Positions 1-64,000 of a stretch of 64,000 bases of DNA are shown here, piece by piece. The stretch lies in contig JAGREE010000013.1 in the NCBI GenBank assembly GCA_020446675.1, forward strand, positions 109,304 through 173,303, given 5' to 3'. Origin of the DNA: Alphaproteobacteria bacterium (GTDB lineage Bacteria; Pseudomonadota; Alphaproteobacteria; Sphingomonadales; Emcibacteraceae). The notes under the pieces are model-generated. The model worked only from the letters and a program-made list of their open reading frames with translations, had not been told where the DNA came from and made no database searches. A program made the position numbers and the translations under genes. Positions within the stretch are counted from its first letter, which is position 1. Each line of letters begins with the position of its first letter.

Positions 1-1191
1 GGCGTCTGGCTTTATGACGAAACGGGCAGTAAATATCTGGACTGTTATAATAATGTGGTTTCAGTCGGTCATTGTAACCCGACAGTGGTCAAAGCCCTTT
101 GTGATCAGGCATCGACCTTAAATACCCATACCCGCTATATTCATGAAAATGTGGTGGTACTTGCCGAAAAACTTGCTGCGAAATTTCCGGAAAAACTTGA
201 TACCTGCATTTTTGTCTGTACCGGAACCGAAGCCAATGATCTGGCACTACAGATGGCACGATGTGTAAGCGGCAATAAAGGGGTGATCGTCACCGATGCG
301 GCCTATCACGGCAATTCGACAGTAATTGGGGCAATGGACCAGCGCCGCAAGAATTTTGGCCAGTTTGACTGGCTTGAAACATTTGAGCCGCCAAACACAT
401 ACCGCGGCCCCCATGCGGGTAAGGATGAAGGGGAAATGGCGAGCCTTTACGCCAGCGAAGTGGACAAAGCTATCGCAAAACTAGCGGGCAAGGGAATTTC
501 ACTGGCGGCGGCCATGCTTGATTTATCGTTTGATTCAAACGGCATTCTTATCCCGCCCGGTGATTATGCAAATCTTGTTGCTGATAAGGTCAGAGCCGCC
601 GGCGGTCTTGTTATTTGTGATGAGGTTCAGGCGGGTTACTGCCGCCTTGGTGAATATTGGTGGGGTTTTGAACGATACGGTGTCATGCCGGATATTGTGA
701 CGATCGGAAAACCGATGGGGGCGGGGCATCCGGTCGCAGCCATTGTGACGACGCGTGAAATTGCCCGGAAATTTTCAGAAATTGACCGCTATTTCAATAC
801 TTTTGGTGGTAATCCGGTTTCAGCGGCCGTCGCGGCGGCGGTGATTGATGAAATTGATGATCGGAAATTGCTTGAAAATGCGACGGATGTTGGCACTTAC
901 CTGCAAGCGGGCCTTGAAAAATTAGCCGGAAAATACAGCTTCATCGGCAATATACAGGGGGCAGGGCTGTTCTGGGGGCTTGATCTGGTATCCGACCCGG
1001 TAAGCAAGACACCGATGAGTGATCGTGAGCTTCGCCATATCACCACGCTTCTCAAGGATGAGGGGGTGTTGATGGGCTATACCGGGCGTTATAATAATTG
1101 CCTGAAAATCAGACCGCCTTTGATATTTAGTAAAGAAAACGCCGATCAGGCCCTCTCGGCAATGGATAGGGTTTTCAGAACGTTAGGGTAA
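1..1191 (+). CDS. class III PLP-dependent aminotransferase, 5' end cut by window edge
   Basis: The frame is open from base 1, so the N-terminus lies outside the window and no start can be given; the first in-window residues ([18 protein letters not shown]) already match the fold-type I N-terminal strand of class III aminotransferases. The PLP lysine is in [12 protein letters not shown] (codon at 709-711), and the CDEVQ aspartate that contacts the pyridine nitrogen is present. The GKPMG.GHP version of the lysine motif resembles the AGXT2-like/ethanolamine-phosphate phospho-lyase branch rather than ArgD, but the substrate cannot be told from this alone. It converges on hslO with a 9-base gap and no obvious terminator. 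Family certain, substrate unknown. Confidence 0.9.
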
Positions 1192-1200
1192 TTAATGCCG

Positions 1201-2115
1201 TTAATGCATAAGTTTGGCAAGTTCGAACTTGTGATCTTTGGTACAGAAATCACAGGTGACGGTTATAATGCCGTCATCGGCAACATCCTGAAGTTCCTGC
1301 ATATCCAGGCTTGAAAGAGCGGTTCTTATTTTTTCTTCCGAACAACGACACCCGGCCGCAACATCTGTATGCTCAAATATGCGAACGCCGCTTTCATGAT
1401 AAAGACGGATCAGCAGATTTTGTAAGGACAGGTTCCGGTCCAGAAGCTCGGATTTCTTAAGACTGCCAAGCAGGATAGCGGCAGTATTCCAGTGATCTTC
1501 TGTTTCCTGCTGATCGCGGCTGTGTTCGCCAACGGCACTTCTGGCAAAATGCTGGATCATGATGGCCCCGGCCTGCCATTTTCCTTCTTCATCTTTTTCG
1601 CAAAATAGCATCACTTTTGTCGGGAGCTGCTCGGAACTTCTGAAATATTCTTCGGCGGCTTGGGTGATGGTTTCCCCTTCCAGCTTGACGATGCCCTGGT
1701 AGCGTTCCATGAATTTTCCCTGATCAATGGTGATGGCAAGATAGCCGCCTTCACCGAACATATCGGTGAGGGTGTCACTGTCGCTCATCACATCATCAAA
1801 AGCGGCATAGCCGCGAATATTTCCGATGCCATTTTCTGTTTCCTTCAGAAAATCGCTGACCATGACACGAAACGGGCCATTGCCTTTCAGCTGCGTGGTC
1901 AGGATACCTTCATATTTCATCAGGGAACCGATCAGTGCCGTGAAGGCAAGGGTTTCGCCCAAAAGTTTGTTGACATGATCGGGATAATTATGCTTGCTTA
2001 GAATGTCATTTACTGATCTGCCAAGTCTGACAACGCGGCCTTTTATGTCCTGATTTTCTATCTGAAAGGGAAGACAGCAGTCTTCAAACAGAGGAAATGC
2101 ATTTTCTTCGCTCAT
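1201..2115 (-). CDS. hslO: Hsp33 redox-regulated chaperonin
   Basis: Cytoplasmic holdase chaperone activated by oxidative unfolding. About 304 residues, the usual length. The C-terminal zinc switch is intact, with Cys in GCRCSEE followed about 30 residues later by CDFCTKDH (CxC plus CxxC). I place the start at the ATG at 2113-2115 (MSEENAFP) because it overlaps the argF stop as TCAT/ATGA; an in-frame start 21 bases further upstream would add seven unconserved residues. It is the last gene of argD-argF-hslO, all joined by 4-base overlaps. That arrangement is common in alphaproteobacteria and suggests one transcript. Confidence 0.95.
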   Translation of the reverse strand: MSEENAFPLFEDCCLPFQIENQDIKGRVVRLGRSVNDILSKHNYPDHVNKLLGETLAFTALIGSLMKYEGILTTQLKGNGPFRVMVSDFLKETENGIGNIRGYAAFDDVMSDSDTLTDMFGEGGYLAITIDQGKFMERYQGIVKLEGETITQAAEEYFRSSEQLPTKVMLFCEKDEEGKWQAGAIMIQHFARSAVGEHSRDQQETEDHWNTAAILLGSLKKSELLDRNLSLQNLLIRLYHESGVRIFEHTDVAAGCRCSEEKIRTALSSLDMQELQDVADDGIITVTCDFCTKDHKFELAKLMH

Positions 2116-3068
2116 AAGGATTTTCCAAAGCACCACATCAGGATTGCTTTTTGAATATGCAGTCGGTTTTCCGCCTCGTCCCAGATTACGGATTGTGGCC
2201 CGTCAATAACATCGGCGGTTACCTCCTCATCACGGTGGGCAGGGAGACAATGCATAAAAATGGCCGATTTCTTCGCTGTCGCCATCAATTCTGCGTTTAC
2301 CTGATAAGGGGCAAGATCGCGCAGCCTTTCTTCCGCATTATCATCGCCCATGGAGATGAATGTATCGGTAATGACGCAGTCAGCATTTTTAACCGCTTCT
2401 TTTGGGTTTTCAGTCAGGGTGATTTTGCCGCCATTATTTTTGGCCCAGCCCATGACCTGTTCAAGTGGGGAATAATCTTTCGGGCAGGCAAGGGCCAGTT
2501 CACAGTCTAACATCACTGCCGCATGGATCCATGAGACGGCAACATTATTGCCATCCCCCGACCAGGCTATTTTTTTGCCCTCAATCGGTCCGGCATGTTC
2601 CTCAAAGGTGAGAACATCCGCCATAATCTGGCAGGGATGGGAAAAATTGGTCAGAGCGTTGATGATCGGCACACGGGATGTTTCCGCCATTTCGAGCAGG
2701 GCTTCATGGCTGTTGGCCCGCAGCATTATGGCATCCACAAAGCCGGAGAGAACTTTAGCAGTGTCAGAAATGCTTTCACCGCGGCCCAGCTGCATATCAT
2801 TGCCCTGAAGGACCACGGCTTTACCGCCAAGCTGATGCATGGCCATTTCAAATGAAACGCGGGTGCGGGTGCTCGGTTTTTCAAAAATCATTGCCAAAGC
2901 CTGGCCCTTAAGTGGGGCGTCCTGGTGAACAAAGCCGTTGGTGCCCTGTTTTTTCGCTTCCGCTTTCAGTTTTTTGGCAATTTCAATGATTTCACGGCAG
3001 TCGCTTTTGGAAAGCGAGGAAATATCAATAAAATGCCGATGGTTTTTTTTTAAATTATAGTCTGTCAT
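2112..3068 (-). CDS. argF: ornithine carbamoyltransferase
   Basis: Converts carbamoyl phosphate and ornithine to citrulline in arginine biosynthesis. At 318 residues it has the family's usual length. The carbamoyl-phosphate-binding motif STRTR lies in FEKPSTRTRVSF near residue 65, HPCQ is near residue 145, and the ornithine-site motif HCLPAHR is near residue 275. It overlaps argD by 4 bases upstream and hslO by 4 bases downstream, so translation is probably coupled. Nothing is missing or unusual. Confidence 0.97.
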   Translation of the reverse strand: MTDYNLKKNHRHFIDISSLSKSDCREIIEIAKKLKAEAKKQGTNGFVHQDAPLKGQALAMIFEKPSTRTRVSFEMAMHQLGGKAVVLQGNDMQLGRGESISDTAKVLSGFVDAIMLRANSHEALLEMAETSRVPIINALTNFSHPCQIMADVLTFEEHAGPIEGKKIAWSGDGNNVAVSWIHAAVMLDCELALACPKDYSPLEQVMGWAKNNGGKITLTENPKEAVKNADCVITDTFISMGDDNAEERLRDLAPYQVNAELMATAKKSAIFMHCLPAHRDEEVTADVIDGPQSVIWDEAENRLHIQKAILMWCFGKSL

Positions 3069-4303
3069 TTTTTATCGCCAGGGTTATTCAATTTCTTTAA
3101 AAGCTGCGCGCAGGTTTTATCGAGTAGAATGATAGCATTATCAATATCTTCTGCTTTGATATTAAGGGGGGGTAAAATCCTGACTGTATTCTCCCCGCCA
3201 CCAACCAGAAGCAATTTGTTCTTAAATGCCTGGACGACAAAATCCCTTGGTTCAATATGTAATTTTAAACCCATCATCAGGCCAAACCCTCTGACCATTT
3301 CTATTATTTCTGGGTATTTTTTCTTCAGCTTCATTAACTCAATACGCAACTTATCTGACATTTTTATGACATTCTCGAGAATATTTTCTTCCGCCAGTAC
3401 ATCCAGAACCGCATTCCCCATCGCCATCGCCATAGGATTACCACCGTATGTCGAGCCATGCGTGCCGACAGTCATATACTGTGCGACTTTTTCAGTGGCA
3501 AGACAGGCCCCCAATGGAAAGCCGCCGCCAATGCCTTTGGCAATTGGCATAATATCAGGGGTAACACCCGCATGTTCATGACAGAAAAGTTTTCCTGTCC
3601 GACCGACACCACATTGAATTTCATCATAAATAAGCAAAATGCCGTGTTTATCGGCCAGTTCACGGAGTATTTGCAGATTCTCGGTTGAAACCGGACGGAT
3701 ACCGCCTTCGCCCTGAATAGGCTCAATCATAATTGCTGCCGTTTCATCAGTAATATGATCTTCAACCTTTTTCATGTTGCGGTAAAATTTAATGACATCA
3801 AAGCCATCTACCTTTGGACCGAAGCCTTTGGTCAGTTTTTCTGAACCTCCTGCGGCAATTGTTGCCAGGGTGCGGCCATGAAAACTGCCCTCGAATGAAA
3901 TGATCCGGTAACGTTCTGGGTGACCGGTTGCGTTATGGTAGCGTCTTGCCATTTTAATGGCACATTCCACTGCTTCTGCGCCGGAATTTGTAAAAAACAT
4001 ACTGTCGGCAAAGGTCAGGTTACTCAGCCTTTTGGCCAGTTTTTCCTGTCCTGGTATTTCATAAATGTTTGATGTATGCCAAAGCTTCCCGGCCTGATCC
4101 GATAATGCTTTTACAAGTTTAGGATGACAATGACCCAAACAGTTAACGGCAATGCCACTGCCGAAATCAAGATATTCATTATCGTTTTTATCATAAAGGC
4201 GGGACCCTGAGCCACGGACGAAACCAACATCCATACGGGCATATGTTGGCAATATTGGCGATATAATGCTCTGATCCTGGTTGTTATCCTGACTGTTTTT
4301 CAT
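3065..4303 (-). CDS. argD: acetylornithine aminotransferase
   Basis: Class III PLP aminotransferase of 412 residues making N2-acetylornithine in arginine synthesis; it may also act on succinyldiaminopimelate as other ArgD proteins do. The phosphate-binding motif NSGAEAVE is near residue 105, SFHGRT near 145, IYDEIQCGVGRTG near 235, the PLP lysine in IAKGIGGGFPLGA near 260, and GSTYGGNP near 290. First gene of the argD-argF-hslO unit, overlapping argF by 4 bases. The N-terminal 20 residues are polar and poorly conserved, so the exact start is slightly uncertain. Confidence 0.95.
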   Translation of the reverse strand: MKNSQDNNQDQSIISPILPTYARMDVGFVRGSGSRLYDKNDNEYLDFGSGIAVNCLGHCHPKLVKALSDQAGKLWHTSNIYEIPGQEKLAKRLSNLTFADSMFFTNSGAEAVECAIKMARRYHNATGHPERYRIISFEGSFHGRTLATIAAGGSEKLTKGFGPKVDGFDVIKFYRNMKKVEDHITDETAAIMIEPIQGEGGIRPVSTENLQILRELADKHGILLIYDEIQCGVGRTGKLFCHEHAGVTPDIMPIAKGIGGGFPLGACLATEKVAQYMTVGTHGSTYGGNPMAMAMGNAVLDVLAEENILENVIKMSDKLRIELMKLKKKYPEIIEMVRGFGLMMGLKLHIEPRDFVVQAFKNKLLLVGGGENTVRILPPLNIKAEDIDNAIILLDKTCAQLLKKLNNPGDKK

Positions 4304-4385
4304 CCTAAACCCTCCAGTTCATCGGGAAAAACGCGAATATTGTCCTTAACGGACAAAGTTTCAAGTAAAAAAATACTTATCCGAG

Positions 4386-5201
4386 CTATGCTCTCAGTTT
4401 ATAGCCGCTTTTAAACATTCTGTATGTGATAAACCAGAGTATGATATTCAGCACCAGAATATAAATGACACCGATCATTGGGTTTGCTTCAGCCTGTCCG
4501 GTAAAACCGTATCTGAATCCGTCAATCAGATAAAAGAACGGATTGAGCTGGCTGATGGAAAACCATACGCCACTCAGCCGTTCAATGGAATAAAAAGTAC
4601 CTGATAAAAATGATAATGGCATAATAACGAAATTATTTATTGCGGATGTCTGGTCAAAGCGTTGCCCCCAAATACCCGTCATGGTACCCAGCAGCGACAA
4701 CATCATTGCGCCGGAAATACTGAAATAAAGAATAGCCCATATATGAATAAATGAAATGTCGGCCATAAAAAACATGGCCATCATAACAAAAAGCCCAACC
4801 ATCAACCCGCGTGTAATACCCCCCAGGGCATAACCGAGTGAAATTTCCTTTGCACCAATTGGCGCCAGTAGAATGTCGACAATATTACCCTGCATTTTTG
4901 AGCCGATGATAGAAGAAGATGTATTGGCAAAGCTGTTTTGCAATATGGACATAATGATAAGCCCAGGAGCGAGGAATGTGGCATAGGGGATTTCACCGAT
5001 ATATCGGCCGCTTCCGCCAAGGGCCAGCGTAAAAATCATCATGAACATAAGCGTGGTCACCACCGGGGCGCCAACAGTCTGGCCGAATACCTTGCAATAG
5101 CGTCTTACTTCTTTCTCATAAAGAGTTTGAAATCCGGACCAGTTAAACGATCCCAACCGCTTGGTTCCAAATTCGTTTATAGGATTATCGGAGGTTGCCA
5201 T
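4386..5201 (-). CDS. ABC-2 type transporter permease
   Basis: Membrane subunit of an ABC-2 exporter, 271 residues with about six hydrophobic segments, in the size class of YadH-like permeases. After a cytoplasmic N-terminus (LYEKEVRRYCKVF, a typical pre-TM amphipathic stretch) come TM segments from residue 45 on. The region LSFLSGTFYSIERL followed by LNPFFYLIDGFRYGF is the family's characteristic loop. The ATP-binding partner is not adjacent in this window, so the subunit is an orphan here and the substrate is unknown. The intergenic space to argD holds a weak hairpin (4340-4356) that may end this transcript. Confidence 0.88.
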   Translation of the reverse strand: MATSDNPINEFGTKRLGSFNWSGFQTLYEKEVRRYCKVFGQTVGAPVVTTLMFMMIFTLALGGSGRYIGEIPYATFLAPGLIIMSILQNSFANTSSSIIGSKMQGNIVDILLAPIGAKEISLGYALGGITRGLMVGLFVMMAMFFMADISFIHIWAILYFSISGAMMLSLLGTMTGIWGQRFDQTSAINNFVIMPLSFLSGTFYSIERLSGVWFSISQLNPFFYLIDGFRYGFTGQAEANPMIGVIYILVLNIILWFITYRMFKSGYKLRA

Positions 5202-5376
5202 TTTGGTTCCTTGTGATTAAAATTGACTGAACTCCTTATAAGATAAAATGGTGGGGAAGCGCAATCTCAACTTGACGTTTTGGCCTGAGAAGATTAAATA
5301 GCCATGGAATTTACATGGTATTCATTGACAATTATGATATATATACCACTTTGATAGAAACTATTAAGGACTAAAG

Positions 5377-5838
5377 ATGGCTTGGACAGATGATCGCGTT
5401 GAAAAACTCCGTGAACTTTGGGACAAAGGGTTAAGCGCGAGCCAAATAGCCAAGGAACTTGCTGAAGGTGTCACAAGAAATGCAGTGATCGGAAAAGCAC
5501 ACCGTATGGGTCTGGCCTCTCGTCCATCACCGGTTAAAGCAGACCCTGCCAAGCGTGCCGCTGCAACAGCCAAGAAAAAAGCAGCCCCGACCAACAAGAA
5601 GGAAAAAGTAAAATCAACTCCTTCTTCAGGAAAAGTCACTATTCTTGATCTTACTGAAAGCATGTGTAAATGGCCGATTGGTCATCCGGGCGAGCCGAAT
5701 TTTCATTTCTGCGGAAAGCCATCACAACCAACTTTCCCTTATTGTGCAACACATTGTGTTGAAGCTTATCAAGTGCAGCAACCCCGTCGGTCCCGCCGTA
5801 ATACCCGTCGACGGATTATGGCGACCCCTGTAAAATAA
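5377..5838 (+). CDS. gcrA: GcrA cell cycle regulator
   Basis: GcrA is a sigma70-interacting regulator almost confined to Alphaproteobacteria; in Caulobacter it acts with CcrM methylation at GANTC sites. This 153-residue copy opens with the hallmark MAWTDDRVEKLRELW helix-turn-helix domain, with GVTRNAVIGKAHRMGL as the recognition part (residues 1-45). A basic Ala/Lys/Pro linker covers about 50-85. The C-terminal sigma-binding region is CKWPIGHPG...FCG...YCATHC, with Cys/His residues spaced for zinc. The ATG has an AAGGA ribosome site eight bases upstream. Its methyltransferase partner is not in the window. Confidence 0.96.
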   Translation: MAWTDDRVEKLRELWDKGLSASQIAKELAEGVTRNAVIGKAHRMGLASRPSPVKADPAKRAAATAKKKAAPTNKKEKVKSTPSSGKVTILDLTESMCKWPIGHPGEPNFHFCGKPSQPTFPYCATHCVEAYQVQQPRRSRRNTRRRIMATPVK

Positions 5839-5934
5839 AAGCTTTTTCTTACTTTTATAATAATTTGCATCCGGCTGTTTTTCATATTAAGCTCGCAGGC
5901 AATAATTATTAGGGAAAGAGAAAAGGAAATCCTC

Positions 5935-7740
5935 ATGAGTAATGGCATTAAATATTTGCTCGGCGCCATCGTCGGCGGTGCATTGGTCTTTATGTATCCA
6001 ATGCTGCAAAATGATGGAGGCGGTCAGCAGGCAGTCGTAAAAACGGCAGAAATCAGTTATCCAAGAGTTCCGGATTCTGACTATAAACTTCCGTCCTTTA
6101 GTTCAAGAGACGGATTTGTTCCCGTTGTTGGCCGGCATGGAATGGTCAGTGCACGTGAATCCATTGCGACAGAAATCGGCGCTGATATTTTAAGAAAAGG
6201 CGGTAACGCGATTGATGCGGCGGCAGCCGTCGGATTTGCAATGGCTGTTACATATCCACAGGCCGGAAATATCGGCGGTGGGGGATTTATGGTGGTCCAC
6301 CTAGCCAAGGAAAATAAGGATATTGCGATTGATTACCGTGAAATGTCCGCAGGTGCGGCAAGGCATGATCTTTATGTCGAAGACGGTAAAGTCAATCAGA
6401 CACTTGCAAAATACAGCCGAAAATCTTCTGGTGTTCCTGGCACTGTTGCCGGGCTGGCACTGGCGGTTCAAAAATACGGCACCATGAGCCTGGCTGATGT
6501 TATTGCACCGGCTTACAAATTGGCCCACGAAGGCTTTCCTGTTTATACCCAGCTTGAAGTTTCACTGGCAAGAAGCAAGGAGCGTCTTGGTGCTGATCCG
6601 GCTGCTTCAAAAGTATTCTATAAAGCTGACGGCAGTAATTACCGCACAGGAGAAATATTAAAACAGGAAGACCTTGCCGTTTCATTGAAAGCCATTATGG
6701 ATGAAGGGACAAGTGCCTTTTATACAGGATCAATTGCTGAAAAAATTGCCGCTGATATGGCCGCAAATGATGGCATTATCACAATGGAGGATATGGCAGC
6801 CTATAAGGTTTATGAGCGTGAACCTGTCAGAGGTACCTATAAAGGCTATGATATTGTGACAATGCCACCTCCGTCATCCGGTGGTGTTCATATGATTGAA
6901 ATGATGAACATGCTTGAAAATGATGACCTTAAGGCAAAAGGTCATAATAGCGCGGCTGTGCTTCATCTTTATATTGAAGCAATGAGACAGGCTTATGCTG
7001 ACCGCAGCCTTTATGCAGGTGACCCGGCATTTTTTGATATTCCTGTTGCAGCCTTGATCGACAAAAAATATGCCGCTGAAATGCGCGCGCGTATTCCAAT
7101 GGATCGTGCCCGTGACAGTTCAGAAGTGGCCCCGACCAAGGACCTTCCATACGAAAGCCCGCAAACCACACATTATTCAGTAATGGATAGTGAGGGCAAT
7201 GCTGTCAGTAATACCTACACTCTGAATTTTGGTTTCGGAAACGGGATTATGGCAACAGGAACGGGTATATTGCTTAATAACGAGCTGGATGACTTTGATG
7301 CGCTTCCATATGAACCAGATGAAAATGGTAATATCAGCGGTAAGGCTAACGCACAGGAGCCTCATAAACGTCCCCGTTCTTCCATGACACCAACTATTGT
7401 ATTGAAAGATGGCGTCCCCTTCCTGATCACAGGAAGCCCAGGCGGTGGCACAATTATCAATACCGTTTTCCAGACAGTAATGAACGTGCTTGAATTTGAT
7501 ATGAATGTGGCTGCAGCTTCCAGCAAAGCCAGGATCAATCATCAATGGATGCCTGATATGACGACAATTGAAAGTGGTGTCAGTCAGGATACACTCGATA
7601 TTCTCAAAGCCATGGGTCATAAATTCAATGCAGGTGAAAGAACATTGGGCAGTACCAATTCCATCATATATGAGGATGGCTATTATTATGGTGCCGCTGA
7701 CCCGAGAAGCATGGATGCCCTGACTATCGGCATCAACTGA
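5935..7740 (+). CDS. ggt: gamma-glutamyltransferase, membrane-anchored copy
   Basis: Ntn-hydrolase that cleaves glutathione and other gamma-glutamyl compounds in the periplasm. The 601-residue precursor should self-cleave before Thr411 in QTTHYSVMD, the nucleophile at the start of the small subunit. The oxyanion motif GSPGGGTIINTV and the substrate-binding RPRSSMTPTI segment are both present. The N-terminus (KYLLGAIVGGALVFMYPML) is a single hydrophobic helix without a clear signal-peptidase site, so this copy may stay anchored. A strong ribosome site (AAAAGGAAA) precedes the ATG. It is followed by a terminator and then by a second, very similar ggt gene, evidently a tandem duplication. Confidence 0.95.
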   Translation: MSNGIKYLLGAIVGGALVFMYPMLQNDGGGQQAVVKTAEISYPRVPDSDYKLPSFSSRDGFVPVVGRHGMVSARESIATEIGADILRKGGNAIDAAAAVGFAMAVTYPQAGNIGGGGFMVVHLAKENKDIAIDYREMSAGAARHDLYVEDGKVNQTLAKYSRKSSGVPGTVAGLALAVQKYGTMSLADVIAPAYKLAHEGFPVYTQLEVSLARSKERLGADPAASKVFYKADGSNYRTGEILKQEDLAVSLKAIMDEGTSAFYTGSIAEKIAADMAANDGIITMEDMAAYKVYEREPVRGTYKGYDIVTMPPPSSGGVHMIEMMNMLENDDLKAKGHNSAAVLHLYIEAMRQAYADRSLYAGDPAFFDIPVAALIDKKYAAEMRARIPMDRARDSSEVAPTKDLPYESPQTTHYSVMDSEGNAVSNTYTLNFGFGNGIMATGTGILLNNELDDFDALPYEPDENGNISGKANAQEPHKRPRSSMTPTIVLKDGVPFLITGSPGGGTIINTVFQTVMNVLEFDMNVAAASSKARINHQWMPDMTTIESGVSQDTLDILKAMGHKFNAGERTLGSTNSIIYEDGYYYGAADPRSMDALTIGIN

Positions 7741-7762
7741 CATTCTATAAAATAATCCAATT

Positions 7763-7791
7763 AGGCGGGCTTATTTAAGTCCGCCTTTTTT
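7763..7791 (+). terminator. rho-independent terminator after first ggt
   Basis: AGGCGG pairs with CCGCCT, the stem extending inward through a G-U pair and CTTA/TAAG, followed by a run of T. It lies 22 bases after the first ggt stop codon. Confidence 0.85.
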
Positions 7792-7915
7792 ATGGTTGTA
7801 GTAGAGGGGCATTATTGAGTAGTCTTTCATTAAATAGAAAGAGTCGTTCCCGAATAAACTATATAAAATAAGCAGACTTTAAGTATTTTTTAGAGTTATT
7901 TAGAGAGAGAAAAAG

Positions 7916-9643
7916 ATGAAATTTAAGTTTTTAATACTGGTGTTGAGTTTCGTAAGTTTTTGCGTTCCCTCCACTTTTGCGCAGGAGCAAACCCCGCGAA
8001 TAGACACTAAGGACCGATTTGTTCCGGTCATCGGACGAAACGGTATGGTCACATCCCGTGAAAAAATGGCGACACAAATTGGTGTGGACATTTTGAAAAA
8101 AGGCGGCAATGCCGTTGATGCCGCAGTGGCTGTTGGCTTTGCGCTTGCGGTTACTTACCCGCAGGCCGGTAATATCGGTGGCGGTGGTTTTATGGTCATT
8201 CAGCTTGCCAAGGAAAATAAGTCAATTGCGATTGATTACCGCGAGATGGCACCGGGTGGGGCCCACCGTGATATGTATCTGAATGCAGACGGCAGTGTTG
8301 ATGAAGACCGTTCAAAATATACTGCTAAAGCATCCGGTGTGCCGGGCACGGTTGCCGGTTTGGTTCATGCTCTTAAAAATTATGGGACCATGTCCCTTAA
8401 GGAAGTGATGCAACCAGCTTATAATCTCGCCAAAAACGGCTTTCCGGTTTACAATTATCTGGAAAGTTCACTGAACAACCGTAAAGAGCGCCTGAGCCAG
8501 AATGAGGCGGCGGCAAAAATATTCTATAAAGCCGATGGCTCATCATATAAATATGGTGAAATCCTTAAGCAGGATGATCTGGCATGGACCTTGAAACAGA
8601 TTATGAATGGGGGCAGGGACGCCTTTTATAAAGGGGAAATTGCGAAGCGTATTGTTGCTGATCAGAAAGACCATGATGGTCTGATTAATATGGATGATAT
8701 GGCCGCTTATAAAGTGGTAGAGCGCCAGCCAATTATCGGTACATATAAAGGATATAAGATTGTGACAATGCCACCTCCATCTTCCGGTGGCGTTCATCTG
8801 GTACAGCTGATGAATATGCTTGAAAATGATGACCTTACTGCAATGGGACACAATAGTGCGGCATTGTTGCATCTTTATATTGAATCAATGCGTCAGGTTT
8901 ATGCTGATCGCAGTAAATATCTTGGTGATCCTGATTTTACCGATGTGCCGGTTGCGGAACTTACCAGCAAAAAATATGCCCAGCTAATCCGTTCGCAAAT
9001 TCCAATGGATAGGGCCCGCCGCTCTTCTGATATTGCACCGGCACTAAGCCTGCTTAGTGAAAGCCCGGATACCACGCATTTCTCGGTAATGGATAAGGAC
9101 GGCAATGCGGTCAGTAATACATATACTCTGAACTTCAGCTACGGGAATCACACTGTGGCAGCAGGTACTGGAATTGTGATGAATAACGAGATGGACGATT
9201 TCTCTGCCAAGCCGGGAACACCGAATGGATACGGACTGATTGGTGGCGAAGCAAACTCTGTTCAGCCTCGTAAACGCCCACTTTCATCAATGACACCGAC
9301 TATTGTTCTGAAAGACGATAAACCGTATTTTGTTACCGGAAGCCCTGGTGGAAGTACAATCATCACTGTTGTGTTCCAATCTGTAATGAATGCTCTGGAG
9401 TTTAATATGAACGCCCTGCAATCTCTGGCAGTGCCACGTATTCACCATCAATGGCTACCAGATGTGGTCATGATGGAAGACGGTATTAGTAAGGATACAA
9501 AAGATATCCTTGCCAACATGGGGCATATTATTGCGCCAATGCAGATTACGATTGGTTCTCTTTCATCCATTATGTACCGGGATGGTATTTTCTACGGTGC
9601 GGCTGATACGCGCAGTATGGATGCTGCTGCCATCGGCTACTAA
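7916..9643 (+). CDS. ggt: gamma-glutamyltransferase, secreted copy
   Basis: Second of two tandem gamma-glutamyltransferases, 575 residues. It begins with a normal cleavable signal peptide (hydrophobic core LILVLSFVSFCV, likely cut after STFA), so the mature enzyme should be free in the periplasm, unlike the anchored first copy. The autoprocessing nucleophile is Thr386 in DTTHFSVMD, and GSPGGSTIITVV forms the oxyanion region. The two paralogs align over nearly the whole length, including long identical blocks such as VTYPQAGNIGGGGFMV. Both active sites look complete, so the duplication has not yet produced a visibly dead copy. A shared bidirectional terminator separates it from the convergent LytTR gene. 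Confidence 0.95.
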   Translation: MKFKFLILVLSFVSFCVPSTFAQEQTPRIDTKDRFVPVIGRNGMVTSREKMATQIGVDILKKGGNAVDAAVAVGFALAVTYPQAGNIGGGGFMVIQLAKENKSIAIDYREMAPGGAHRDMYLNADGSVDEDRSKYTAKASGVPGTVAGLVHALKNYGTMSLKEVMQPAYNLAKNGFPVYNYLESSLNNRKERLSQNEAAAKIFYKADGSSYKYGEILKQDDLAWTLKQIMNGGRDAFYKGEIAKRIVADQKDHDGLINMDDMAAYKVVERQPIIGTYKGYKIVTMPPPSSGGVHLVQLMNMLENDDLTAMGHNSAALLHLYIESMRQVYADRSKYLGDPDFTDVPVAELTSKKYAQLIRSQIPMDRARRSSDIAPALSLLSESPDTTHFSVMDKDGNAVSNTYTLNFSYGNHTVAAGTGIVMNNEMDDFSAKPGTPNGYGLIGGEANSVQPRKRPLSSMTPTIVLKDDKPYFVTGSPGGSTIITVVFQSVMNALEFNMNALQSLAVPRIHHQWLPDVVMMEDGISKDTKDILANMGHIIAPMQITIGSLSSIMYRDGIFYGAADTRSMDAAAIGY

Positions 9644-9661
9644 CTCAATTAATATAATGAT

Positions 9662-9690
9662 AAAGGCGGATCCTATGGTCCGCCTTTTTT
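9662..9690. terminator. bidirectional terminator between ggt and LytTR gene
   Basis: Perfect 9-bp stem AAAGGCGGA / TCCGCCTTT with an 8-base loop. T-runs occur on both strands, so it can serve the plus-strand ggt and the minus-strand regulator gene, whose stop codon overlaps its edge. Confidence 0.88.
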
Positions 9691-10504
9691 ATAGGAACTG
9701 GCTCAAGGCTTCTCGGTAATTGCGACTAGCCTGCAGTTCCGACCCGTTCTTGAGTGTAATAATATATTTTCCCCCCGCGGCAGTATGGAGCTTCTCAATC
9801 ATATTTATATTGACGATGGTAGAGCGGTGGATGCGTTTGAATATTTCCGGATCAAGACGCTTATCCATATTTTTCATGGTTTCACGCAAAATATGGGTTT
9901 TATCGCTTGTATGAAGGCACATATAATCACCGGCGGCATCAATCCACTCGATGGTGCTGACATCAACGAGGGTAATTTCACCGCGATCCTTGATGTTAAA
10001 ATGACTTTCAAACTGTTTTTTATTTGTAATGTCATCAGCCGTAAGAATTTCTGATAACTCAATCTCCGGCGGTGTATCAAGGGACCGGATCAGGTCTATT
10101 AATCTTGCATTCTGCTCTATGGCGATATGCTCAGCTATCTGTTCACGAACCTTGCTTATCGTTTTTTCAAGCCGTTCTTCATCAATTGGTTTTAGAAGAT
10201 AATCGGAAGCATGGGTTTCAAATGCCTGAATGGCATATTTGTCAAAGGCGGTTGCAAAAATAATGATCGGAAGCTGTTCATTGGCAAGCGCTTTAACCAC
10301 ATCAAATCCGTCAAGACCCGGCATCTGAATATCAAGGAAAACCAAATCCGGCTTTTCCGCTCTTATCTTTTTAATGGCTTCCCTGCCATTTGACGCCGTT
10401 CCGACAATATCTATATCTTCGAATGATTTCAGTCTGAGATTAAGGCCTTTTAGGGCAAGCGGCTCATCATCAACCAGCAGGGTTCTAATTTTTTTATTCT
10501 GCAT
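9689..10504 (-). CDS. LytTR-family response regulator
   Basis: About 271 residues. The receiver domain (residues 5-120) has the acidic pair in VDDEPLA, the phospho-acceptor Asp near residue 58 in LVFLDIQMPG and the conserved Lys in LLKPID. The C-terminal LytTR DNA-binding domain (about 165-270) shows IEWIDAAGDYMCLHT and FKRIHRSTIVNI. I take MQNKKIRT (ATG at 10502-10504) as the start; the longer in-frame form adds 12 residues lying within the kinase gene. It overlaps the kinase stop by 11 bases, so the two are an operon and a cognate pair. The target is unknown; the neighbouring ggt pair is only a candidate. Confidence 0.92.
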   Translation of the reverse strand: MQNKKIRTLLVDDEPLALKGLNLRLKSFEDIDIVGTASNGREAIKKIRAEKPDLVFLDIQMPGLDGFDVVKALANEQLPIIIFATAFDKYAIQAFETHASDYLLKPIDEERLEKTISKVREQIAEHIAIEQNARLIDLIRSLDTPPEIELSEILTADDITNKKQFESHFNIKDRGEITLVDVSTIEWIDAAGDYMCLHTSDKTHILRETMKNMDKRLDPEIFKRIHRSTIVNINMIEKLHTAAGGKYIITLKNGSELQASRNYREALSQFL

Positions 10505-11594
10505 GATCCAAAGCTTCCTCCAATTCAAATGGAATATCAATTGTTATCTGAACACCGCCTTCTTCGCGGTTTCTTATTTCAATGGCATGGTTGGCCGGGT
10601 ATAGCTGATTAAGTCTGTTTTTGGTATTGACCAGTCCGACACCGCTTGAGTTCTCATTAAATTTATGTTTGGCTGGTTGATCAGATAAACCGGGACCATT
10701 ATCGGACAATATAATTTTTAATCGATTACCCTCACGGTCTGCTTTTAGAGAAATAGTGCCTCCTTTTTCCATAGGGGCGACAGCATATTTTATGGCATTT
10801 TCGACCAATGGCTGGAGCAGCAGGCTCGGGATCAATGCTTTTTTTGCTTCGTCTGAAATTTGAAAATCCAGTTGCAGTCTTTCTTCGAACCTTACTTTTT
10901 CAATATCCAGATAAAGCCATAATGCATAGACTTCCTCATCAATTGTAATTTTCTGTGTTGGCTGATTAACGAGGCTGAACCGCAAAAAAGCACTGAGCTT
11001 GGTCAGCATACCGTTTGCTTCTTTCGACTGTTTATCAAGTACCAGTGTAGAAATGGCATTTAGCGTATTAAAAAGGAAATGTGGGTTGATCTGATAGCGA
11101 AGCATCTGAAGTTGCGATTGATGCGCCTGGGCAACGGCTTGTAAGTATTTTTCTTTTTGTTCCATTAAAAGGAACTGGTAATTGACGATGAAATATGCGC
11201 CTGTCCAGATCATCAGAACAAATAAATCATATAAAGCGCGGCCAATGACAAATTCATATAACCGGATATTGATATAGAATGTCTGCTGGACAACCCATGT
11301 ATCGATCGCACTTAAGATTAGAGCGGAAACCACGATACAAGTAATTATGGAAAGGACCATAGTTAATGGCGGCAAATTACTATTTTTAAGTTTTCTGTAA
11401 ATTAATCGGAGAATGACGGTAATAATAAAGCCACTTAACACGGAAGTGATGACCGTGATTTGAAAAACAAAATTTTCGCGGTCAGCAAATAAACTTAAAG
11501 CGCGGGTGGCGCCAAAGGCAAGCCAGCCCGCGATCTGTAATTTCCAGAATAAGCTTTCTTTTTTCTTTAGTTGTCTTTCAAAAAAATTAGCCAA
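10494..11594 (-). CDS. LytS/YehU-type sensor histidine kinase
   Basis: 366 residues. The N-terminal half has four or five hydrophobic segments (about residues 18-145) and no separate periplasmic sensor domain, so sensing is probably within or near the membrane. The C-terminal half is the His_kinase/HATPase pair typical of LytTR partners: phospho-acceptor His172 in INPHFLFNTLN, N-box LLLQPLVENAIKYAV, G1 box DNGPGLS and G2 box SGVGLVNTKNRL. It precedes and overlaps the LytTR regulator gene. No ligand can be inferred. Confidence 0.92.
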   Translation of the reverse strand: MANFFERQLKKKESLFWKLQIAGWLAFGATRALSLFADRENFVFQITVITSVLSGFIITVILRLIYRKLKNSNLPPLTMVLSIITCIVVSALILSAIDTWVVQQTFYINIRLYEFVIGRALYDLFVLMIWTGAYFIVNYQFLLMEQKEKYLQAVAQAHQSQLQMLRYQINPHFLFNTLNAISTLVLDKQSKEANGMLTKLSAFLRFSLVNQPTQKITIDEEVYALWLYLDIEKVRFEERLQLDFQISDEAKKALIPSLLLQPLVENAIKYAVAPMEKGGTISLKADREGNRLKIILSDNGPGLSDQPAKHKFNENSSGVGLVNTKNRLNQLYPANHAIEIRNREEGGVQITIDIPFELEEALDHAE

Positions 11595-11602
11595 CTCAAT
11601 AC

Positions 11603-12430
11603 TTATTTCACGCTTGAGACAATATGAACATCCCTTTGAGGATAAGGAATATTGATATCTTTTTCATCAAAACGATGCTTAATGTTTTTTGTAAGCGCTG
11701 CTTTAAGCGGCCAGTAATTGGCGTTCGCTGTCCAGGCGCGAACAACAATATCTACGGAACTCGCGCCAAGCTCACCAACAAAAATTGCTGAGGCCGGATC
11801 TTTCAATACACGATCATCCGCATCCAGAACGGCACCAATTTCTGCAATAGCCTTATCAATATCGTCGTCATAACCAATGCCGATAAGAAGATCGACACGA
11901 CGATGTTCATTGGCAGAGAAATTCTTGATTGAAGACCCCCAGATCTGACTGTTTGGAATAATGATTTTTACATTGTCTCCTGTTGCCATTTCAGTAACAA
12001 ACAGACCAAGGTCTTTAACAGTCCCCGCGTGACCGGCTCCATCGATAAAGTCACCGACTTTGAATGGACGGAATATAAGCAGCATAACACCTGCAGCAAC
12101 ATTGCTCAAAGTTCCCTGCAATGCCAGACCGATCGCCAGAGAAGCGGCACCAAGTATGGCAATAAGGCTAGCTGTTTCAACGCCAAATCTGTCCAAAACA
12201 GCAAGAAGGGTAAAAATAATAATTATATACCGGGCTAGACTTGAGAAAAATACACCCAAAGTATCATCAATTTTCTGGCTTTTTGAACAAACTTTCAAGA
12301 CCATGTTTCTGACGCGTCCTGCTATCCAGAACCCTATGATCAGAATAAGAATTGCAAAAATTATATTAAGACCGTACTGAGTGCCCAGCTCAACAATCAT
12401 ATCAGTATATTGTGTTACGCTTTCTTCCAT
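11603..12430 (-). CDS. mscS: small-conductance mechanosensitive channel
   Basis: 275 residues, close to the E. coli MscS length. Three TM segments lie within residues 15-130. The pore helix TM3 is the Gly/Ala-rich ILGAASLAIGLALQGTLSNVAAGVML. The cytosolic beta domain follows, including FKVGDFIDGAGHAGTV and VKIIIPNSQIWGSSIKN. It releases solutes on hypo-osmotic shock. It lies just downstream of nothing on its own strand and is divergent from the bufferin operon; the 250-base gap between them holds both promoters but no box I can name. Confidence 0.94.
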   Translation of the reverse strand: MEESVTQYTDMIVELGTQYGLNIIFAILILIIGFWIAGRVRNMVLKVCSKSQKIDDTLGVFFSSLARYIIIIFTLLAVLDRFGVETASLIAILGAASLAIGLALQGTLSNVAAGVMLLIFRPFKVGDFIDGAGHAGTVKDLGLFVTEMATGDNVKIIIPNSQIWGSSIKNFSANEHRRVDLLIGIGYDDDIDKAIAEIGAVLDADDRVLKDPASAIFVGELGASSVDIVVRAWTANANYWPLKAALTKNIKHRFDEKDINIPYPQRDVHIVSSVK

Positions 12431-12680
12431 TTTTTCTCTCTTTTTTTAGTAGTTTTAGCTTTTAAAAATACGGCGATTAGGATTTTTCTGCAATATAAAT
12501 TTATTATAGGTGCAATACTGACGCCTCATTTTAGCCACATTATCCCATCACCATCATTGTCACAAAATAAATCACATAAAAGTGATAAACGTTGAGTATT
12601 TAGTTTTCTTAAGTGACTGTATATTTCCACGATTGGGGGATTTTAGGAATTAATCACAAATAACCAAAAGGACAGGAATT

Positions 12681-12950
12681 ATGAGCAAATCATTAGCAAA
12701 AACAGGTCTTGCAGTTGCAGTGGCAGCGGCTGGACTATTTTCAGTCGTATCAGGTGCGACAGTTTCCGCACAGGAAGCACCACAAGTGCAATGCATGGGT
12801 GTAAACGCCTGTAAAGGTCAGAATGCCTGCAAAACAGCAGCAAACGCCTGTAAAGGACAAGGTGCCTGCAAAGGTCAGGGTTTCCTGATGATGTCAGCAT
12901 CTGATTGTGCCGCAAAAGGCGGTAAAGTCATGAAGCAGGAAAGCATGTAA
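12681..12950 (+). CDS. bufA: bufferin precursor peptide (BufA2-like metallophore)
   Basis: 89-residue precursor: Sec signal peptide (AVAVAAAGLFSVVSGATVSAQ), then a short Cys-rich core with six cysteines in repeats such as VNACKGQNACK and NACKGQGACKGQG, then SASDCAAKGG. Bufferins are ribosomally made periplasmic metal-binding peptides; their Cys residues are modified by the MNIO enzyme BufB with the help of BufC (described for Caulobacter, where they buffer copper). The next two genes are exactly bufB and bufC. The CKG-type repeats fit the BufA2 subgroup better than the EGKC-type BufA1/DUF2282 group, though I assign this from memory of the families. The ATG has an AAGGACAGG ribosome site. Confidence 0.85.
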   Translation: MSKSLAKTGLAVAVAAAGLFSVVSGATVSAQEAPQVQCMGVNACKGQNACKTAANACKGQGACKGQGFLMMSASDCAAKGGKVMKQESM

Positions 12951-12963
12951 TATTATAAAGTTT

Positions 12964-13004
12964 AAAAAAAGCGGTAACCCCATAACGGTTGCCGCTTTTT
13001 TTAT
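12964..13004 (+). terminator. terminator/attenuator between bufA and bufB
   Basis: 16-bp stem (one G-U pair) of AAAAAAAGCGGTAACC with its complement at 12987-13002, ending in a long T run. It sits inside the buf operon, 14 bases after bufA and 18 bases before bufB, so it would make bufA mRNA far more abundant than bufBC. Confidence 0.85.
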
Positions 13005-13019
13005 GTTATAAGGGTATTT

Positions 13020-13853
13020 ATGAAGAACACCAAAATTGACAATCAGTTTCTTGGCTTTGGTCTTGGTCTGCGGACAGATCATTATGAAGAAATATTGTCA
13101 GGTGATCCGCCAATTGACTGGTTTGAAATCATTTCAGAAAATTATATGGTCAAGGGGGGGCGTCAATTATACCATCTGGACCGGATCAAGGAACGTTATC
13201 CACTGGTCATGCACGGTGTTTCAATGAGCATCGGTTCGAGTGATCCGCTCAACATGGATTATCTAAATGATCTTAAGCGGCTGGCTGAGCGGGTGAAGCC
13301 AAGATGGATTTCAGATCATTTGTGCTGGACCAGCCATGGTGGTCATAACACCCATGATCTTATGCCGCTTCCCTACAATCAGGAAACGCTTAAACATGTT
13401 GCACAACGGGTGAAGCACGTTCAGGATTTTCTGGGCCAGCGAATATTGCTGGAAAATGCATCAAGTTATGTGACCTATAAGGTCTCAGATATGACAGAAT
13501 GGGAATTTCTTCATCACCTTGCTGAAGAGGCGGACTGTCTGATTTTGCTCGATGTGAATAATATTTATGTCAGTGGTTATAATCACGATTTTGATCCAAA
13601 AACCTATATTGATTATATGGACCCGCAGCGAATTTGCCAAATTCATCTGGCAGGACACGAAAATAATGGTGATTTTATTATTGATACGCATGACCATCCG
13701 GTCATAGATGAAGTCTGGCAGCTTTATGACTATACCATCCGGACGCTGGGGCGGGTAACCACCATGATTGAAAGGGATGATCATATCCCGCCGCTTGCCG
13801 AATTAATTGAAGAAGTGAAGCGGGCAAGGGCCATCGGTAAGAGCCAATGTTAA
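13020..13853 (+). CDS. bufB: multinuclear non-heme iron oxidative enzyme (DUF692, BufB)
   Basis: 277 residues, full-length DUF692/MNIO TIM-barrel enzyme, the family of MbnB that builds methanobactin heterocycles. The metal-ligand positions are visible in order: SDHLCW, LLENASSY, LLDVNNIYVSG, IHLAGHEN, DTHDHPV and IERDDHIP. In bufferin operons this enzyme modifies the Cys residues of the precursor. It follows bufA after an intervening terminator and overlaps bufC by 7 bases. Its ribosome site is a weak AGGG five bases from the ATG, consistent with lower expression than bufA. Confidence 0.92.
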   Translation: MKNTKIDNQFLGFGLGLRTDHYEEILSGDPPIDWFEIISENYMVKGGRQLYHLDRIKERYPLVMHGVSMSIGSSDPLNMDYLNDLKRLAERVKPRWISDHLCWTSHGGHNTHDLMPLPYNQETLKHVAQRVKHVQDFLGQRILLENASSYVTYKVSDMTEWEFLHHLAEEADCLILLDVNNIYVSGYNHDFDPKTYIDYMDPQRICQIHLAGHENNGDFIIDTHDHPVIDEVWQLYDYTIRTLGRVTTMIERDDHIPPLAELIEEVKRARAIGKSQC

Positions 13854-14635
13854 AGGATATTCAGACAAAGTTTAAAGCGGCAGTAATGCAGGACACTAAA
13901 GAAGCATTTCTGCTGGAAATTGAAGAAGGTGGGAAAATCGGCCCCGAACAGCGGCTCCATATTTATGCACATGCCTATAAATCAAGATTGGTCGATACAC
14001 TAGTAGAAGATTTCCCGGTACTTCATTCACTGGTCGGCGATGATATGTTCGAAGATATCTGCCTTGGATATATTGATAAATACCCATCCAGCCATCCGTC
14101 ACTTCGTTATTTTGGCCAGCATATGGTTCAATTCCTGAAGGAAACAGAAGCCTATTCAAATATTATTCCGGCGATTGAAATGGCCGATTTTGAGTGGAAT
14201 TTCAATGATGTGTTTGATGCCCCTGATGCCCGTTCAGTCAGCGTTGAGGAGGTCGCTAAAATCCCGGCACAGGCGTGGACAACCCTTCGTATACATTTAC
14301 AACCTTCCTTCGTTATGAGCCGCTATAAATGGAATACGCCTGCTGTCTGGTCAACGGTCAGTGATAAAAATGACGACCATCCGATTATGCCGGAAGAATA
14401 TCCGAAAATTTCAAACTGTATTCAGTGGAAGTCAGATCTAAAATGTTTTTTCCGTACGGTTCCTGATGACGAAGCGGCACTTCTTAATCTGGCGAAAGAC
14501 CATAAAAGCTTTCCTGATCTTTGTGAACAACTGCTAGAAGAATATGGCGAGGCGGCATCCATGCGGGCTGCGGAACTATTCAAGGGCTGGATTATGGAAG
14601 GTCTGGTTTGTGATCTTGAATATCTGAAGGTTTAA
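13847..14635 (+). CDS. bufC: DUF2063 putative DNA-binding-like maturation partner (BufC)
   Basis: 262 residues. The N-terminal DUF2063 domain (about residues 1-100) contains RLHIYAHAYKSRLVDTLVEDFP and FEDICLGYI, both typical of the family. The C-terminal half is a less conserved beta-rich domain. In bufferin and MbnC-like systems this protein pairs with the MNIO enzyme and presents the precursor; despite the Pfam name it need not bind DNA. It overlaps bufB by 7 bases and ends with a 4-base convergent overlap with the NifU-like gene. No DoxX-like BufD follows, so the operon is the minimal bufABC. Confidence 0.9.
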   Translation: MLKDIQTKFKAAVMQDTKEAFLLEIEEGGKIGPEQRLHIYAHAYKSRLVDTLVEDFPVLHSLVGDDMFEDICLGYIDKYPSSHPSLRYFGQHMVQFLKETEAYSNIIPAIEMADFEWNFNDVFDAPDARSVSVEEVAKIPAQAWTTLRIHLQPSFVMSRYKWNTPAVWSTVSDKNDDHPIMPEEYPKISNCIQWKSDLKCFFRTVPDDEAALLNLAKDHKSFPDLCEQLLEEYGEAASMRAAELFKGWIMEGLVCDLEYLKV

Positions 14636-15087
14636 TCAGCTTCTTTTATTGCCTGCAGAAGCGCATCAAATGGTAAAGTTACGCAAGTCCGTCTGCTTTT
14701 ATGCTCACGCACCACATTAAAAACATCCATATCCTGCCATTTATTTTCCGGCCAGTCGTTATTGTCCGGACCTTCGGCATTTTCAAGAGAGGACGTTATT
14801 TTTTCAAGTAAGTCGTTCAGTTTTTTTTCAGTCAGCCCGTGATAATGTTCCCCCAGAACCGACGCGCTTGCCTGACAAAGGGCGCATGCTTTTGCTTCGT
14901 GGCTGAAATCAGTGAGTGTGCCGTTTTTAAGTTTGATATAAACCTTTATCCGATCACCGCACATAGGGTTATGAACAGTGACGCTATGGTCAGCATCTTC
15001 CAGCACGCCATGAGCGCAGGCATTGGCAGCGTGTTTAAGAATGGTTTTCTGATATAGCCTGTCGATCATATTAAAGTTATCCGACAC
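14632..15087 (-). CDS. NifU/SufU-like iron-sulfur scaffold protein
   Basis: 151 residues with the three-cysteine scaffold pattern: NPMCGDRI near residue 43, ACALCQASASVL near 70, and RRTCVTLPF near 133. The long gap before the third Cys fits the SufU-type rather than the IscU-type family. It is likely to hold or transfer an Fe-S cluster or zinc; cytoplasmic. The gene stands alone, converging on bufC with 4 bases shared, so it is not part of the bufferin operon. An in-frame ATG six codons on (MIDRLYQ) is an alternative start. Confidence 0.86.
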   Translation of the reverse strand: MSDNFNMIDRLYQKTILKHAANACAHGVLEDADHSVTVHNPMCGDRIKVYIKLKNGTLTDFSHEAKACALCQASASVLGEHYHGLTEKKLNDLLEKITSSLENAEGPDNNDWPENKWQDMDVFNVVREHKSRRTCVTLPFDALLQAIKEAD

Positions 15088-15114
15088 TAAATCCGTTTAA
15101 AGCACTTTTATAAA

Positions 15115-15144
15115 ATAATGGCCTGTGAGTTCACAGGCCATTAT
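15115..15144 (-). terminator. terminator downstream of the Na+/H+ antiporter
   Basis: Perfect 14-bp stem ATAATGGCCTGTGA with its complement and a 2-base apparent loop. On the minus strand it is followed by TTTTATAAAAG. It lies 49 bases after the antiporter stop. Confidence 0.8.
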
Positions 15145-15192
15145 CATTCGATTAAAATCTTTTTGTAAATACCGTGTTTACAGTAAACATCG

Positions 15193-16431
15193 TTATTTAT
15201 TTGGCGAAGTATATCTTTGTGCAAGCTTGCCGATGGTTAGGGCCTGTACCAGGATTGAGAACAGAACAATACAATAGACAACAAGCAGCATGAAGTCACG
15301 CAAGTCATTTGCAGGAAGTGACAAACACATCGCTAAAGACAGTCCGCCTCTCAGACCACCCCAGGTCAGGATGTTGACTGTGCCTGGGCTAAAGCTTCTG
15401 AATCTTTGCAGAATAGTTACCGGAATAAAGACCGACATGTAACGAATGCAAAGCAGTGCTGGAACCATTATAATACCAGCGATCAGAGCGGACTGATTAA
15501 ATTCAACAATCAGCAGGCTGAAACCAACAAGCATGAACAGAATTGCGTTCAGGAATTCGTCAATAAGTTCCCAGAAATTGTCGAGAATTTCCTTGGTTTT
15601 TTCGGACATAGCTTTTGAGCGGCCGATATTACCAACGATAAGTCCAGCAACAACCATGGCAATCGGACCTGATGTATGAATTGCTTTTGCGATTTCATAT
15701 CCGCCCATAACAGTGGCCAGAGTGATAAAGACAACCACATGATAGTTATCAACGGTACGGACCATGGCCAGACAGATGGACCCTAGAACGATACCAAGAA
15801 TGACGCCACCAACAGCTTCTTCAAGGAAGAGCATAGCCACATGACCTGGTGTTGCAGCACCTTCAGCGCTGATGGACAGAACAGTCAAGAAAATCACGAT
15901 GGCAATACCATCGTTAAAGAGGGATTCACCAACCACTTTTGTTTCAAGTGACTTGGCTACGCCGGCTTTTCTCAAGATTGCCATAACCGCAATAGGATCG
16001 GTCGGGGAAACAAGGGCACCAAAAAGAATACAGTTGATAAATGAAATTTCAAAACCAAGCATCGGAAAAAGGTTATAAACCAGTGTCGCCACCAGCATGG
16101 TTGAGAAAGAAGTCCCGAGAAGGGCTAGAATTCCAACAACATATTTTTCCTGATGCAGTACCTTTCCAGGCACATGAAGCGACCCTGCAAAGAGCAGGAA
16201 GCTAAGCATGCCATCCAGAACAGCTTTAGAAAAGTCAATATCCCCCATAATTGAGTTTACAGTAGGCGCAATATTTAGCCCCACACCCTCCAACAGCATA
16301 ATAAGTGTCGAAAAAATCAGTGCTATGGCCATTATGCCGATAGTAACCGGAAGTTTGATATACTTATAATTTAGATAAGAGAATAAAGCGCAAATCGTGA
16401 CCACAATACTTGTCACAGTCATAATGCTCAT
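15193..16431 (-). CDS. CPA1-family Na+/H+ antiporter
   Basis: About 412 residues with 11-12 hydrophobic segments, an NhaP-type antiporter of the inner membrane. The ion-binding motifs are intact: SPTDPIAVMAIL (paired Thr-Asp in the unwound helix) and GESLFNDGIAIVIF (Asn-Asp). LTWGGLRGGLSLAMCL near the C-terminus is also diagnostic. I choose the ATG at 16429-16431 (MSIMTVTS) because GGAGG lies seven bases upstream; an in-frame ATG 30 bases earlier lacks this. There is no large C-terminal cytosolic domain. Monocistronic, closed by the 15115-15144 hairpin. Confidence 0.92.
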   Translation of the reverse strand: MSIMTVTSIVVTICALFSYLNYKYIKLPVTIGIMAIALIFSTLIMLLEGVGLNIAPTVNSIMGDIDFSKAVLDGMLSFLLFAGSLHVPGKVLHQEKYVVGILALLGTSFSTMLVATLVYNLFPMLGFEISFINCILFGALVSPTDPIAVMAILRKAGVAKSLETKVVGESLFNDGIAIVIFLTVLSISAEGAATPGHVAMLFLEEAVGGVILGIVLGSICLAMVRTVDNYHVVVFITLATVMGGYEIAKAIHTSGPIAMVVAGLIVGNIGRSKAMSEKTKEILDNFWELIDEFLNAILFMLVGFSLLIVEFNQSALIAGIIMVPALLCIRYMSVFIPVTILQRFRSFSPGTVNILTWGGLRGGLSLAMCLSLPANDLRDFMLLVVYCIVLFSILVQALTIGKLAQRYTSPNK

Positions 16432-16957
16432 ATTTTTTCCTCCATTTGAAACCAACGACATACGGATAATTTATCCGCTTCAAGACCCCTGAATTCCCCG
16501 GGATAGGGCGAATTTCTCATATATTTTCATATATAGTTGAAGGTTTATATGAAATTAGATTTGTTCTGTCCAGCACTTGTTAAAAAAAAAGGATATTTCA
16601 TAAAATTGCAATTATTTACGGGTTATTAGGCAGGAATTTGAAGGTGTAATTGCCCCTTCGGACGCAAAATTATTTGTAAAATTATTCTTGGGACTCATAC
16701 ATTTTATTTTTAAAGCAACTCCAAAATTTTGCCTTGTGATATAAAATGACTTTTAGGGGTAGTATAGAATAATAAGATAATAAGGGAATGGTTTTATGTC
16801 TGCCGTTTCCTGAAATTATGCAGGATTATTTTATATTTCACAAAAAAATACATTAAAGTCTATACGGCTGGGACCAAACACGATAATGTTACCCATAAAT
16901 AAAAAAGAATAAGTCATAATTGACAATAATTAGAAATGACAAATTAAGAGGGATTAT
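16432..16957. other. 526-base intergenic region without a gene
   Basis: AT-rich divergent spacer between the antiporter and the amino-acid symporter. I see no ORF with a ribosome site, no RNA gene and no clear repeat. It should hold both promoters; a TTGACA at 16920-16925 is too close to the symporter start to pair with a sensible -10. Confidence 0.6.
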
Positions 16958-18619
16958 ATGTTAGAAGTAAATAATTTTTTGGTTTCAATCGACAGTTTGA
17001 TTGGCGCCGCCCCCTGGTTTCCTTTTTATCTACTTGGTATCGGTTTGTTTTTCACGATTTATCTGAAATTCCCACAAATAAGGTTTTTTAAGCATGCCTG
17101 GAAGGTATTGTTTGACCCTGAAGAGGAAAGTAAAAAACATGGTGCCCATGGCGAGACTTCGCATTTTCAGGCAATGACTATGGCTCTATCCGGAACTGTC
17201 GGAACAGGAAATATAGGCGGCGTAGGTTTGGCCGTATATATTGGTGGTCCAACAGCAATTTTCTGGATGCTTGCGACGGCATTTATGGGGATGACAACAA
17301 AATTTGTTGAAGTTTCCCTCTCCCATAAATACCGGGTTGATTCAGATGATGGTACAGTTGCCGGTGGCCCGATGTATGTAATGGACCGGGGTCTTGGCTG
17401 GAAACCGATGGCTATCTTTTTTGCGGCCGCAGTCGTGCTTAGCTCGTTTGGGTCTGGAAGCATGCCGCAGGTGAATAATATTGCCCAGGTAATGCGTGAA
17501 ACCTTTGACTTTAATGAAATGGTTGTTGGTGGTATTGCATCACTGTTCCTTGGTTTCGTAATTATCGGCGGTGTTACGCGGATTGCAGCATTTGCATCGC
17601 GTATTGTGCCTGCAATGGCCTTATTATATCTTACGGGTTCCTTATGTGTCATATTAAGTAACTATGAAAATATAATCCCTTCATTTGTATCAATTTTCTC
17701 AAGCGCCTTTACAGGCAGCTCCGCTGCGGGCGGGTTCCTTGGTGCCGCTTTTGCTTTTGCGGCAAATAAGGGTGTTGGACGCGGGCTTTTTTCAAACGAA
17801 GCCGGGCAGGGCTCTTCAGCGATTGCCCACTCTTCTGCAATTACAGAAGAGCCTGTATCAGAAGGAATGGTAGCACTTCTGGAGCCTTTCATTGATACAA
17901 TTATGATCTGTACGCTCACTGGCCTGGTGATTTTATCTTCAGGTGCCTGGACAGAAAAATACGAAAACACCTTCCAAATGGCAGATTTCAGTATAATTGC
18001 GGGTAGTTACAGTGATCAAAATGATGCAGATAAGGCAGAACTTTATAAACATATTAATTTTATGGAAGGGGATACTATCAAAACCTATAACGGTGAAATT
18101 GATATCGTTTCCGGAAAACTGATTTCAGGTGATGTTACTGTGCTTAACGCCCGCTCGGTTGCTGAAGATGTGATCTTTTCTAAAAATGATCAGCCATATT
18201 CAGGAAAACTTGCTGTTTCGGATGGTAAGCTGAATGATACAGATGTTTCTGTATCCGGTAAATCTCTGCTTCATTCAGCAGCCCTTACCAGCCGCGCTTT
18301 CACCAAAAGTTTTCTGGGTGAGAATGGTAAATATATCGTGGCAATATCATTGGCATTATTCGCATTTTCAACGGCAGTTGCCTGGTCATATTATGGTGAC
18401 CGCGCCATTACATTCCTGGTCGGGACGCGCGGCATATTACCATACAGGGTAGTCTATGTAATTGGCTTTTTTATTGCGTCCTTTGCTGATACAACGGTTA
18501 TATGGACATTTGCTGCGATTACAGTAGCCTTTATGACTATTCCTAACGTGATATGTATGTTTTTAATGCGTAAAGAAGTTAAGCATATGGTTGAGGATTA
18601 TGCGAAGAAAATAAAATAG
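16958..18619 (+). CDS. alanine/glycine:cation symporter (AGCS family) with hydrophilic insert
   Basis: 553 residues, roughly 90-100 longer than usual for AGCS Na+/H+-coupled alanine/glycine carriers. Family signatures are present: ALSGTVGTGNIGGVGLAVY near residue 78 and GLFSNEAGQGSSAIAHSSA near 275. The extra length lies between about residues 340 and 445, where TGLVILSSGAWTEK leads into a polar stretch before HSAALTSRAF and the last TM helices. Within the insert two beta-like segments (GEIDIVSGKLISGDVTV and GKLAVSDGKLNDTDVSV) look like an internal repeat. The start has AGAGGG five bases upstream. A terminator follows. Confidence 0.92.
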   Translation: MLEVNNFLVSIDSLIGAAPWFPFYLLGIGLFFTIYLKFPQIRFFKHAWKVLFDPEEESKKHGAHGETSHFQAMTMALSGTVGTGNIGGVGLAVYIGGPTAIFWMLATAFMGMTTKFVEVSLSHKYRVDSDDGTVAGGPMYVMDRGLGWKPMAIFFAAAVVLSSFGSGSMPQVNNIAQVMRETFDFNEMVVGGIASLFLGFVIIGGVTRIAAFASRIVPAMALLYLTGSLCVILSNYENIIPSFVSIFSSAFTGSSAAGGFLGAAFAFAANKGVGRGLFSNEAGQGSSAIAHSSAITEEPVSEGMVALLEPFIDTIMICTLTGLVILSSGAWTEKYENTFQMADFSIIAGSYSDQNDADKAELYKHINFMEGDTIKTYNGEIDIVSGKLISGDVTVLNARSVAEDVIFSKNDQPYSGKLAVSDGKLNDTDVSVSGKSLLHSAALTSRAFTKSFLGENGKYIVAISLALFAFSTAVAWSYYGDRAITFLVGTRGILPYRVVYVIGFFIASFADTTVIWTFAAITVAFMTIPNVICMFLMRKEVKHMVEDYAKKIK

Positions 18620-18645
18620 TAAAAATATTTTACTGGGTTTTCATT

Positions 18646-18680
18646 AAAAGGGCAGGATCAGATTACCTGCCCTTTTAGTT
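18646..18680 (+). terminator. rho-independent terminator after the symporter
   Basis: Perfect 11-bp stem AAAAGGGCAGG / CCTGCCCTTTT with a 9-base loop, followed by AGTTTTT, 26 bases after the symporter stop. Confidence 0.88.
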
Positions 18681-18992
18681 TTTCAGATTTGTTTTTTAGA
18701 ATTTTAAGCGTGTACTAAAATTAACACTTTATTAATAATTTGATATTTACAATAATAGCGATAGAGTAATTTCTTGATTTTATAGTTGTTTTTTAATAAG
18801 ATTTTTCTAGGAGATTATTGAATTTATAACTGTGAAACAAAAGTACCCGCAGAAAACTTGTATTTTACAATTAAACGGGCGGACTTTTATTATGGTAAAA
18901 GGCGGGTTCAGGTTGCTTGAGCGCCGTTAACTTAGTACGGTAAAAGTCAGGGTGTGAGTGGAGAGTTATTTTAAAATGGGAAGTTCGATAGG
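18681..18992 (+). other. long non-coding leader region of the cold-shock gene
   Basis: 312 bases without a credible ORF. The first half is very AT-rich; the second half (from about 18870) is GC-richer and contains several short complementary segments around GGGCGGAC, GGCGGGTT and GCGCCGTTAAC. Long structured 5' leaders are usual for cold-shock genes, so this is probably an untranslated leader, but I cannot fold it here. Confidence 0.4.
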
Positions 18993-19601
18993 ATGAGTAG
19001 TAGCGCAATTAAAGGTGTGCCAACAGAAAATAACACAGAATTAAAATCTGGATCGGCATCGACAATAAATGAACAGAGTGGTCACTCGGCATCTGAGCAT
19101 TTTGATGAAATATCGGGTTCGATTAAGTGGTTTGATGACATCAAAGGATACGGGTTTATTGAAGCCGATGATGAGGAAAATCGCAAACAAGGTGATATTC
19201 TGGTTCATTTTTCCATCCTTAAAGAACATGAGCGTGGTTCGCTGCCAGAAGGGACAAAAGTAACCTGTCTTTCTGCAAATCGTCCAAAAGGACGGCAGGC
19301 GGTCAAAATATTGACTTTTGATCTGTCCACAGCCATTGAGAAAAAAGAAACTGAACCAAAATTCATTATTGAAGACAAAAATTATACGGATGATGATTTT
19401 GTCGATGTTGTTGTTAAATGGTTCAACAAAGTCCGCGGTTATGGCTTTGTTAACCGTGGTGATGGCGGGCAGGACATATTCGTCCATATGGAAGTTCTTA
19501 GGCATTATAATATTGATCAGTTGGTTCCCGGTCAGGCATTATCCGTTGTGATCGAAGATGGTGAACGTGGCTTAATGGTAAATGCCATTAAAAAAGATTA
19601 G
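18993..19601 (+). CDS. double cold-shock-domain protein
   Basis: 202 residues with two cold-shock domains, a layout typical of alphaproteobacterial CspD-like proteins. CSD1 (about residues 42-105) has GSIKWFDDIKGYGFIEADD and ILVHFSIL. CSD2 (about 132-200) has VVVKWFNKVRGYGFVNRGD and IFVHMEVL. Both keep the aromatic RNP1/RNP2 faces that stack on single-stranded nucleic acid. The N-terminal 40 residues are polar and low-complexity. GGGAAG lies nine bases before the ATG. The gene is followed by the DUF192 gene, as in many alphaproteobacteria. It probably acts as an RNA chaperone or antiterminator. Confidence 0.93.
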   Translation: MSSSAIKGVPTENNTELKSGSASTINEQSGHSASEHFDEISGSIKWFDDIKGYGFIEADDEENRKQGDILVHFSILKEHERGSLPEGTKVTCLSANRPKGRQAVKILTFDLSTAIEKKETEPKFIIEDKNYTDDDFVDVVVKWFNKVRGYGFVNRGDGGQDIFVHMEVLRHYNIDQLVPGQALSVVIEDGERGLMVNAIKKD

Positions 19602-19743
19602 TAATTGATAACTATTCAAACAGATCCCTATTCATATTTTACAAAATTTACTTTTTTAGAGGCGAAAAACGCCTTTAAAAAGCCTTTCTTTCCTGTCATT
19701 ATGCTTTTGGTGATATGACTGAGTTTTTATGAGAGGAAAACAA

Positions 19744-20226
19744 ATGATTTTGAAACTGAAGAAAGATTTTTTGCCACTAATTGCAGTTTTCTTTTATTTG
19801 TTCTGCCTTGGAACAACTGCTCAGGCTCAGTCAAATTTTCCGCGTGACAGTCTCTCCATAAAAACGGCCGATAAAGTTTATCAATTTGACATTGAACTGG
19901 CACTTGATGACAACCATAGGCAATATGGGTTGATGTATAGGGACCATCTGCCAGAAATGAGTGGTATGCTTTTTATATATGACCGCGCAAGAAATATTGC
20001 CATGTGGATGAAAAATACATTTATTCCGCTGGATATTTTATTCATTGATGATGAAGGAAAAATCATCAATATTGCCAAATCAGCCAAGCCAAGAGATCTG
20101 TCGCAGATCCCCTCAAAAGGAGCTGCCAAAGCAGCCCTGGAGTTAAATGGGGGACTTACAGACAAGCTGGGAATTAATGTTGGCGACGAGATAATCTATC
20201 CAACATTCGGAAATGCGGATAAATAA
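19744..20226 (+). CDS. DUF192 family exported protein
   Basis: About 160 residues. The Sec signal peptide has the core FLPLIAVFFYLFCLG and ends with TTAQA. The DUF192 domain fills the rest, with HRQYGLMYRD, MSGMLFIYD, AMWMKNTFIPLDILFID and KAALELNGGL, all family signatures. DUF192 proteins are small periplasmic beta-rich proteins of unknown function. I place the start at the ATG at 19744 because GAGAGG sits seven bases before it; an upstream in-frame ATG would add five residues. Its position between a cold-shock gene and a tRNA recurs in alphaproteobacteria. Confidence 0.88.
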   Translation: MILKLKKDFLPLIAVFFYLFCLGTTAQAQSNFPRDSLSIKTADKVYQFDIELALDDNHRQYGLMYRDHLPEMSGMLFIYDRARNIAMWMKNTFIPLDILFIDDEGKIINIAKSAKPRDLSQIPSKGAAKAALELNGGLTDKLGINVGDEIIYPTFGNADK

Positions 20227-20247
20227 TAAATTTTCCTAAAATAATTC

Positions 20248-20276
20248 TTGCACACGTCTCTATGTTGGCGTATTAA
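20248..20276 (+). promoter_or_regulatory. sigma70-type promoter of tRNA-Pro
   Basis: TTGCAC at 20248-20253 and TATTAA at 20271-20276 with a 17-base spacer, predicting a transcript start about 35 bases before the mature tRNA. Confidence 0.6.
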
Positions 20277-20316
20277 CCCAACCACCATTTGTTTTTACAA
20301 ATCGTATTTTTTAGGT

Positions 20317-20393
20317 CGGGGAGTGGCGCAGCCTGGTAGCGCACCTGTTTTGGGTACAGGGGGTCGCAAGTTCGAATCTTGTCTCCCCGACCA
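20317..20393 (+). tRNA. tRNA-Pro (anticodon UGG), CCA encoded
   Basis: 77 bases. Acceptor stem CGGGGAG pairs with CTCCCCG, followed by ACCA. The D-arm has GCGCAGCCTGGTAGCGC, the anticodon stem CCTGT/ACAGG encloses the loop TTTGGGT (anticodon at 20351-20353), and the T-arm holds GTTCGAATC. The C1-G72 pair is normal for bacterial tRNA-Pro. Confidence 0.97.
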
Positions 20394-20464
20394 TCTTAAA
20401 AAAACTCCATAAATCAGCCATAATGTCCGATATAATAAGGTCTTTTAGCCATGGGATTTTGTTA

Positions 20465-21073
20465 ATGGACTTTGGTATAAGCTTTAAAAAACGATATCTG
20501 TTGTTTTTGCTTCTCATCGTAATTGGTTTTTATTATTCCTGTGTCATATCGAGTGCCAGAGATATTACTCAAGGCAGAGTAAGCTGGGCAGAATCACAAA
20601 TGTCTGATCCAATTTCCAACAGTGAAATTTCAGATAAAAGGTTATCCCTTTTATTAAAAGTTCAGGATGAAAATTTTTTCACTCACGGTGGTACTGATTT
20701 TTTGTTGGGACGAATGACAACCATTTCGCAAAGTCTTGTAAAATATCTTTATTTTGAAAATTTTCAAAAAGGTATTCAGAAAATAAGGCAGTCTTTAATT
20801 GCACGTTTTGCCTTTGACCCACTTGTTTCAAAAGATAAGCAGTTAAATCTTTTTCTAAATCTTGTTTATATGGGTCAAGTTGACGGTAAAGAGGTGAGAG
20901 GGTTTAATCAGGCCGCGCATGTTTATTTTAATAAAGATCTTTCAGATATCAGTGATGAAGAATATTTAAGCCTGCTGGTCATGCTTTCCTCTCCAAATGG
21001 GTTAAATGTGAAAAATAAAAAAGAACTGAACCTGGCTGCTGTTGCTGATTTAAAGCAAAAGCTTTCTCTTTAG
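20465..21073 (+). CDS. GT51-like transglycosylase-domain protein with both catalytic Glu replaced
   Basis: About 202 residues: one N-terminal TM helix (LLFLLLIVIGFYYSCVI) then a periplasmic domain resembling the peptidoglycan glycosyltransferase fold GT51. Recognisable positions are QDENFFTHGGTD (for EDxxFxxHxG), TTISQSLVKYLYF (for STLTQQLVKNL), KIRQSLIARF (for KxxEaxxA), SKDKQLNLFLNLVYMG and RGFNQAAHVYF. The two glutamates essential in PBP1b (E233, E290) are Gln here (about Q67 and Q109), so it is probably not an active polymerase. The start at 20465 is preferred for a GGGA upstream; 20423 is the alternative. It ends with a 4-base convergent overlap with the glycosyltransferase gene. A structural or regulatory pseudoenzyme is likely. 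Confidence 0.75.
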   Translation: MDFGISFKKRYLLFLLLIVIGFYYSCVISSARDITQGRVSWAESQMSDPISNSEISDKRLSLLLKVQDENFFTHGGTDFLLGRMTTISQSLVKYLYFENFQKGIQKIRQSLIARFAFDPLVSKDKQLNLFLNLVYMGQVDGKEVRGFNQAAHVYFNKDLSDISDEEYLSLLVMLSSPNGLNVKNKKELNLAAVADLKQKLSL

Positions 21074-22218
21074 CCAAGGGCCTTTTTATACACTTCATAT
21101 TGCCTGGCCGCGACGTTATCCCATCTGAAGTCTTTGACTGTTTCGGCTATGTCATCGCGCGACTTTACCAGATTTTCCAATGACTTTACAGCGTTTGACA
21201 AGGCGTACTCTGAGCGCTCATCAAGCAGGAAACCATTTTGTTCATTAAGGACTTCGGAAACACCCCCAACATCACAGGCAATAACCGGTGTTCCGGTCGC
21301 AAGGCTTTCCAAGACCACATTCGGCATTCCTTCCATGGAAGACATAAGGATCGTTGCTTTTGCGCCGGCATAAAATTCGGCAAGCTTATTCTGGTCAACA
21401 TGTTTGATAAACTGAACACGTCCTTTTATCCCCAAATTTTCCGCCTGTTTTTTCAGGTTTTGGCGTTCTACACCATCACCGATAATGATCAGGCGTGTTT
21501 TGGAGAGGTCAAAGAAAGCATTCAAAGTTATATTATGGCCTTTTAAGGGGATAAGATTGCCGACACTTAAAAAATAATCCTCACGAAGGGGATTTGCCTC
21601 GACCGAAGTATTAAAAACGCTCGGGTCCACACCATTAATAATGACGGTGATTTTATTTTCATCGACGCCGTAATCAATCAGGGACTGTTTTAATGCATCA
21701 CTGACACAGATCACGTTGCTGGAATAATCAATGGCTTCCAGAATTTTCTGACGGGCTTTTTTATTGTCCATCCAGTAATTTACATCACTTCCGCGCGCGG
21801 TAAGGATCAGGGGTTTATTATGATTTTTGGCAAGCTTAAAAGCGGCGACACCATCCGGGTATAGATATTGTCCATCAACTAAGTCAAAGTCGTCTCCACC
21901 CGGATAAAGATCACCCAGAATGTTCTCTGCGGCATTTGCCATTGATGTGGCATTGTCAAAAAAACTCAACCCGGGAAGAGTGAAATATTTTGGATGGAAT
22001 ATGTCAATGTTCCCCTGAATTTCGTGAAAAGGCATTTGTTCGTATAGCCTGTATCTTTCACTCATGATCTCCATCATCGGAAAATGGGGGACAGGGGCAA
22101 TTACTTTTCGTCTGAAACCTTCGATGGCATCCATTGCGCACAGTCGGTTTTTAACAAAAATTCCGTGTCGCGGCTGCAATATATTCGGATACAGCGTTGT
22201 AAGGGTTAAAATTTCCAT
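21070..22218 (-). CDS. GT4 glycosyltransferase
   Basis: 382 residues, GT-B fold retaining glycosyltransferase of family 4. The N-terminal domain starts MEILTLTTLYPNILQPRHG. The C-terminal Rossmann domain has VGNLIPLKGHN, then IIGDGVERQNLKKQ and the nucleotide-sugar E-x7-E region in SSMEGMPNVVLESLATGTPVIACDVGG. I choose the ATG at 22216-22218; it lies 2 bases after the asnB stop, so the pair is one operon. Together with an amidotransferase it probably acts in surface polysaccharide synthesis; similar pairs occur in exosortase-linked exopolysaccharide clusters, but no exosortase is in the window. Confidence 0.9.
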   Translation of the reverse strand: MEILTLTTLYPNILQPRHGIFVKNRLCAMDAIEGFRRKVIAPVPHFPMMEIMSERYRLYEQMPFHEIQGNIDIFHPKYFTLPGLSFFDNATSMANAAENILGDLYPGGDDFDLVDGQYLYPDGVAAFKLAKNHNKPLILTARGSDVNYWMDNKKARQKILEAIDYSSNVICVSDALKQSLIDYGVDENKITVIINGVDPSVFNTSVEANPLREDYFLSVGNLIPLKGHNITLNAFFDLSKTRLIIIGDGVERQNLKKQAENLGIKGRVQFIKHVDQNKLAEFYAGAKATILMSSMEGMPNVVLESLATGTPVIACDVGGVSEVLNEQNGFLLDERSEYALSNAVKSLENLVKSRDDIAETVKDFRWDNVAARQYEVYKKALG

Positions 22219-22220
22219 AT

Positions 22221-24107
22221 TTATCCGTGTCTGGATAAAAATTGGTAAAACATCATCAACGTCCAAAGTGGTGCACTATAATCACGAATGCCTGATTGAT
22301 GATCTTTTATTAATCTCTCCAGATAAGCTTTTTCAAAATAACCGCTGTCCAGCATTTGTTCACTGAGAACGGTTTCTTTGATTTTTTCTTTTAATTCATT
22401 TCTAAACCAGTGCCCAAGCGGCACGCCAAAACCCATTTTTGGCCGGTAAAGAATATCATTAGGCAACTGACCTTCCAATGATTTCTTGAAAATATATTTT
22501 CCTTCATTGCCGTGCAGTTTGTAATCGGACGGAAGCGACGCGATCCAGCCAATCAGCTCATGATCCAAAAGCGGGACCCGCACCTCAAGTGAATAAGCCA
22601 TGGACGCCCGATCAACCTTAGTCAGGATGTCTCCGGGAAGATAAGTTTTTATATCCAGATACTGAATGAGCGATAAGGGGTCATCTGTCTCTGCCTGTTC
22701 GGCATGCCTATTGAAAACCTCAAGCGCGTTATAGTCCTGCAAATCACTTTTTAGAGATTTTGAAAAAAGCATTTGGCGCATTTCCGGCTTGAATATGGAT
22801 ACACCGTGGAAATAGCTTTCGACGCTGCTACGGGCAAGGCCCTGGAATGTTGTTTTTGCTCTGAATACCCGCGGTGCCCAGTCTGCTTTGGGGTAAACCG
22901 CGCCAAGGAAACCAAAAACCTGTCGTCTGAATGAAACAGGAAACATGCCGCGCATTTTTTCTTCAAACATATGGAGTTTATAACGCCTGTAGCCAGCAAG
23001 ATTTTCATCGCCGCCATCCCCCGAAAGGGCGACCGTTACCCTTTGACGGGCAAGCTCGCAAACACGGAAAGTGGGCAGGGCCGAACTGTCCGCATAGGGT
23101 TCGTCATAATAATCCATCAGTCCATCGACAAGCGAGTAATCATTGGGGTCAACTACTTTGGTCTGATGATTGGTTTTATATTGATCCGCGACTTTTTTTG
23201 CATAATCAGCTTCATCAAATTTTGCTTCAGCAAAGCCGATTGAACATGTATTTACGGCATCACGACTATTTCTGGCCATATTGGCAACAACCGCACCGGA
23301 ATCAACCCCGCCGGACAGAAAAGCGCCTAGAGGTACATCGGCCCGCATTCTTATTCTTACCGCTTCCTCAACCCGCCGGTCCAGCTCGCGGGTGGCATCT
23401 TCGAATGAACCGGAATAGGATGTATTAAAGTGGATGTTCCAATATTGGGTATTTTTTATTTTTCCGGATCCCAGATTGATCAGAAGTGTATGACCCGGTT
23501 CCAGTTTCATAACATTTTTATAAATGGTATGGGGTTCCGGTACATAACCCAGAGCGAAATATTCCTCAATGCTTTCCTGGCGAAGTGAATTGTTGAAATT
23601 TGGATGCAGCGCCAATGATTTGAGTTCCGAAGCAAAAACAAAGTTATTTTCTGCCAGCATTGCATAAAAAAGCGGTTTGATGCCCAAACGGTCACGGGCA
23701 ATAAAAACCTCATTTTTCTTTTTGTCATGAATTGCATAAGCAAACATGCCACGGATTCGCTCAACACTTTTTGGCCCCCATGCATGATAAGCCTGTAAAA
23801 TTACTTCTGTATCGCTGCTGGTTTGGAAGTGATAGCCCAGTGCCATTAATTCTTCGCGAAGTTCAGGAAAATTATAAATTTCACCATTATAAGTGATGCA
23901 GACACGGTCATCGGATGTCACCATTGGCTGGTGGCCCCCAGCAAGGTCAATAATTGAAAGACGGCGATGGCCAAAGGCAACCCCGCCCGAAAAATAATCA
24001 CCGGAGCCATCAGGGCCACGATGTTCAATTATATCGGTCATTTTTGTCAGCAAGTGTTTTGGGGGTGTTTCCCCGGATATGTTTATTATTCCTGCGATAC
24101 CGCACAT
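22221..24107 (-). CDS. asnB: asparagine synthase (glutamine-hydrolysing) / amidotransferase
   Basis: 628 residues. The class II glutaminase domain starts with the catalytic Cys2 (MCGIAGI), which also fixes the start codon, and has HRGPDG and YNGEIYNF. The synthase domain (from about residue 230) has the PP-loop LSGGVDSGAVVA and ALSGDGGDENLAGY. LPGDILTKVDRASMAYSLEVRVPLLD is the conserved late motif. Either it makes asparagine, or, given the linked glycosyltransferase, it modifies a surface-sugar acid as the amidotransferases of exopolysaccharide clusters are thought to do. The sequence alone does not decide. Confidence 0.93.
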   Translation of the reverse strand: MCGIAGIINISGETPPKHLLTKMTDIIEHRGPDGSGDYFSGGVAFGHRRLSIIDLAGGHQPMVTSDDRVCITYNGEIYNFPELREELMALGYHFQTSSDTEVILQAYHAWGPKSVERIRGMFAYAIHDKKKNEVFIARDRLGIKPLFYAMLAENNFVFASELKSLALHPNFNNSLRQESIEEYFALGYVPEPHTIYKNVMKLEPGHTLLINLGSGKIKNTQYWNIHFNTSYSGSFEDATRELDRRVEEAVRIRMRADVPLGAFLSGGVDSGAVVANMARNSRDAVNTCSIGFAEAKFDEADYAKKVADQYKTNHQTKVVDPNDYSLVDGLMDYYDEPYADSSALPTFRVCELARQRVTVALSGDGGDENLAGYRRYKLHMFEEKMRGMFPVSFRRQVFGFLGAVYPKADWAPRVFRAKTTFQGLARSSVESYFHGVSIFKPEMRQMLFSKSLKSDLQDYNALEVFNRHAEQAETDDPLSLIQYLDIKTYLPGDILTKVDRASMAYSLEVRVPLLDHELIGWIASLPSDYKLHGNEGKYIFKKSLEGQLPNDILYRPKMGFGVPLGHWFRNELKEKIKETVLSEQMLDSGYFEKAYLERLIKDHQSGIRDYSAPLWTLMMFYQFLSRHG

Positions 24108-24211
24108 TTTATTTTTTGCCCCGGTTTTAAAGCATTATGTTTGCGTTCATAGTAATGAACATATTAGATTAAGAAAAGATAATAAGGGATCATGATTAAG
24201 GAATAATTACT

Positions 24212-25291
24212 TTGCCGGATTATAGTGTAGCGGTTTCAGAATTGCCCCATGCCATCGAGTGGAAAGATGGGGAGTTATATCTTTTGGATCAGACTTTGTT
24301 GCCCCAACAGGAACTGATGGAGCAGCAACGGACGGTCGAACAGGTCTGGCAGGCAATCAGGGAGCTTAAAGTCAGAGGGGCTCCTGCCATCGGGATTGCG
24401 GCGGCGTATGGGCTTTGTGTTGCGCTAAAGGATCGTGTAAACCTTTCAGTCAATGAATTCATTAAAATGGCGAAAGAAAAAGCAGCTTTTTTGGACAGTG
24501 CCCGTCCGACAGCGGTGAATTTAAGCTGGGCCATGAAACGCATGGTTGCCCGGTTGGATCAAGTGCCAAAAATCACTAGCCGGCAACTATACGAATCACT
24601 GATTGAGGAGGCGGAGAAAATCCACGCAGAAGATATCGCCCTTTGTCAGGGAATGGGCAAAATGGGTGCGCCACTGATAAAAGATGGTATGGGAATTATG
24701 ACCCATTGTAATGCCGGGTCTATTGCAACGTCGGCAACAGGCACGGCAACAGCACCAATGTATATGGCCCATCAAAATGGCGTGCGGTTTAAGGTTTATG
24801 CCAATGAAACCAGACCGCTGCTGCAGGGGGCAAGACTGACCAGTTGGGAACTTCAGAAGGCGGGGCTGGATGTAACCCTGATAACTGACAATATGGCGGC
24901 CCATATGATGGCAACGGGGCAAATTGATATGGTGATAGTCGGAACCGACCGTGTTGCGGCTAATGGCGATGTCGCCAATAAAATTGGTACCCTTGGCGTG
25001 GCTATTCTGGCAGACTATTATCAAATTCCGTTTTATGTTGCGTGTCCGTCTTCAACAATAGATATGGAGACTGCTTGCGGCAGGGATATAGAGATTGAGG
25101 AAAGAAGCGGGGATGAGGTCACAACGATTATGGGAAAGCGAATTGCACCGGAAAATATTAAAACCAGATGTCCGGCATTTGATGTGACGCCGAATAAACT
25201 GGTCAGGGGTATCATAACAGAAAACCAAATAATTACGGCACCATATGATGAAGGATTGAGGGAATTTTTTAAGGGGAAGGAAAATGGTTAG
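24212..25291 (+). CDS. mtnA: S-methyl-5-thioribose-1-phosphate isomerase
   Basis: 359 residues. It isomerises 5-methylthioribose-1-phosphate to the ribulose form in methionine salvage. Motifs: RGAPAIGIAAAYG near residue 55, the catalytic Cys in MTHCNAGSIAT near 165, and the catalytic Asp in GTDRVAANGDVANKIGT near 250. The first codon is TTG at 24212, supported by AAGGA about ten bases before it; the nearby ATG runs into a stop after four codons. No other mtn gene is in the window. It overlaps the following amidase by 8 bases, an unusual partner for this pathway. Confidence 0.93.
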   Translation: MPDYSVAVSELPHAIEWKDGELYLLDQTLLPQQELMEQQRTVEQVWQAIRELKVRGAPAIGIAAAYGLCVALKDRVNLSVNEFIKMAKEKAAFLDSARPTAVNLSWAMKRMVARLDQVPKITSRQLYESLIEEAEKIHAEDIALCQGMGKMGAPLIKDGMGIMTHCNAGSIATSATGTATAPMYMAHQNGVRFKVYANETRPLLQGARLTSWELQKAGLDVTLITDNMAAHMMATGQIDMVIVGTDRVAANGDVANKIGTLGVAILADYYQIPFYVACPSSTIDMETACGRDIEIEERSGDEVTTIMGKRIAPENIKTRCPAFDVTPNKLVRGIITENQIITAPYDEGLREFFKGKENG

Positions 25292-26888
25292 ACTATTCAT
25301 GATGCTGGTTGCATCATTTATATTTATTTCATGTGACAATGCTCAAATATCAACAGAGAAGACGACGCAGCAGGAACAATCCATTGCGGAATTCGAACTT
25401 GATGAAATAACCGTTGATGATTTGAATAAAGCCTATGACAGTGGCAAATATACTGCGGAGCAGGTTACCAGACTTTATATTGACCGGATAGAAGCCCTTA
25501 ATAAAAAAGGCCCGCATCTTAACGCGGTGATTGCGGTCAATCCGGATGCCCTTAAAATAGCAGCGGATCTTGATAAGGAGAGGGCAGAAAGCGGACCACG
25601 TGGGCCGCTTCACGGTATTCCCGTCCTACTCAAAGATAATATTGACACCATGGATAATATGCCGACCACGGCTGGGTCATTGGCGCTGATAGATAATTAT
25701 GCGACCGATGATGCGCCACTTGTTGCAAATTTGCGGGCGGCGGGAGCCATCATTCTTGGAAAAACCAATTTAAGCGAATGGGCAAATTTCAGATCATCCC
25801 ATAGTTCCAGCGGCTGGAGCGGTGTTGGCGGGCAAACCCGTAATCCTTATCTTTTGACAGCCAATACCTGCGGGTCAAGTTCAGGGTCCGGTGTCGCCGC
25901 CGCCGCAAATATGGCAACTCTGACCATTGGTACAGAAACTGATGGCTCAGTCGTCTGTCCATCCGCCTATAACGGTATTGTTGGGATTAAGCCCACAGTC
26001 GGGCTTGTCAGCAGGACGGGCATAGTCCCCATCGCTGCAACGCAGGATACGGCTGGTCCCATGACCCGGACAGTGGCGGATGCGGCCTATTTGCTGAGCG
26101 CAATGGTCAGTCAGAACCTGGAAGATCCAAAAACAATGAACCAACCGGAAATTAAAGTGAGCTATGAAAATCATTTGCTCCCCGACGGACTTAAAGGAAA
26201 GCGGATCGGTATAGTCAGACGGCCATTTAATATGCGTGACGGTATGGCCGAAATTTTTGATCGTAATATTGAGGCGATGAAATCTGCAGGTGCAGTAATT
26301 GTCGATAATCTTGAATTCTCAGACCAGTCAACAATTGAAAATGCCGAAGGCATCGTGCTTCGTTATGAATTCAAGCATTACCTCAATGCCTATCTTGAAG
26401 GAACACCGGCATCGGTAAAAAGCAGAACTCTGGCAGATCTTATCGACTTTAATAATGCCCATGCCGCGCAGGAAATGCCCTATTTCAAACAGGAAACTTT
26501 TATCGCATCGGAAAATATGGGGCCACTTTCGGATGAAGAATATCTTGAAGCGCTTGCTGCCAGTAATTTAGAGATGCAGAAAGAGATGGATGCACTGATG
26601 GATCAAAATAATCTTGATCTGATCGTCATGCCATCAAGAAATCCAGCAAACAGTCAGGACCTGATTAATGGGGATCATCCTAGTGGCGGGGGGACAGCCT
26701 CTTATGCTGCCATAAGCGGGTATCCATCAATTACGGTACCAATGGGGTATATTCATGGATTATCCGTGTCATTGTCCTTTTTTGGTCGGGCCTATTCAGA
26801 AGCAACACTTATTGAAGCCGCTTATAATTTTGAACAGGTCAGCAAAGCCAGGAGCAAGCCGACTTTTATACCCTATCTTTATGAATGA
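25284..26888 (+). CDS. amidase-signature lipoprotein
   Basis: 534 residues. The N-terminus is a lipoprotein signal ending in the lipobox FISC (Cys about residue 17), so the enzyme should be membrane-tethered in the periplasm. The Ser-cisSer-Lys triad of the amidase signature family is complete: Lys in LLKDNIDT near residue 112, Ser in TCGSSSGSGVAAAAN near 193, and Ser in ETDGSVVCPSAYNG near 217. Most amidases of this family are cytosolic, so export points to extracellular amides or peptides. The ATG lies within the mtnA coding region (8-base overlap), and translation is probably coupled. Substrate unknown. Confidence 0.92.
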   Translation: MVRLFMMLVASFIFISCDNAQISTEKTTQQEQSIAEFELDEITVDDLNKAYDSGKYTAEQVTRLYIDRIEALNKKGPHLNAVIAVNPDALKIAADLDKERAESGPRGPLHGIPVLLKDNIDTMDNMPTTAGSLALIDNYATDDAPLVANLRAAGAIILGKTNLSEWANFRSSHSSSGWSGVGGQTRNPYLLTANTCGSSSGSGVAAAANMATLTIGTETDGSVVCPSAYNGIVGIKPTVGLVSRTGIVPIAATQDTAGPMTRTVADAAYLLSAMVSQNLEDPKTMNQPEIKVSYENHLLPDGLKGKRIGIVRRPFNMRDGMAEIFDRNIEAMKSAGAVIVDNLEFSDQSTIENAEGIVLRYEFKHYLNAYLEGTPASVKSRTLADLIDFNNAHAAQEMPYFKQETFIASENMGPLSDEEYLEALAASNLEMQKEMDALMDQNNLDLIVMPSRNPANSQDLINGDHPSGGGTASYAAISGYPSITVPMGYIHGLSVSLSFFGRAYSEATLIEAAYNFEQVSKARSKPTFIPYLYE

Positions 26889-26923
26889 AATAGGACAGGG
26901 TCTTGTATTATCGAATTGCTGGA

Positions 26924-27697
26924 TTATTCTTCTGAAGTATCGCTATCCAAATAATCTATCAGTTCTAAAACTTTTGATGAAGATAATCTCACATCTTCAG
27001 TCAGAGTGGAATGAGTTTCCAAGAGAGTGTTTTTTATGCCTGAATCGGTATACCTATTTCGGGCCAATCTGACGTCTATACGACTTTCATTTCGGTTACT
27101 TGTAACGAAAACATAGTGATTTTTTTTCATGTATTCTATGCCTTCTGGCGGTTTGTTTTTTTTCCATATTTGAGGTCTACAATTCATATAAATTGCACCT
27201 GAAATTATATTAGGATATACCTGTGCAGCATTACTTGCATGGACACAACCTAGACTGTCGCCGGAAGCATATATTCGACCAGTGTTGATCTGATATTCAC
27301 TTTGTAAGAGAGATAATGAAATTACACCCAGAAACATTTTTTGTTCATTTGTGTAGTTATCAAAATTGGCAAGCGATATCCATATCAAGTTCCTTTCATC
27401 AGAGCCAGCTTTCCAACTTGAAATTATCTTGTTAGGTTTACTAGACATAAAGTAAAGCATGACACCGGCTGGTTTAACCGGATTGTAATTATTAGGGATA
27501 TACACATTCCATGTTACTTTCTCATCAGGTCTTATAATTTTTGAGTAGTTTTCCGCGTTTTGGGAACCAAAAATATCAGTGGTTGTTCCTGTGATGCTAA
27601 ATTCCCCTAACTTAACATTTTCTTCTTCTTCCTGTGGGAAAGAGTAATCTATATAAAAAGGATATAGAAATAGTGCAAAAAGAAATATTCGTAACAT
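26924..27697 (-). CDS. exported alpha/beta-hydrolase-like protein, altered active site
   Basis: 257 residues with an N-terminal signal sequence (MLRIFLFALFLYPFYIDYS). It is a clear paralog of the next gene: both share TWNVYIPNNYNP/TWEIDVPEDYDP, the RNLIWI/RNLIFI strand, INTGRIYASGDS/IDTNRIYISGFS and a Cys before the last third. The nucleophile elbow reads GDSLGC instead of GFSGGG, and the C-terminal His found in the paralog (MKHANP) is not clearly kept. It may be inactive or changed in function. The general layout resembles esterase or PHB-depolymerase-like hydrolases; no precise assignment. It converges on the amidase. Confidence 0.75.
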   Translation of the reverse strand: MLRIFLFALFLYPFYIDYSFPQEEEENVKLGEFSITGTTTDIFGSQNAENYSKIIRPDEKVTWNVYIPNNYNPVKPAGVMLYFMSSKPNKIISSWKAGSDERNLIWISLANFDNYTNEQKMFLGVISLSLLQSEYQINTGRIYASGDSLGCVHASNAAQVYPNIISGAIYMNCRPQIWKKNKPPEGIEYMKKNHYVFVTSNRNESRIDVRLARNRYTDSGIKNTLLETHSTLTEDVRLSSSKVLELIDYLDSDTSEE

Positions 27698-27829
27698 TTT
27701 TAATGATCCCCAAATTTATTTTGAATTAAAATTACATTAGCGAATATTAATTCAAAAGGCAATTTTATGTAAAACAGATAATATATTATACTGTAAAAAT
27801 AAAAAGATGAATGCTCTCATTTCTTTTTC

Positions 27830-28579
27830 TTATCTTGCATCAAGATATTCAATTGCTTTTTCAAAACGACTTTTGTTTGGGTTGGCATGTTTCATCCTAG
27901 GGATAACAATGAGTTTGATATTTTTTACTCCTGCCTTTTTATATTTTGCATAAACATTTTTAGTATCCTGAAGATTAAAGTCTTCGGTGCCCGTTAAAAA
28001 TACATAATTATGACGCTTAATAAGGTTTAGTTGATCATCATTTACATCTTCCCAGAAATTAACTCCGCAATTATAGAGAGCGCCATCAAAAATATGGGGA
28101 TACTTAGTGGAAACCATGCTTGCAATTCTACCACCTCCGGAAAAACCAGAAATATAAATCCTATTGGTATCTATATTATAAAGTGCCTGGATAAGGGGTA
28201 ATGCCATTATAGACATTACTATTCTTTTTTTTACTAGAATGTCATTACCGGATTCTCTGGCGCCGATAAAAATCAAATTTCTGTTTCTGGTAACATCAAG
28301 CCAGCCATTGGGAATATTTATAATATTCTGTGGACTAACATATACCATAACGCCTGGTGGAGTTGTAGGATCATAGTCTTCAGGTACATCAATTTCCCAG
28401 GTTATCTGCGTATTGGGATCGATCAGTTCTACAAATGATTTTGCAGCTTCCTCACCTAAAATGGAATTAAGAGAGCCGTTTAAAGTAAAAGAACCAGTTT
28501 GAACATTGTTATTTTGTGCATAAACTGAATAAGGGTGTATCAAAAATAGAGAAACGGCAGTGACAATCCATTTGATCAT
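27830..28579 (-). CDS. exported alpha/beta hydrolase, esterase/depolymerase-like
   Basis: 249 residues from the chosen start MIKWIVTAVSLF (ATG at 28577-28579); the longer frame lacks any signal at its start. Signal peptide cut likely after VYA. A beta domain of about 60 residues (TGSFTLNGSLNSILGEEAA) precedes the hydrolase core. The nucleophile elbow is ISGFSGGGRIAS (GxSxGG) near residue 150, and the likely catalytic His is in IPRMKHANPNK near 230. GxSxGG with a late His resembles Esterase_PHB-type or dienelactone-hydrolase-like proteins. It pairs with the upstream-mapped paralog 130 bases away. Substrate unknown. Confidence 0.8.
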   Translation of the reverse strand: MIKWIVTAVSLFLIHPYSVYAQNNNVQTGSFTLNGSLNSILGEEAAKSFVELIDPNTQITWEIDVPEDYDPTTPPGVMVYVSPQNIINIPNGWLDVTRNRNLIFIGARESGNDILVKKRIVMSIMALPLIQALYNIDTNRIYISGFSGGGRIASMVSTKYPHIFDGALYNCGVNFWEDVNDDQLNLIKRHNYVFLTGTEDFNLQDTKNVYAKYKKAGVKNIKLIVIPRMKHANPNKSRFEKAIEYLDAR

Positions 28580-28703
28580 GATGCTAGTGTCTTTCAATTC
28601 AGAATAATTATATCCCATTATGAAGATATCTGCTGTACTGTGCAATCAAAGGGCGGTAAATTTTTTGTGAATATCCGAATGCCCGGAGGATTAAAAAAAT
28701 AAA

Positions 28704-29621
28704 ATGTTAAACCTGACGCTCCTTATAACACCGATCTTTCTGATTATTCTGACCGGGTACCTTTTAAAGCAATATCTAATTTCTGATGATGATGTATGGA
28801 ATAATATAAACAGGCTTGCCTATTGGGTTTTATTTCCCTGCCTTTTGTTTAATAAAACGTCCGTCATCAATTTTTCAGAATTTTCATTTGGCCCTTTATC
28901 AATTGCTCTTATTGCTGGCGTATCTTTGGCAATTTTAGGGGCCTATATTTTTGGAAAGTTAGCCGGGTTGGGAACCCCGGCGCTCACATCGGTCATGCAG
29001 GGTGGCGGACGACATAATGCATTTCTGGCGCTGGCAATTGTAAGTCAGCTTTATGGTGATGAGGGGGAGCTGATCGGTGCTATCGTCATTGCTGTCCTTG
29101 TTACTTATACAAATATTGTGATTAATGTCAGTCTGACCGTTATGCTTTCGAGTAAAAAAAGTGGTTTGTCCATGATCCTTTCAGATTTAAAGCGAAACCC
29201 TTTTATTATTGCAATTCTACTAGGTGTTATATTTAATTTGCTTGGGCTCGGTAACCTTCCCATACTGCATCAGTTTACACAAAGTGTGGGGCAGACGACC
29301 CTGACAGTTGCTCTTCTTTGTGTTGGGGCGGGCCTTCGGATAAGGGAACCGGGAGAAAAAATATTGCCGAGTGTCGTTATTGCCTGTACGGCAAAATTTA
29401 TTATTTATCCTATGACGGTTTACCTGTTGGCAAAATATTTTGCCCTGCCCCATACAGTCACAATGGTGGCTACAATCTTTGCCTTAACCCCGACCGGAAC
29501 AGCGAGCTATCCACTGGCAAAGCAAATGGGCGGGGATGCGCCCCTTATGGCATCGTTGATTTCACTGCAAACATTATTATCAGTTCCGATTATTCCGGTT
29601 ATGATTATATGGTTAAGTTGA
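28704..29621 (+). CDS. AEC-family transporter, first tandem copy
   Basis: 305 residues with ten hydrophobic segments, family of auxin-efflux-carrier-like permeases (bacterial members move malate, malonate and similar acids). Diagnostic parts: WNNINRLAYWVLFPCLLF near the N-terminus, QGGGRHNAFLALAI near residue 95, and a mirror second half with GLGNLPILHQF and CVGAGLRI. It is followed after 9 bases by a close paralog. The ATG has a weak GGAGG 14 bases upstream. Direction and substrate are not knowable from sequence. Confidence 0.92.
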   Translation: MLNLTLLITPIFLIILTGYLLKQYLISDDDVWNNINRLAYWVLFPCLLFNKTSVINFSEFSFGPLSIALIAGVSLAILGAYIFGKLAGLGTPALTSVMQGGGRHNAFLALAIVSQLYGDEGELIGAIVIAVLVTYTNIVINVSLTVMLSSKKSGLSMILSDLKRNPFIIAILLGVIFNLLGLGNLPILHQFTQSVGQTTLTVALLCVGAGLRIREPGEKILPSVVIACTAKFIIYPMTVYLLAKYFALPHTVTMVATIFALTPTGTASYPLAKQMGGDAPLMASLISLQTLLSVPIIPVMIIWLS

Positions 29622-29630
29622 GGCTGTTGA

Positions 29631-30545
29631 ATGATTGATCTGATCTATATTGTTGCACCGATTTTTCTGATCATTCTGCTCGGAAAGCTCCTTAGAAAAT
29701 CACTGATTTTATCAGATGATATATGGCATCAGATTAATAAACTGACTTACTGGCTTTTATTTCCCGCTCTTCTTTTTAATAAAACGTCGATCATAGATTT
29801 CTCAGGATATTCGCTGGGTGCTTTTTCCCTGTCAATGATGGCCGGTTTTTTGGTGTCGGTTTTTTGTGCCTGGCTTTTAAGCCGGCTTTATGGAATGGAT
29901 GCACCGGCTCTCTCCTCAGTCATTCAGGGAAGCGGACGCCATAATTCATTTCTAGCCCTTGCCGTAATCAGTCAGTTTCTGGGGGAACAGGGGGAAATAA
30001 TCGGGGCGCTCGCGGTCGCGATCATGGTAACATTTTCAAATATTCTGACCATCATTTTCATGATCATGATTTTATCCGGACATAATGGTTCGAAACCAAG
30101 CATCCTGTCTGAAATAATCAGAAACCCCTTTATCGTCTCCATTGCCATAGGGTTAGTTTTTAATGTCCTGGGATGGGGTAACCTTCCAATACTGCATGAT
30201 TTTACATCGAACCTTGGAACGGCTGCCCTCCCACTGGCACTTATATGTGTTGGGGCGGGCCTTCGATTTGTCGGGGGCAGCAAGCATATAATCCCGAGCT
30301 TAATAGCGACACTGACAAAAATGATTATCCTGCCGGCAACAGTCTATGCCTGTGCACTCTATTTTCAGCTTGATCCAATAATGACGGCCTGCGCGGTGAT
30401 ATTTGCTTCTGTGCCGACGTCTTCCACGGCATATGCGCTTGCCAAAACCATGGGTGGAGACGCGCCCTTAATGGCGGCAATTATATCGCTGCAAACGCTG
30501 GTGTCGATTGTGACCGTTCCACTGGTGATGCATATTGTCGGTTAA
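29631..30545 (+). CDS. AEC-family transporter, second tandem copy
   Basis: 304 residues, aligning end to end with the previous gene: WHQINKLTYWLLFPALLF, QGSGRHNSFLALAV, GWGNLPILHDF and CVGAGLRFVGG occupy the same positions. It is a tandem duplicate that has diverged moderately; both copies look intact. The pair is probably co-transcribed. The stop overlaps the end of phoU by 4 bases in convergent orientation. Confidence 0.92.
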   Translation: MIDLIYIVAPIFLIILLGKLLRKSLILSDDIWHQINKLTYWLLFPALLFNKTSIIDFSGYSLGAFSLSMMAGFLVSVFCAWLLSRLYGMDAPALSSVIQGSGRHNSFLALAVISQFLGEQGEIIGALAVAIMVTFSNILTIIFMIMILSGHNGSKPSILSEIIRNPFIVSIAIGLVFNVLGWGNLPILHDFTSNLGTAALPLALICVGAGLRFVGGSKHIIPSLIATLTKMIILPATVYACALYFQLDPIMTACAVIFASVPTSSTAYALAKTMGGDAPLMAAIISLQTLVSIVTVPLVMHIVG

Positions 30546-31258
30546 TCAAGGTCTTCCGTATTGACTTCGCTGCTTTTATCCCCCTTTGGTCTGTTAAGCT
30601 CAAGTGGAATACCTTCAACAATATAGTAAATAAGTTCTGCAATATTGGTCAGATGGTCGCCAGCGCGTTCTATATTTTTAGCAACAAAAAGCAAATGGGT
30701 TGCCGGCGTAATCAGTTCCGGATTTTCCATCATATATGTCAGCATTTCACGAAACAGTGTGTCATAAAGATTATCGACAACGATATCTCTGGTCCAGACG
30801 GAAATAGCTTTTTCAGCGGACTTATTGACATAAGCGTCGATGACGTCCTTATTCATAATGTTGATAAGATTGACCATCTGTGAAAGAACGGCATAGTTGG
30901 CATCAAACTTATTGGTTTCGTTAAGTACGATAACCCGCTTTGAAAGATTTTTTGCATAGTCACCAATGCGTTCAAGAGCATTGCTGATTTTAATAGCGGA
31001 AATGATCTCTCTCAAATCATCAGCCATGGGGGAGCGCATAGCAATCAACTCGATTGATGATTTTTCAATTTCCTGTTCCAGCTGATCGACTTGTTTATCA
31101 TTTTCCCTGACAATCTTTGCCAGTTTAAGATCTTTGCTAACCAGCGCTTTTTCAGCATCGGAAAATTGTTTGGCAACCAAATTTGCCATAGTAACAATTT
31201 TCGTTCTAAGTCTGTTAAGATCTTCGTCAAATGAACTGACGATATGTGAGTGTGTCAT
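30542..31258 (-). CDS. phoU: phosphate regulon regulator PhoU
   Basis: 238 residues, two three-helix PhoU repeats. Metal-binding-type motifs appear twice: DLREIISAIKISNALERIGDYAKNL in repeat 1 and NPELITPATHLLFVAKNIERAGDHLTNIAE in repeat 2. PhoU couples the Pst transporter to PhoR signalling and limits phosphate uptake. It is the last gene of pstSCAB-phoU, 16 bases after pstB, with its own GGAG ribosome site. No phoB or phoR follows; they must lie elsewhere. Confidence 0.96.
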   Translation of the reverse strand: MTHSHIVSSFDEDLNRLRTKIVTMANLVAKQFSDAEKALVSKDLKLAKIVRENDKQVDQLEQEIEKSSIELIAMRSPMADDLREIISAIKISNALERIGDYAKNLSKRVIVLNETNKFDANYAVLSQMVNLINIMNKDVIDAYVNKSAEKAISVWTRDIVVDNLYDTLFREMLTYMMENPELITPATHLLFVAKNIERAGDHLTNIAELIYYIVEGIPLELNRPKGDKSSEVNTEDLD

Positions 31259-31274
31259 TAAGGTCTCCTATTCG

Positions 31275-32093
31275 CTATCCGTAGCGACCGGTAATATAAT
31301 CTCTTGTTTTTTGATGCGTTGGATTGGTGAATATTGTCGCTGTATCACCATGTTCCATCAGTTTGCCCAAATGAAAAAATGCTGTTTTTTGTGAAATTCT
31401 CGCTGCCTGCTGCATTGAATGGGTCACAATGACGATAGCGTATCGGTTCTTTAGCTCGTCAATCAGTTCCTCAATAACAGCTGTCGCGATGGGATCAAGC
31501 GCAGAGCATGGTTCGTCCATCAATATGACTTCCGGTTCAATAGCAATTGTACGTGCAATACAAAGCCTTTGCTGTTGTCCGCCGGAAAGGGAAGTTCCTG
31601 ATGCATCTAGTCTGTCATGAACTTCGTTCCAAAGTCCTGCTTTTTTAAGGCTTGAATGAACAATCTCGTCAAGTTCATGTTTGTTGTTAGCAATGCCATG
31701 GATACGCGGACCATAGGCAATATTATCATAAATGGATTTTGGAAATGGATTTGGTTTTTGAAAGACCATGCCAATCCGTGCACGAAGCTGGACTACGTCA
31801 ATTGATTTATTATTGATGTCTTCCCCGTCAAGCGTAATTGTGCCTTCGACACGGCAGATATCGATGATATCATTCATCCTGTTCAGTGAACGAAGAAAGG
31901 TTGACTTCCCGCAACCTGAAGGCCCGATCAGTGCCGTTACCTCATTAGGATTAATATCCAGATTGATATCCTTGAGAGCATGGTTTTCACCGTAATATAC
32001 ATTGACTTTTCTGGCGCGCATTTTTGGTGTAATGGCTTTTTGCTGGCCACCGATTTCATTTTTAGATGATTGCATATTCATATTTTCTACCAT
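31275..32093 (-). CDS. pstB: phosphate ABC transporter ATP-binding protein
   Basis: 272 residues. Walker [20 protein letters not shown], signature [15 protein letters not shown], Walker [17 protein letters not shown] and H-loop [10 protein letters not shown] are all standard for PstB. The N-terminus is about 15 residues longer than the core; ATGs at codons 5 and 7 are alternative starts. It overlaps pstA by 7 bases. Confidence 0.97.
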
Positions 32094-33415
32094 TTTTTTT
32101 CAAACTTTTGCCTCAGCCAGATGGCCAATCCATTCATGATTATGAGAAATGCGAGCAACACCATTATAGCAGCTGATGTTTTCTCAAGGAAGCCACGTTC
32201 GGGACTATCTGCCCATAAATATACCTGTACGGGTAAAGCGGTTGATGCTTCCATTATGCTTCCCGGCGTATCCACAATAAAAGCGACCATACCAATCATA
32301 ATAAGCGGTGCTGTTTCACCAAGGGCCTGTGCCATGCCAATTATGGAACCGGTAAGAATACCCGGCATACTTAACGGCAGTACATGATGAAATACTGTCT
32401 GCATATGTGATGCCCCCAAGCCGATCGCGGCTTCTTTTATTGATGGCGGAACCGCTTTTAACGCTGCTCGTGCTGTAATAATAATTGTTGGCAATGTCAT
32501 GAGGGCCAATGTTAAACCACCAACCAGTGGTGCAGAACGCGGCAGATTAATATAATTAATAAAAATGGCCAGACCCAACAGACCAAATATAATGGAAGGC
32601 ACGGCCGCCAGATTGTTGATATTAATTTCAATAAGATCAGTAATACGGTTCTTCGGCGCAAATTCTTCCAGATAAATGGCGGACCCGACCCCGATCGGGA
32701 AAGCGATCAGAAATGTGACCAGCAAAGTGAGGAACGATCCAATTGTCGCGCTCCAGATTCCGGCCAGCTCAGGTTCCCGGCTGTCCCCGGAAACAAAGAA
32801 GGACCAGTTAAATCCCTGCGTCACTTTTCCATCATTGTTAAGCTTATCAATCCAGGCGATTTGCTGATCAGAAATTTTCCGGTCATTTTCCGCAACATCC
32901 CTTGAAATGTTTCCTTTGATCAGCATGTCAACATTACTTGATGCAAGAAGGTTAATGGGTATAGTTTTGCCAATAACTGAAGGGTCTTTTAGAATGACAT
33001 CCCGAATATCTGTTTGTGCACCGACACTGAACAAACGCAATAGTTCAAAGACGTCGGACCGTTTTGTTACGTCTGGGAATTCTCTTTGCAATGAGCTGAC
33101 AAGTATTCTGTTAATATTGGCTCCAGCTACCTGCTTCTCATATTCCTGCCTGTCGTCTGTTGGAAGATCACCCAGAACGGCTTTATCCAGAAAAATATCC
33201 ATTTCAATGCGTGTTTCTATAAAACCGCTAGAACCGGTAATGATAATGCTTCCAAGAACCACGACAAGAGCGGCCATTGCAGCGGCAAGGCTGGACACAG
33301 CGAAAAACTTGAATATTTTTTCTTTTCTATATCGGCTTTTCAGACGATTTTTTTGTTCATCTGAGTGCCAGATTACTCTGGTAATTGCCTGATCATTGTC
33401 GGAAGTATCAGTCAT
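32087..33415 (-). CDS. pstA: phosphate ABC transporter permease PstA
   Basis: 442 residues, much longer than E. coli PstA (about 296) because of an N-terminal TM helix and a roughly 150-residue extracytoplasmic segment, a form common in alphaproteobacteria. The permease core starts near residue 215, with the BPD loop [25 protein letters not shown] shared by binding-protein-dependent permeases. Overlaps pstC by 8 bases and pstB by 7. Confidence 0.95.
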
Positions 33416-34778
33416 ATTGTTCTCTATATTTTTTGACGATAATTAACGCGATAGCATTGAGGGCCAATGTGGTGAAAAACAGCGCCAGCCCAAGGGCAAA
33501 GGCAGACAGGGTTTTTGAACTGGCAAATTCCTGATCTCCGGTTAGCAAGGCCACAATCTGCACAGTTACTGTTGTTACGGCTTCAAGCGGATTTATGGTC
33601 AAATTGGCTGCCATTCCAGCGGCCATCACAACAATCATTGTTTCCCCGATTGCTCGGGATGTGGCCAGAAGAAGAGCGCCAACAACACCTGGGAGCGCGG
33701 ACGGTAGGATCACTTTTAAAATCGTTTCTGTCTGTGTTGCGCCAAGCCCGAGTGATCCTTCGCGAAGACTTTGTGGCACAACGCTAATAACGTCATCAGA
33801 TAATGAAGATATAAGAGGGATAATCATTACACCCATAACAATTCCTGCCGCCAAAGCGCTTTCCGATGCTATTTCAAGTCCGAACAGGGCACCGGTGTCC
33901 CTTATAAAGGGAGCCACAACCAGTGCGGCAATGAATCCATAAACGACAGTTGGAATACCAGCGAGAATTTCGAGCAAAGGTTTTGCAATTTTACGGACTT
34001 TTTTATTTGCAAATTCAGCCATATAAATCGCTGAAAGAAGACCAATTGGACCGGCAATAAGCATGGCAATAACCGTTATGAGCATTGTGCCCATAAAAAG
34101 CGGTACAGCGCCAAATGCCCCAGAACTTCCAACCTGATCTATGCGAATTGCTGTTTGGGGGCTCCATTTGATGCCAAAAACAAATTCAGTAATGGACACC
34201 TGATCAAAAAAACGGATGCTTTCAAACAGCAGTGAAAATACAATTCCAATTGTTGTGATAATGGCTATGACGGAAAATGCCAGCAGCATCATTTTGATGA
34301 TGGTTTCAATATGATTTCTTGAATTGACTGTGGGTGACATTTTGTAAAGTGTATAATAACCAGAAATACAGCTGACACCTATGGCTGCCAAAAAGAAGCT
34401 CCAGGCAATTTTTTCGGAAACGTTTCTGTAATATTCGGCATAAACAGCCAAACTTTCATCGCCAGTGCCATTAGCGATGTAATTTTTAATGTTACTCAGT
34501 AATGCGTTTAGCTCAAACGTGGGTAAGGATGCAGATTCGGTTTCCAGCTGAGATATCAGGAGTTTATTGATCAGGTTGTCTTTTGAAATTGTCCAGATTG
34601 CCAAAATTATAAAACCGGGAATAAAACTATTTATCCCGGCGGCCCAACCATAATGAGTGGGGAGAGAATGCAGTTTCTTTATGTCGCCATCAACTAATAA
34701 AAGAGACCGCTTTTTAGCTATATAATAAAAGCAGGTCAGAATAAGAGTTAGGATAATAAATAATAAATATGCACTCAT
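33408..34778 (-). CDS. pstC: phosphate ABC transporter permease PstC
   Basis: 456 residues, again the long alphaproteobacterial form: an N-terminal TM pair and extra loop (to about residue 150), then the permease core. Core motifs are GPIGLLSAIYMAEFA, LAGIPTVVYGFIA and the EAA loop REGSLGLGATQTETILKVILPSALPG. It overlaps pstA by 8 bases and is separated from pstS by 70 bases containing a palindromic hairpin. Confidence 0.95.
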   Translation of the reverse strand: MSAYLLFIILTLILTCFYYIAKKRSLLLVDGDIKKLHSLPTHYGWAAGINSFIPGFIILAIWTISKDNLINKLLISQLETESASLPTFELNALLSNIKNYIANGTGDESLAVYAEYYRNVSEKIAWSFFLAAIGVSCISGYYTLYKMSPTVNSRNHIETIIKMMLLAFSVIAIITTIGIVFSLLFESIRFFDQVSITEFVFGIKWSPQTAIRIDQVGSSGAFGAVPLFMGTMLITVIAMLIAGPIGLLSAIYMAEFANKKVRKIAKPLLEILAGIPTVVYGFIAALVVAPFIRDTGALFGLEIASESALAAGIVMGVMIIPLISSLSDDVISVVPQSLREGSLGLGATQTETILKVILPSALPGVVGALLLATSRAIGETMIVVMAAGMAANLTINPLEAVTTVTVQIVALLTGDQEFASSKTLSAFALGLALFFTTLALNAIALIIVKKYREQYD

Positions 34779-34811
34779 TAATTTGGCACCACATTAAATA
34801 ATTATGATGGT

Positions 34812-34838
34812 GAAAGGCCGGTTTTAAACCGGCCTTTC
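34812..34838 (-). other. palindromic hairpin between pstS and pstC
   Basis: GAAAGGCCGGTTT is followed almost directly by its complement, a near-perfect 13-bp inverted repeat. No T tract follows on the minus strand, so it looks less like a full terminator than like an mRNA-stabilising or partial-termination hairpin that would raise pstS over pstCAB. Confidence 0.6.
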
Positions 34839-34848
34839 TATTATTGGT

Positions 34849-35886
34849 TTATTTTTTTAGAGGTGTCAGATTCTCAGCTGTCACCCGTACTTTTTCCAGT
34901 TCTTCGCTTGTTAAGGGAATAAGGCCTTTTTCTGCAAGATAACCGAAATCTCCCATAGCTTTATCACTAAGAAATTCACTTAAATATTCTTTTATCCCTG
35001 GTATGACACCGACATGTGCCTTTTTAACATAAAAGAATAGGGAACGGGATACTTTATACACTTTATCAGCAATATTTTCAAAAGTAGGGGCTGAGCCTTC
35101 AACTATACTACCCTGAATAACGTCGCTGTTTTCCTCAAGAAAGCTGTATCCGAAAACACCAACTGCATTTGGATTAGCCTGAAGTTTTCCAACAATTAGA
35201 TTGTCATTTTCACCGGCTTCTATATATGCGCCGTCTTCACGAATCGTATGACAAAGTGCTGTATAACGGTTTTCATCCTGTGCTTTAATCGCTTCAATTT
35301 CAGGGAATGTTTTACATCCGCCTTCCAATGCTAGCTCGGCGAAAGCATCACGGGTCCCGGATGTCGGGGGTGGGCCAAGAACTTCAATTTTATTGTTTGG
35401 TAAGCTTGGGTTAATTTCGTTCCAGGTTTTATATGGATTTGGTACGATCTTACCGTCAACAACCACGTCTTTGGCAAGAGCGAGCCAAATGTCCTGAAGT
35501 CTGAAATTCATAAGTTTTGCCTCTTTGGAATTGGCAAGAACAATTCCATCATAGCCGACTGTAATTTCAACGATATCCTTAACACCATTTTTGGCGCAAA
35601 GATCTATTTCCGAGCTTTTAATTGCGCGTGATGCATTTGTTATGTCCGGAGTCGCTTCGCCAACACCTGAACAAAAAAGCTTAAATCCGCCACCGGAACC
35701 TGTGCTCTCAACCACCGGTGTTTTAAAAGAAGTTGACCGCCCGAATTCTTCCGCAACGGCTGTTGAGAAGGGGAATACTGTCGATGAGCCGACAATACGA
35801 ATCTGATCGCGGGCTTCGGCAGCACTAATCAAAGACACGCTGATCAGTGATATACCGACGAGAGTCTTATTCAGGTTTTTGAACAT
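34849..35886 (-). CDS. pstS: phosphate-binding periplasmic protein PstS
   Basis: About 345 residues from MFKNLNKTLVG; GGAG stands nine bases before this ATG, while the longer frame has no such site. Signal peptide cut after AEA (ISLISVSLISAAEA). The mature protein starts RDQIRIVGSSTVFPFS, the phosphate-loop beginning of PstS, with TGSGGGFKLFC and GPPPTSGTRDAF as further phosphate-binding loops. First gene of the pst operon, preceded by PhoB-box-like repeats about 105 bases upstream. Confidence 0.95.
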   Translation of the reverse strand: MFKNLNKTLVGISLISVSLISAAEARDQIRIVGSSTVFPFSTAVAEEFGRSTSFKTPVVESTGSGGGFKLFCSGVGEATPDITNASRAIKSSEIDLCAKNGVKDIVEITVGYDGIVLANSKEAKLMNFRLQDIWLALAKDVVVDGKIVPNPYKTWNEINPSLPNNKIEVLGPPPTSGTRDAFAELALEGGCKTFPEIEAIKAQDENRYTALCHTIREDGAYIEAGENDNLIVGKLQANPNAVGVFGYSFLEENSDVIQGSIVEGSAPTFENIADKVYKVSRSLFFYVKKAHVGVIPGIKEYLSEFLSDKAMGDFGYLAEKGLIPLTSEELEKVRVTAENLTPLKK

Positions 35887-35989
35887 TATTTTTATCTCCA
35901 TAATATGTTTCAAAATATACTTTGAATTTAAAAAGGAATCATCCTTTTTCTGTCTTGGGGAGAAAATAACGATGCTTCGTTGCGCTTAT

Positions 35990-36018
35990 GTGACAGAAAT
36001 ATGAAGCTTTTATTACAA
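35990..36018 (-). promoter_or_regulatory. Pho box upstream of pstS
   Basis: On the minus strand, 7-mers TTGTAAT, GCTTCAT and CTGTCAC are spaced by 4 A/T-rich bases, giving the 11-bp period of PhoB half-sites (consensus CTGTCAT). Two of the three match well. It lies 104 bases before the pstS start. Confidence 0.7.
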
Positions 36019-36046
36019 TATGTAATAACCTATTGTAAATAAATAA

Positions 36047-36074
36047 AAAAGGCAGAAACCATGTTCTGCCTTTT
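36047..36074 (-). terminator. terminator of the porin gene
   Basis: Perfect 11-bp stem AAAAGGCAGAA / TTCTGCCTTTT with a 6-base loop, followed on the minus strand by TTTTTTATTT. It lies 34 bases after the porin stop and insulates pstS. Confidence 0.85.
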
Positions 36075-36107
36075 AACCAAAAAAACTGAAAAATGAACTA
36101 TTATAGC

Positions 36108-37295
36108 TTACCAGTCAACCTGGAAACGTAATCCGAAGGCATCAATAGATTCGCCATTAAAAGAGCCGCCCTTGATTTCAGATTTTGAATAGTTGGCCAT
36201 TACGCGTGAATAATTGTTTAAATACCAATTAACACCAATAATGCATGATTCCTGTTTTCCGCCAATTACAGCGGCTGCAGCGTCTGTCAGATCAATGACA
36301 TCATAACGTGCCGCGATCTGCCATGCGCCAGCACCACCACTAAAGACGGGGTTTGTAACTTTAACACGGTCAAAAGTACCGCTTTTATAACCGCGGCTTT
36401 CCCCTGTTATAAAATAGCTGACATCAACATAGCCACCATTAAATTTAGCGTCTGTTCCGCCTGTAAGAGCGGTAGTTTTCATCCAGCCCCATTCGGCCTG
36501 TGCAGAAAGAGGTCCCGAAACACCGGCAAGTTCGACCCCATAAAATGTGTCTGATTTACCTGCAATTGCAGTAGTATCCACATAACGTCCAGCCAAGTGG
36601 CTCTGTGCTCTTTGGCGGTATCGTAGTGTCAATACATTATCATCATTTTCGCGGTGGAACGCTGAGGCACCAATATGAATGAAGCTGCCGTCATTACCGA
36701 TCTTAGGTGCAAAAGTTGCACGAGCGGCATATGTGCGGCCCTGTACGGTGCCGCTGCCGCCATTTGCATTTCCTTGGAAAACCCCTGCTTTAACAGTGAT
36801 ATCATTTTCATCATAATTGGCCGCTATACCGATCATGCGGCTGAATTCGAAAGCATCTGTGAAGCTGCCACGCTCAAGGAAAGTGGTAAAGCGGCTTGAT
36901 GTCTGTTCTTCAAGCGAAGTTGGTGTTTTAAATTGGCCAACCTCAACAGATACGGGTTTTAAGTCCCATACAAGTGTAGCATCAGTAACTGATGTTTTAT
37001 TTCCGGCAAAATCAAGCTCAAGCTTATATTTTACGTCTTTCATAACAACGCCTTCGATGCCCAGGCGGGCAGCACGAAATTCTGTTGCATCAAGAACTTT
37101 ACCGCTATTATCGGAAGCAGTGGCCCAGTCGGTAAACAGACGGCCGCGAATTTTCATTTTAAAGTTACCATCAGCGCTGGAGAATTCAGGGGCACCTTTC
37201 CAGCTGACATTAACATCTTCCGCATTTGCGAGTGAGGTGCTTGCAAGTAATGCTGCGGTACTAACCGCTGCAAAAATTGTTTTTGGTGTAGGCAT
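36108..37295 (-). CDS. phosphate-selective (OprP/OprO-type) porin
   Basis: 395 residues. Signal peptide ends ASTSLANA. The mature protein begins with a short linker, then FKMKIRGRLFTDWA, the first strand typical of OprP/OprO porins, followed by alternating beta strands such as AARLGIEGVVMKDVKYKLELDF and VEVGQFKTPTSLEEQTSS. It ends in FGLRFQVDW, an aromatic C-terminal residue as expected for outer-membrane sorting. Position beside pstS and four PhoB-like half-sites upstream suggest that it carries phosphate or polyphosphate across the outer membrane under starvation. Ion selectivity is inferred. Confidence 0.9.
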   Translation of the reverse strand: MPTPKTIFAAVSTAALLASTSLANAEDVNVSWKGAPEFSSADGNFKMKIRGRLFTDWATASDNSGKVLDATEFRAARLGIEGVVMKDVKYKLELDFAGNKTSVTDATLVWDLKPVSVEVGQFKTPTSLEEQTSSRFTTFLERGSFTDAFEFSRMIGIAANYDENDITVKAGVFQGNANGGSGTVQGRTYAARATFAPKIGNDGSFIHIGASAFHRENDDNVLTLRYRQRAQSHLAGRYVDTTAIAGKSDTFYGVELAGVSGPLSAQAEWGWMKTTALTGGTDAKFNGGYVDVSYFITGESRGYKSGTFDRVKVTNPVFSGGAGAWQIAARYDVIDLTDAAAAVIGGKQESCIIGVNWYLNNYSRVMANYSKSEIKGGSFNGESIDAFGLRFQVDW

Positions 37296-37385
37296 TATAT
37301 TTCCTTAAAAAATTGAGTTTAATTTTTATGTTTCGTTCTTGAAATAATTCGATTCTGACTTTGATGAAAGATTTACAAAAGTTTC

Positions 37386-37425
37386 ATTACATATAGATGA
37401 CATATTCATTACAATTTTATGACAG
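37386..37425 (-). promoter_or_regulatory. double Pho box upstream of the porin
   Basis: On the minus strand CTGTCAT, TTGTAAT, ATGTCAT and ATGTAAT follow one another with exact 4-base A/T-rich spacers, that is four PhoB half-sites at 11-bp period. The first is the exact consensus. The array ends about 90 bases before the porin ATG and also lies about 150 bases before the divergent AhpD-like gene. Confidence 0.82.
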
Positions 37426-37577
37426 CCTGTGGATAAAACAAATAAAGTAAAAAAGAACTTAACAGTTCTTAATTTCACTGGATTTTACATGTATAAATTA
37501 TATGACCTTGAATTTATTAAACAATGGGTACAAAATAACGACTGTTATAATATAACTTTATAAAACAGGATTCCAAT

Positions 37578-37985
37578 ATGTCAACATATAAACCAGAAGA
37601 AAATATTGAACAAAATCCACGCGTAAAGGCCGTTTTCGATGATATAAGAAAAACCCGCAATTCAGAATTTATCAATAATATGTGGTATTATATCGCCTTT
37701 GATGAAGACTTGCTTGAGACAACATGGGCTGATGTAAAAAGGGTAATGGCGGAGCCGACAGTGCTTGATCCTTTGACAAAGGAAATGCTTTATCTTGCCG
37801 TATCAATTGCAAATTCCTGCGCATACTGTGTTCATTCCCATACGGCTGCGGCCAGGGCAAAGGGAATGACGGATGCACAGCACGGGGAAATTCTTAAAAT
37901 CGTATCACTCGCGGCAAAAACCAATCATATCGCCAACGGTTTACAGATTCCCGTTGATGATGTCTTTGACAAAGACAAAAGTTAA
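37578..37985 (+). CDS. AhpD-like carboxymuconolactone decarboxylase-family protein
   Basis: 135 residues, all-helical CMD fold. The redox motif is SCAYCVHSHTAAA near residue 80, the CxxCxxxH pattern of AhpD-type peroxidase partners, so a thiol-disulfide function is more likely than true decarboxylation. Ribosome site ACAGGA lies 8 bases from the ATG. It is divergent from the phosphate porin and shares its upstream region, including the double Pho box, so phosphate control is possible but unproven. No peroxiredoxin gene is adjacent. Confidence 0.88.
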   Translation: MSTYKPEENIEQNPRVKAVFDDIRKTRNSEFINNMWYYIAFDEDLLETTWADVKRVMAEPTVLDPLTKEMLYLAVSIANSCAYCVHSHTAAARAKGMTDAQHGEILKIVSLAAKTNHIANGLQIPVDDVFDKDKS

Positions 37986-38006
37986 AGTGACTGAAATTCG
38001 CTTATC

Positions 38007-39413
38007 TTAGTGAATTTCCAGTCCTTTTAAGCCTAATCTTAAAACGGCTTCTTCAATTGCCAATAGGGGAATGGTCGCTTTGGCTTTGGTCGGATCATCG
38101 CCAAGACCGGTTACAAAGGCAATTATGCCGTCATTGGTGTTCGGGTCAAACCAAAACTGACCCTGAAGGCCATATGCCGAACCGAGATGACCATAAAGTA
38201 TCCTGCTTTTTTCCGTTAGCCCCCAATCTTTTAAATCAATGATATGGGTAGAGAGGCCATATGTGATCATCATGCCCTTGGCCCTGTCATCATCAATGGC
38301 TGCTTCACCGCCGGTATGGCCGTTTTTAAGGGTATCATCATACTGCCAGACAGGGGTCATCATTTTATCAAGAGCAGATTTGGGGATTATCTGTTTTCCG
38401 TTATGTTTGCCGCCATTTAAAATCATCTGCATAATGACGGCAAGATCACTTGCGGAAACCCTTAAGCCGCCTTGCGGTGAAAAGAGGGTTGGGTTTTTTC
38501 CTATCTGATAGCTATCAAGTTCACTGAAATCCGGGGTGTCACCACGGGCGACCAGTGGACCGTCGTAATAGCATCTGATCGGATCGCCATCGACCTGTTC
38601 AACCCATGGACTTTTCGGGTCCCATGCTGTTTCATCACGACCACGCCGGTATAAAGTGGCCAGCTTGGCAAAACCGTTTTCATAGAGAGTACAGACATTA
38701 AAGCTTGCGTCCAGTCCGAGCGGGTCCAGCAAACGTTCTTTTACAAAAAGATCCATGCGCGTTCCTGAAACATTTTCCGCTATGCCAGAAATAATGCCGA
38801 AGTTTAAATTGGAATATGTAAAAAAGTCGCCGGGTCCCTGATTTTCCCCGTTTGCGAAATGGGCGCCATTTTCATAATGGTCCGCGCTTTTTTCAGATGT
38901 TCCGGGAATGAAGAAATCCTTAAAATTCTGATCAATTCCCATATAATAATAGCTGCCATCGCGGATAGAGGAAATATGGGCCAAGACCTGTCTGGCCGTA
39001 ATGGGTCGATCCGGAAAATTGGGATTTCTGAGGGTAAACCCGAGATAATCTGAAATATCAGCATCCAGATTGACTTTTCCTTCCTCAACCAGGGTCATAA
39101 AAGCAAGGGTCAGCATAAATTTTGAAATCGACGCAATGCGAACCTTGTAATTGATGGTAAGGGGCACATTGGCACCGTCAACATATCGGGCCATGCCTTC
39201 GGCATCCTCGAAAATAATCTTGCCATTTTTTATCAGGATCATTTCCAGTCCGGCAATTTCCGTAGGAGCCTTGTTTTTATCAAAAGTCAGATCATGAAGT
39301 TCCTTTTTCAGATCAAAACGCTCCACTGCTGCATTCCCGGTATTTTTTTCACCACCACAACCTGCGGATAATAAAATAAAACCGCTTAAGGCAATTATTT
39401 TTAAGAATTTCAT
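38007..39413 (-). CDS. lipoprotein serine hydrolase, class C beta-lactamase fold
   Basis: 468 residues. Lipobox LSAGC puts the enzyme on a membrane facing the periplasm. Active-site motifs of the beta-lactamase/DD-peptidase/esterase family are all there: SISK (SxxK) near residue 98, YSN near 200, and HLG late in the sequence. The spacing and size fit Pfam Beta-lactamase esterase-type proteins (EstB-like) rather than true AmpC. It follows the GGCT-like gene with a 4-base overlap. Substrate unknown. Confidence 0.88.
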   Translation of the reverse strand: MKFLKIIALSGFILLSAGCGGEKNTGNAAVERFDLKKELHDLTFDKNKAPTEIAGLEMILIKNGKIIFEDAEGMARYVDGANVPLTINYKVRIASISKFMLTLAFMTLVEEGKVNLDADISDYLGFTLRNPNFPDRPITARQVLAHISSIRDGSYYYMGIDQNFKDFFIPGTSEKSADHYENGAHFANGENQGPGDFFTYSNLNFGIISGIAENVSGTRMDLFVKERLLDPLGLDASFNVCTLYENGFAKLATLYRRGRDETAWDPKSPWVEQVDGDPIRCYYDGPLVARGDTPDFSELDSYQIGKNPTLFSPQGGLRVSASDLAVIMQMILNGGKHNGKQIIPKSALDKMMTPVWQYDDTLKNGHTGGEAAIDDDRAKGMMITYGLSTHIIDLKDWGLTEKSRILYGHLGSAYGLQGQFWFDPNTNDGIIAFVTGLGDDPTKAKATIPLLAIEEAVLRLGLKGLEIH

Positions 39414-39868
39414 TTTTCTTCATTCCCCTTATTTTCTATGGCCGAAATCATAACGCTAATATGGTTGCAATAAAATGGGGGAATATTCATTTTTTTGCAA
39501 ATAGTTAGAAGTTTCTTTGCATAGTCGGCATTTTTGGGTGGCAAAAGCGGATATCCATCCGGAAGAATATAGCTAACGGCATTAAGTTTATCGCCTTTTT
39601 CAGTGTAGCATACAATTTGATGGGGTTTGTAATCAGCAACGGATGGTGGGGCATAAAGTTTTTTTAGCTCCTGCTCGTTTAGACCCATTACTATCCCCCA
39701 TACCTGTTCTCCCGGTGTGGGCAGCATGGTTGCCCGCTCACCAAGCCTCAATTCATAATGATCAAGTCTGGCGACGATTGGTTTATCTGGAGTAAGACCC
39801 TGTTTACGAAGTAAATCCGGGTCCATAAACAAACCATAGAAAAAGACCTTTACTGGTGGCATCGGCAT
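39410..39868 (-). CDS. gamma-glutamylcyclotransferase-like (GGCT/AIG2 fold) protein
   Basis: 152 residues. The N-terminal VFFYGLFMDPDLL corresponds to the YGSNM/L substrate-binding loop of the GGCT/AIG2 fold, and EQVWGIVMGLNEQELKKL matches the strand-helix that follows. The usual catalytic Glu is not obvious to me, so activity is uncertain. GAGG or GAGAAG stands upstream of the ATG. It is translationally coupled to the lipoprotein hydrolase (4-base overlap). Confidence 0.75.
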   Translation of the reverse strand: MPMPPVKVFFYGLFMDPDLLRKQGLTPDKPIVARLDHYELRLGERATMLPTPGEQVWGIVMGLNEQELKKLYAPPSVADYKPHQIVCYTEKGDKLNAVSYILPDGYPLLPPKNADYAKKLLTICKKMNIPPFYCNHISVMISAIENKGNEEK

Positions 39869-39933
39869 TGCTTCTCATCCTCAGAAATGAAGAATTCAAA
39901 TTATGCCAGATGATAAAAGAAATAGGAAAGGAA

Positions 39934-41142
39934 TTAAAGTACGGGAAGTGGGGAATTGGTGGCTGATGGTTCACTTATAGCTTCAAGTTGTTCGCCATCA
40001 GGAATTTCAACAGTAAATGTTGTGCCTTTGCCATATGTGCTGACCACCGAAATTGTTCCGCCCATAAATTCAACAAATGTTTTAACAAGGGCAAGGCCCA
40101 GCCCGGTTCCCTGATGCTCTCTGGTGTGACTGTCATCGACTTGTGAAAATCGTTCAAAAACGCTATCGAGGGCGTTTTCCTTTATGCCGATGCCGGTATC
40201 AATCACTTCAATAATTGCCCAAAGTCTATTTTTGCGCATTTCCTGTCTGACAACAATCGTAATTGTTCCGCCTTTGGTAAATTTGGCAGCGTTATTAATC
40301 AGGTTCATCAGGATTTGTTTGGTGATTTTCGGATCAAGATTCATGACCTTAAGATCCTTGGCAAAATTCAGCACCAGTAGGTTATTCTGTTCCTTGACCA
40401 GCGTTTCTGAAAGCTGGCAGGCGGTTTTAACCAGTGGCGGAATGTCAATGGGCCAGATGTTGAGTTCCATTTTTCCGGCTTCCACTTTTGAAATATCAAG
40501 AACTTCATTGATAAGTGCGAGCAGATGCTGACCAGAAGCATGGATGATATTGATATCTTCCTGAATTTCTTCGGGTTTCAGTTCTTTAAGTCTGTGATTT
40601 AAGATCAGTTCGCTAAATCCGATAATTGCATTGAGCGGCGTTCTAAGCTCATGACTCATATTGGCCAGAAACTGGGTTTTAGCCTGGTTTGCCTCATTCG
40701 CTTTTTTCAGGGCTTTTTCAAGTTCAATCTGATGGGAAAAATGTTCACCCATATCACGAAAGACAGCAACATGGACCCATCCGCCTTCTTCTTCCCAGCC
40801 GGTAAGGGATAGTTCAAGTGGTGTGGTTTTGCCGTTTTTATTTTTTGCATCAAATATCAGGGTAGGGGGGTCAGATTCATCGGCGGCTGTTTTTTTAAAA
40901 AGCTTACGGCTGGACGGGTATTTATTATCAATAGGAATAAGGTTCTCAAGTTGCTTTCCCAATGCCTCTTTTTCGCTGAAGCCAAGAATTTGTTCACAAC
41001 TCGGGCTCCAGAACGTAATAGTACCGCAATCATCATACATACAAATGCCCTCCGACACTGTATTGACAATGTTTTTTAACCTTTCCGTTGCTTGAATTGC
41101 CTGTTGTTGAGCTTTTTCAAGTTCCATTCGGGCAGTTTCCAT
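39934..41142 (-). CDS. soluble PAS-domain sensor histidine kinase
   Basis: 402 residues without TM segments. A short coiled N-terminus (residues 1-22), a PAS domain (about 20-140, ISEGICMYDDCGTITFWSPSC and GTITF-type strands), a coiled linker, HisKA with the phospho-His in ANMSHELRTPLNAIIGFSEL near residue 165, then HATPase with N-box LMNLINNAAKFTKGG, G1 DTGIGIKE and G2 GTGLGLALVKTF. No receiver or response-regulator gene is adjacent, so the partner is elsewhere. CAGGA five bases before the ATG supports the start. Confidence 0.92.
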   Translation of the reverse strand: METARMELEKAQQQAIQATERLKNIVNTVSEGICMYDDCGTITFWSPSCEQILGFSEKEALGKQLENLIPIDNKYPSSRKLFKKTAADESDPPTLIFDAKNKNGKTTPLELSLTGWEEEGGWVHVAVFRDMGEHFSHQIELEKALKKANEANQAKTQFLANMSHELRTPLNAIIGFSELILNHRLKELKPEEIQEDINIIHASGQHLLALINEVLDISKVEAGKMELNIWPIDIPPLVKTACQLSETLVKEQNNLLVLNFAKDLKVMNLDPKITKQILMNLINNAAKFTKGGTITIVVRQEMRKNRLWAIIEVIDTGIGIKENALDSVFERFSQVDDSHTREHQGTGLGLALVKTFVEFMGGTISVVSTYGKGTTFTVEIPDGEQLEAISEPSATNSPLPVL

Positions 41143-41287
41143 GAAAATCCTGACACTTTCAAATTTGATGAATGATTTTATGAGTATAACCTTAAACTTC
41201 AGTTAATTGGATATCTAAAATTTACTTGCAATTAAATAAATGACTGGTTATTTATTTAATATTATCTAACTAACTGTCTGGCTGAAT

Positions 41288-41947
41288 ATGATTGAAGCAA
41301 TTGAAGCAGTACCAAAGTGGCGCAGAAGGCCGGAAAAAAGACCGGATGATATTCTTGATGGTGCCCTGATTGAATTTCGCGAACGCGGATTTGCTGCTGC
41401 CCGGATAGAGGATATTGCAAAACATGCGGGTCTATCAAAAGGGTCGGTCTATCTATATTTCTCAAGCAAGGAAGAAATGCTGAAGGCCCTTATCAGCCGC
41501 ACAATCAAGCCAATTGCCACGGCGCTTAAAAATATTTCAGAGCATGTCCCGGATGACTTATCCGGTGAGTCGGCCTCAGATATCCTCAGAAGGATGCTGC
41601 TGATTGTCGGTGAAAATCTTACCAATAAAAAAATCAGTGCTATTCCCCTTCTCATCATTGGCGAAGCGGGCAATTTTCCGGAACATGCTGATTATTACAG
41701 AAGTGAAGTTATAGACGTCACCATGGCAGCGCTGGGCTCGGTTATCAAAAAAGGCATTGCCAGTGGTGAATTTAAAAATGTTGATGTGAATTATGCAATC
41801 AGAACACTGGTCAGCGTGATCATGATGCAGATGGTCTGGAATGGAGTGTTTTTTAGAAAAGGTGAGCCGGATATATCGGTTAAGGAACTGATATCTGTGC
41901 ATCTTGATATTTATTTGAACGGCATACGTCTGCCGCAGGAGGGTTAA
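41288..41947 (+). CDS. TetR-family regulator of the export operon
   Basis: 219 residues. The N-terminal HTH (about 20-65) reads ILDGALIEFRERGFAAARIEDIAKHAGLSKGSVYLYFSSKEEM-like in its parts, diagnostic of TetR. The C-terminal ligand domain is helical. It starts the operon TetR - HlyD - ABC ATPase - ABC permease with a 2-base gap to the next gene, so it probably controls its own transporter, as YbiH/CecR does for YbhGFSR in E. coli. Confidence 0.93.
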   Translation: MIEAIEAVPKWRRRPEKRPDDILDGALIEFRERGFAAARIEDIAKHAGLSKGSVYLYFSSKEEMLKALISRTIKPIATALKNISEHVPDDLSGESASDILRRMLLIVGENLTNKKISAIPLLIIGEAGNFPEHADYYRSEVIDVTMAALGSVIKKGIASGEFKNVDVNYAIRTLVSVIMMQMVWNGVFFRKGEPDISVKELISVHLDIYLNGIRLPQEG

Positions 41948-41949
41948 AT

Positions 41950-42891
41950 ATGCGTAACATGGTGATATTCTGTCTCGGGCTGATGCTGGCTTCCTGTAGT
42001 AATGGTGATGACAGCGGAGCATTGCAGGGCTATGTGGAAGGGCGGCAATTAAACCTTGCGCCACGCTCGGCAGGGATTCTTACCGCCCTTGAAGTCAGGG
42101 AAGGGGACGAAGTTGCCGCAGGGGACCTGCTTTTTTCCGTTGATAGTGAACGCGCCCAAGCCCAGCTTGATGAAGCAAAAGCGGCAAGTGCCGCCGCAGA
42201 AGCACAGCTGATGAATTTGCGTAAAGGCGGGCGCCCGGAAGAAATCCGCGCCGCTGAAGAAACGTTAAAAGAGGCCCGGGCCTCCTATACTCTGGCGGAG
42301 CAGACATTTAGCCGAACAAAAAATCTGGTTGATCGTGGTGTGCTTTCGGTTGCCCGTCTTGATCAGGATCAGGCAACCCTTGACGCCACCCGCGCCCGGG
42401 TGACTGAAGCGCAATCAAGGCTGGATATCATTCAGCTTCCGGCAAGGTCCGATGTAATAGAAGCGGCAGAACGGGATGTCGAAGCAAAAAAAACAGCCAT
42501 CACCCGCGCTGAAACCGAACTTCGTGACCGCAGCATATTTGCGCCAGTCACAGGCCGGATTGAAACGGTTTATCGCCGGGTCGGTGAAATTGCCGGACCG
42601 ACGGCACCTGTTCTTGCATTGCTGCCACCGGATCAGAAACGGATACGCTTTTTTGTGAAAGAAGGCGAGCTTGGTACCGTGAGTATGGGCCAGCAGGTCA
42701 TGTTAAACTGTGACGGCTGTGATGGGGGACTGACAGGGGAAATCATTTATATTTCTGACAGTGCGGAATTTACGCCGCCCGTTATTTTTTCTGAAAAGGA
42801 AAGAAAAAAGCTTGTCTATCTGGTTGAGGCAGTCCCCGCGTCCCCGGAAAATTTTCATAACGGACAACCCGTGGAAGTGACTTTAAAATGA
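41950..42891 (+). CDS. HlyD/YbhG-type membrane fusion lipoprotein
   Basis: 313 residues. The N-terminus carries a lipobox (LMLASC), so the adaptor is lipid-anchored. A lipoyl half-motif (GRQLNLAPRSAGILTALEVREGD in parts) is followed by a long coiled-coil hairpin (about residues 75-195, with many Ala/Glu/Arg heptads), the second lipoyl half IFAPVTGRIETVYRRVGE and a beta-barrel domain. It links the downstream ABC exporter to the outer membrane. The stop overlaps the ATPase start by 4 bases. Confidence 0.92.
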   Translation: MRNMVIFCLGLMLASCSNGDDSGALQGYVEGRQLNLAPRSAGILTALEVREGDEVAAGDLLFSVDSERAQAQLDEAKAASAAAEAQLMNLRKGGRPEEIRAAEETLKEARASYTLAEQTFSRTKNLVDRGVLSVARLDQDQATLDATRARVTEAQSRLDIIQLPARSDVIEAAERDVEAKKTAITRAETELRDRSIFAPVTGRIETVYRRVGEIAGPTAPVLALLPPDQKRIRFFVKEGELGTVSMGQQVMLNCDGCDGGLTGEIIYISDSAEFTPPVIFSEKERKKLVYLVEAVPASPENFHNGQPVEVTLK

Positions 42892-43817
42892 CAAATGTTG
42901 AAACGGTCATTGATGTTAAGGGACTGACCAAGGTTTACGGCGATAAAACCGTGGTCGATCATTTTGATCTTAAAGTGCCACGCGGGGCGGTTTACGGCTT
43001 TCTGGGGCCAAACGGGTCCGGCAAAACCACAACGATCCGGATGGTTTGCGGGCTATTGGTGCCCAACGATGGCGCGGGCACCTGTCTCGGGTTTGATGTT
43101 ATTAAAGAGTCCGCTGAAATTAAAAAGCGGGTTGGCTATATGACCCAGAAATTTTCGCTATGGGAAGATCTGACCATCCGTGAAAATCTTGAATTTGTTG
43201 CCCGCATGTATCAAATGGATAACCGGAACGAACGGGTTGATGAAACACTTAAGGATCTTGGCCTTTTTGCGCGGGCCAATCAGCTGGCCGGATCGCTGTC
43301 CGGCGGCTGGAAACAGCGGTTGGCCCTTGCCGCCTGCATGATGCATGAACCGGAACTTTTGCTGCTTGATGAACCGACCGCCGGGGTGGACCCGAAAGCC
43401 CGCCGCGAGTTCTGGGACACGATCCATGATGTGGCTGATCGCGGGGTGACGATACTGGTGTCCACCCATTATATGGATGAGGCGATCCAGTGTGATTATA
43501 TCGCCTATATCGCTTACGGCAAAAAACTGATTGATGCTCCGTCCCATGAACTGGTGGACCGTGTCGGGCTCCATACCTGGCGGGTGGAGGGTAAAGGGCT
43601 ATCAGCGCTTTCCAAAAAGCTGACCGGGGCCAAAGGCGTTGAAAATGTTGCCCGCTTTGGTACCGCCCTTCATATAAGCGGCATGGACGCGGACGCGCTC
43701 AGACAGGCAATCAGCCCCTATTTAAATGATGAGACCCTTTCCTGGCAGGAAAAAAAGCCCGGTCTTGAAGAAGTGTTCATTCACCTGATGACCGGGTCGG
43801 AGGATAATTTCAAATGA
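42888..43817 (+). CDS. ABC exporter ATP-binding protein
   Basis: 309 residues, single nucleotide-binding domain of the CcmA/DRA type. Walker A GPNGSGKTTTIRMVCG near residue 40, signature LSGGWKQRLALA near 138, Walker B LLLLDEPTAGVDPKARR and H-loop STHYMDEA. The last 75 residues form the usual C-terminal accessory domain. E. coli YbhF is a fusion of two such domains; here there is one. Overlaps both neighbours by 4 bases. Confidence 0.94.
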   Translation: MTNVETVIDVKGLTKVYGDKTVVDHFDLKVPRGAVYGFLGPNGSGKTTTIRMVCGLLVPNDGAGTCLGFDVIKESAEIKKRVGYMTQKFSLWEDLTIRENLEFVARMYQMDNRNERVDETLKDLGLFARANQLAGSLSGGWKQRLALAACMMHEPELLLLDEPTAGVDPKARREFWDTIHDVADRGVTILVSTHYMDEAIQCDYIAYIAYGKKLIDAPSHELVDRVGLHTWRVEGKGLSALSKKLTGAKGVENVARFGTALHISGMDADALRQAISPYLNDETLSWQEKKPGLEEVFIHLMTGSEDNFK

Positions 43818-44947
43818 GCGTTTTATCCTACGCCCGCGTTAAAGCGGTCCTTTTAAAAGAATTTGTCCAGATGCGCCGTGACCGCATGACCTTTGCCATG
43901 ATGATCGGGGTGCCGATCATGCAGCTAATCCTGTTTGGTTTTGCTATCAATTCAGACCCGCGTCATTTGCCGACGGCGCTTATCGACCGGGATCAGTCGG
44001 CCATGTCACGCTCCATCATCAAGGCGGCGGAAAATTCAACTTTCATGAATATCACCGAGCACCCCAAAACGGATGAGGACGCCGAAAACCTGATCCGCGA
44101 AGGCAAGGTCAATTTTATCCTGATGATCCCCGAAAATTTCGCCCGCGATCTGGTGCGCGGGGAACGGCCACAGGTTTTATTGGTGGCGGACGCGACCGAT
44201 CCGTCGGCATCATCCGGCGCGGTCAATTCCATGCGGGAAATTGTCAGCCTCGGTTTAAGGCGGGACCTGCAGGGGGCGCTTTCCGATCTTGCCGATAAGC
44301 CACCGGCCGTTGATGTGGTGCTGCATAAACGTTATAACCCGGCCGGGATCACGCAATATAATATTATTCCCGGGCTGCTCGGCATTATCATTGCCATGAC
44401 CATGACCATGATCACGGCGGTGGCTATCACCCGCGAAAAAGAGCGCGGCACCATGGAAAATCTGTTGGCGATGCCGATTAAACCGATGGAAATGATGATC
44501 GGCAAGGTTGCCCCTTATGTGATTATCGGTTATATCCAGACGCTTATTGTTTTGCTCGCCTCAGAATTCATTTTTGATATTCCCATGAGCGGCAATTTCA
44601 GCACGCTTTTTATGGCCGTGACCCTTTATATCATCGTCAATCTGATGATCGGGTTTTTCTTTTCCTCCGTTGCCGAAACCCAGATGCAGGCGCTGCAGAT
44701 GACCTTTTTTATGTTGCTGCCGCAAATACTCCTGTCCGGTTTTTTGTTTCCGTTTCTCGGTATGCCGCGCTGGGCGCAGATGATCGGTCAGTGCCTGCCC
44801 GCGACCCATTTCATGCGGCTGATGCGCGGGATTATGCTTAAAGGCGCGGGTAGCGCTGATCTTTTTGCCTCCTTCTGGCCGCTGCTGGTCATTATGGTGG
44901 TGGTCGGTATCTTCGCCATGCTGCGTTATAAACAGACACTGGATTAA
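43814..44947 (+). CDS. ABC-2 exporter permease (YbhS/YbhR-like)
   Basis: 377 residues. TM1 (MTFAMMIGVPIMQLILFGFA) precedes a large extracytoplasmic domain (about residues 45-170), then five TM helices; ITREKERGTMENLLAMPIKP is the conserved coupling region of ABC-2 drug exporters. Only one permease gene is present, so it should act as a homodimer. Part of the TetR-HlyD-ABC operon, probably for xenobiotic export. This region looks GC-richer by eye than the flanks. Confidence 0.93.
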   Translation: MSVLSYARVKAVLLKEFVQMRRDRMTFAMMIGVPIMQLILFGFAINSDPRHLPTALIDRDQSAMSRSIIKAAENSTFMNITEHPKTDEDAENLIREGKVNFILMIPENFARDLVRGERPQVLLVADATDPSASSGAVNSMREIVSLGLRRDLQGALSDLADKPPAVDVVLHKRYNPAGITQYNIIPGLLGIIIAMTMTMITAVAITREKERGTMENLLAMPIKPMEMMIGKVAPYVIIGYIQTLIVLLASEFIFDIPMSGNFSTLFMAVTLYIIVNLMIGFFFSSVAETQMQALQMTFFMLLPQILLSGFLFPFLGMPRWAQMIGQCLPATHFMRLMRGIMLKGAGSADLFASFWPLLVIMVVVGIFAMLRYKQTLD

Positions 44948-44998
44948 GGCTTGAAAGCCTGTTAAGTTATTCGAAAAATTAAATAAAAGGGTATAACA

Positions 44999-45670
44999 AT
45001 GATTGATCTTTATACGGCCAGAACGCCGAACGGCTTTAAAATTACGGTGATGCTTGAGGAACTGGGCGTTCCATACACAGTTCACCGCTTAAACCTGATG
45101 GAAAATGAACAAAAGCAGGACTGGTTTTTAAAAATCTGCCCCAATGGCCGCATTCCGGCGATTGTTGACCGGGAAAATGATGATTTCGCCGTGTTTGAAA
45201 GCGGCGCCATCATGATTTACCTAGCCGATAAATATGGAAAATTATTACCGAGCGAGACCAAAGCGCGCAGCCGGGTGATCCAGTGGCTGATGTTTCAGAT
45301 GGGTGGCATTGGGCCGATGATGGGGCAGGCCAATGTATTTTACCGCTATTTCCCGGAAAAATATCAGCCGGCCATTGACCGTTACCAAAACGAAAGCCGG
45401 CGGCTCTTTGAAGTGATTGACACTCATTTAAAGGACCGGAAATGGCTGGGCGATGATTATTCGATCGCCGATATTGCCAACTGGTGCTGGATCAGAAGCT
45501 ATGAATGGGGCGGCATGTCGGTTGACGGGCTTGATAACCTTAAGCGCTGGATGGATGAAATCAATGCGCGCCCCGCCTGCCAGCGCGGTGTAAACATCCC
45601 GCCGGAGGAAGAAAAACCGGTTGACGACGACGAACGCGCCAAACAGATATTTAAAATGGTGCAGAAATAA
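44999..45670 (+). CDS. glutathione S-transferase, YfcG/Nu-class-like
   Basis: 223 residues. The thioredoxin-like domain begins [19 protein letters not shown], the Thr-Pro-Asn motif of YfcG-type disulfide-bond reductases, with [11 protein letters not shown] and [15 protein letters not shown] for glutathione binding. The helical domain follows, with [20 protein letters not shown] lies seven bases before the ATG. The leader contains AAAGCCTGTTAAGTT (44954-44968), a 15-mer that recurs three times downstream. The last ~35 codons of this gene are the source of the tail repeated at 46311 and 46957. Confidence 0.93.
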
Positions 45671-46310
45671 AGCGGGAGAGAGGAAGAAATCAATTTACTC
45701 TGAACCCAATGATTACTTCTTTGATTCTTTAGAATCCTTTGACCTATTTAAAGTTTCCCCATTCTCACCATTAAAAAACTTAAACATTTTGCATAGATTT
45801 TTCATACTCATCATTAATCCCACTACAGCTCCAAACAGAATTATTTTGCCAAGAAGTTTTAATGTAAAATAATTGCTTTCCCCATATAAAAAGTTCATTA
45901 GAAAATACGTTAAACTTCCAAGAACGATTGCTGGGACAATCAAAGCAAACATCGGAATAAGGCATAGAAAGAGTAAATACAGTTTTACTTTTACTGATAT
46001 TTTTAAGGCTTTGCCCTTTTGACCTCCAGAGGGTAAATTGGTATTTTTAGCATTCATTAGTCGCCACATCACATGTTTTTACTACTCTAATTTATGTTGT
46101 AGATTTTTCCAAAATCATATGGGTCAGAGTAATTTGATTTTTCATGAATTCCCTCAATTTGATTTTTTGAATATTTACTTCTTAAACTATAGATGGTTTT
46201 TATTATTTGTCCAAGGTGGTGTTGGCCTTAATTTTCACCATTAAATCATTTGGATTGCATTTTAAAGCCTGTTAAGTTTAACCGGATAATAAAAAATTCG
46301 GGAGGATGTC
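45555..46310 (+). repeat. array unit 1: GST tail (in place) + variable middle + leader
   Basis: Unit of 756 bases beginning at ATGAAATC inside the glutathione-transferase gene and ending just before the next ATGAAATC. The tail extends to about 45709. The variable middle holds a minus-strand small membrane ORF. The leader (from GGGTCAGAGTAA at 46121) ends in the 15-mer at 46264-46278 and a GGGAGGA ribosome site. Just before the leader, bases 46103-46132 could encode a relic C-terminus ending in GSE-stop, like that of the ORF in unit 2. Confidence 0.8.
45713..46072 (-). CDS. small membrane protein in array unit 1, unknown
   Basis: 119 residues if it starts at the first possible codon (GTG at 46070-46072); MNAKNT five codons later is an alternative. 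A basic N-terminus, two hydrophobic segments (LYLLFLCLIPMFALIVPAIVLGS and the LGKIILFGAVVGLMMS region) and a highly charged Ser/Lys/Asn-rich C-terminus. No clear ribosome site. It is not similar to the other two ORFs of the array. I do not recognise the family and cannot exclude a chance ORF. Confidence 0.5.
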   Translation of the reverse strand: MMWRLMNAKNTNLPSGGQKGKALKISVKVKLYLLFLCLIPMFALIVPAIVLGSLTYFLMNFLYGESNYFTLKLLGKIILFGAVVGLMMSMKNLCKMFKFFNGENGETLNRSKDSKESKK

Positions 46311-46318
46311 ATGAAATC
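46121..46318 (+). repeat. leader repeat, copy 1
   Basis: About 198 bases, homologous to 46766-46964 and 47418-47615. Shared blocks are GGGTCAGAGTAA at the left edge, ATTTGTCCAAGG, CACCATTAAAT, AAAGCCTGTTAAGTT, GGATAATAAAAAATTCGGG and the final ATGAAATC. Copy 3 is the true leader of the serine-hydrolase gene. Confidence 0.88.
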
Positions 46319-46442
46319 AATGAGCGCCCCGCCTGCCAGCGCGGCGTCAATATCCCGCCGGAGGAAGAAAAACCGCTTGACAACGACGAACGCGCCAAAC
46401 AGATATTTAAAATGGTGCAGAAGTAAAGCGGGAGAGGAATAA
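46311..46442 (+). pseudogene. displaced GST tail with a chance 43-codon ORF
   Basis: Copy of the last part of the glutathione-transferase gene. Read from the borrowed serine-hydrolase start codon and its strong GGGAGGA site, it gives a 43-residue basic peptide (MKSMSAPPASAAS, then RRRKKNR) in a frame unrelated to GST. A GCG instead of GTG/TAA difference keeps this frame open here, while the third copy stops after 12 codons. It is probably a by-product, but it is well placed to be translated. Confidence 0.55.
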
Positions 46443-46498
46443 ATCAATTTACACTAACCCCTTTGATTATTAAGAGTTTGTTCATTAGGAAAATAAAA

Positions 46499-46777
46499 AT
46501 GAAGCTAATGATAGTTTTTTTAATAGTAGTAATTACAATCTTGGGTACATATATAGCTTTTAGTAAAGGATATAATAGAAAAATAATCTATTTTGGTTCT
46601 ATTGTGATCATAAATTTGATGGTTCTACTAATAGATTTTATATCAGTAGGCTTTTCTTCTTTTTCAAGATGGGCAATCGGTGCTCATATAATATTAACCT
46701 TTTGGATTTTGATTGGAACTTCAGTTTCTCATATATTTTTTAAATATTTTAGATCAAGATCAAAAGGGTCAGAGTAA
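46499..46777 (+). CDS. small 3-TM membrane protein in array unit 2
   Basis: 92 residues from the ATG at 46499, which has TAGGA ten bases upstream. Three hydrophobic helices: MIVFLIVVITILGTYIAF, IVIINLMVLLIDFISVGF and AHIILTFWILIGTSVSHIFF. It resembles the ORF of unit 3 on the opposite strand: GYN, a D..S/T.GF turn, W..IG.H and the L.I..G(T/S) last helix line up. The stop codon lies in the left edge of the leader repeat, so the gene end and repeat are fused. Unknown family. Confidence 0.65.
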   Translation: MKLMIVFLIVVITILGTYIAFSKGYNRKIIYFGSIVIINLMVLLIDFISVGFSSFSRWAIGAHIILTFWILIGTSVSHIFFKYFRSRSKGSE

Positions 46778-46964
46778 GTTGATTTTTCATGAATTCCCCA
46801 ATCTAATGTGCCTGATAATTACAGGTCAAAACTATAGATGGTTTTTTATTATTTGTCCAAGGCGGTCTTTGACTTAAATTTCACCATTAAATTATTTGGA
46901 TTGCTTTTTAAAGCCTGTTAAGTTTAACCGGATAATAAAAAATTCGGGAGGATGTCATGAAATC
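46766..46964 (+). repeat. leader repeat, copy 2
   Basis: Second copy of the ~198-base leader, nearly identical to copy 1 from AAAGCCTGTTAAGTT (46910-46924) through ATGAAATCAATGAGCGCC, more diverged toward its left end. Confidence 0.88.
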
Positions 46965-47607
46965 AATGAGCGCCCCGCCTGCCAGCGCGGTGTAAACATC
47001 CCGCCGGAGGAAGAAAAACCCCTTGATGACGACGAACGCGCCAAACAGATATTTAAAATGGTGCAGAAGTAATTTGGGAGAAAATTAGTTTTTTGTAATG
47101 ATAGAAATTACTGTTTATTATTTATGAAATTTTAGAGATCCAAAAAACCAAACTAAATTGGCTATACAGCTTCCGGCTAATATCAATAAGCTCAAAAGTG
47201 TATGACCAATAAAAATCCATCCAGATATAAAACCAGTAACCAAATAATCGTGGGCAAAAATGATACCATTTAATACAATCAAAGGTATTAAGATTGATAG
47301 AAAAATATTATAGCCAATTGTCCTAATGACAAATGTACTTCCCGCCGAAAGTATAATTATTATACTAATAAAAATAGTACTCATACTAATTGCCCAAATG
47401 TTTAATTGCTATCAAAGAGGTTAGAGAAAATTTATTTGTCATAATTCCCCCATTTAATATGCCTGATATTTACTAATTAAACTGTAGATATTTTTTTGTT
47501 TTTTGTCCAAGGTGGTGTTGGCCTTAATTTTCGCCATTAAATCATTTGGATTGCATTTTAAAGCCTGTTAAGTTTGGTTGGATAATAAAAAAATTCGGGA
47601 GGAAGTC
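46957..47607 (+). repeat. array unit 3: displaced GST tail + variable middle + leader
   Basis: 651 bases. The GST tail (46957 to about 47085) is again fused out of frame to the leader at ATGAAATC and here opens only a 12-codon frame. The middle carries a minus-strand 3-TM ORF. The leader (from about 47418) continues into the intact serine-hydrolase gene. Confidence 0.88.
47118..47384 (-). CDS. small 3-TM membrane protein in array unit 3
   Basis: 88 residues with three hydrophobic helices: TIFISIIIILSAGSTFVI, LSILIPLIVLNGIIFAHDYLV and GHTLLSLLILAGSCIANLVW. It is similar in sequence and layout to the unit 2 ORF but lies on the other strand. Ribosome site weak (GGGCAA). Unknown family. Confidence 0.6.
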   Translation of the reverse strand: MSTIFISIIIILSAGSTFVIRTIGYNIFLSILIPLIVLNGIIFAHDYLVTGFISGWIFIGHTLLSLLILAGSCIANLVWFFGSLKFHK

Positions 47608-47615
47608 ATGAAATC
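47418..47615 (+). repeat. leader repeat, copy 3 (in place before the serine hydrolase)
   Basis: The presumed parent copy: it ends in GGGAGGAAGTC followed by the ATGAAATCC start of the intact hydrolase gene. It carries the 15-mer at 47560-47574 but differs from copies 1 and 2 just after it (TTGGTTGG versus TAACCGG). Confidence 0.85.
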
Positions 47616-48696
47616 CATTTTAGCAGCCTTATTGGTCCTTATTAGTTCGACAGTGGCCTATGCCCAGTATGTGAAACCGTCGGAAGCGGACCTAAATAAA
47701 ATGGATGAGCGGATCAGGGGCTATATGGCCGATAATAATGTGCCCGGCGCCCTGGTGGCGGTGGCGAAGGACGGCAAGCTTGAATTTGTGCGCACATACG
47801 GCAAATCCAATGTCGAGCTTGATGTGGATGTGGCGGAAAATCATGTGTTTGAGATCGGCTCCATCAGTAAGGAATTTGTGTCCGCCGCCGCCATGATGCA
47901 GGTAGAGGAGGGAAAATTAAGCCTTGATGATCCGATATCAAAATATCTGGCCGACCTGCCGACAGACTGGCTTGGGGTGACGGTCAAACAGCTGCTGAAC
48001 CACACATCCGGCATTCCCGATTATGAGGAAATTTATACATATGATGTTTACCGCCTTCGGCTGACACCGCAGGACGTGATTAAAATCGCCAATGGACGGC
48101 CGATGGATTTCGCCCCCGGGACGGGCTGGTATTATTCCAACACCGGTTATTATCTGGCGAGCATGATTGTCGAGCAGGTTGATCATATGCCGCTGGCCGA
48201 CGTTTTAAAAAAACGTATTTTTGAGCCGCTTGGCATGACACAGACACGCTTTGCCGACCCGGAAGCGATCATCAAGGGCCGCGCCGAAGGATACTGGGTC
48301 AATAAGCGGGGGGAGCTGATCAACCGAAACGCGACCGAAACCACATCAACCCTTGGGGCAGGGGGGCTGCTCTCCTCCGCCGCGGATATGGCGAAATGGG
48401 ATGCGGCACTTCATGGTACCAAGCTCCTGTCTGAGCAATCCAAAAAAATAATGTGGACATCCGGTGTGTTGCCGGACGGGACCGAAACCGGCTATGCCCT
48501 TGGCTGGCGCGTAGGAAAAGACCGGGGGCTTAACACCACCAGCCACAGCGGTCAAGTCGCGGGCTTCGTTGCCTATTTCGAACGGTTTGTTGATATGGAC
48601 CGGGCGGTGATTGTGTTTATGAACCGTTACCGGGTCAGCAGCGGTGCGGTCAAGGATATTGTACTGGATACCATAATGCCGGACACAAAAAAATAA
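47608..48696 (+). CDS. exported serine hydrolase, class C beta-lactamase fold
   Basis: 362 residues from the ATG at 47608, chosen for GGGAGGA five bases upstream; a TTG 30 bases earlier is unlikely. Signal peptide MKSILAALLVLISSTVAYA. Family motifs: SISK (SxxK) in EIGSISKEFVSAA near residue 80, YSN in YYSNTGYYLA near 178, and HSG in HSGQVAGF near 315. Most such proteins are periplasmic esterases or peptidases. Its leader is what recurs in the upstream array. It converges on the VOC gene with an 8-base gap. Confidence 0.92.
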   Translation: MKSILAALLVLISSTVAYAQYVKPSEADLNKMDERIRGYMADNNVPGALVAVAKDGKLEFVRTYGKSNVELDVDVAENHVFEIGSISKEFVSAAAMMQVEEGKLSLDDPISKYLADLPTDWLGVTVKQLLNHTSGIPDYEEIYTYDVYRLRLTPQDVIKIANGRPMDFAPGTGWYYSNTGYYLASMIVEQVDHMPLADVLKKRIFEPLGMTQTRFADPEAIIKGRAEGYWVNKRGELINRNATETTSTLGAGGLLSSAADMAKWDAALHGTKLLSEQSKKIMWTSGVLPDGTETGYALGWRVGKDRGLNTTSHSGQVAGFVAYFERFVDMDRAVIVFMNRYRVSSGAVKDIVLDTIMPDTKK

Positions 48697-48704
48697 ACGT
48701 AGAC

Positions 48705-49196
48705 TTATTCCATGATCATTTGGGCGCCGGGAAGCCAGGCAAAAATTTCGATATCGTAGCCTTCTGGATCATAAAAATGAACTGAGCGTACAGGTGTACG
48801 CGTCCCGTCACTTGGTGTTGCATAAATATTAACATTTTTTGATTTTAAATAATCATACCAGCGGTCAACGTCTTTTGTGTCATCAACGATAAAGCTGAAC
48901 CCCATATCGTTATTGACGATTTTTGTCTCGGGCGAGGCGCTTACATCCATCAGGCCGATAGCGGCACCCTCATTGACCTGAAAAACCCTGGTAATCGGCC
49001 GATGATATGATTTCTTTAAGCCGAGTATATTGACATAAAAATCTTCTGCCGCTTCAACGTCTTTATAAAATGCAAAGGTGATCAACCCGGTTAATTTATG
49101 AGGGTTTTGGGAATTGGTCTGTAATTTTGTCGGCGGTTCCTGCGCCAATCCGGCAGAACAGGAAATTAAAATAATACATAAAATCCGTGCGATCAT
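48705..49196 (-). CDS. exported VOC-family (glyoxalase-fold) protein
   Basis: 163 residues with a signal peptide (LCIILISCSAGLAQ). The vicinal-oxygen-chelate fold is seen in LITFAFYKDVEAAEDFYVNILGL (strand and helix), ISFIVDDTKDVDRWYDYLK-like second half and VHFYDPEGYDIEIFAW, whose final Glu is the usual metal ligand. Periplasmic location is unusual for this family. It may bind or resist a small molecule; the neighbouring catabolic operon gives no proof of a link. Confidence 0.85.
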   Translation of the reverse strand: MIARILCIILISCSAGLAQEPPTKLQTNSQNPHKLTGLITFAFYKDVEAAEDFYVNILGLKKSYHRPITRVFQVNEGAAIGLMDVSASPETKIVNNDMGFSFIVDDTKDVDRWYDYLKSKNVNIYATPSDGTRTPVRSVHFYDPEGYDIEIFAWLPGAQMIME

Positions 49197-49232
49197 TTAT
49201 CTTCCCCTTATATGTTTTTTTGAAAGCGAATT

Positions 49233-50579
49233 TTAATCTTCCCGCGCATAGACAACCTTTTTATATTCCTGCCAGCCGATCCAGATCAGTGTGGCCCCAA
49301 TCGGCACAACAACCCCGGCGGCAATGGCGAGGGAATATCTTGTCATGGCAATATCCTCATTAAAGATATAGGTGGTGATAAAACCGGGAATGACCGGGCC
49401 GAGACTGGTTGATATCACGCCAACGAAAACAAAATAGAGCGCCGTGAACTGACCGCGCATCTGGTTCGGGGCAGACATCCTGATCATGGCAATACCGGTA
49501 ATCAGCGGAATGCCAACAAACAGTTTGGCAAAAATCATAATAACAACTGCCAACATCCCCGATGGCATCAGCGGCATGGTGACGGCAGGTATGCCGATGC
49601 CGAGCGCAGAGATAAAGGCGATTTTAAGGGCGGCATCCTTGGTGCCTTTTTTGACCATTTCGCTCATAATAATCCCGGCGAGGATCAGCCCGGTTGTGCC
49701 GCCAATTAGCGATGGGAACCCGGTGGCGAAGGCGGCGTCCTGCTCATCCCAGCCCCATGTGCGCATAAAGAGCGACGGATACCAGGCGGAATGATACCCG
49801 ATGGTGGCGATGATTGAGCCGCCGAGGAAAAAATTAAGAAACAGTTTTTTGTGATCTAGCAGATAGTAAAAGGCATTCACCATTGATACTTTTTCCACTT
49901 TTCCCTGATCATCAAGGGCGAGTTCGCGTCTTTTGGGTTCAATGATCTGGTAAACAACCAGCGCCAGGATCAGACCGGGCAGCCCGACAATAACAAATGT
50001 AAGTTGCCAATATTCAAGCGTGCCGACAATTGGCCATGTGACGGTCACGCCCTTGATATGGGAAAGCAGGATACCGCCGCCGATCATGGCAAGGGCGGAA
50101 CCAATAAAAACACCAAGTGAATAGACACTTGTGGCAAGGGGCAGTTTATCTTTTGGAAACAGATCCCCAAGCAGTGAAGAAGCGCTTGGGGTCAGGGTTG
50201 CTTCACCAACGCCGACACCGATCCTGTTTATGAAAAGCTGAACGAAGGTTCCGGCCAGGCCGCAAAAGGCGGTCATAAAGCTCCAGAGCGTAATGCCGAA
50301 TGTAATCAGGTTTTTACGGTTATAGCGATCCGCCGCCCAGCCAAGCGGAATACCCATCACCGTATAAAATATGCCAAAAGCTGGCCCCATCAGCAATCCG
50401 GTTTCAAAATCCGTGATCCGGAACTTTGCTTTTATCGGATCAACCAGGAGGGAGATGATTTCCCGGTCCAGCATGGAAAAGGTATAGCACAGCATTAACA
50501 TCGCCGTTATGATCCAGGCATAGGTGATGCTGTGATCCAGTTTTTCTTCCACGCTTGCCAATGGTTTTAAGTCACTCAC
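49233..50579 (-). CDS. MFS transporter, spinster-like, tandem copy
   Basis: 448 residues, 12 TM helices. The spinster-type signature is SMLDREIISLLVDPIK in TM1, followed by GIPLGWAADRYNRKN (the MFS A-motif) and NRIGVGVGEATLTPSASSLL. It is separated by 18 bases from a close paralog. Both follow the dehalogenase/dioxygenase operon on the same strand, so uptake or export of an aromatic compound is a reasonable inference. Confidence 0.92.
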   Translation of the reverse strand: MSDLKPLASVEEKLDHSITYAWIITAMLMLCYTFSMLDREIISLLVDPIKAKFRITDFETGLLMGPAFGIFYTVMGIPLGWAADRYNRKNLITFGITLWSFMTAFCGLAGTFVQLFINRIGVGVGEATLTPSASSLLGDLFPKDKLPLATSVYSLGVFIGSALAMIGGGILLSHIKGVTVTWPIVGTLEYWQLTFVIVGLPGLILALVVYQIIEPKRRELALDDQGKVEKVSMVNAFYYLLDHKKLFLNFFLGGSIIATIGYHSAWYPSLFMRTWGWDEQDAAFATGFPSLIGGTTGLILAGIIMSEMVKKGTKDAALKIAFISALGIGIPAVTMPLMPSGMLAVVIMIFAKLFVGIPLITGIAMIRMSAPNQMRGQFTALYFVFVGVISTSLGPVIPGFITTYIFNEDIAMTRYSLAIAAGVVVPIGATLIWIGWQEYKKVVYARED

Positions 50580-50597
50580 CTACGTTTCTCCCTCTCA

Positions 50598-51929
50598 TCA
50601 ATCGTCTTTATAGACATGTTTTTTATATTCGCCCCAACTGATCCAGAGAAGTATGGTGCTGAACGGAATGGTAAGGGCCGCTGAGATTGCCAGTGAATAA
50701 TTGAGCATCTCGGTATTTTCATTGAAAATATATGTGGTTATATAGCCCGGCATAATCGGCCCAAGTGTTGCCCCGATCAGCCCGACAAATACAAAATACA
50801 TGGCGGTGAACTGCCCGCGCATCTGGTTGGGTACTGCCATGCGGATGGCGGTGGTGCCGGCAATAAGCGGCATGGCGACAAAGAATTTAACGATTGTAAT
50901 GCCGATAATTTTCAGGATCACTGACTCAAAGATCGGCATCAGAACAGCAGGAATGCCAATACAAACGGCACTGATAAAGGCAAGTTTGACGGCCACATCT
51001 TTATGCCCCAGTTTGCTTTGGACGCTCATATATTGTCCGCCCAGCAGCAGCCCGGCAATGCCGCCAAGAACGGTCGGGTAGCCAGCGGCTCGCCCTGCTT
51101 GTGATCTGTCCCATTCAAAGGCACGCATTAAATGTTCAGGATACCAGAGCGACTGATACTGTAAAATAGCGACCATGGAACCGCCGATAAAAAGACATAG
51201 AAACAGTTTTTTATGGCGCCACATATAATCAAAGGCGACAGCGAAGGATGCTTTTTGTTCGGCGCCACTATGGTCGGTTGCCATTTCCTTTCTTTTGGGT
51301 TCCCTGACCATAAAAATAATGATGGCAAGCAAAACGCCGGGCATTCCGGCAATCAGAAAGCCGATCTGCCAGAATTCCAGTGTGCCGAATAGAGGGATTG
51401 TCCAGGTTACCCCGTCCAGCGCAGTCAGGACAATTCCGCCCCCGATCAGGGCCATGCCGCCCCCGATAAAAAGCCCCATGGAATAGATGCTCATGGCAAA
51501 GGGCAGTTTATTTTTGGGGAAATAATCGGAAAGAAGTGAAACCGCACTTGGCGTCAGGACGGCTTCACCAACCCCAACGCCGATCCGCGCCATAAATATC
51601 TGTATGAAATTTGCTGAAAGGCCGCAAAATCCGGTCATAACGCTCCAGAGGGTCATACCGGCAGCAATCAGGCGGGTCCTGTTAAATCTGTCCGCCGCCC
51701 AGCCAAGGGGGATTCCCATCACCGTGTAAAAAATTGCGAAAGCCGGCCCCATTAAAAGACTGACCTGAAAATCGGTAAGGCCAAATTTTATCTTGATAGG
51801 ATTAATGAGGAGGGAGAGAATTTCCCGGTCAAGAAAGGAAAGCGTATAGCCCAACATAAGAAGAATGGCGACAAACCAGGCATAGGTGAGCGACTTCTGT
51901 TCTTGTTCCTGCACATTTTCTAAACTCAA
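50598..51929 (-). CDS. MFS transporter, spinster-like, tandem copy
   Basis: 443 residues and clearly a paralog of the next gene downstream: SFLDREILSLLINPIK, GIPLGWAADRFNRTR and ARIGVGVGEAVLTPSAVSLL match position for position. Twelve TM helices. It lies 81 bases after the reductive dehalogenase gene on the same strand and probably belongs to that transcript. Confidence 0.92.
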   Translation of the reverse strand: MSLENVQEQEQKSLTYAWFVAILLMLGYTLSFLDREILSLLINPIKIKFGLTDFQVSLLMGPAFAIFYTVMGIPLGWAADRFNRTRLIAAGMTLWSVMTGFCGLSANFIQIFMARIGVGVGEAVLTPSAVSLLSDYFPKNKLPFAMSIYSMGLFIGGGMALIGGGIVLTALDGVTWTIPLFGTLEFWQIGFLIAGMPGVLLAIIIFMVREPKRKEMATDHSGAEQKASFAVAFDYMWRHKKLFLCLFIGGSMVAILQYQSLWYPEHLMRAFEWDRSQAGRAAGYPTVLGGIAGLLLGGQYMSVQSKLGHKDVAVKLAFISAVCIGIPAVLMPIFESVILKIIGITIVKFFVAMPLIAGTTAIRMAVPNQMRGQFTAMYFVFVGLIGATLGPIMPGYITTYIFNENTEMLNYSLAISAALTIPFSTILLWISWGEYKKHVYKDD

Positions 51930-52010
51930 ATTGTCCTCCCCTGAGTAACCAAACTATGCTTGTTTTTATTTTATGATATTAAGTGCAGTTTAGACCTTTA
52001 TCCAGCTAAT

Positions 52011-53372
52011 TCAAGATAGCTTGTTATTTGTTTTTTCTGTTCTTTTTCGTGCCTCTTCCGGTGTTTCCAGTGTGTCTTTCAACCCCCATCCGCGTTTACG
52101 GTCAAAGAGCCACGCCCCTTTTTCATCAAATTTCGGCAAACTATCCACCGTATAATAGGATATCCGGTGGTTTTTAGGCTGCTTTTTATCCGGATGAATG
52201 CCTTTTTCATTGGTGGCTTTGGGAATGACAATTTTGCCATTATCATTATCCAGATCAAACCACCAGCGGTGGGCTTCATTCTGATTGCCATTACCGACAA
52301 AATCATCGAGCCAGGTCAGAAATTTGCGTGTGAACGGTACATTAATTGCCAGCCATGTGGCTATTCTGTAAGCCAGTATTCCTTCATTGTTCCAGGGGCA
52401 GGTTTTCATGCATCTGCCGCAGCCGGCGCCTTTCGGGTTTGAAACACGGTAACTGGTGCAGTTTGGCACATCCGGTTTCCAGGTTTCATATCCGTTATAC
52501 ATTATTTTATCGCCGTATGGTATTGCTCCGACGGGGCATTCACGGGCGCATTTTCGGCATTTACTGCAAAAATCCTGTAAACCGAAATCAATGGGTTTAT
52601 CGGTTTTAAGGGGAATATCGGTGGTCACGACAACCGATTTAAACCGTGGTCCGATAAAAGGATTAATCACCACTTCACCGATGCGGCTTAGCTCCCCCAG
52701 CCCGGCAAGAAGAATAAGCGGCAAATGCAGAACTTCGCTATCCATAGCTGTGTGATTACGCGCTTCATAGCCCAGATTTCTGATATAGGCAGCAATAATA
52801 TTGCCGATTTCAGCGCCGCGCAGATAGGCGCGGTAGCTTTGCGATCCACTGATCCAGTCATCCCCGGTTGAGGCGTCATTAGTATAAAATCCCTGATCAA
52901 TCAGGATGACGATCGCATATTTATGGCGGGCCTTAATTTCTTTTCCGTCTTTATCATGGGAATACCAGCAATAGTCCTTCGCCTCACAGATGCCGACCAC
53001 ATCGGCATCCAGAAAATAGGCGAGCGATTTCATATTATTGGCAATCAGTTCCGGGTCTTCCGGAATGGGGGCTTTTTCGGGGGCAACGTCACCGTCCTGA
53101 AGCGGGATAAAGCTTCGGATATTATCACCGAAGGCCCCATTTAAGGGGACTTTTGCGCCTTTAGTCGTTGATGATCCGGTTCGGATGCGGGCCTGTTTCT
53201 GCTGTTCGCCAAAGTCGCCATGATCGGCCCGGATAAAGCCGTCCGCCCGGCGGGGAACCCGTTTTACTTCGTCTTCTATAATGAGGGTGGTGGGATTATC
53301 AACGCGCCTGATTTTTTCCATCGGATATGTGCCGAGGTGCGGGGGTCGTTTGCGGCGCGAAAATATATTCAT
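52011..53372 (-). CDS. reductive dehalogenase-like cobalamin/Fe-S protein, cytoplasmic
   Basis: 453 residues. The RdhA core is clear: a segment with LGYEARNHTAM and LLAGLGELSRIGEVVINPFIG, then DIPLKTDKPIDFGLQDFCSKC. Two ferredoxin-type [4Fe-4S] motifs follow: CSKCRKCARECPVGAI and CGRCMKTCPWN. Respiratory RdhAs have a Tat signal; this one has none, so it should be cytoplasmic like the aerobic BhbA/NpRdhA group. Unlike those (about 700 residues) it lacks a C-terminal flavin/2Fe-2S reductase, so an outside electron donor is needed. Last gene of hpaB-ligA-ligB-rdhA, overlapping ligB by 4 bases. It probably removes a halide from an aromatic; a QueG-like role is less likely given the fold details. 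Confidence 0.87.
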   Translation of the reverse strand: MNIFSRRKRPPHLGTYPMEKIRRVDNPTTLIIEDEVKRVPRRADGFIRADHGDFGEQQKQARIRTGSSTTKGAKVPLNGAFGDNIRSFIPLQDGDVAPEKAPIPEDPELIANNMKSLAYFLDADVVGICEAKDYCWYSHDKDGKEIKARHKYAIVILIDQGFYTNDASTGDDWISGSQSYRAYLRGAEIGNIIAAYIRNLGYEARNHTAMDSEVLHLPLILLAGLGELSRIGEVVINPFIGPRFKSVVVTTDIPLKTDKPIDFGLQDFCSKCRKCARECPVGAIPYGDKIMYNGYETWKPDVPNCTSYRVSNPKGAGCGRCMKTCPWNNEGILAYRIATWLAINVPFTRKFLTWLDDFVGNGNQNEAHRWWFDLDNDNGKIVIPKATNEKGIHPDKKQPKNHRISYYTVDSLPKFDEKGAWLFDRKRGWGLKDTLETPEEARKRTEKTNNKLS

Positions 53373-54202
53373 TCAGCATCCTCAAAAACCAGAACCGCCA
53401 TTCCGGTCAGCATGCCGCGGTATAAATTGCGGTGGATGCGTTTTACTTTTTTGCTCATGGCGCCGCGCATGGCGAACCACATCACGGTTTCGGCGCTTTC
53501 CGACCCGCCCCGGTCCATAAATTCCTTCACGTCCCAGTCGAGCATGCTTTCCGGCTCAAATTCAAATTTATCCATGAATTCATTATCCCAGTCCAGCTCA
53601 ATCCGTCCGAAATTGGTGCCCTGTAATTCATGGGAAAGGCCGCCTGTTCCAACCACAGCAACATTGATATCCTCGGGGTAAGCTTCAATTGCCTTGCGAA
53701 TTGATTTTCCAAGTTTCCAGCATCGTTTGACACTCGGGATCGGGTGCTGAATTACATTGACGCAGAAGGGCACAAATTTTACCGGCCATGGTTGATCCAG
53801 CATATAGGGTGTTGGTCCCATAATGCCGTGATCAAGTTTCATTTCCTGACAGACCGTAAGGTCAAATTCATCACGGATCAGATAATCGGCCATATAGCGT
53901 GAGAAGGGCACATCGCCATAGGGAACAGCCAGATCACGTGGGCCGCTTCCTTCGTCGGCATGTTCATATTGCTCGGCGATGCCGATGGCGAAAGTGGGAT
54001 AGCAGTCAAAGAAAAAATTGCTGACATGATCATTAAAAACAAAGAATAAAACATCAACTTTTTTATCTATGATCCATTGTCTTACCGGATCATAACTTTC
54101 AAACAGCGGTGTCCAGATCGGGTCTTCACGAAGCTGATAATCCCAGCCATGCATGAGCGCCCCGTTATGGGATGTGCATATTCCACCGACAAAATTCGCC
54201 AT
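53369..54202 (-). CDS. class III extradiol ring-cleavage dioxygenase, beta (LigB-like) subunit
   Basis: 277 residues. The Fe(II) ligands and acid/base residues of LigB appear in place: His12 in ICTSHNGAL, His59 in FVFNDHVSNFF, the catalytic His in VVGTGGLSHELQG near residue 195, and Glu in SAETVMWFAM near 236. Enzymes of this group open catechols beside a hydroxyl group (protocatechuate 4,5-, gallate and related dioxygenases). Its start overlaps the ligA-like stop by one base (TAATG) and its stop overlaps rdhA by four. The exact catechol is not determined. Confidence 0.92.
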   Translation of the reverse strand: MANFVGGICTSHNGALMHGWDYQLREDPIWTPLFESYDPVRQWIIDKKVDVLFFVFNDHVSNFFFDCYPTFAIGIAEQYEHADEGSGPRDLAVPYGDVPFSRYMADYLIRDEFDLTVCQEMKLDHGIMGPTPYMLDQPWPVKFVPFCVNVIQHPIPSVKRCWKLGKSIRKAIEAYPEDINVAVVGTGGLSHELQGTNFGRIELDWDNEFMDKFEFEPESMLDWDVKEFMDRGGSESAETVMWFAMRGAMSKKVKRIHRNLYRGMLTGMAVLVFEDAE

Positions 54203-54588
54203 TACCGATCGTCCTTATTATAATTTTTAAGAAGCGGAATATTTCTTTCCATAAAATCTTTTGCCTGCTCGCCGCGCATAAAGGCTCCCCAGTCCATAAA
54301 GCTTAAATCAAAACATTGGGCCATTTTGCCAATTAGATAGGGGCTGACGCCATAATGAATCATTTTGAGCCAGTCCCGGCTTCGAACCAGATCCTTTTCA
54401 AACTCACTCAAGCCAAATTCAGCCATATATTGTTCATAATCTTCCCTGAATTTTTTGCGGTTTTCTTCCTGCTTCAGGCTATAGCAGATAGCATTCATGC
54501 GGTAGCCATTCTGGGAATGCTCCATGGTGAAGGTTACCGGACCGGGCGGCGTTTTGATATCTTCAACTTTTTTCCACTTTTCGCTCAT
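54202..54588 (-). CDS. class III extradiol dioxygenase, alpha (LigA-like) subunit
   Basis: 128 residues, all-helical LigA-type small subunit that caps the LigB active site. Typical parts are GYRMNAICYSLKQEENRKKF and FGLSEFEKDLVRSRDWLKMI, YGVSPYLIGKMAQCF. The ~45-residue N-terminus is extended relative to some homologs. Joined to both neighbours by overlapping stop/start codons, so subunit synthesis is coupled. Confidence 0.9.
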   Translation of the reverse strand: MSEKWKKVEDIKTPPGPVTFTMEHSQNGYRMNAICYSLKQEENRKKFREDYEQYMAEFGLSEFEKDLVRSRDWLKMIHYGVSPYLIGKMAQCFDLSFMDWGAFMRGEQAKDFMERNIPLLKNYNKDDR

Positions 54589-56027
54589 TTGAGGCTCTTT
54601 TCATAGTCATCAAGAAAGGACCATATCCGACTTTTTCCCGATCCCTTATCGGCATTATTATACATATTTGCCGCCGCGCGAACAGGGTCACCGGAATAAT
54701 AACGTTCGTAAAGCTGTTGACGTCCGGCAAAGCTTGAAATTGATGCATCATAAGCAAGGCGGAACAGTTTGGTGCGTGAGCGGCTGTCACCATTGGCTGA
54801 CTGGAAATATTTTTCAACGAAGTCTTTGGTATCGCTGTCAAATTCGGCATAAGACGGCACCGCGACCAGACCACCGGCACCAAGGATGCGGATAATTTCA
54901 CACATGCGCTGATACATATCGGGATAACGAAGCCGCAAGGCGGCATAAGGTGCAGCATTAGGGGACATAATGCCGTTTACCAGTTTAGCCTCTGCATGGG
55001 CGGCGGTAATGACACAGCGAACCAGTTCAACAGTGGTCATCAGCTCGGCCAGCATATTCTGCACATTGATAAAGCCATCGGTTTTGGTGCTGTCAGCGAT
55101 CGTAAAGGCAAGATCACGGTAAAATTCGGCTTTGGCCAGACTTCTGACTGTTGATTGGTCAAGAATATGGGCGCCAATATTGGTCCGTTTATAAAATTCA
55201 TTACACATGGTCACGTCGCCGTGGGTGAATACCCGTTCCCAGGGCACAAGTACATTATCAAAAATAATCATGGCATCGGTTTCATCAAAACGGCCGGAAA
55301 GGGGATAATCCATGGGGTGGCCTTCATTCTGGTGAACGACGGATGGTCGGGAAATATGAATAATACCGGGTGCGTCCGTTTGAATGCCGAAGGCAAATGC
55401 ATATGGGGCTGCTTCCTGATTATTCTGGATAATGCCTGATGGGACAACCAGGATTTCATCGGCATAGGCGGACAGGGTGGAAACCATCCTTGCGCCCTGA
55501 ATGACGATGCCTTTGTCATTGGTTTCAACGATTTTTGCTGCCAGATCCTTATCCTGCTGTTCAACCGGTTTTGATCTGTCCACCTGTGGGTTTACCAGCG
55601 TATGGGTCATCGATAGATCATTATCGCGGACAAATTTATAATAATTTCTGACATTATCGGCAAAGTCGCCAAACTGATCGGCGGCGGCATTCATCGCCAT
55701 CAGATATACATTCATATAATCGGGACTGCGGCCAAATGTTCCGCAGCTGGCATCAGACCATATTTTGAACATTTCTTTTCTTTGGGCCAGTTCCTCTTTC
55801 GTCTTGATCATTTTATGGGAAAGGCCATATCGCTCACCATTTTCCACATAGGTCATTTTATCAATCAGGTCTTCACGGTTCTGAAGATCAAAAATCATGG
55901 CCATGGTTTTGGCACCGCCGGCAAAGCGGGGATCGGTAACCACGTTGGTGATTTTTTCGCCGTCTATTCTTATATCTTTTGGTTTTGATATGGCGTCCAA
56001 ATATTGTTTTCCGGTCCGAATGGCCAT
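54585..56027 (-). CDS. HpaB-family flavin-dependent aromatic monooxygenase
   Basis: 480 residues, full length for the 4-hydroxyphenylacetate 3-monooxygenase oxygenase component, an acyl-CoA-dehydrogenase-fold enzyme that uses free FADH2. Features: LTHTLVNPQVDRSK-like region near 135, IQGARMVSTLSAYADEILVV near 195, DNVLVPWERVF near 275, and a helical C-terminal domain ending FAGRQQLYERYYSGDP. Family members hydroxylate phenols ortho to OH, and some (HadA, TftD) also remove halogens oxidatively. The FAD reductase HpaC is not in the window. First of four overlapping genes. Confidence 0.92.
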   Translation of the reverse strand: MAIRTGKQYLDAISKPKDIRIDGEKITNVVTDPRFAGGAKTMAMIFDLQNREDLIDKMTYVENGERYGLSHKMIKTKEELAQRKEMFKIWSDASCGTFGRSPDYMNVYLMAMNAAADQFGDFADNVRNYYKFVRDNDLSMTHTLVNPQVDRSKPVEQQDKDLAAKIVETNDKGIVIQGARMVSTLSAYADEILVVPSGIIQNNQEAAPYAFAFGIQTDAPGIIHISRPSVVHQNEGHPMDYPLSGRFDETDAMIIFDNVLVPWERVFTHGDVTMCNEFYKRTNIGAHILDQSTVRSLAKAEFYRDLAFTIADSTKTDGFINVQNMLAELMTTVELVRCVITAAHAEAKLVNGIMSPNAAPYAALRLRYPDMYQRMCEIIRILGAGGLVAVPSYAEFDSDTKDFVEKYFQSANGDSRSRTKLFRLAYDASISSFAGRQQLYERYYSGDPVRAAANMYNNADKGSGKSRIWSFLDDYEKSLK

Positions 56028-56091
56028 TTTTTGCTCCAGCTAATATTTTAATAATGTCTCATTATATGATACGTTGTTCCGAAAATAAAGA

Positions 56092-56907
56092 TCAAAATGG
56101 ATCAGCAATCCCCGCATAGGCATTAGAATTGAAAATCTTTGATATGGTTGCAGCACAGCTTTGCACATGGGCTATCTGCTGCGGATTTGGTGGGTCAGCA
56201 ATATATTGTACTGATCCGATAATGCCGACTGTGCCAATCAGCTTTTCATCAGAATCAAAAATGGGGGCGGCAATAGTGCTAAAGCCAAGCATCACTTCCT
56301 CAATAGCCGTTTCATAAAGACGGGTTCTGATCTGATTGAGACGTTTGCGGATTTCGGCGATATCAGTGATGCTTTTTTTGTTATAGGCCTTTAGCGGACC
56401 GCCTAGCAGCTGTTCCCTATGATCTTCTGTGGCATAGGCAAGGACAATGCGTCCCTGTGCCGAAGCAGTGGTTGGTGGCGTAGCACCGGGAACTGCAGAA
56501 ATCCTCAAGGATGTATCACTACTGTTATCCATGCTGGCAATAACCATTGCTTCCCCGCCGGATGGAACAGCCAGTACGGCAGACTGGTTGGTCAAATCAC
56601 GAAGGCGCGCCATATGCGGCTCGGCTATGGACTTAAGGTCAAATTGTTCAAATGCCGCCTGACCAAGACGGAACAATTTCCATCCAAGTCTGTATTTTTC
56701 TGATGTTTTTTCCTGCTCAACCACCCCTAAGCTGCGAAGGGTACTAAGATGGCGGTGAATTTTGGCTTTGCTTTCGCCCAGCTGCCGGGCAATTTCCGTA
56801 ATTCTCATTGGTTCACCGGCATTGGCCATGGTGTCCAGTAGTTTGAAAGTCACGGCGAGCGAGCGCACCATCGAGCCGTTATCAGCAATATCTTTTTGTT
56901 TGTTCAC
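56092..56907 (-). CDS. IclR-family transcriptional regulator
   Basis: 271 residues. Winged-helix domain (about 10-75) with MRITEIARQLGESKAKIHRHLSTLRSLG split across helix-turn-helix, then the IclR effector domain (about 95-260). The start is GTG at 56905-56907, with GGGAG eight bases upstream; the ATG nearby is in another frame. It lies 64 bases upstream of the hpaB-like gene on the same strand and is divergent from the ThDP enzyme gene, so it is placed to control both. IclR regulators often sense aromatic acids. Confidence 0.93.
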   Translation of the reverse strand: MNKQKDIADNGSMVRSLAVTFKLLDTMANAGEPMRITEIARQLGESKAKIHRHLSTLRSLGVVEQEKTSEKYRLGWKLFRLGQAAFEQFDLKSIAEPHMARLRDLTNQSAVLAVPSGGEAMVIASMDNSSDTSLRISAVPGATPPTTASAQGRIVLAYATEDHREQLLGGPLKAYNKKSITDIAEIRKRLNQIRTRLYETAIEEVMLGFSTIAAPIFDSDEKLIGTVGIIGSVQYIADPPNPQQIAHVQSCAATISKIFNSNAYAGIADPF

Positions 56908-56930
56908 GCATTATTCTCCCATAGACTTGT

Positions 56931-56954
56931 AATTATACACATAATGTTATAATT
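56931..56954. promoter_or_regulatory. inverted repeat in the IclR/ThDP-enzyme divergent promoter
   Basis: AATTATA and TATAATT separated by 10 bases, in the 98-base gap between the two start codons. It is a candidate IclR operator, but the arms are pure A/T and could arise by chance. Confidence 0.35.
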
Positions 56955-57005
56955 CTCAAATACTGAAACTATGTATTAAATAATGGAACAAAAAAGGTAT
57001 TTGTG

Positions 57006-58631
57006 ATGAAGATGACAGGTGGGCAGGCCATTGTCGACAGTTTAATTGCCAACGGTGTTGATCAGGTGTTCGGGGTACCCGGCGCTCATCTTGATTACAG
57101 TTTCAGTGCTATGTATGACCGGCGCAATGAAATTAATATCATCCATGCCCGCCATGAACAGGGGGCTGCCTATATGGCTTATGGTTATGCGCAGTCAACA
57201 GGAAAGGTCGGGGCCTTTTTCGTGGTGCCGGGCCCGGGGCTTTTAAATGCCGGTGCGGCGATTGCGACGGGGTATGCCTGTAATACTCCGATGCTTTGTA
57301 TTTGTGGTCAGATCCCTTCAAATAAAATTAACGGAAAAACCGGACAGCTTCATGAAATTCGTGATCAGCTTGAGATTGCCGGGAAAATTACCAAAATGGC
57401 CCATCGGATTGACCGCCCGTCTGATACCCCGGCGGCGATGATTCGTGCCTTTGATGCGCTTAGCAGTGGTCGCATCCGTCCGGTTGAAATTGAAATGGCC
57501 ATGGATATTATGCCGATGGTCGAGGATGTTGAAAAGGCTGTTGCCCTAAAAAAACAGTCACCCAAAAAGCCGGATTTGGACAAAATTAAAACAGCGGCAG
57601 AAATGCTTAAAAATGCGCGCCGTCCGGTTATATTTGCCGGTGGTGGAACCATTGATGCGTCGCCGGAAGTTCGCGCACTGAGCAAAGCTCTTGGGGTGCC
57701 GATTGTGATGTCGGTTAATTCACTGGGGGTGATAGATGCGCGGGATGATTATGCGATGGTTCCGGTTGCCGGGCATTATTTATGGAAAGATGCAGATGTG
57801 GTTCTTGGTGTCGGCAGCCGTATGACACCGCAGATTGATGGCTGGGGGCTTGATGACAATCTGAAAATTATCCGCATGGATATCGATGAAGAGGAAATGA
57901 ACCGCTTCAGCACGCCTGATCTTGCTATTCACTGTGATGCGGCAGAGGGGATAAAAGCCCTGAACAGGGAAATGGGAAGTTGCCCGCCCAAATGGTCGGT
58001 TGCTGAAATGGATGCGGTTAAAGCCAAAGTGGCGAAGGAAGTCAATATCATGGCGCCGCAGGTTGCTTATATGAAAGTGATACGGGAAGAGTTGCCGGAA
58101 GACGGGCATATTGTCACTGACCTTACCCAGGTTGGCTATGCATCGCGGGATGGCTTCCCGGTTTATCATCCGCGCACCTATTTATACCCGAGCTATCAGG
58201 GTACGCTGGGTCATTCCTATGCCACAGGGCTTGGTGTTCAGGTTGCTAATCCGGATAAAAAGGTCGTGACCGTCGCCGGGGACGGTGGTTTTATGTTCAA
58301 TGTTCAGGAAATGGCCACTGCTGTTCAATTCAATATTCCAATGGTTTGTGTGGTCTTTAATGATAACTGTTACGGCAATGTCAAACGTATACAGCAGACC
58401 ACCCATAAGGGAAGGGTGATCGCTTCCGATCTTAAAAATCCGGACTTTGTCAAACTTGGGGAAAGCTTCGGTGTAAAATCAAGCCGAACGGATAGTCCCG
58501 AAGGGCTAAGGGCAGCGTTAAAGGAAGGTTTTGCCCATGACGGACCGGTGCTTATTGAGGTTCAGGTAAGGCTGGAAGATACGCCACAGCCATGGCATTT
58601 ATATTTCCGGGAACGCGTCCGCGGTAATTAA
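57006..58631 (+). CDS. thiamine-diphosphate-dependent enzyme (acetolactate synthase/decarboxylase superfamily)
   Basis: 541 residues from the ATG at 57006 (AAAGG about nine bases upstream; a GTG one codon earlier is possible). The pyrimidine-binding domain has the catalytic Glu in ARHEQGAAYMAYGYA near residue 50. The central domain is near 190-330. The diphosphate domain has the ThDP motif GDGGFMFNVQEMATA and NDNCYGN near 425-455. Without a regulatory subunit nearby and beside an aromatic operon, a 2-oxoacid (arylpyruvate or benzoylformate-like) decarboxylase is as likely as acetolactate synthase. Divergent from the IclR gene. Confidence 0.88.
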   Translation: MKMTGGQAIVDSLIANGVDQVFGVPGAHLDYSFSAMYDRRNEINIIHARHEQGAAYMAYGYAQSTGKVGAFFVVPGPGLLNAGAAIATGYACNTPMLCICGQIPSNKINGKTGQLHEIRDQLEIAGKITKMAHRIDRPSDTPAAMIRAFDALSSGRIRPVEIEMAMDIMPMVEDVEKAVALKKQSPKKPDLDKIKTAAEMLKNARRPVIFAGGGTIDASPEVRALSKALGVPIVMSVNSLGVIDARDDYAMVPVAGHYLWKDADVVLGVGSRMTPQIDGWGLDDNLKIIRMDIDEEEMNRFSTPDLAIHCDAAEGIKALNREMGSCPPKWSVAEMDAVKAKVAKEVNIMAPQVAYMKVIREELPEDGHIVTDLTQVGYASRDGFPVYHPRTYLYPSYQGTLGHSYATGLGVQVANPDKKVVTVAGDGGFMFNVQEMATAVQFNIPMVCVVFNDNCYGNVKRIQQTTHKGRVIASDLKNPDFVKLGESFGVKSSRTDSPEGLRAALKEGFAHDGPVLIEVQVRLEDTPQPWHLYFRERVRGN

Positions 58632-58717
58632 TATATTAACTACTGACAATTTTATCTATTTGTAACCGGGGTTTAATAAATATTTGCAACTATCCTTTTG
58701 GAGATAAAAGGAAAAGA

Positions 58718-60061
58718 GTGAGTGCAAATATGTATTATGAACCAAAAGCCCCATTAAAACTTAGTGAAGTTGGTTATGACCCAAATATAATTCTTCAATT
58801 GGTCGGTAAGGGAATGTATCTGGAAAATCTGGAAACAGGTGTCCAGATTTCCAATGAAATCAAGCTGCCGACCAATGTGGTCGATCATGCGCTGCAGGTT
58901 ATGACCAGTCGGAAATTAATAGAATCGGTCGGGACCATTACCAGCGCTACAGGGGGGATGGGAACTCTCAGATATAGTCTGACTTCGGCCGGCAGAAAAT
59001 TTGTGCAGGATGCCTTAAACCAGAATCAGTATTTTGGTCCGGCCCCGGTTTCACTGGAAGCTTACAGCAAACAGGTCAGGGACCAGGCGATTGGTGATGA
59101 GCGGGTTTCGCCGGAAGAAATTGAAGCATCATTTTCTGATATTGTTGTGCCTGATGAATTTACCCGCCGACTTGGACCTGCCGTTAATTCGGGAATGAGC
59201 ATTCTGATATACGGTCCTGCCGGTAATGGCAAAACGACCGTTGCCGAGAAAGTTGCTCATATTTATGACACGGTTATTTATATTCCTTATGCGATTGAAG
59301 TAAACGGCACGATTATCAAGGTGTTTGACGCATCCATTCATAACAGCGTTGAGGTTGAAAACCCACCTGAAGAACGCCGCAAACTCTTTCGTGAAATGGT
59401 CGATAAACGCTTTGTACCCTGCAAGCGCCCGGTCGTGATCACGGGGGGTGAGCTTAATATGGAAATGCTTGATCTTAAATATAATGAGGTCAGCAAATAT
59501 TATGAAGCCCCTCTCCATATTAAAGCACTGAATGGAACCTTTATTATTGATGACTTTGGTCGACAGCAGGTCAGTCCAGAACAGCTTCTGAACCGCTGGA
59601 TCGTGCCGCTTCAAAGCCGGATTGATTTTCTGAAACTTCATTCGGGCAAGTCATTTGAACTGCCGTTTGATGAATTGGTGATTTTTTCGACCAACATGGC
59701 ACCGGATGATCTTATGGATCCGGCCTTTTTAAGGCGGATACCTTATAAGCTGGAAACAAAGGATCCGACCCTTGAAGCATTCAGGGCCATTTATGAAGGG
59801 GTGGCAAGAAAATCCGGACTTGAGCTTACTGAGGATATTTTTCAGTTTACTGTTGACCAGATTGTCAATGTTGCCGGGAAGGCGCTTGCCGCTTATCAGC
59901 CCAAATTCATTATTGATCAGGTCATAGCCAACTGTAAATATCAGGGGCGTGATCTGACCTTTACAAAGGAATTTGTCGCTGAAGGTCTTGCCAATCTTTA
60001 TGTTCAGGACAGTGAATTTAAAGGTCAGGTCGGCATGACCCCAAGAAAGCAGGTTGCTTAA
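58718..60061 (+). CDS. AAA+ ATPase with N-terminal winged-helix-like domain
   Basis: 447 residues. Residues 1-100 look like a winged helix (LQLVGKGMYLENLETG through LTSAGRKFVQDAL); the AAA+ module follows with Walker A YGPAGNGKTTVAEK near 168, Walker B FIIDDFGRQ near 275, sensor 1 VIFSTNM near 325 and an arginine-finger-like FLRRIPYKLE. The start is GTG with AAGG seven bases upstream; an ATG four codons on is the alternative. It follows the ThDP gene after 86 bases. Function unknown: neither a clear enhancer-binding protein (no sigma54 loop) nor MoxR by motif. Confidence 0.82.
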   Translation: MSANMYYEPKAPLKLSEVGYDPNIILQLVGKGMYLENLETGVQISNEIKLPTNVVDHALQVMTSRKLIESVGTITSATGGMGTLRYSLTSAGRKFVQDALNQNQYFGPAPVSLEAYSKQVRDQAIGDERVSPEEIEASFSDIVVPDEFTRRLGPAVNSGMSILIYGPAGNGKTTVAEKVAHIYDTVIYIPYAIEVNGTIIKVFDASIHNSVEVENPPEERRKLFREMVDKRFVPCKRPVVITGGELNMEMLDLKYNEVSKYYEAPLHIKALNGTFIIDDFGRQQVSPEQLLNRWIVPLQSRIDFLKLHSGKSFELPFDELVIFSTNMAPDDLMDPAFLRRIPYKLETKDPTLEAFRAIYEGVARKSGLELTEDIFQFTVDQIVNVAGKALAAYQPKFIIDQVIANCKYQGRDLTFTKEFVAEGLANLYVQDSEFKGQVGMTPRKQVA

Positions 60062-60064
60062 TTA

Positions 60065-60613
60065 TTATGGCAATTGGGCATATTGTTCCTGGAAACTAAA
60101 GAGGGACGATAATGCCCGGACTGACTGACCATCATTCTGGTATAAGAACCATAGATGAGAATTGTTTAAAAGTTTTTCCTTTAGGTCAAATTTGATGAAA
60201 CCATTTGGATCGGGGGTTACTGTTGCCTGACATCCATCTGGATAACAAAAGTCAAAAGGTAGTCTGGTCATTGTCTCCTTATGTGCTTCAAGTGAGAATT
60301 CCCCGTCTTTTTCTACGGTTGACATAAAAGCAAAAAAACCACCATTTTCAACACTTGCCGTTCCGGGATAATAGATCACCATTCGGTCAATATCTTTTGT
60401 CTTTCTGTTAATTTCTATAAAGACTGAAATGATATCTTCCTCACTCCCTTTGTTATGGTAGACATCTCGTTTGAAAAGGCATGTTTCGTCCTTACAATTC
60501 ATATCCCACTGTGCAGCCTTTACAGCATCATCAAGTTTACCTTGATCTATCTGTGCCCCGGAAATTGATGTGAGTGTCAAAAAACTCAAAAAAATGATAA
60601 TTATATTTTTCAT
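60065..60613 (-). CDS. IalB-like exported protein
   Basis: 182 residues from MKNIIIIFLSF (ATG at 60611-60613); the longer reading frame extends backward into the aldehyde dehydrogenase gene and is spurious. Signal peptide cut likely after ISG or GAQ. Two Cys pairs, NCKDETC and FCYPDGC, and the RLPFDFCYPDGCQATV region resemble the invasion-associated locus B family, common in alphaproteobacterial periplasm. Function unknown. It follows the aldehyde dehydrogenase by 22 bases and converges on the AAA+ gene. Confidence 0.7.
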   Translation of the reverse strand: MKNIIIIFLSFLTLTSISGAQIDQGKLDDAVKAAQWDMNCKDETCLFKRDVYHNKGSEEDIISVFIEINRKTKDIDRMVIYYPGTASVENGGFFAFMSTVEKDGEFSLEAHKETMTRLPFDFCYPDGCQATVTPDPNGFIKFDLKEKLLNNSHLWFLYQNDGQSVRALSSLFSFQEQYAQLP

Positions 60614-60635
60614 ATGTCCCCCAAAAATTAGTGTG

Positions 60636-62132
60636 TCAGTCCAGTTCGAGCCAGGTTGATTTAATATTGGTATATTTTCTAATGGCGTGGAGCGATTTGT
60701 CAACACCGATGCCGGATTGCTTATAGCCGCCGAAGGGCAGGGCAATATCAATAGAGCTGTAACTGTTAATGGATACACTCCCCGCCTGTAGGTCGCGGGC
60801 CGCTTTATGGGCGACGTTGATGTCACGGGTCCAGATGCCGGCGGTCAGGCCATATGGGCTGTCATTGGCGATGCGAATAGCATCATCAATATCAGTAAAA
60901 CTGATGGCTACCAGCACGGGTCCGAATATTTCCTCGCGGGCGATGGTCATATCATTTCTGACATTTTTGAAAATGGTCGGGTTTACATAATATCCACTGC
61001 CGTTTACTTTGGTCGTATCACCCCCGAGGACAAGTTCCGCCCCTTCCTCAACGCCCTTTTCAATATAACTGTTTATTTTGTTAAATTGATTGCAGTCAAC
61101 GATGGCACCCAGGTTCGTTTTCGGATCAAGCGGATCGCCGGGTACACGCGTTTTGCCGATTTCGGCGACGCGTTCGATAAATTCGTCACGGATTTTTTCC
61201 TCCACCAGCAGCCTTGAAGCAGCGGCACAGATTTCGCCCTGGTTAAAGAATATATTATTGGCGGCGCTCATCGCGGCTTTGTCCATATCCGGGCAATCCG
61301 CCATGACAATATTGGGGTTTTTGCCGCCACATTCCAGCCATACGGCTTTCATATTTGATTGACCGGAATATTCCAGAAATTTTTTGCCAATGGCGGTGGA
61401 CCCGGTAAAGGTCAAGCAGTCTATATCATTATGAAGTCCGATGGCGGCACCGGCCTCGGCACCATGGCCGGTGACCACATTAAAGACGCCTTCAGGAAAT
61501 CCAGCAAGGATGGCCAGTTCGGCCAGCTTCAAAATGGATTGCGGAGTTTGTTCCGATGGTTTGACAATAACACTGTTCCCGGCGGCGAGAGCAGGGGCAA
61601 TTTTCCAGCAGGCCATAAGCAGCGGGAAATTCCATGGCACCACCACACCGACCACGCCCATCGGTTCATGAGTAATGCTGGCACGGACATTATCGGGGGT
61701 TGCAATAATTTCATCGGTCAGCTTGTCAATTGCTTCGCCGTACCATTTTAAGGCGGCAGCAGCAAGATTGATATCCGCCATTCGCGCTTCCATGATCGGT
61801 TTGCCGACATTTAGGCATTCCATCAGGGCCAGCAGATCGGCATTTTCAATGACCAGTCCGGCAAGCTTTTGCAAAATGACCCCGCGGTCGCGCGGGGCCA
61901 TCCGTGACCAGTGCCCGCCATTAAACGCAGCACGGGCCGACTTTACGGCGGCATCCACATCATGACCATCACAGGCGGCAACATGGGCCGTCATTTTTTC
62001 CGTCGCCGGATTGATGGTCTCATAGGTTTTACCGCTTAAGGCATCAACAAATTCACCACCAATGAAGGCTTTCGTCTGATGCCTGAAATCGGTGGCCATT
62101 TTCTGCCATGCTGCATAATCCGGTAAGGTCAT
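60636..62132 (-). CDS. NAD(P)-dependent aldehyde dehydrogenase, PuuC-like
   Basis: 498 residues. Catalytic Cys in FNQGEICAAASRLLV near residue 303 and the general-base Glu in WLECGGKNPNIV near 270. NAD-binding motif FTGSTAIGKKF and VVPWNFPLL. Close in pattern to PuuC (gamma-glutamyl-aminobutyraldehyde dehydrogenase): FADCPDM-type and HALEK/HAIRKYT-type endings match. The broad family also takes arylacetaldehydes, so its partner genes must decide. One base separates it from the aminotransferase gene. Confidence 0.92.
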   Translation of the reverse strand: MTLPDYAAWQKMATDFRHQTKAFIGGEFVDALSGKTYETINPATEKMTAHVAACDGHDVDAAVKSARAAFNGGHWSRMAPRDRGVILQKLAGLVIENADLLALMECLNVGKPIMEARMADINLAAAALKWYGEAIDKLTDEIIATPDNVRASITHEPMGVVGVVVPWNFPLLMACWKIAPALAAGNSVIVKPSEQTPQSILKLAELAILAGFPEGVFNVVTGHGAEAGAAIGLHNDIDCLTFTGSTAIGKKFLEYSGQSNMKAVWLECGGKNPNIVMADCPDMDKAAMSAANNIFFNQGEICAAASRLLVEEKIRDEFIERVAEIGKTRVPGDPLDPKTNLGAIVDCNQFNKINSYIEKGVEEGAELVLGGDTTKVNGSGYYVNPTIFKNVRNDMTIAREEIFGPVLVAISFTDIDDAIRIANDSPYGLTAGIWTRDINVAHKAARDLQAGSVSINSYSSIDIALPFGGYKQSGIGVDKSLHAIRKYTNIKSTWLELD

Positions 62133-62133
62133 A

Positions 62134-63222
62134 TTATTTTTCCATAAAATCTTTCATGGCATTAATAAAGGCTTTGTTTTCATCATCAGTACCAACCGTG
62201 ATCCGCAAACTGCTGGAAAGGTTATAGGCACCAAGCGGACCGACCATTATGCCACAATCCTTTAAATGCTGGTCAGCCGCTTTCATCTGATCACGCCCGT
62301 CCGGAAAATGAAGCATGACAAAATTACAGACGCTTGATGTGACATTAAGACCCATTGCCCGCAGTTCAGAGGTCAGATATTCAATGCCCGCACGGCATTT
62401 GTCCCGGGCCTGATCGGCATAGTCCTGATCAAGGACGGCGGCGGCCCCGGCCGATTGTGCCGGTTTTGAAACGTTAAACCCGCCTTTAAGATGAAGCAGG
62501 GTATTGATAATTTCTTCTGTACTGTATGCCCAGCCAATCCGCAGACCACTAAGGCCATAAAGTTTTGAAAGGGTTCTGGTGACAATGACATTTTCATGTT
62601 TATCAACCAGATCGAACCCGGCGTCATAGTCCGCTTCATTGGCAAACTCTGCGTAAGCGGCATCAAGCACGAGCAATATATGATCCGGTAAATTCTCTCT
62701 TAAGCGGATGATTTCAGAATAAGGAACATAGGTGCCGGTTGGATTGCCCGGATTATCAAGGAACACCAGCCTTGTTTTATTCGTGACTGCCCCCAGAATA
62801 TAATCAACATTGACCACGAAATCATCATGCTCCACGGGAACCGATTTGGCCCCCTGCATGGCGATGTTAAAACGGTAAACCATAAAGCCATATCTGGGAT
62901 GGATGACTTCGTCCCCTTCGCCGATATAGGCGCGGGCGATATAGCTTAAAATCTGCTCCGACCCGGCTGCGCACATAATGCGCGTATTATCAAGATTATA
63001 TTTTTCCCCCAGTACATGTCTTAATTCCGCAGAACTGTAATTGGGGTAACGGTTTAAAATTTTTGCCGTTTCGTGATAGGCCTCAAGCGCTTTCGGACTG
63101 GGCGGATAGGGGCTTTCATTCAGGGCCAGATTAATTTTAAACTGTGGCGGTTTATTTTCGGCCGGCGGTTGCGGTTGCGCCGGTGAATCCTTGATATAGG
63201 CGTTGGGTTTAATTTTTGTCAT
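62134..63222 (-). CDS. class I/II aminotransferase, HisC-like
   Basis: 362 residues. PLP lysine in TRTLSKLYGLSGLRIGW near residue 225, the Asn in DNPGNPTGT near 158, and the ligand Asp/Tyr in LVLDAAYAEF near 188. The N-terminal 30 residues are Pro/Gln-rich. HisC-like enzymes include histidinol-phosphate and aromatic amino acid aminotransferases; no other his gene is nearby, so an aromatic or other catabolic substrate is plausible. In an operon with the aldehyde dehydrogenase and cupin (gaps of 1 and 2 bases). Confidence 0.9.
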   Translation of the reverse strand: MTKIKPNAYIKDSPAQPQPPAENKPPQFKINLALNESPYPPSPKALEAYHETAKILNRYPNYSSAELRHVLGEKYNLDNTRIMCAAGSEQILSYIARAYIGEGDEVIHPRYGFMVYRFNIAMQGAKSVPVEHDDFVVNVDYILGAVTNKTRLVFLDNPGNPTGTYVPYSEIIRLRENLPDHILLVLDAAYAEFANEADYDAGFDLVDKHENVIVTRTLSKLYGLSGLRIGWAYSTEEIINTLLHLKGGFNVSKPAQSAGAAAVLDQDYADQARDKCRAGIEYLTSELRAMGLNVTSSVCNFVMLHFPDGRDQMKAADQHLKDCGIMVGPLGAYNLSSSLRITVGTDDENKAFINAMKDFMEK

Positions 63223-63224
63223 AT

Positions 63225-63566
63225 TCAGGATTGCTCAAAAAAATCACTGCGGGCCGGTGAAAACACATCAAGATTTAAGACGTCCTCATCACCGACAACT
63301 TCGGCATGATGCATTACATTTGGCGGAACAACAAGAAGCCCACCGGGGCCAAGACGATGTACATCATCACCGACATGGAAATCCACTTCCCCGGCCATGA
63401 TATAGACAATCTGTTCATATTCATGTTTATGGGGGCGCGGTTCATGCTGCGGTTCAAGTTTATGCATGGCAATGGTCGCCCCTTCACCGGTAAAGGCTTT
63501 CTGATAGACACCTTCGCGGATTTTTTTCCAGGGCATTTTTGACCAGTCAACTTTTGGTATTTGCAT
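63225..63566 (-). CDS. cupin-domain protein
   Basis: 113 residues, single cupin barrel. Motif 1 RPHKHEYEQIVYIMAGEV supplies His, His and Glu metal ligands; motif 2 LVVPPNVMHHAEV supplies the fourth His. Function may be metal-dependent catalysis or ligand binding for regulation. Two bases from the aminotransferase gene. Confidence 0.88.
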   Translation of the reverse strand: MQIPKVDWSKMPWKKIREGVYQKAFTGEGATIAMHKLEPQHEPRPHKHEYEQIVYIMAGEVDFHVGDDVHRLGPGGLLVVPPNVMHHAEVVGDEDVLNLDVFSPARSDFFEQS

Positions 63567-63581
63567 GATTATTCCTTATCT

Positions 63582-64000
63582 TTATTTTGGCGTAAACTGT
63601 CGCCAGTAATCTTCTTTTCTATCCTGATCAGCATATGTTTTTACACGGTCAGCAGCAAGCCCGATCAGATCTGTCGCATCCATATTTTTTTCATTGAGAT
63701 AATCCTGTAGCTCCCTCATGGCATCGGTGATGACACCATAGCCGCCACTAAAAATGGCACTCGTCATTTGTACGCCGCTGGCGCCGGCAAGCATGAAGCG
63801 GACGATGTCGTGTCCTGATCTTGCACCATTTGTTGCCAGAATCGGATATTTTTTACCTGCTTTTTCCCGCGATTTTACCAGCCAGTGGCAGGTCAGTGGC
63901 AATGCCCATGGACCACCGTAAGCAGCGTGTGTACCAAGCATGGGGGCCTGCGTATTAATATCCGGTATAAAAGCCATATAGCGCCCCATCAGGGTTACGG
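63582..64000 (-). CDS. dihydroorotate/dihydropyrimidine dehydrogenase-like flavoprotein, N-terminus beyond window
   Basis: The frame is open to base 64000 on the minus strand, so only the C-terminal ~139 residues are visible. GGPWALPLTCHW, ILATNGARSGHDIVRFMLAGASGVQMTSAI form the FMN-phosphate-binding end of the dihydroorotate dehydrogenase / PreA TIM barrel. The ATG at 63987-63989 is internal. Fifteen bases from the cupin gene and in the same operon. Substrate unknown. Confidence 0.75.
   Translation of the reverse strand, partial: VTLMGRYMAFIPDINTQAPMLGTHAAYGGPWALPLTCHWLVKSREKAGKKYPILATNGARSGHDIVRFMLAGASGVQMTSAIFSGGYGVITDAMRELQDYLNEKNMDATDLIGLAADRVKTYADQDRKEDYWRQFTPK

Follow-up and report, generated by a model that had tools for sequence, protein, structure and literature searches.

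A GT51-like protein with glutamine at both catalytic glutamate positions and its flapless relatives, mostly in Alphaproteobacteria

In the GT51 domain of PBP1b, E233 is the general base (PMC8119973) and E290 has been termed catalytic (PMC7400108). The flap of these domains, described as the alpha4 helix loop in one study (PMC8119973), keeps the donor site apart from the acceptor site and has been linked to processive polymerisation (PMC6053601; PMC8119973). In the monofunctional SaMGT, D101 and Q136 touch the ligand at the lipid II pyrophosphate/acceptor pocket, and mutants D101N and Q136E are likewise without polymerase activity; the head subdomain of GT51 resembles lambda lysozyme (PMC6053601). 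We found no description of a GT51 pseudoenzyme or of a flapless family in the open-licence literature. An earlier note on the window (the whole 64,000-nucleotide stretch of DNA analysed here) had proposed that one of its genes encodes a GT51-like protein in which both catalytic glutamates are changed to glutamine, and had read the protein as a selected pseudoenzyme.

The window gene and its active-site positions

The GT51-like gene is an open reading frame on the forward strand at 20465..21073, in which ATG 20465 gives 202 aa; a longer frame from ATG 20423 (20423-21073, forward strand) is also intact and gives 216 aa. Judged by the starts of the relatives, ATG 20465, the start taken in the earlier note, appears to fit better than ATG 20423, although the residue numbers Q81 and Q123 used below follow the 216-aa form. 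GT51-like motifs in an intact gene were confirmed: the frame is open throughout and PF00912 (Transgly) was the sole Pfam match of the window protein, at 73.3 bits against a cut-off of 27. This significant match, along with matches to PF00912 by 13/13 rows of the family profile A1 described below, supports GT51 membership by descent. The NCBIfam matches were GT51 models and a few marginal others, every score being far under its cut-off; the MtgA equivalog TIGR02070 gave 29.5 bits and did not reach its cut-off of 182.65. The window protein scored 248.6 bits with profile A1, in which it is one of the rows.

A Kyte-Doolittle scan identified a single transmembrane segment at the N-terminus, preceded by positively charged residues (20498..20554, forward strand), corresponding to residues 12-30 of the 202-aa form, with a mean of 2.29 and a net charge of +2 ahead of the segment. 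The predicted topology is N-in, with the domain in the periplasm. The AlphaFold model, built from three sequences, had a pLDDT of 44 and was unusable. Two normal bifunctional class A PBPs are also encoded in the window genome.

The motif I region KVQDENFFTHGGTD (20657..20698) places Gln81 at the position of PBP1b E233, and motif III, KIRQSL (20780..20797), places Gln123 at that of E290, both by alignment and both on the forward strand. Between them on the same strand lie a junction without the canonical flap (20699..20716), located by counting the spacing from Q81 to motif II, and an aligned motif II remnant, TTISQSLVK, which replaces the canonical STxTQQxxK (20717..20743). Q81 is 18 residues from motif II, compared to 32-38 in canonical domains. 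Q81 and Q123 fell in the motif I and motif III Glu columns in a MAFFT alignment with ordinary class A PBPs, in an hhalign profile comparison, and in an alignment of the family profile with Aquifex PBP1a and E. coli PBP1b; the frame around QDENFF (Q81) and KIRQSL (Q123) is anchored by D82, F85, G90 and Q103. As controls, we used 45 GT51 domains from ordinary PBPs of the same class, collected from our own searches, and each of them has Glu at both the E233 and E290 positions (45/45), so the two Gln in the window protein are not a matter of chance. We rejected a misalignment with the catalytic Glu elsewhere, since the three alignments agree and E84, three residues on, is not conserved. The window protein retains none of the three features of active GT51 domains that we tested, namely the motif I Glu, the motif III Glu and the flap. 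What the earlier note had observed at the two glutamates is correct and understated, in that it missed a larger feature, the loss of the flap from the whole family.

A flapless family and its distribution

We found 26 full-length relatives, mostly in Alphaproteobacteria, making 27 members with the window protein. Of the 399 genomes of the order that were searched with the single sequence, 10 besides the window genome yielded a relative, and a single-sequence search also recovered a Methylosinus sporium locus with two family copies in tandem (L021, 5662-7236); these tandem copies have Q and R at the general base and an extra deletion after motif III. Profile A1, built from 13 sequences including the window protein (identity to the window protein 23-40%), gave 129-311 bits for family members and at most 83 bits for ordinary PBPs, the rows of A1 scoring high by construction and L033, L082, L083 and L094-L096 being members that are not rows. 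Counting the window genome, the family occurs in 11/399 genomes of the order; it occurs in 3/385 of the class and 4/349 of the phylum (own genome included), two of those four being outside the class. It was present in 4/61 genomes of the G267 genus and in 2/20 of the G071 genus. Only the window genome was positive in its own genus and family, and the searches made returned no close homologue of the window gene. The family is apparently scattered and undescribed, and its members are currently recorded as transglycosylase domain-containing protein or glycosyl transferase.

Named plasmid records of Azospirillum, Agrobacterium and Tistrella carry a family member; the Azospirillum one (L084) retains E233, and the gene is present in the laboratory strain Azospirillum brasilense Sp7. 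The copy in G655, a genome of the same class, has a translation identical to that on the Tistrella mobilis plasmid, which would put the window itself in Alphaproteobacteria. The Shinella oryzae plasmid (L093, around 4001-4225) holds a C-terminal fragment only, 35% of the query and perhaps a decayed copy. On a plasmid of Agrobacterium tumefaciens F2 that is typed conjugative, the family gene adjoins a divergent class D beta-lactamase gene (L085, 6037-7660). A match in Methylobacterium proved to be an ordinary PBP. We also rejected a phage origin, because the matches to phage records scored low (at most 57 bits) and seemed to be ordinary PBPs or contigs without annotation; an IMG/VR scan gave no match to the family. 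A link to defence was dropped after the PADLOC library gave no match. No gene neighbour that might point to a partner recurred beside the family gene across genera.

The patchy and partly plasmid-borne distribution, together with the beta-lactamase neighbour in A. tumefaciens F2, is what one might expect of an accessory decoy or immunity factor that protects lipid II or PBPs against an antibiotic or against the toxin of a competitor. That neighbour was seen only once, however, other resistance or conflict genes do not recur alongside and the defence library was without a match, which leaves this explanation very remote.

We counted residues over the 27 members, leaving out the Shinella fragment. 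At the E233 position these members, which are not 27 independent cases since 8/27 are close relatives from plasmids, have Glu in 18, Gln in four, Asp in two and Arg, Ala and Val in one each; at the E290 position they have Gln in 21 and Leu in six, and never Glu. The alignment of homologues suggested in the earlier note accordingly gave a divided answer on whether Gln is conserved. Homologues with Glu, which that note had said would count against its reading, were found at motif I only, and at motif III the Glu is gone throughout. The variable E233 position (Q, D, R, A or V wherever Glu is lost) indicates repeated loss instead of a fixed Gln. On a tree computed after removal of the two trait columns, whose deep branches are weak, at least five changes at this position are needed.

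The motif I residue is 18-20 residues from motif II in the family, compared to 32-38 in ordinary PBPs, and 12-20 residues of the flap are missing in every member. Most members keep the residues of motifs I and II that surround the lipid II pyrophosphate/acceptor pocket: in motif I, D and G in 27/27, the second D in 25/27 and H in 23/27, and in motif II, Q in 26/27 and K in 24/27. Every member has a single hydrophobic stretch close to its N-terminus. The window protein shares with the family the flap deletion, Q or L at E290, the single transmembrane segment and the lone domain.

These counts also bear on the main rival to a non-catalytic role, namely that members retaining E233 have an altered enzymatic activity. 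The family might still be enzymatic, either as a flapless, non-processive glycosyltransferase or by lysozyme-like glycan cleavage through the motif I Glu, in which case the members without that Glu would either rely on an acid close by (D82, or in the window protein E84) or be secondary pseudoenzymes. Glu in 18/27 members at motif I, D82 in 27/27 and the likeness of the GT51 head subdomain to lambda lysozyme (PMC6053601) speak for such an activity. Against it, the motif I Glu is missing from the window protein, no member has retained E290 or the flap, and the E84 position is Pro in nearly all relatives; moreover, the repeated loss of E233 from proteins that are otherwise retained suggests that catalysis is dispensable. 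We consider this explanation rather unlikely.

A C-terminal tail of the form C-x7-D-V-x4-C is present in 23/27 members, the exceptions being the window protein, L011, L083 and L095. Its spacing is fixed (for example in L084-L092) and none of the ordinary GT51 domains in our alignments showed it; the two cysteines may perhaps form a periplasmic disulfide. Such a disulfide could close a contact surface, and the inactive LytM-domain protein DipM, which acts as a regulator, offers a precedent (PMC10336132) for a dummy domain acting solely through protein-protein contacts with class A PBPs or their regulators, with no binding of lipid II. We judge this unlikely, as the pocket residues of motifs I and II are among the best-kept positions and the Cys tail is absent from the window protein.

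Selection and probable acquisition beside tRNA-Pro

Pairwise dN/dS among the relatives was 0.12-0.38 (Nei-Gojobori, own script), values that are rough, since a rule was used to choose some of the starts and dS was above 1 in some cases. The two Methylosinus paralogues, both without the motif I Glu (Q and R), gave 0.35. We rejected a pseudogene or sequencing artefact for the family in view of the 26 relatives and these ratios. The claim of a selected pseudoenzyme is supported at the level of the family, by the existence of relatives, a motif III that never has Glu, the deleted flap and a dN/dS well below 1 among the relatives.

The GT51-like gene is directly downstream of tRNA-Pro(TGG) (20317..20393, forward strand, ARAGORN), and its 3' end abuts a convergent glycosyltransferase gene on the reverse strand (21070-22266). 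The convergent neighbours at 21070-24107 comprise this glycosyltransferase and an amidotransferase of the XrtA/PEP-CTERM system (TIGR03108, 957.6 bits, above cut-off). Upstream of a DUF192-type gene and the tRNA-Pro, the gene at 18993-19601 encodes two cold-shock domains in one chain, in an order that is kept in the genus. We compared twelve same-genus loci, one of which (L106) is shortened by a contig end: the cold-shock gene, the DUF192-type gene and tRNA-Pro were found in 12/12 and the GT51-like gene in 0/12. In eight of these loci (L098-L103, L107, L108) the gap from the tRNA to the glycosyltransferase match is 16-95 bases, and in the window 680 bases, the GT51-like gene included, separate the tRNA-Pro from the convergent glycosyltransferase. 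No attachment-site repeat was seen by eye at the tRNA-Pro locus. The GC content of the gene is 0.342 and its GC3 is 0.286, compared to 0.335-0.478 in six nearby genes. Since the same-genus genomes keep the locus without the gene, it looks to have been acquired horizontally next to tRNA-Pro; a gain in the window lineage, we infer, is a simpler account than a loss from every other one.

An import of this kind might also be decaying, functionless in the window genome and heading for loss. The gene is missing from the other genomes of the genus, is AT-rich, lacks the Cys tail and sits on a long tree branch (1.19), and the Shinella copy is no more than a fragment. These points have to be set against an intact frame with the invariant and most of the near-invariant residues of the family, and against purifying selection on the relatives, and decay seems quite improbable.

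A putative non-catalytic role and comparison with known systems

That every member has lost the motif III acid and the flap, and a third of them the general base as well, speaks against processive polymerisation. Given the pocket residues that are retained, the predicted periplasmic site and the two normal PBPs, a non-catalytic role in binding lipid II or PBPs is the most likely one for the window protein, with a probability of about 0.5; the lipid II-binding or regulatory role raised in the earlier note would fit. The protein would be a membrane-anchored, periplasmic derivative of GT51 that has given up processive glycan polymerisation. It might bind lipid II or nascent strands, dock on class A PBPs or the SEDS/PBP machinery, or both, without transfer, and would thereby modulate or buffer cell-wall synthesis. 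It would have arrived horizontally beside tRNA-Pro in a genome that already had two normal class A PBPs. The kept residues of motifs I and II may be structural instead of ligand-binding and, as the SaMGT D101N and Q136E mutants are inactive (PMC6053601), are equally expected of an enzyme; E233 is kept in most relatives, so some of these may be enzymes. We put forward more tentatively, at somewhat less than even odds, a reading of the family as horizontally spread and mostly alphaproteobacterial, in which the polymerase domain no longer catalyses and instead senses lipid II or modulates PBPs, and the general base has been lost repeatedly and independently.

The database names of the family are contradicted by the active-site residues of the window member. 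If the non-catalytic role is true, a peptidoglycan polymerase domain has been turned into a regulator or substrate binder in bacteria, a parallel in cell-wall synthesis to the inactive LytM factors. The coexistence of members with and without the general base provides a natural experiment on the GT51 flap and each glutamate.

Compared to MtgA and SaMGT, the monofunctional GT51 proteins, the window protein is of similar size and has the same single N-terminal transmembrane helix and lone GT51 domain; the motif I and II residues D, H, G, D, Q and K are largely kept in the family, and SaMGT chains are matched by the family profile. It differs from them in having Gln at both catalytic Glu positions and no flap, and in its TIGR02070 score. 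The GT domains of the class A PBPs (E. coli PBP1b, Aquifex PBP1a) are the best matches among solved structures and share the motif order, but the window protein has no transpeptidase domain, E233 and E290 are replaced and its flap is 12-20 residues short. DipM, a LytM factor, resembles the family in that an inactive enzyme domain is kept by selection, which sets the precedent for a regulatory role (PMC10336132). The DipM fold is unrelated, however, and DipM regulates hydrolases, whereas the GT51-like family is derived from a synthase and its regulatory role is putative.
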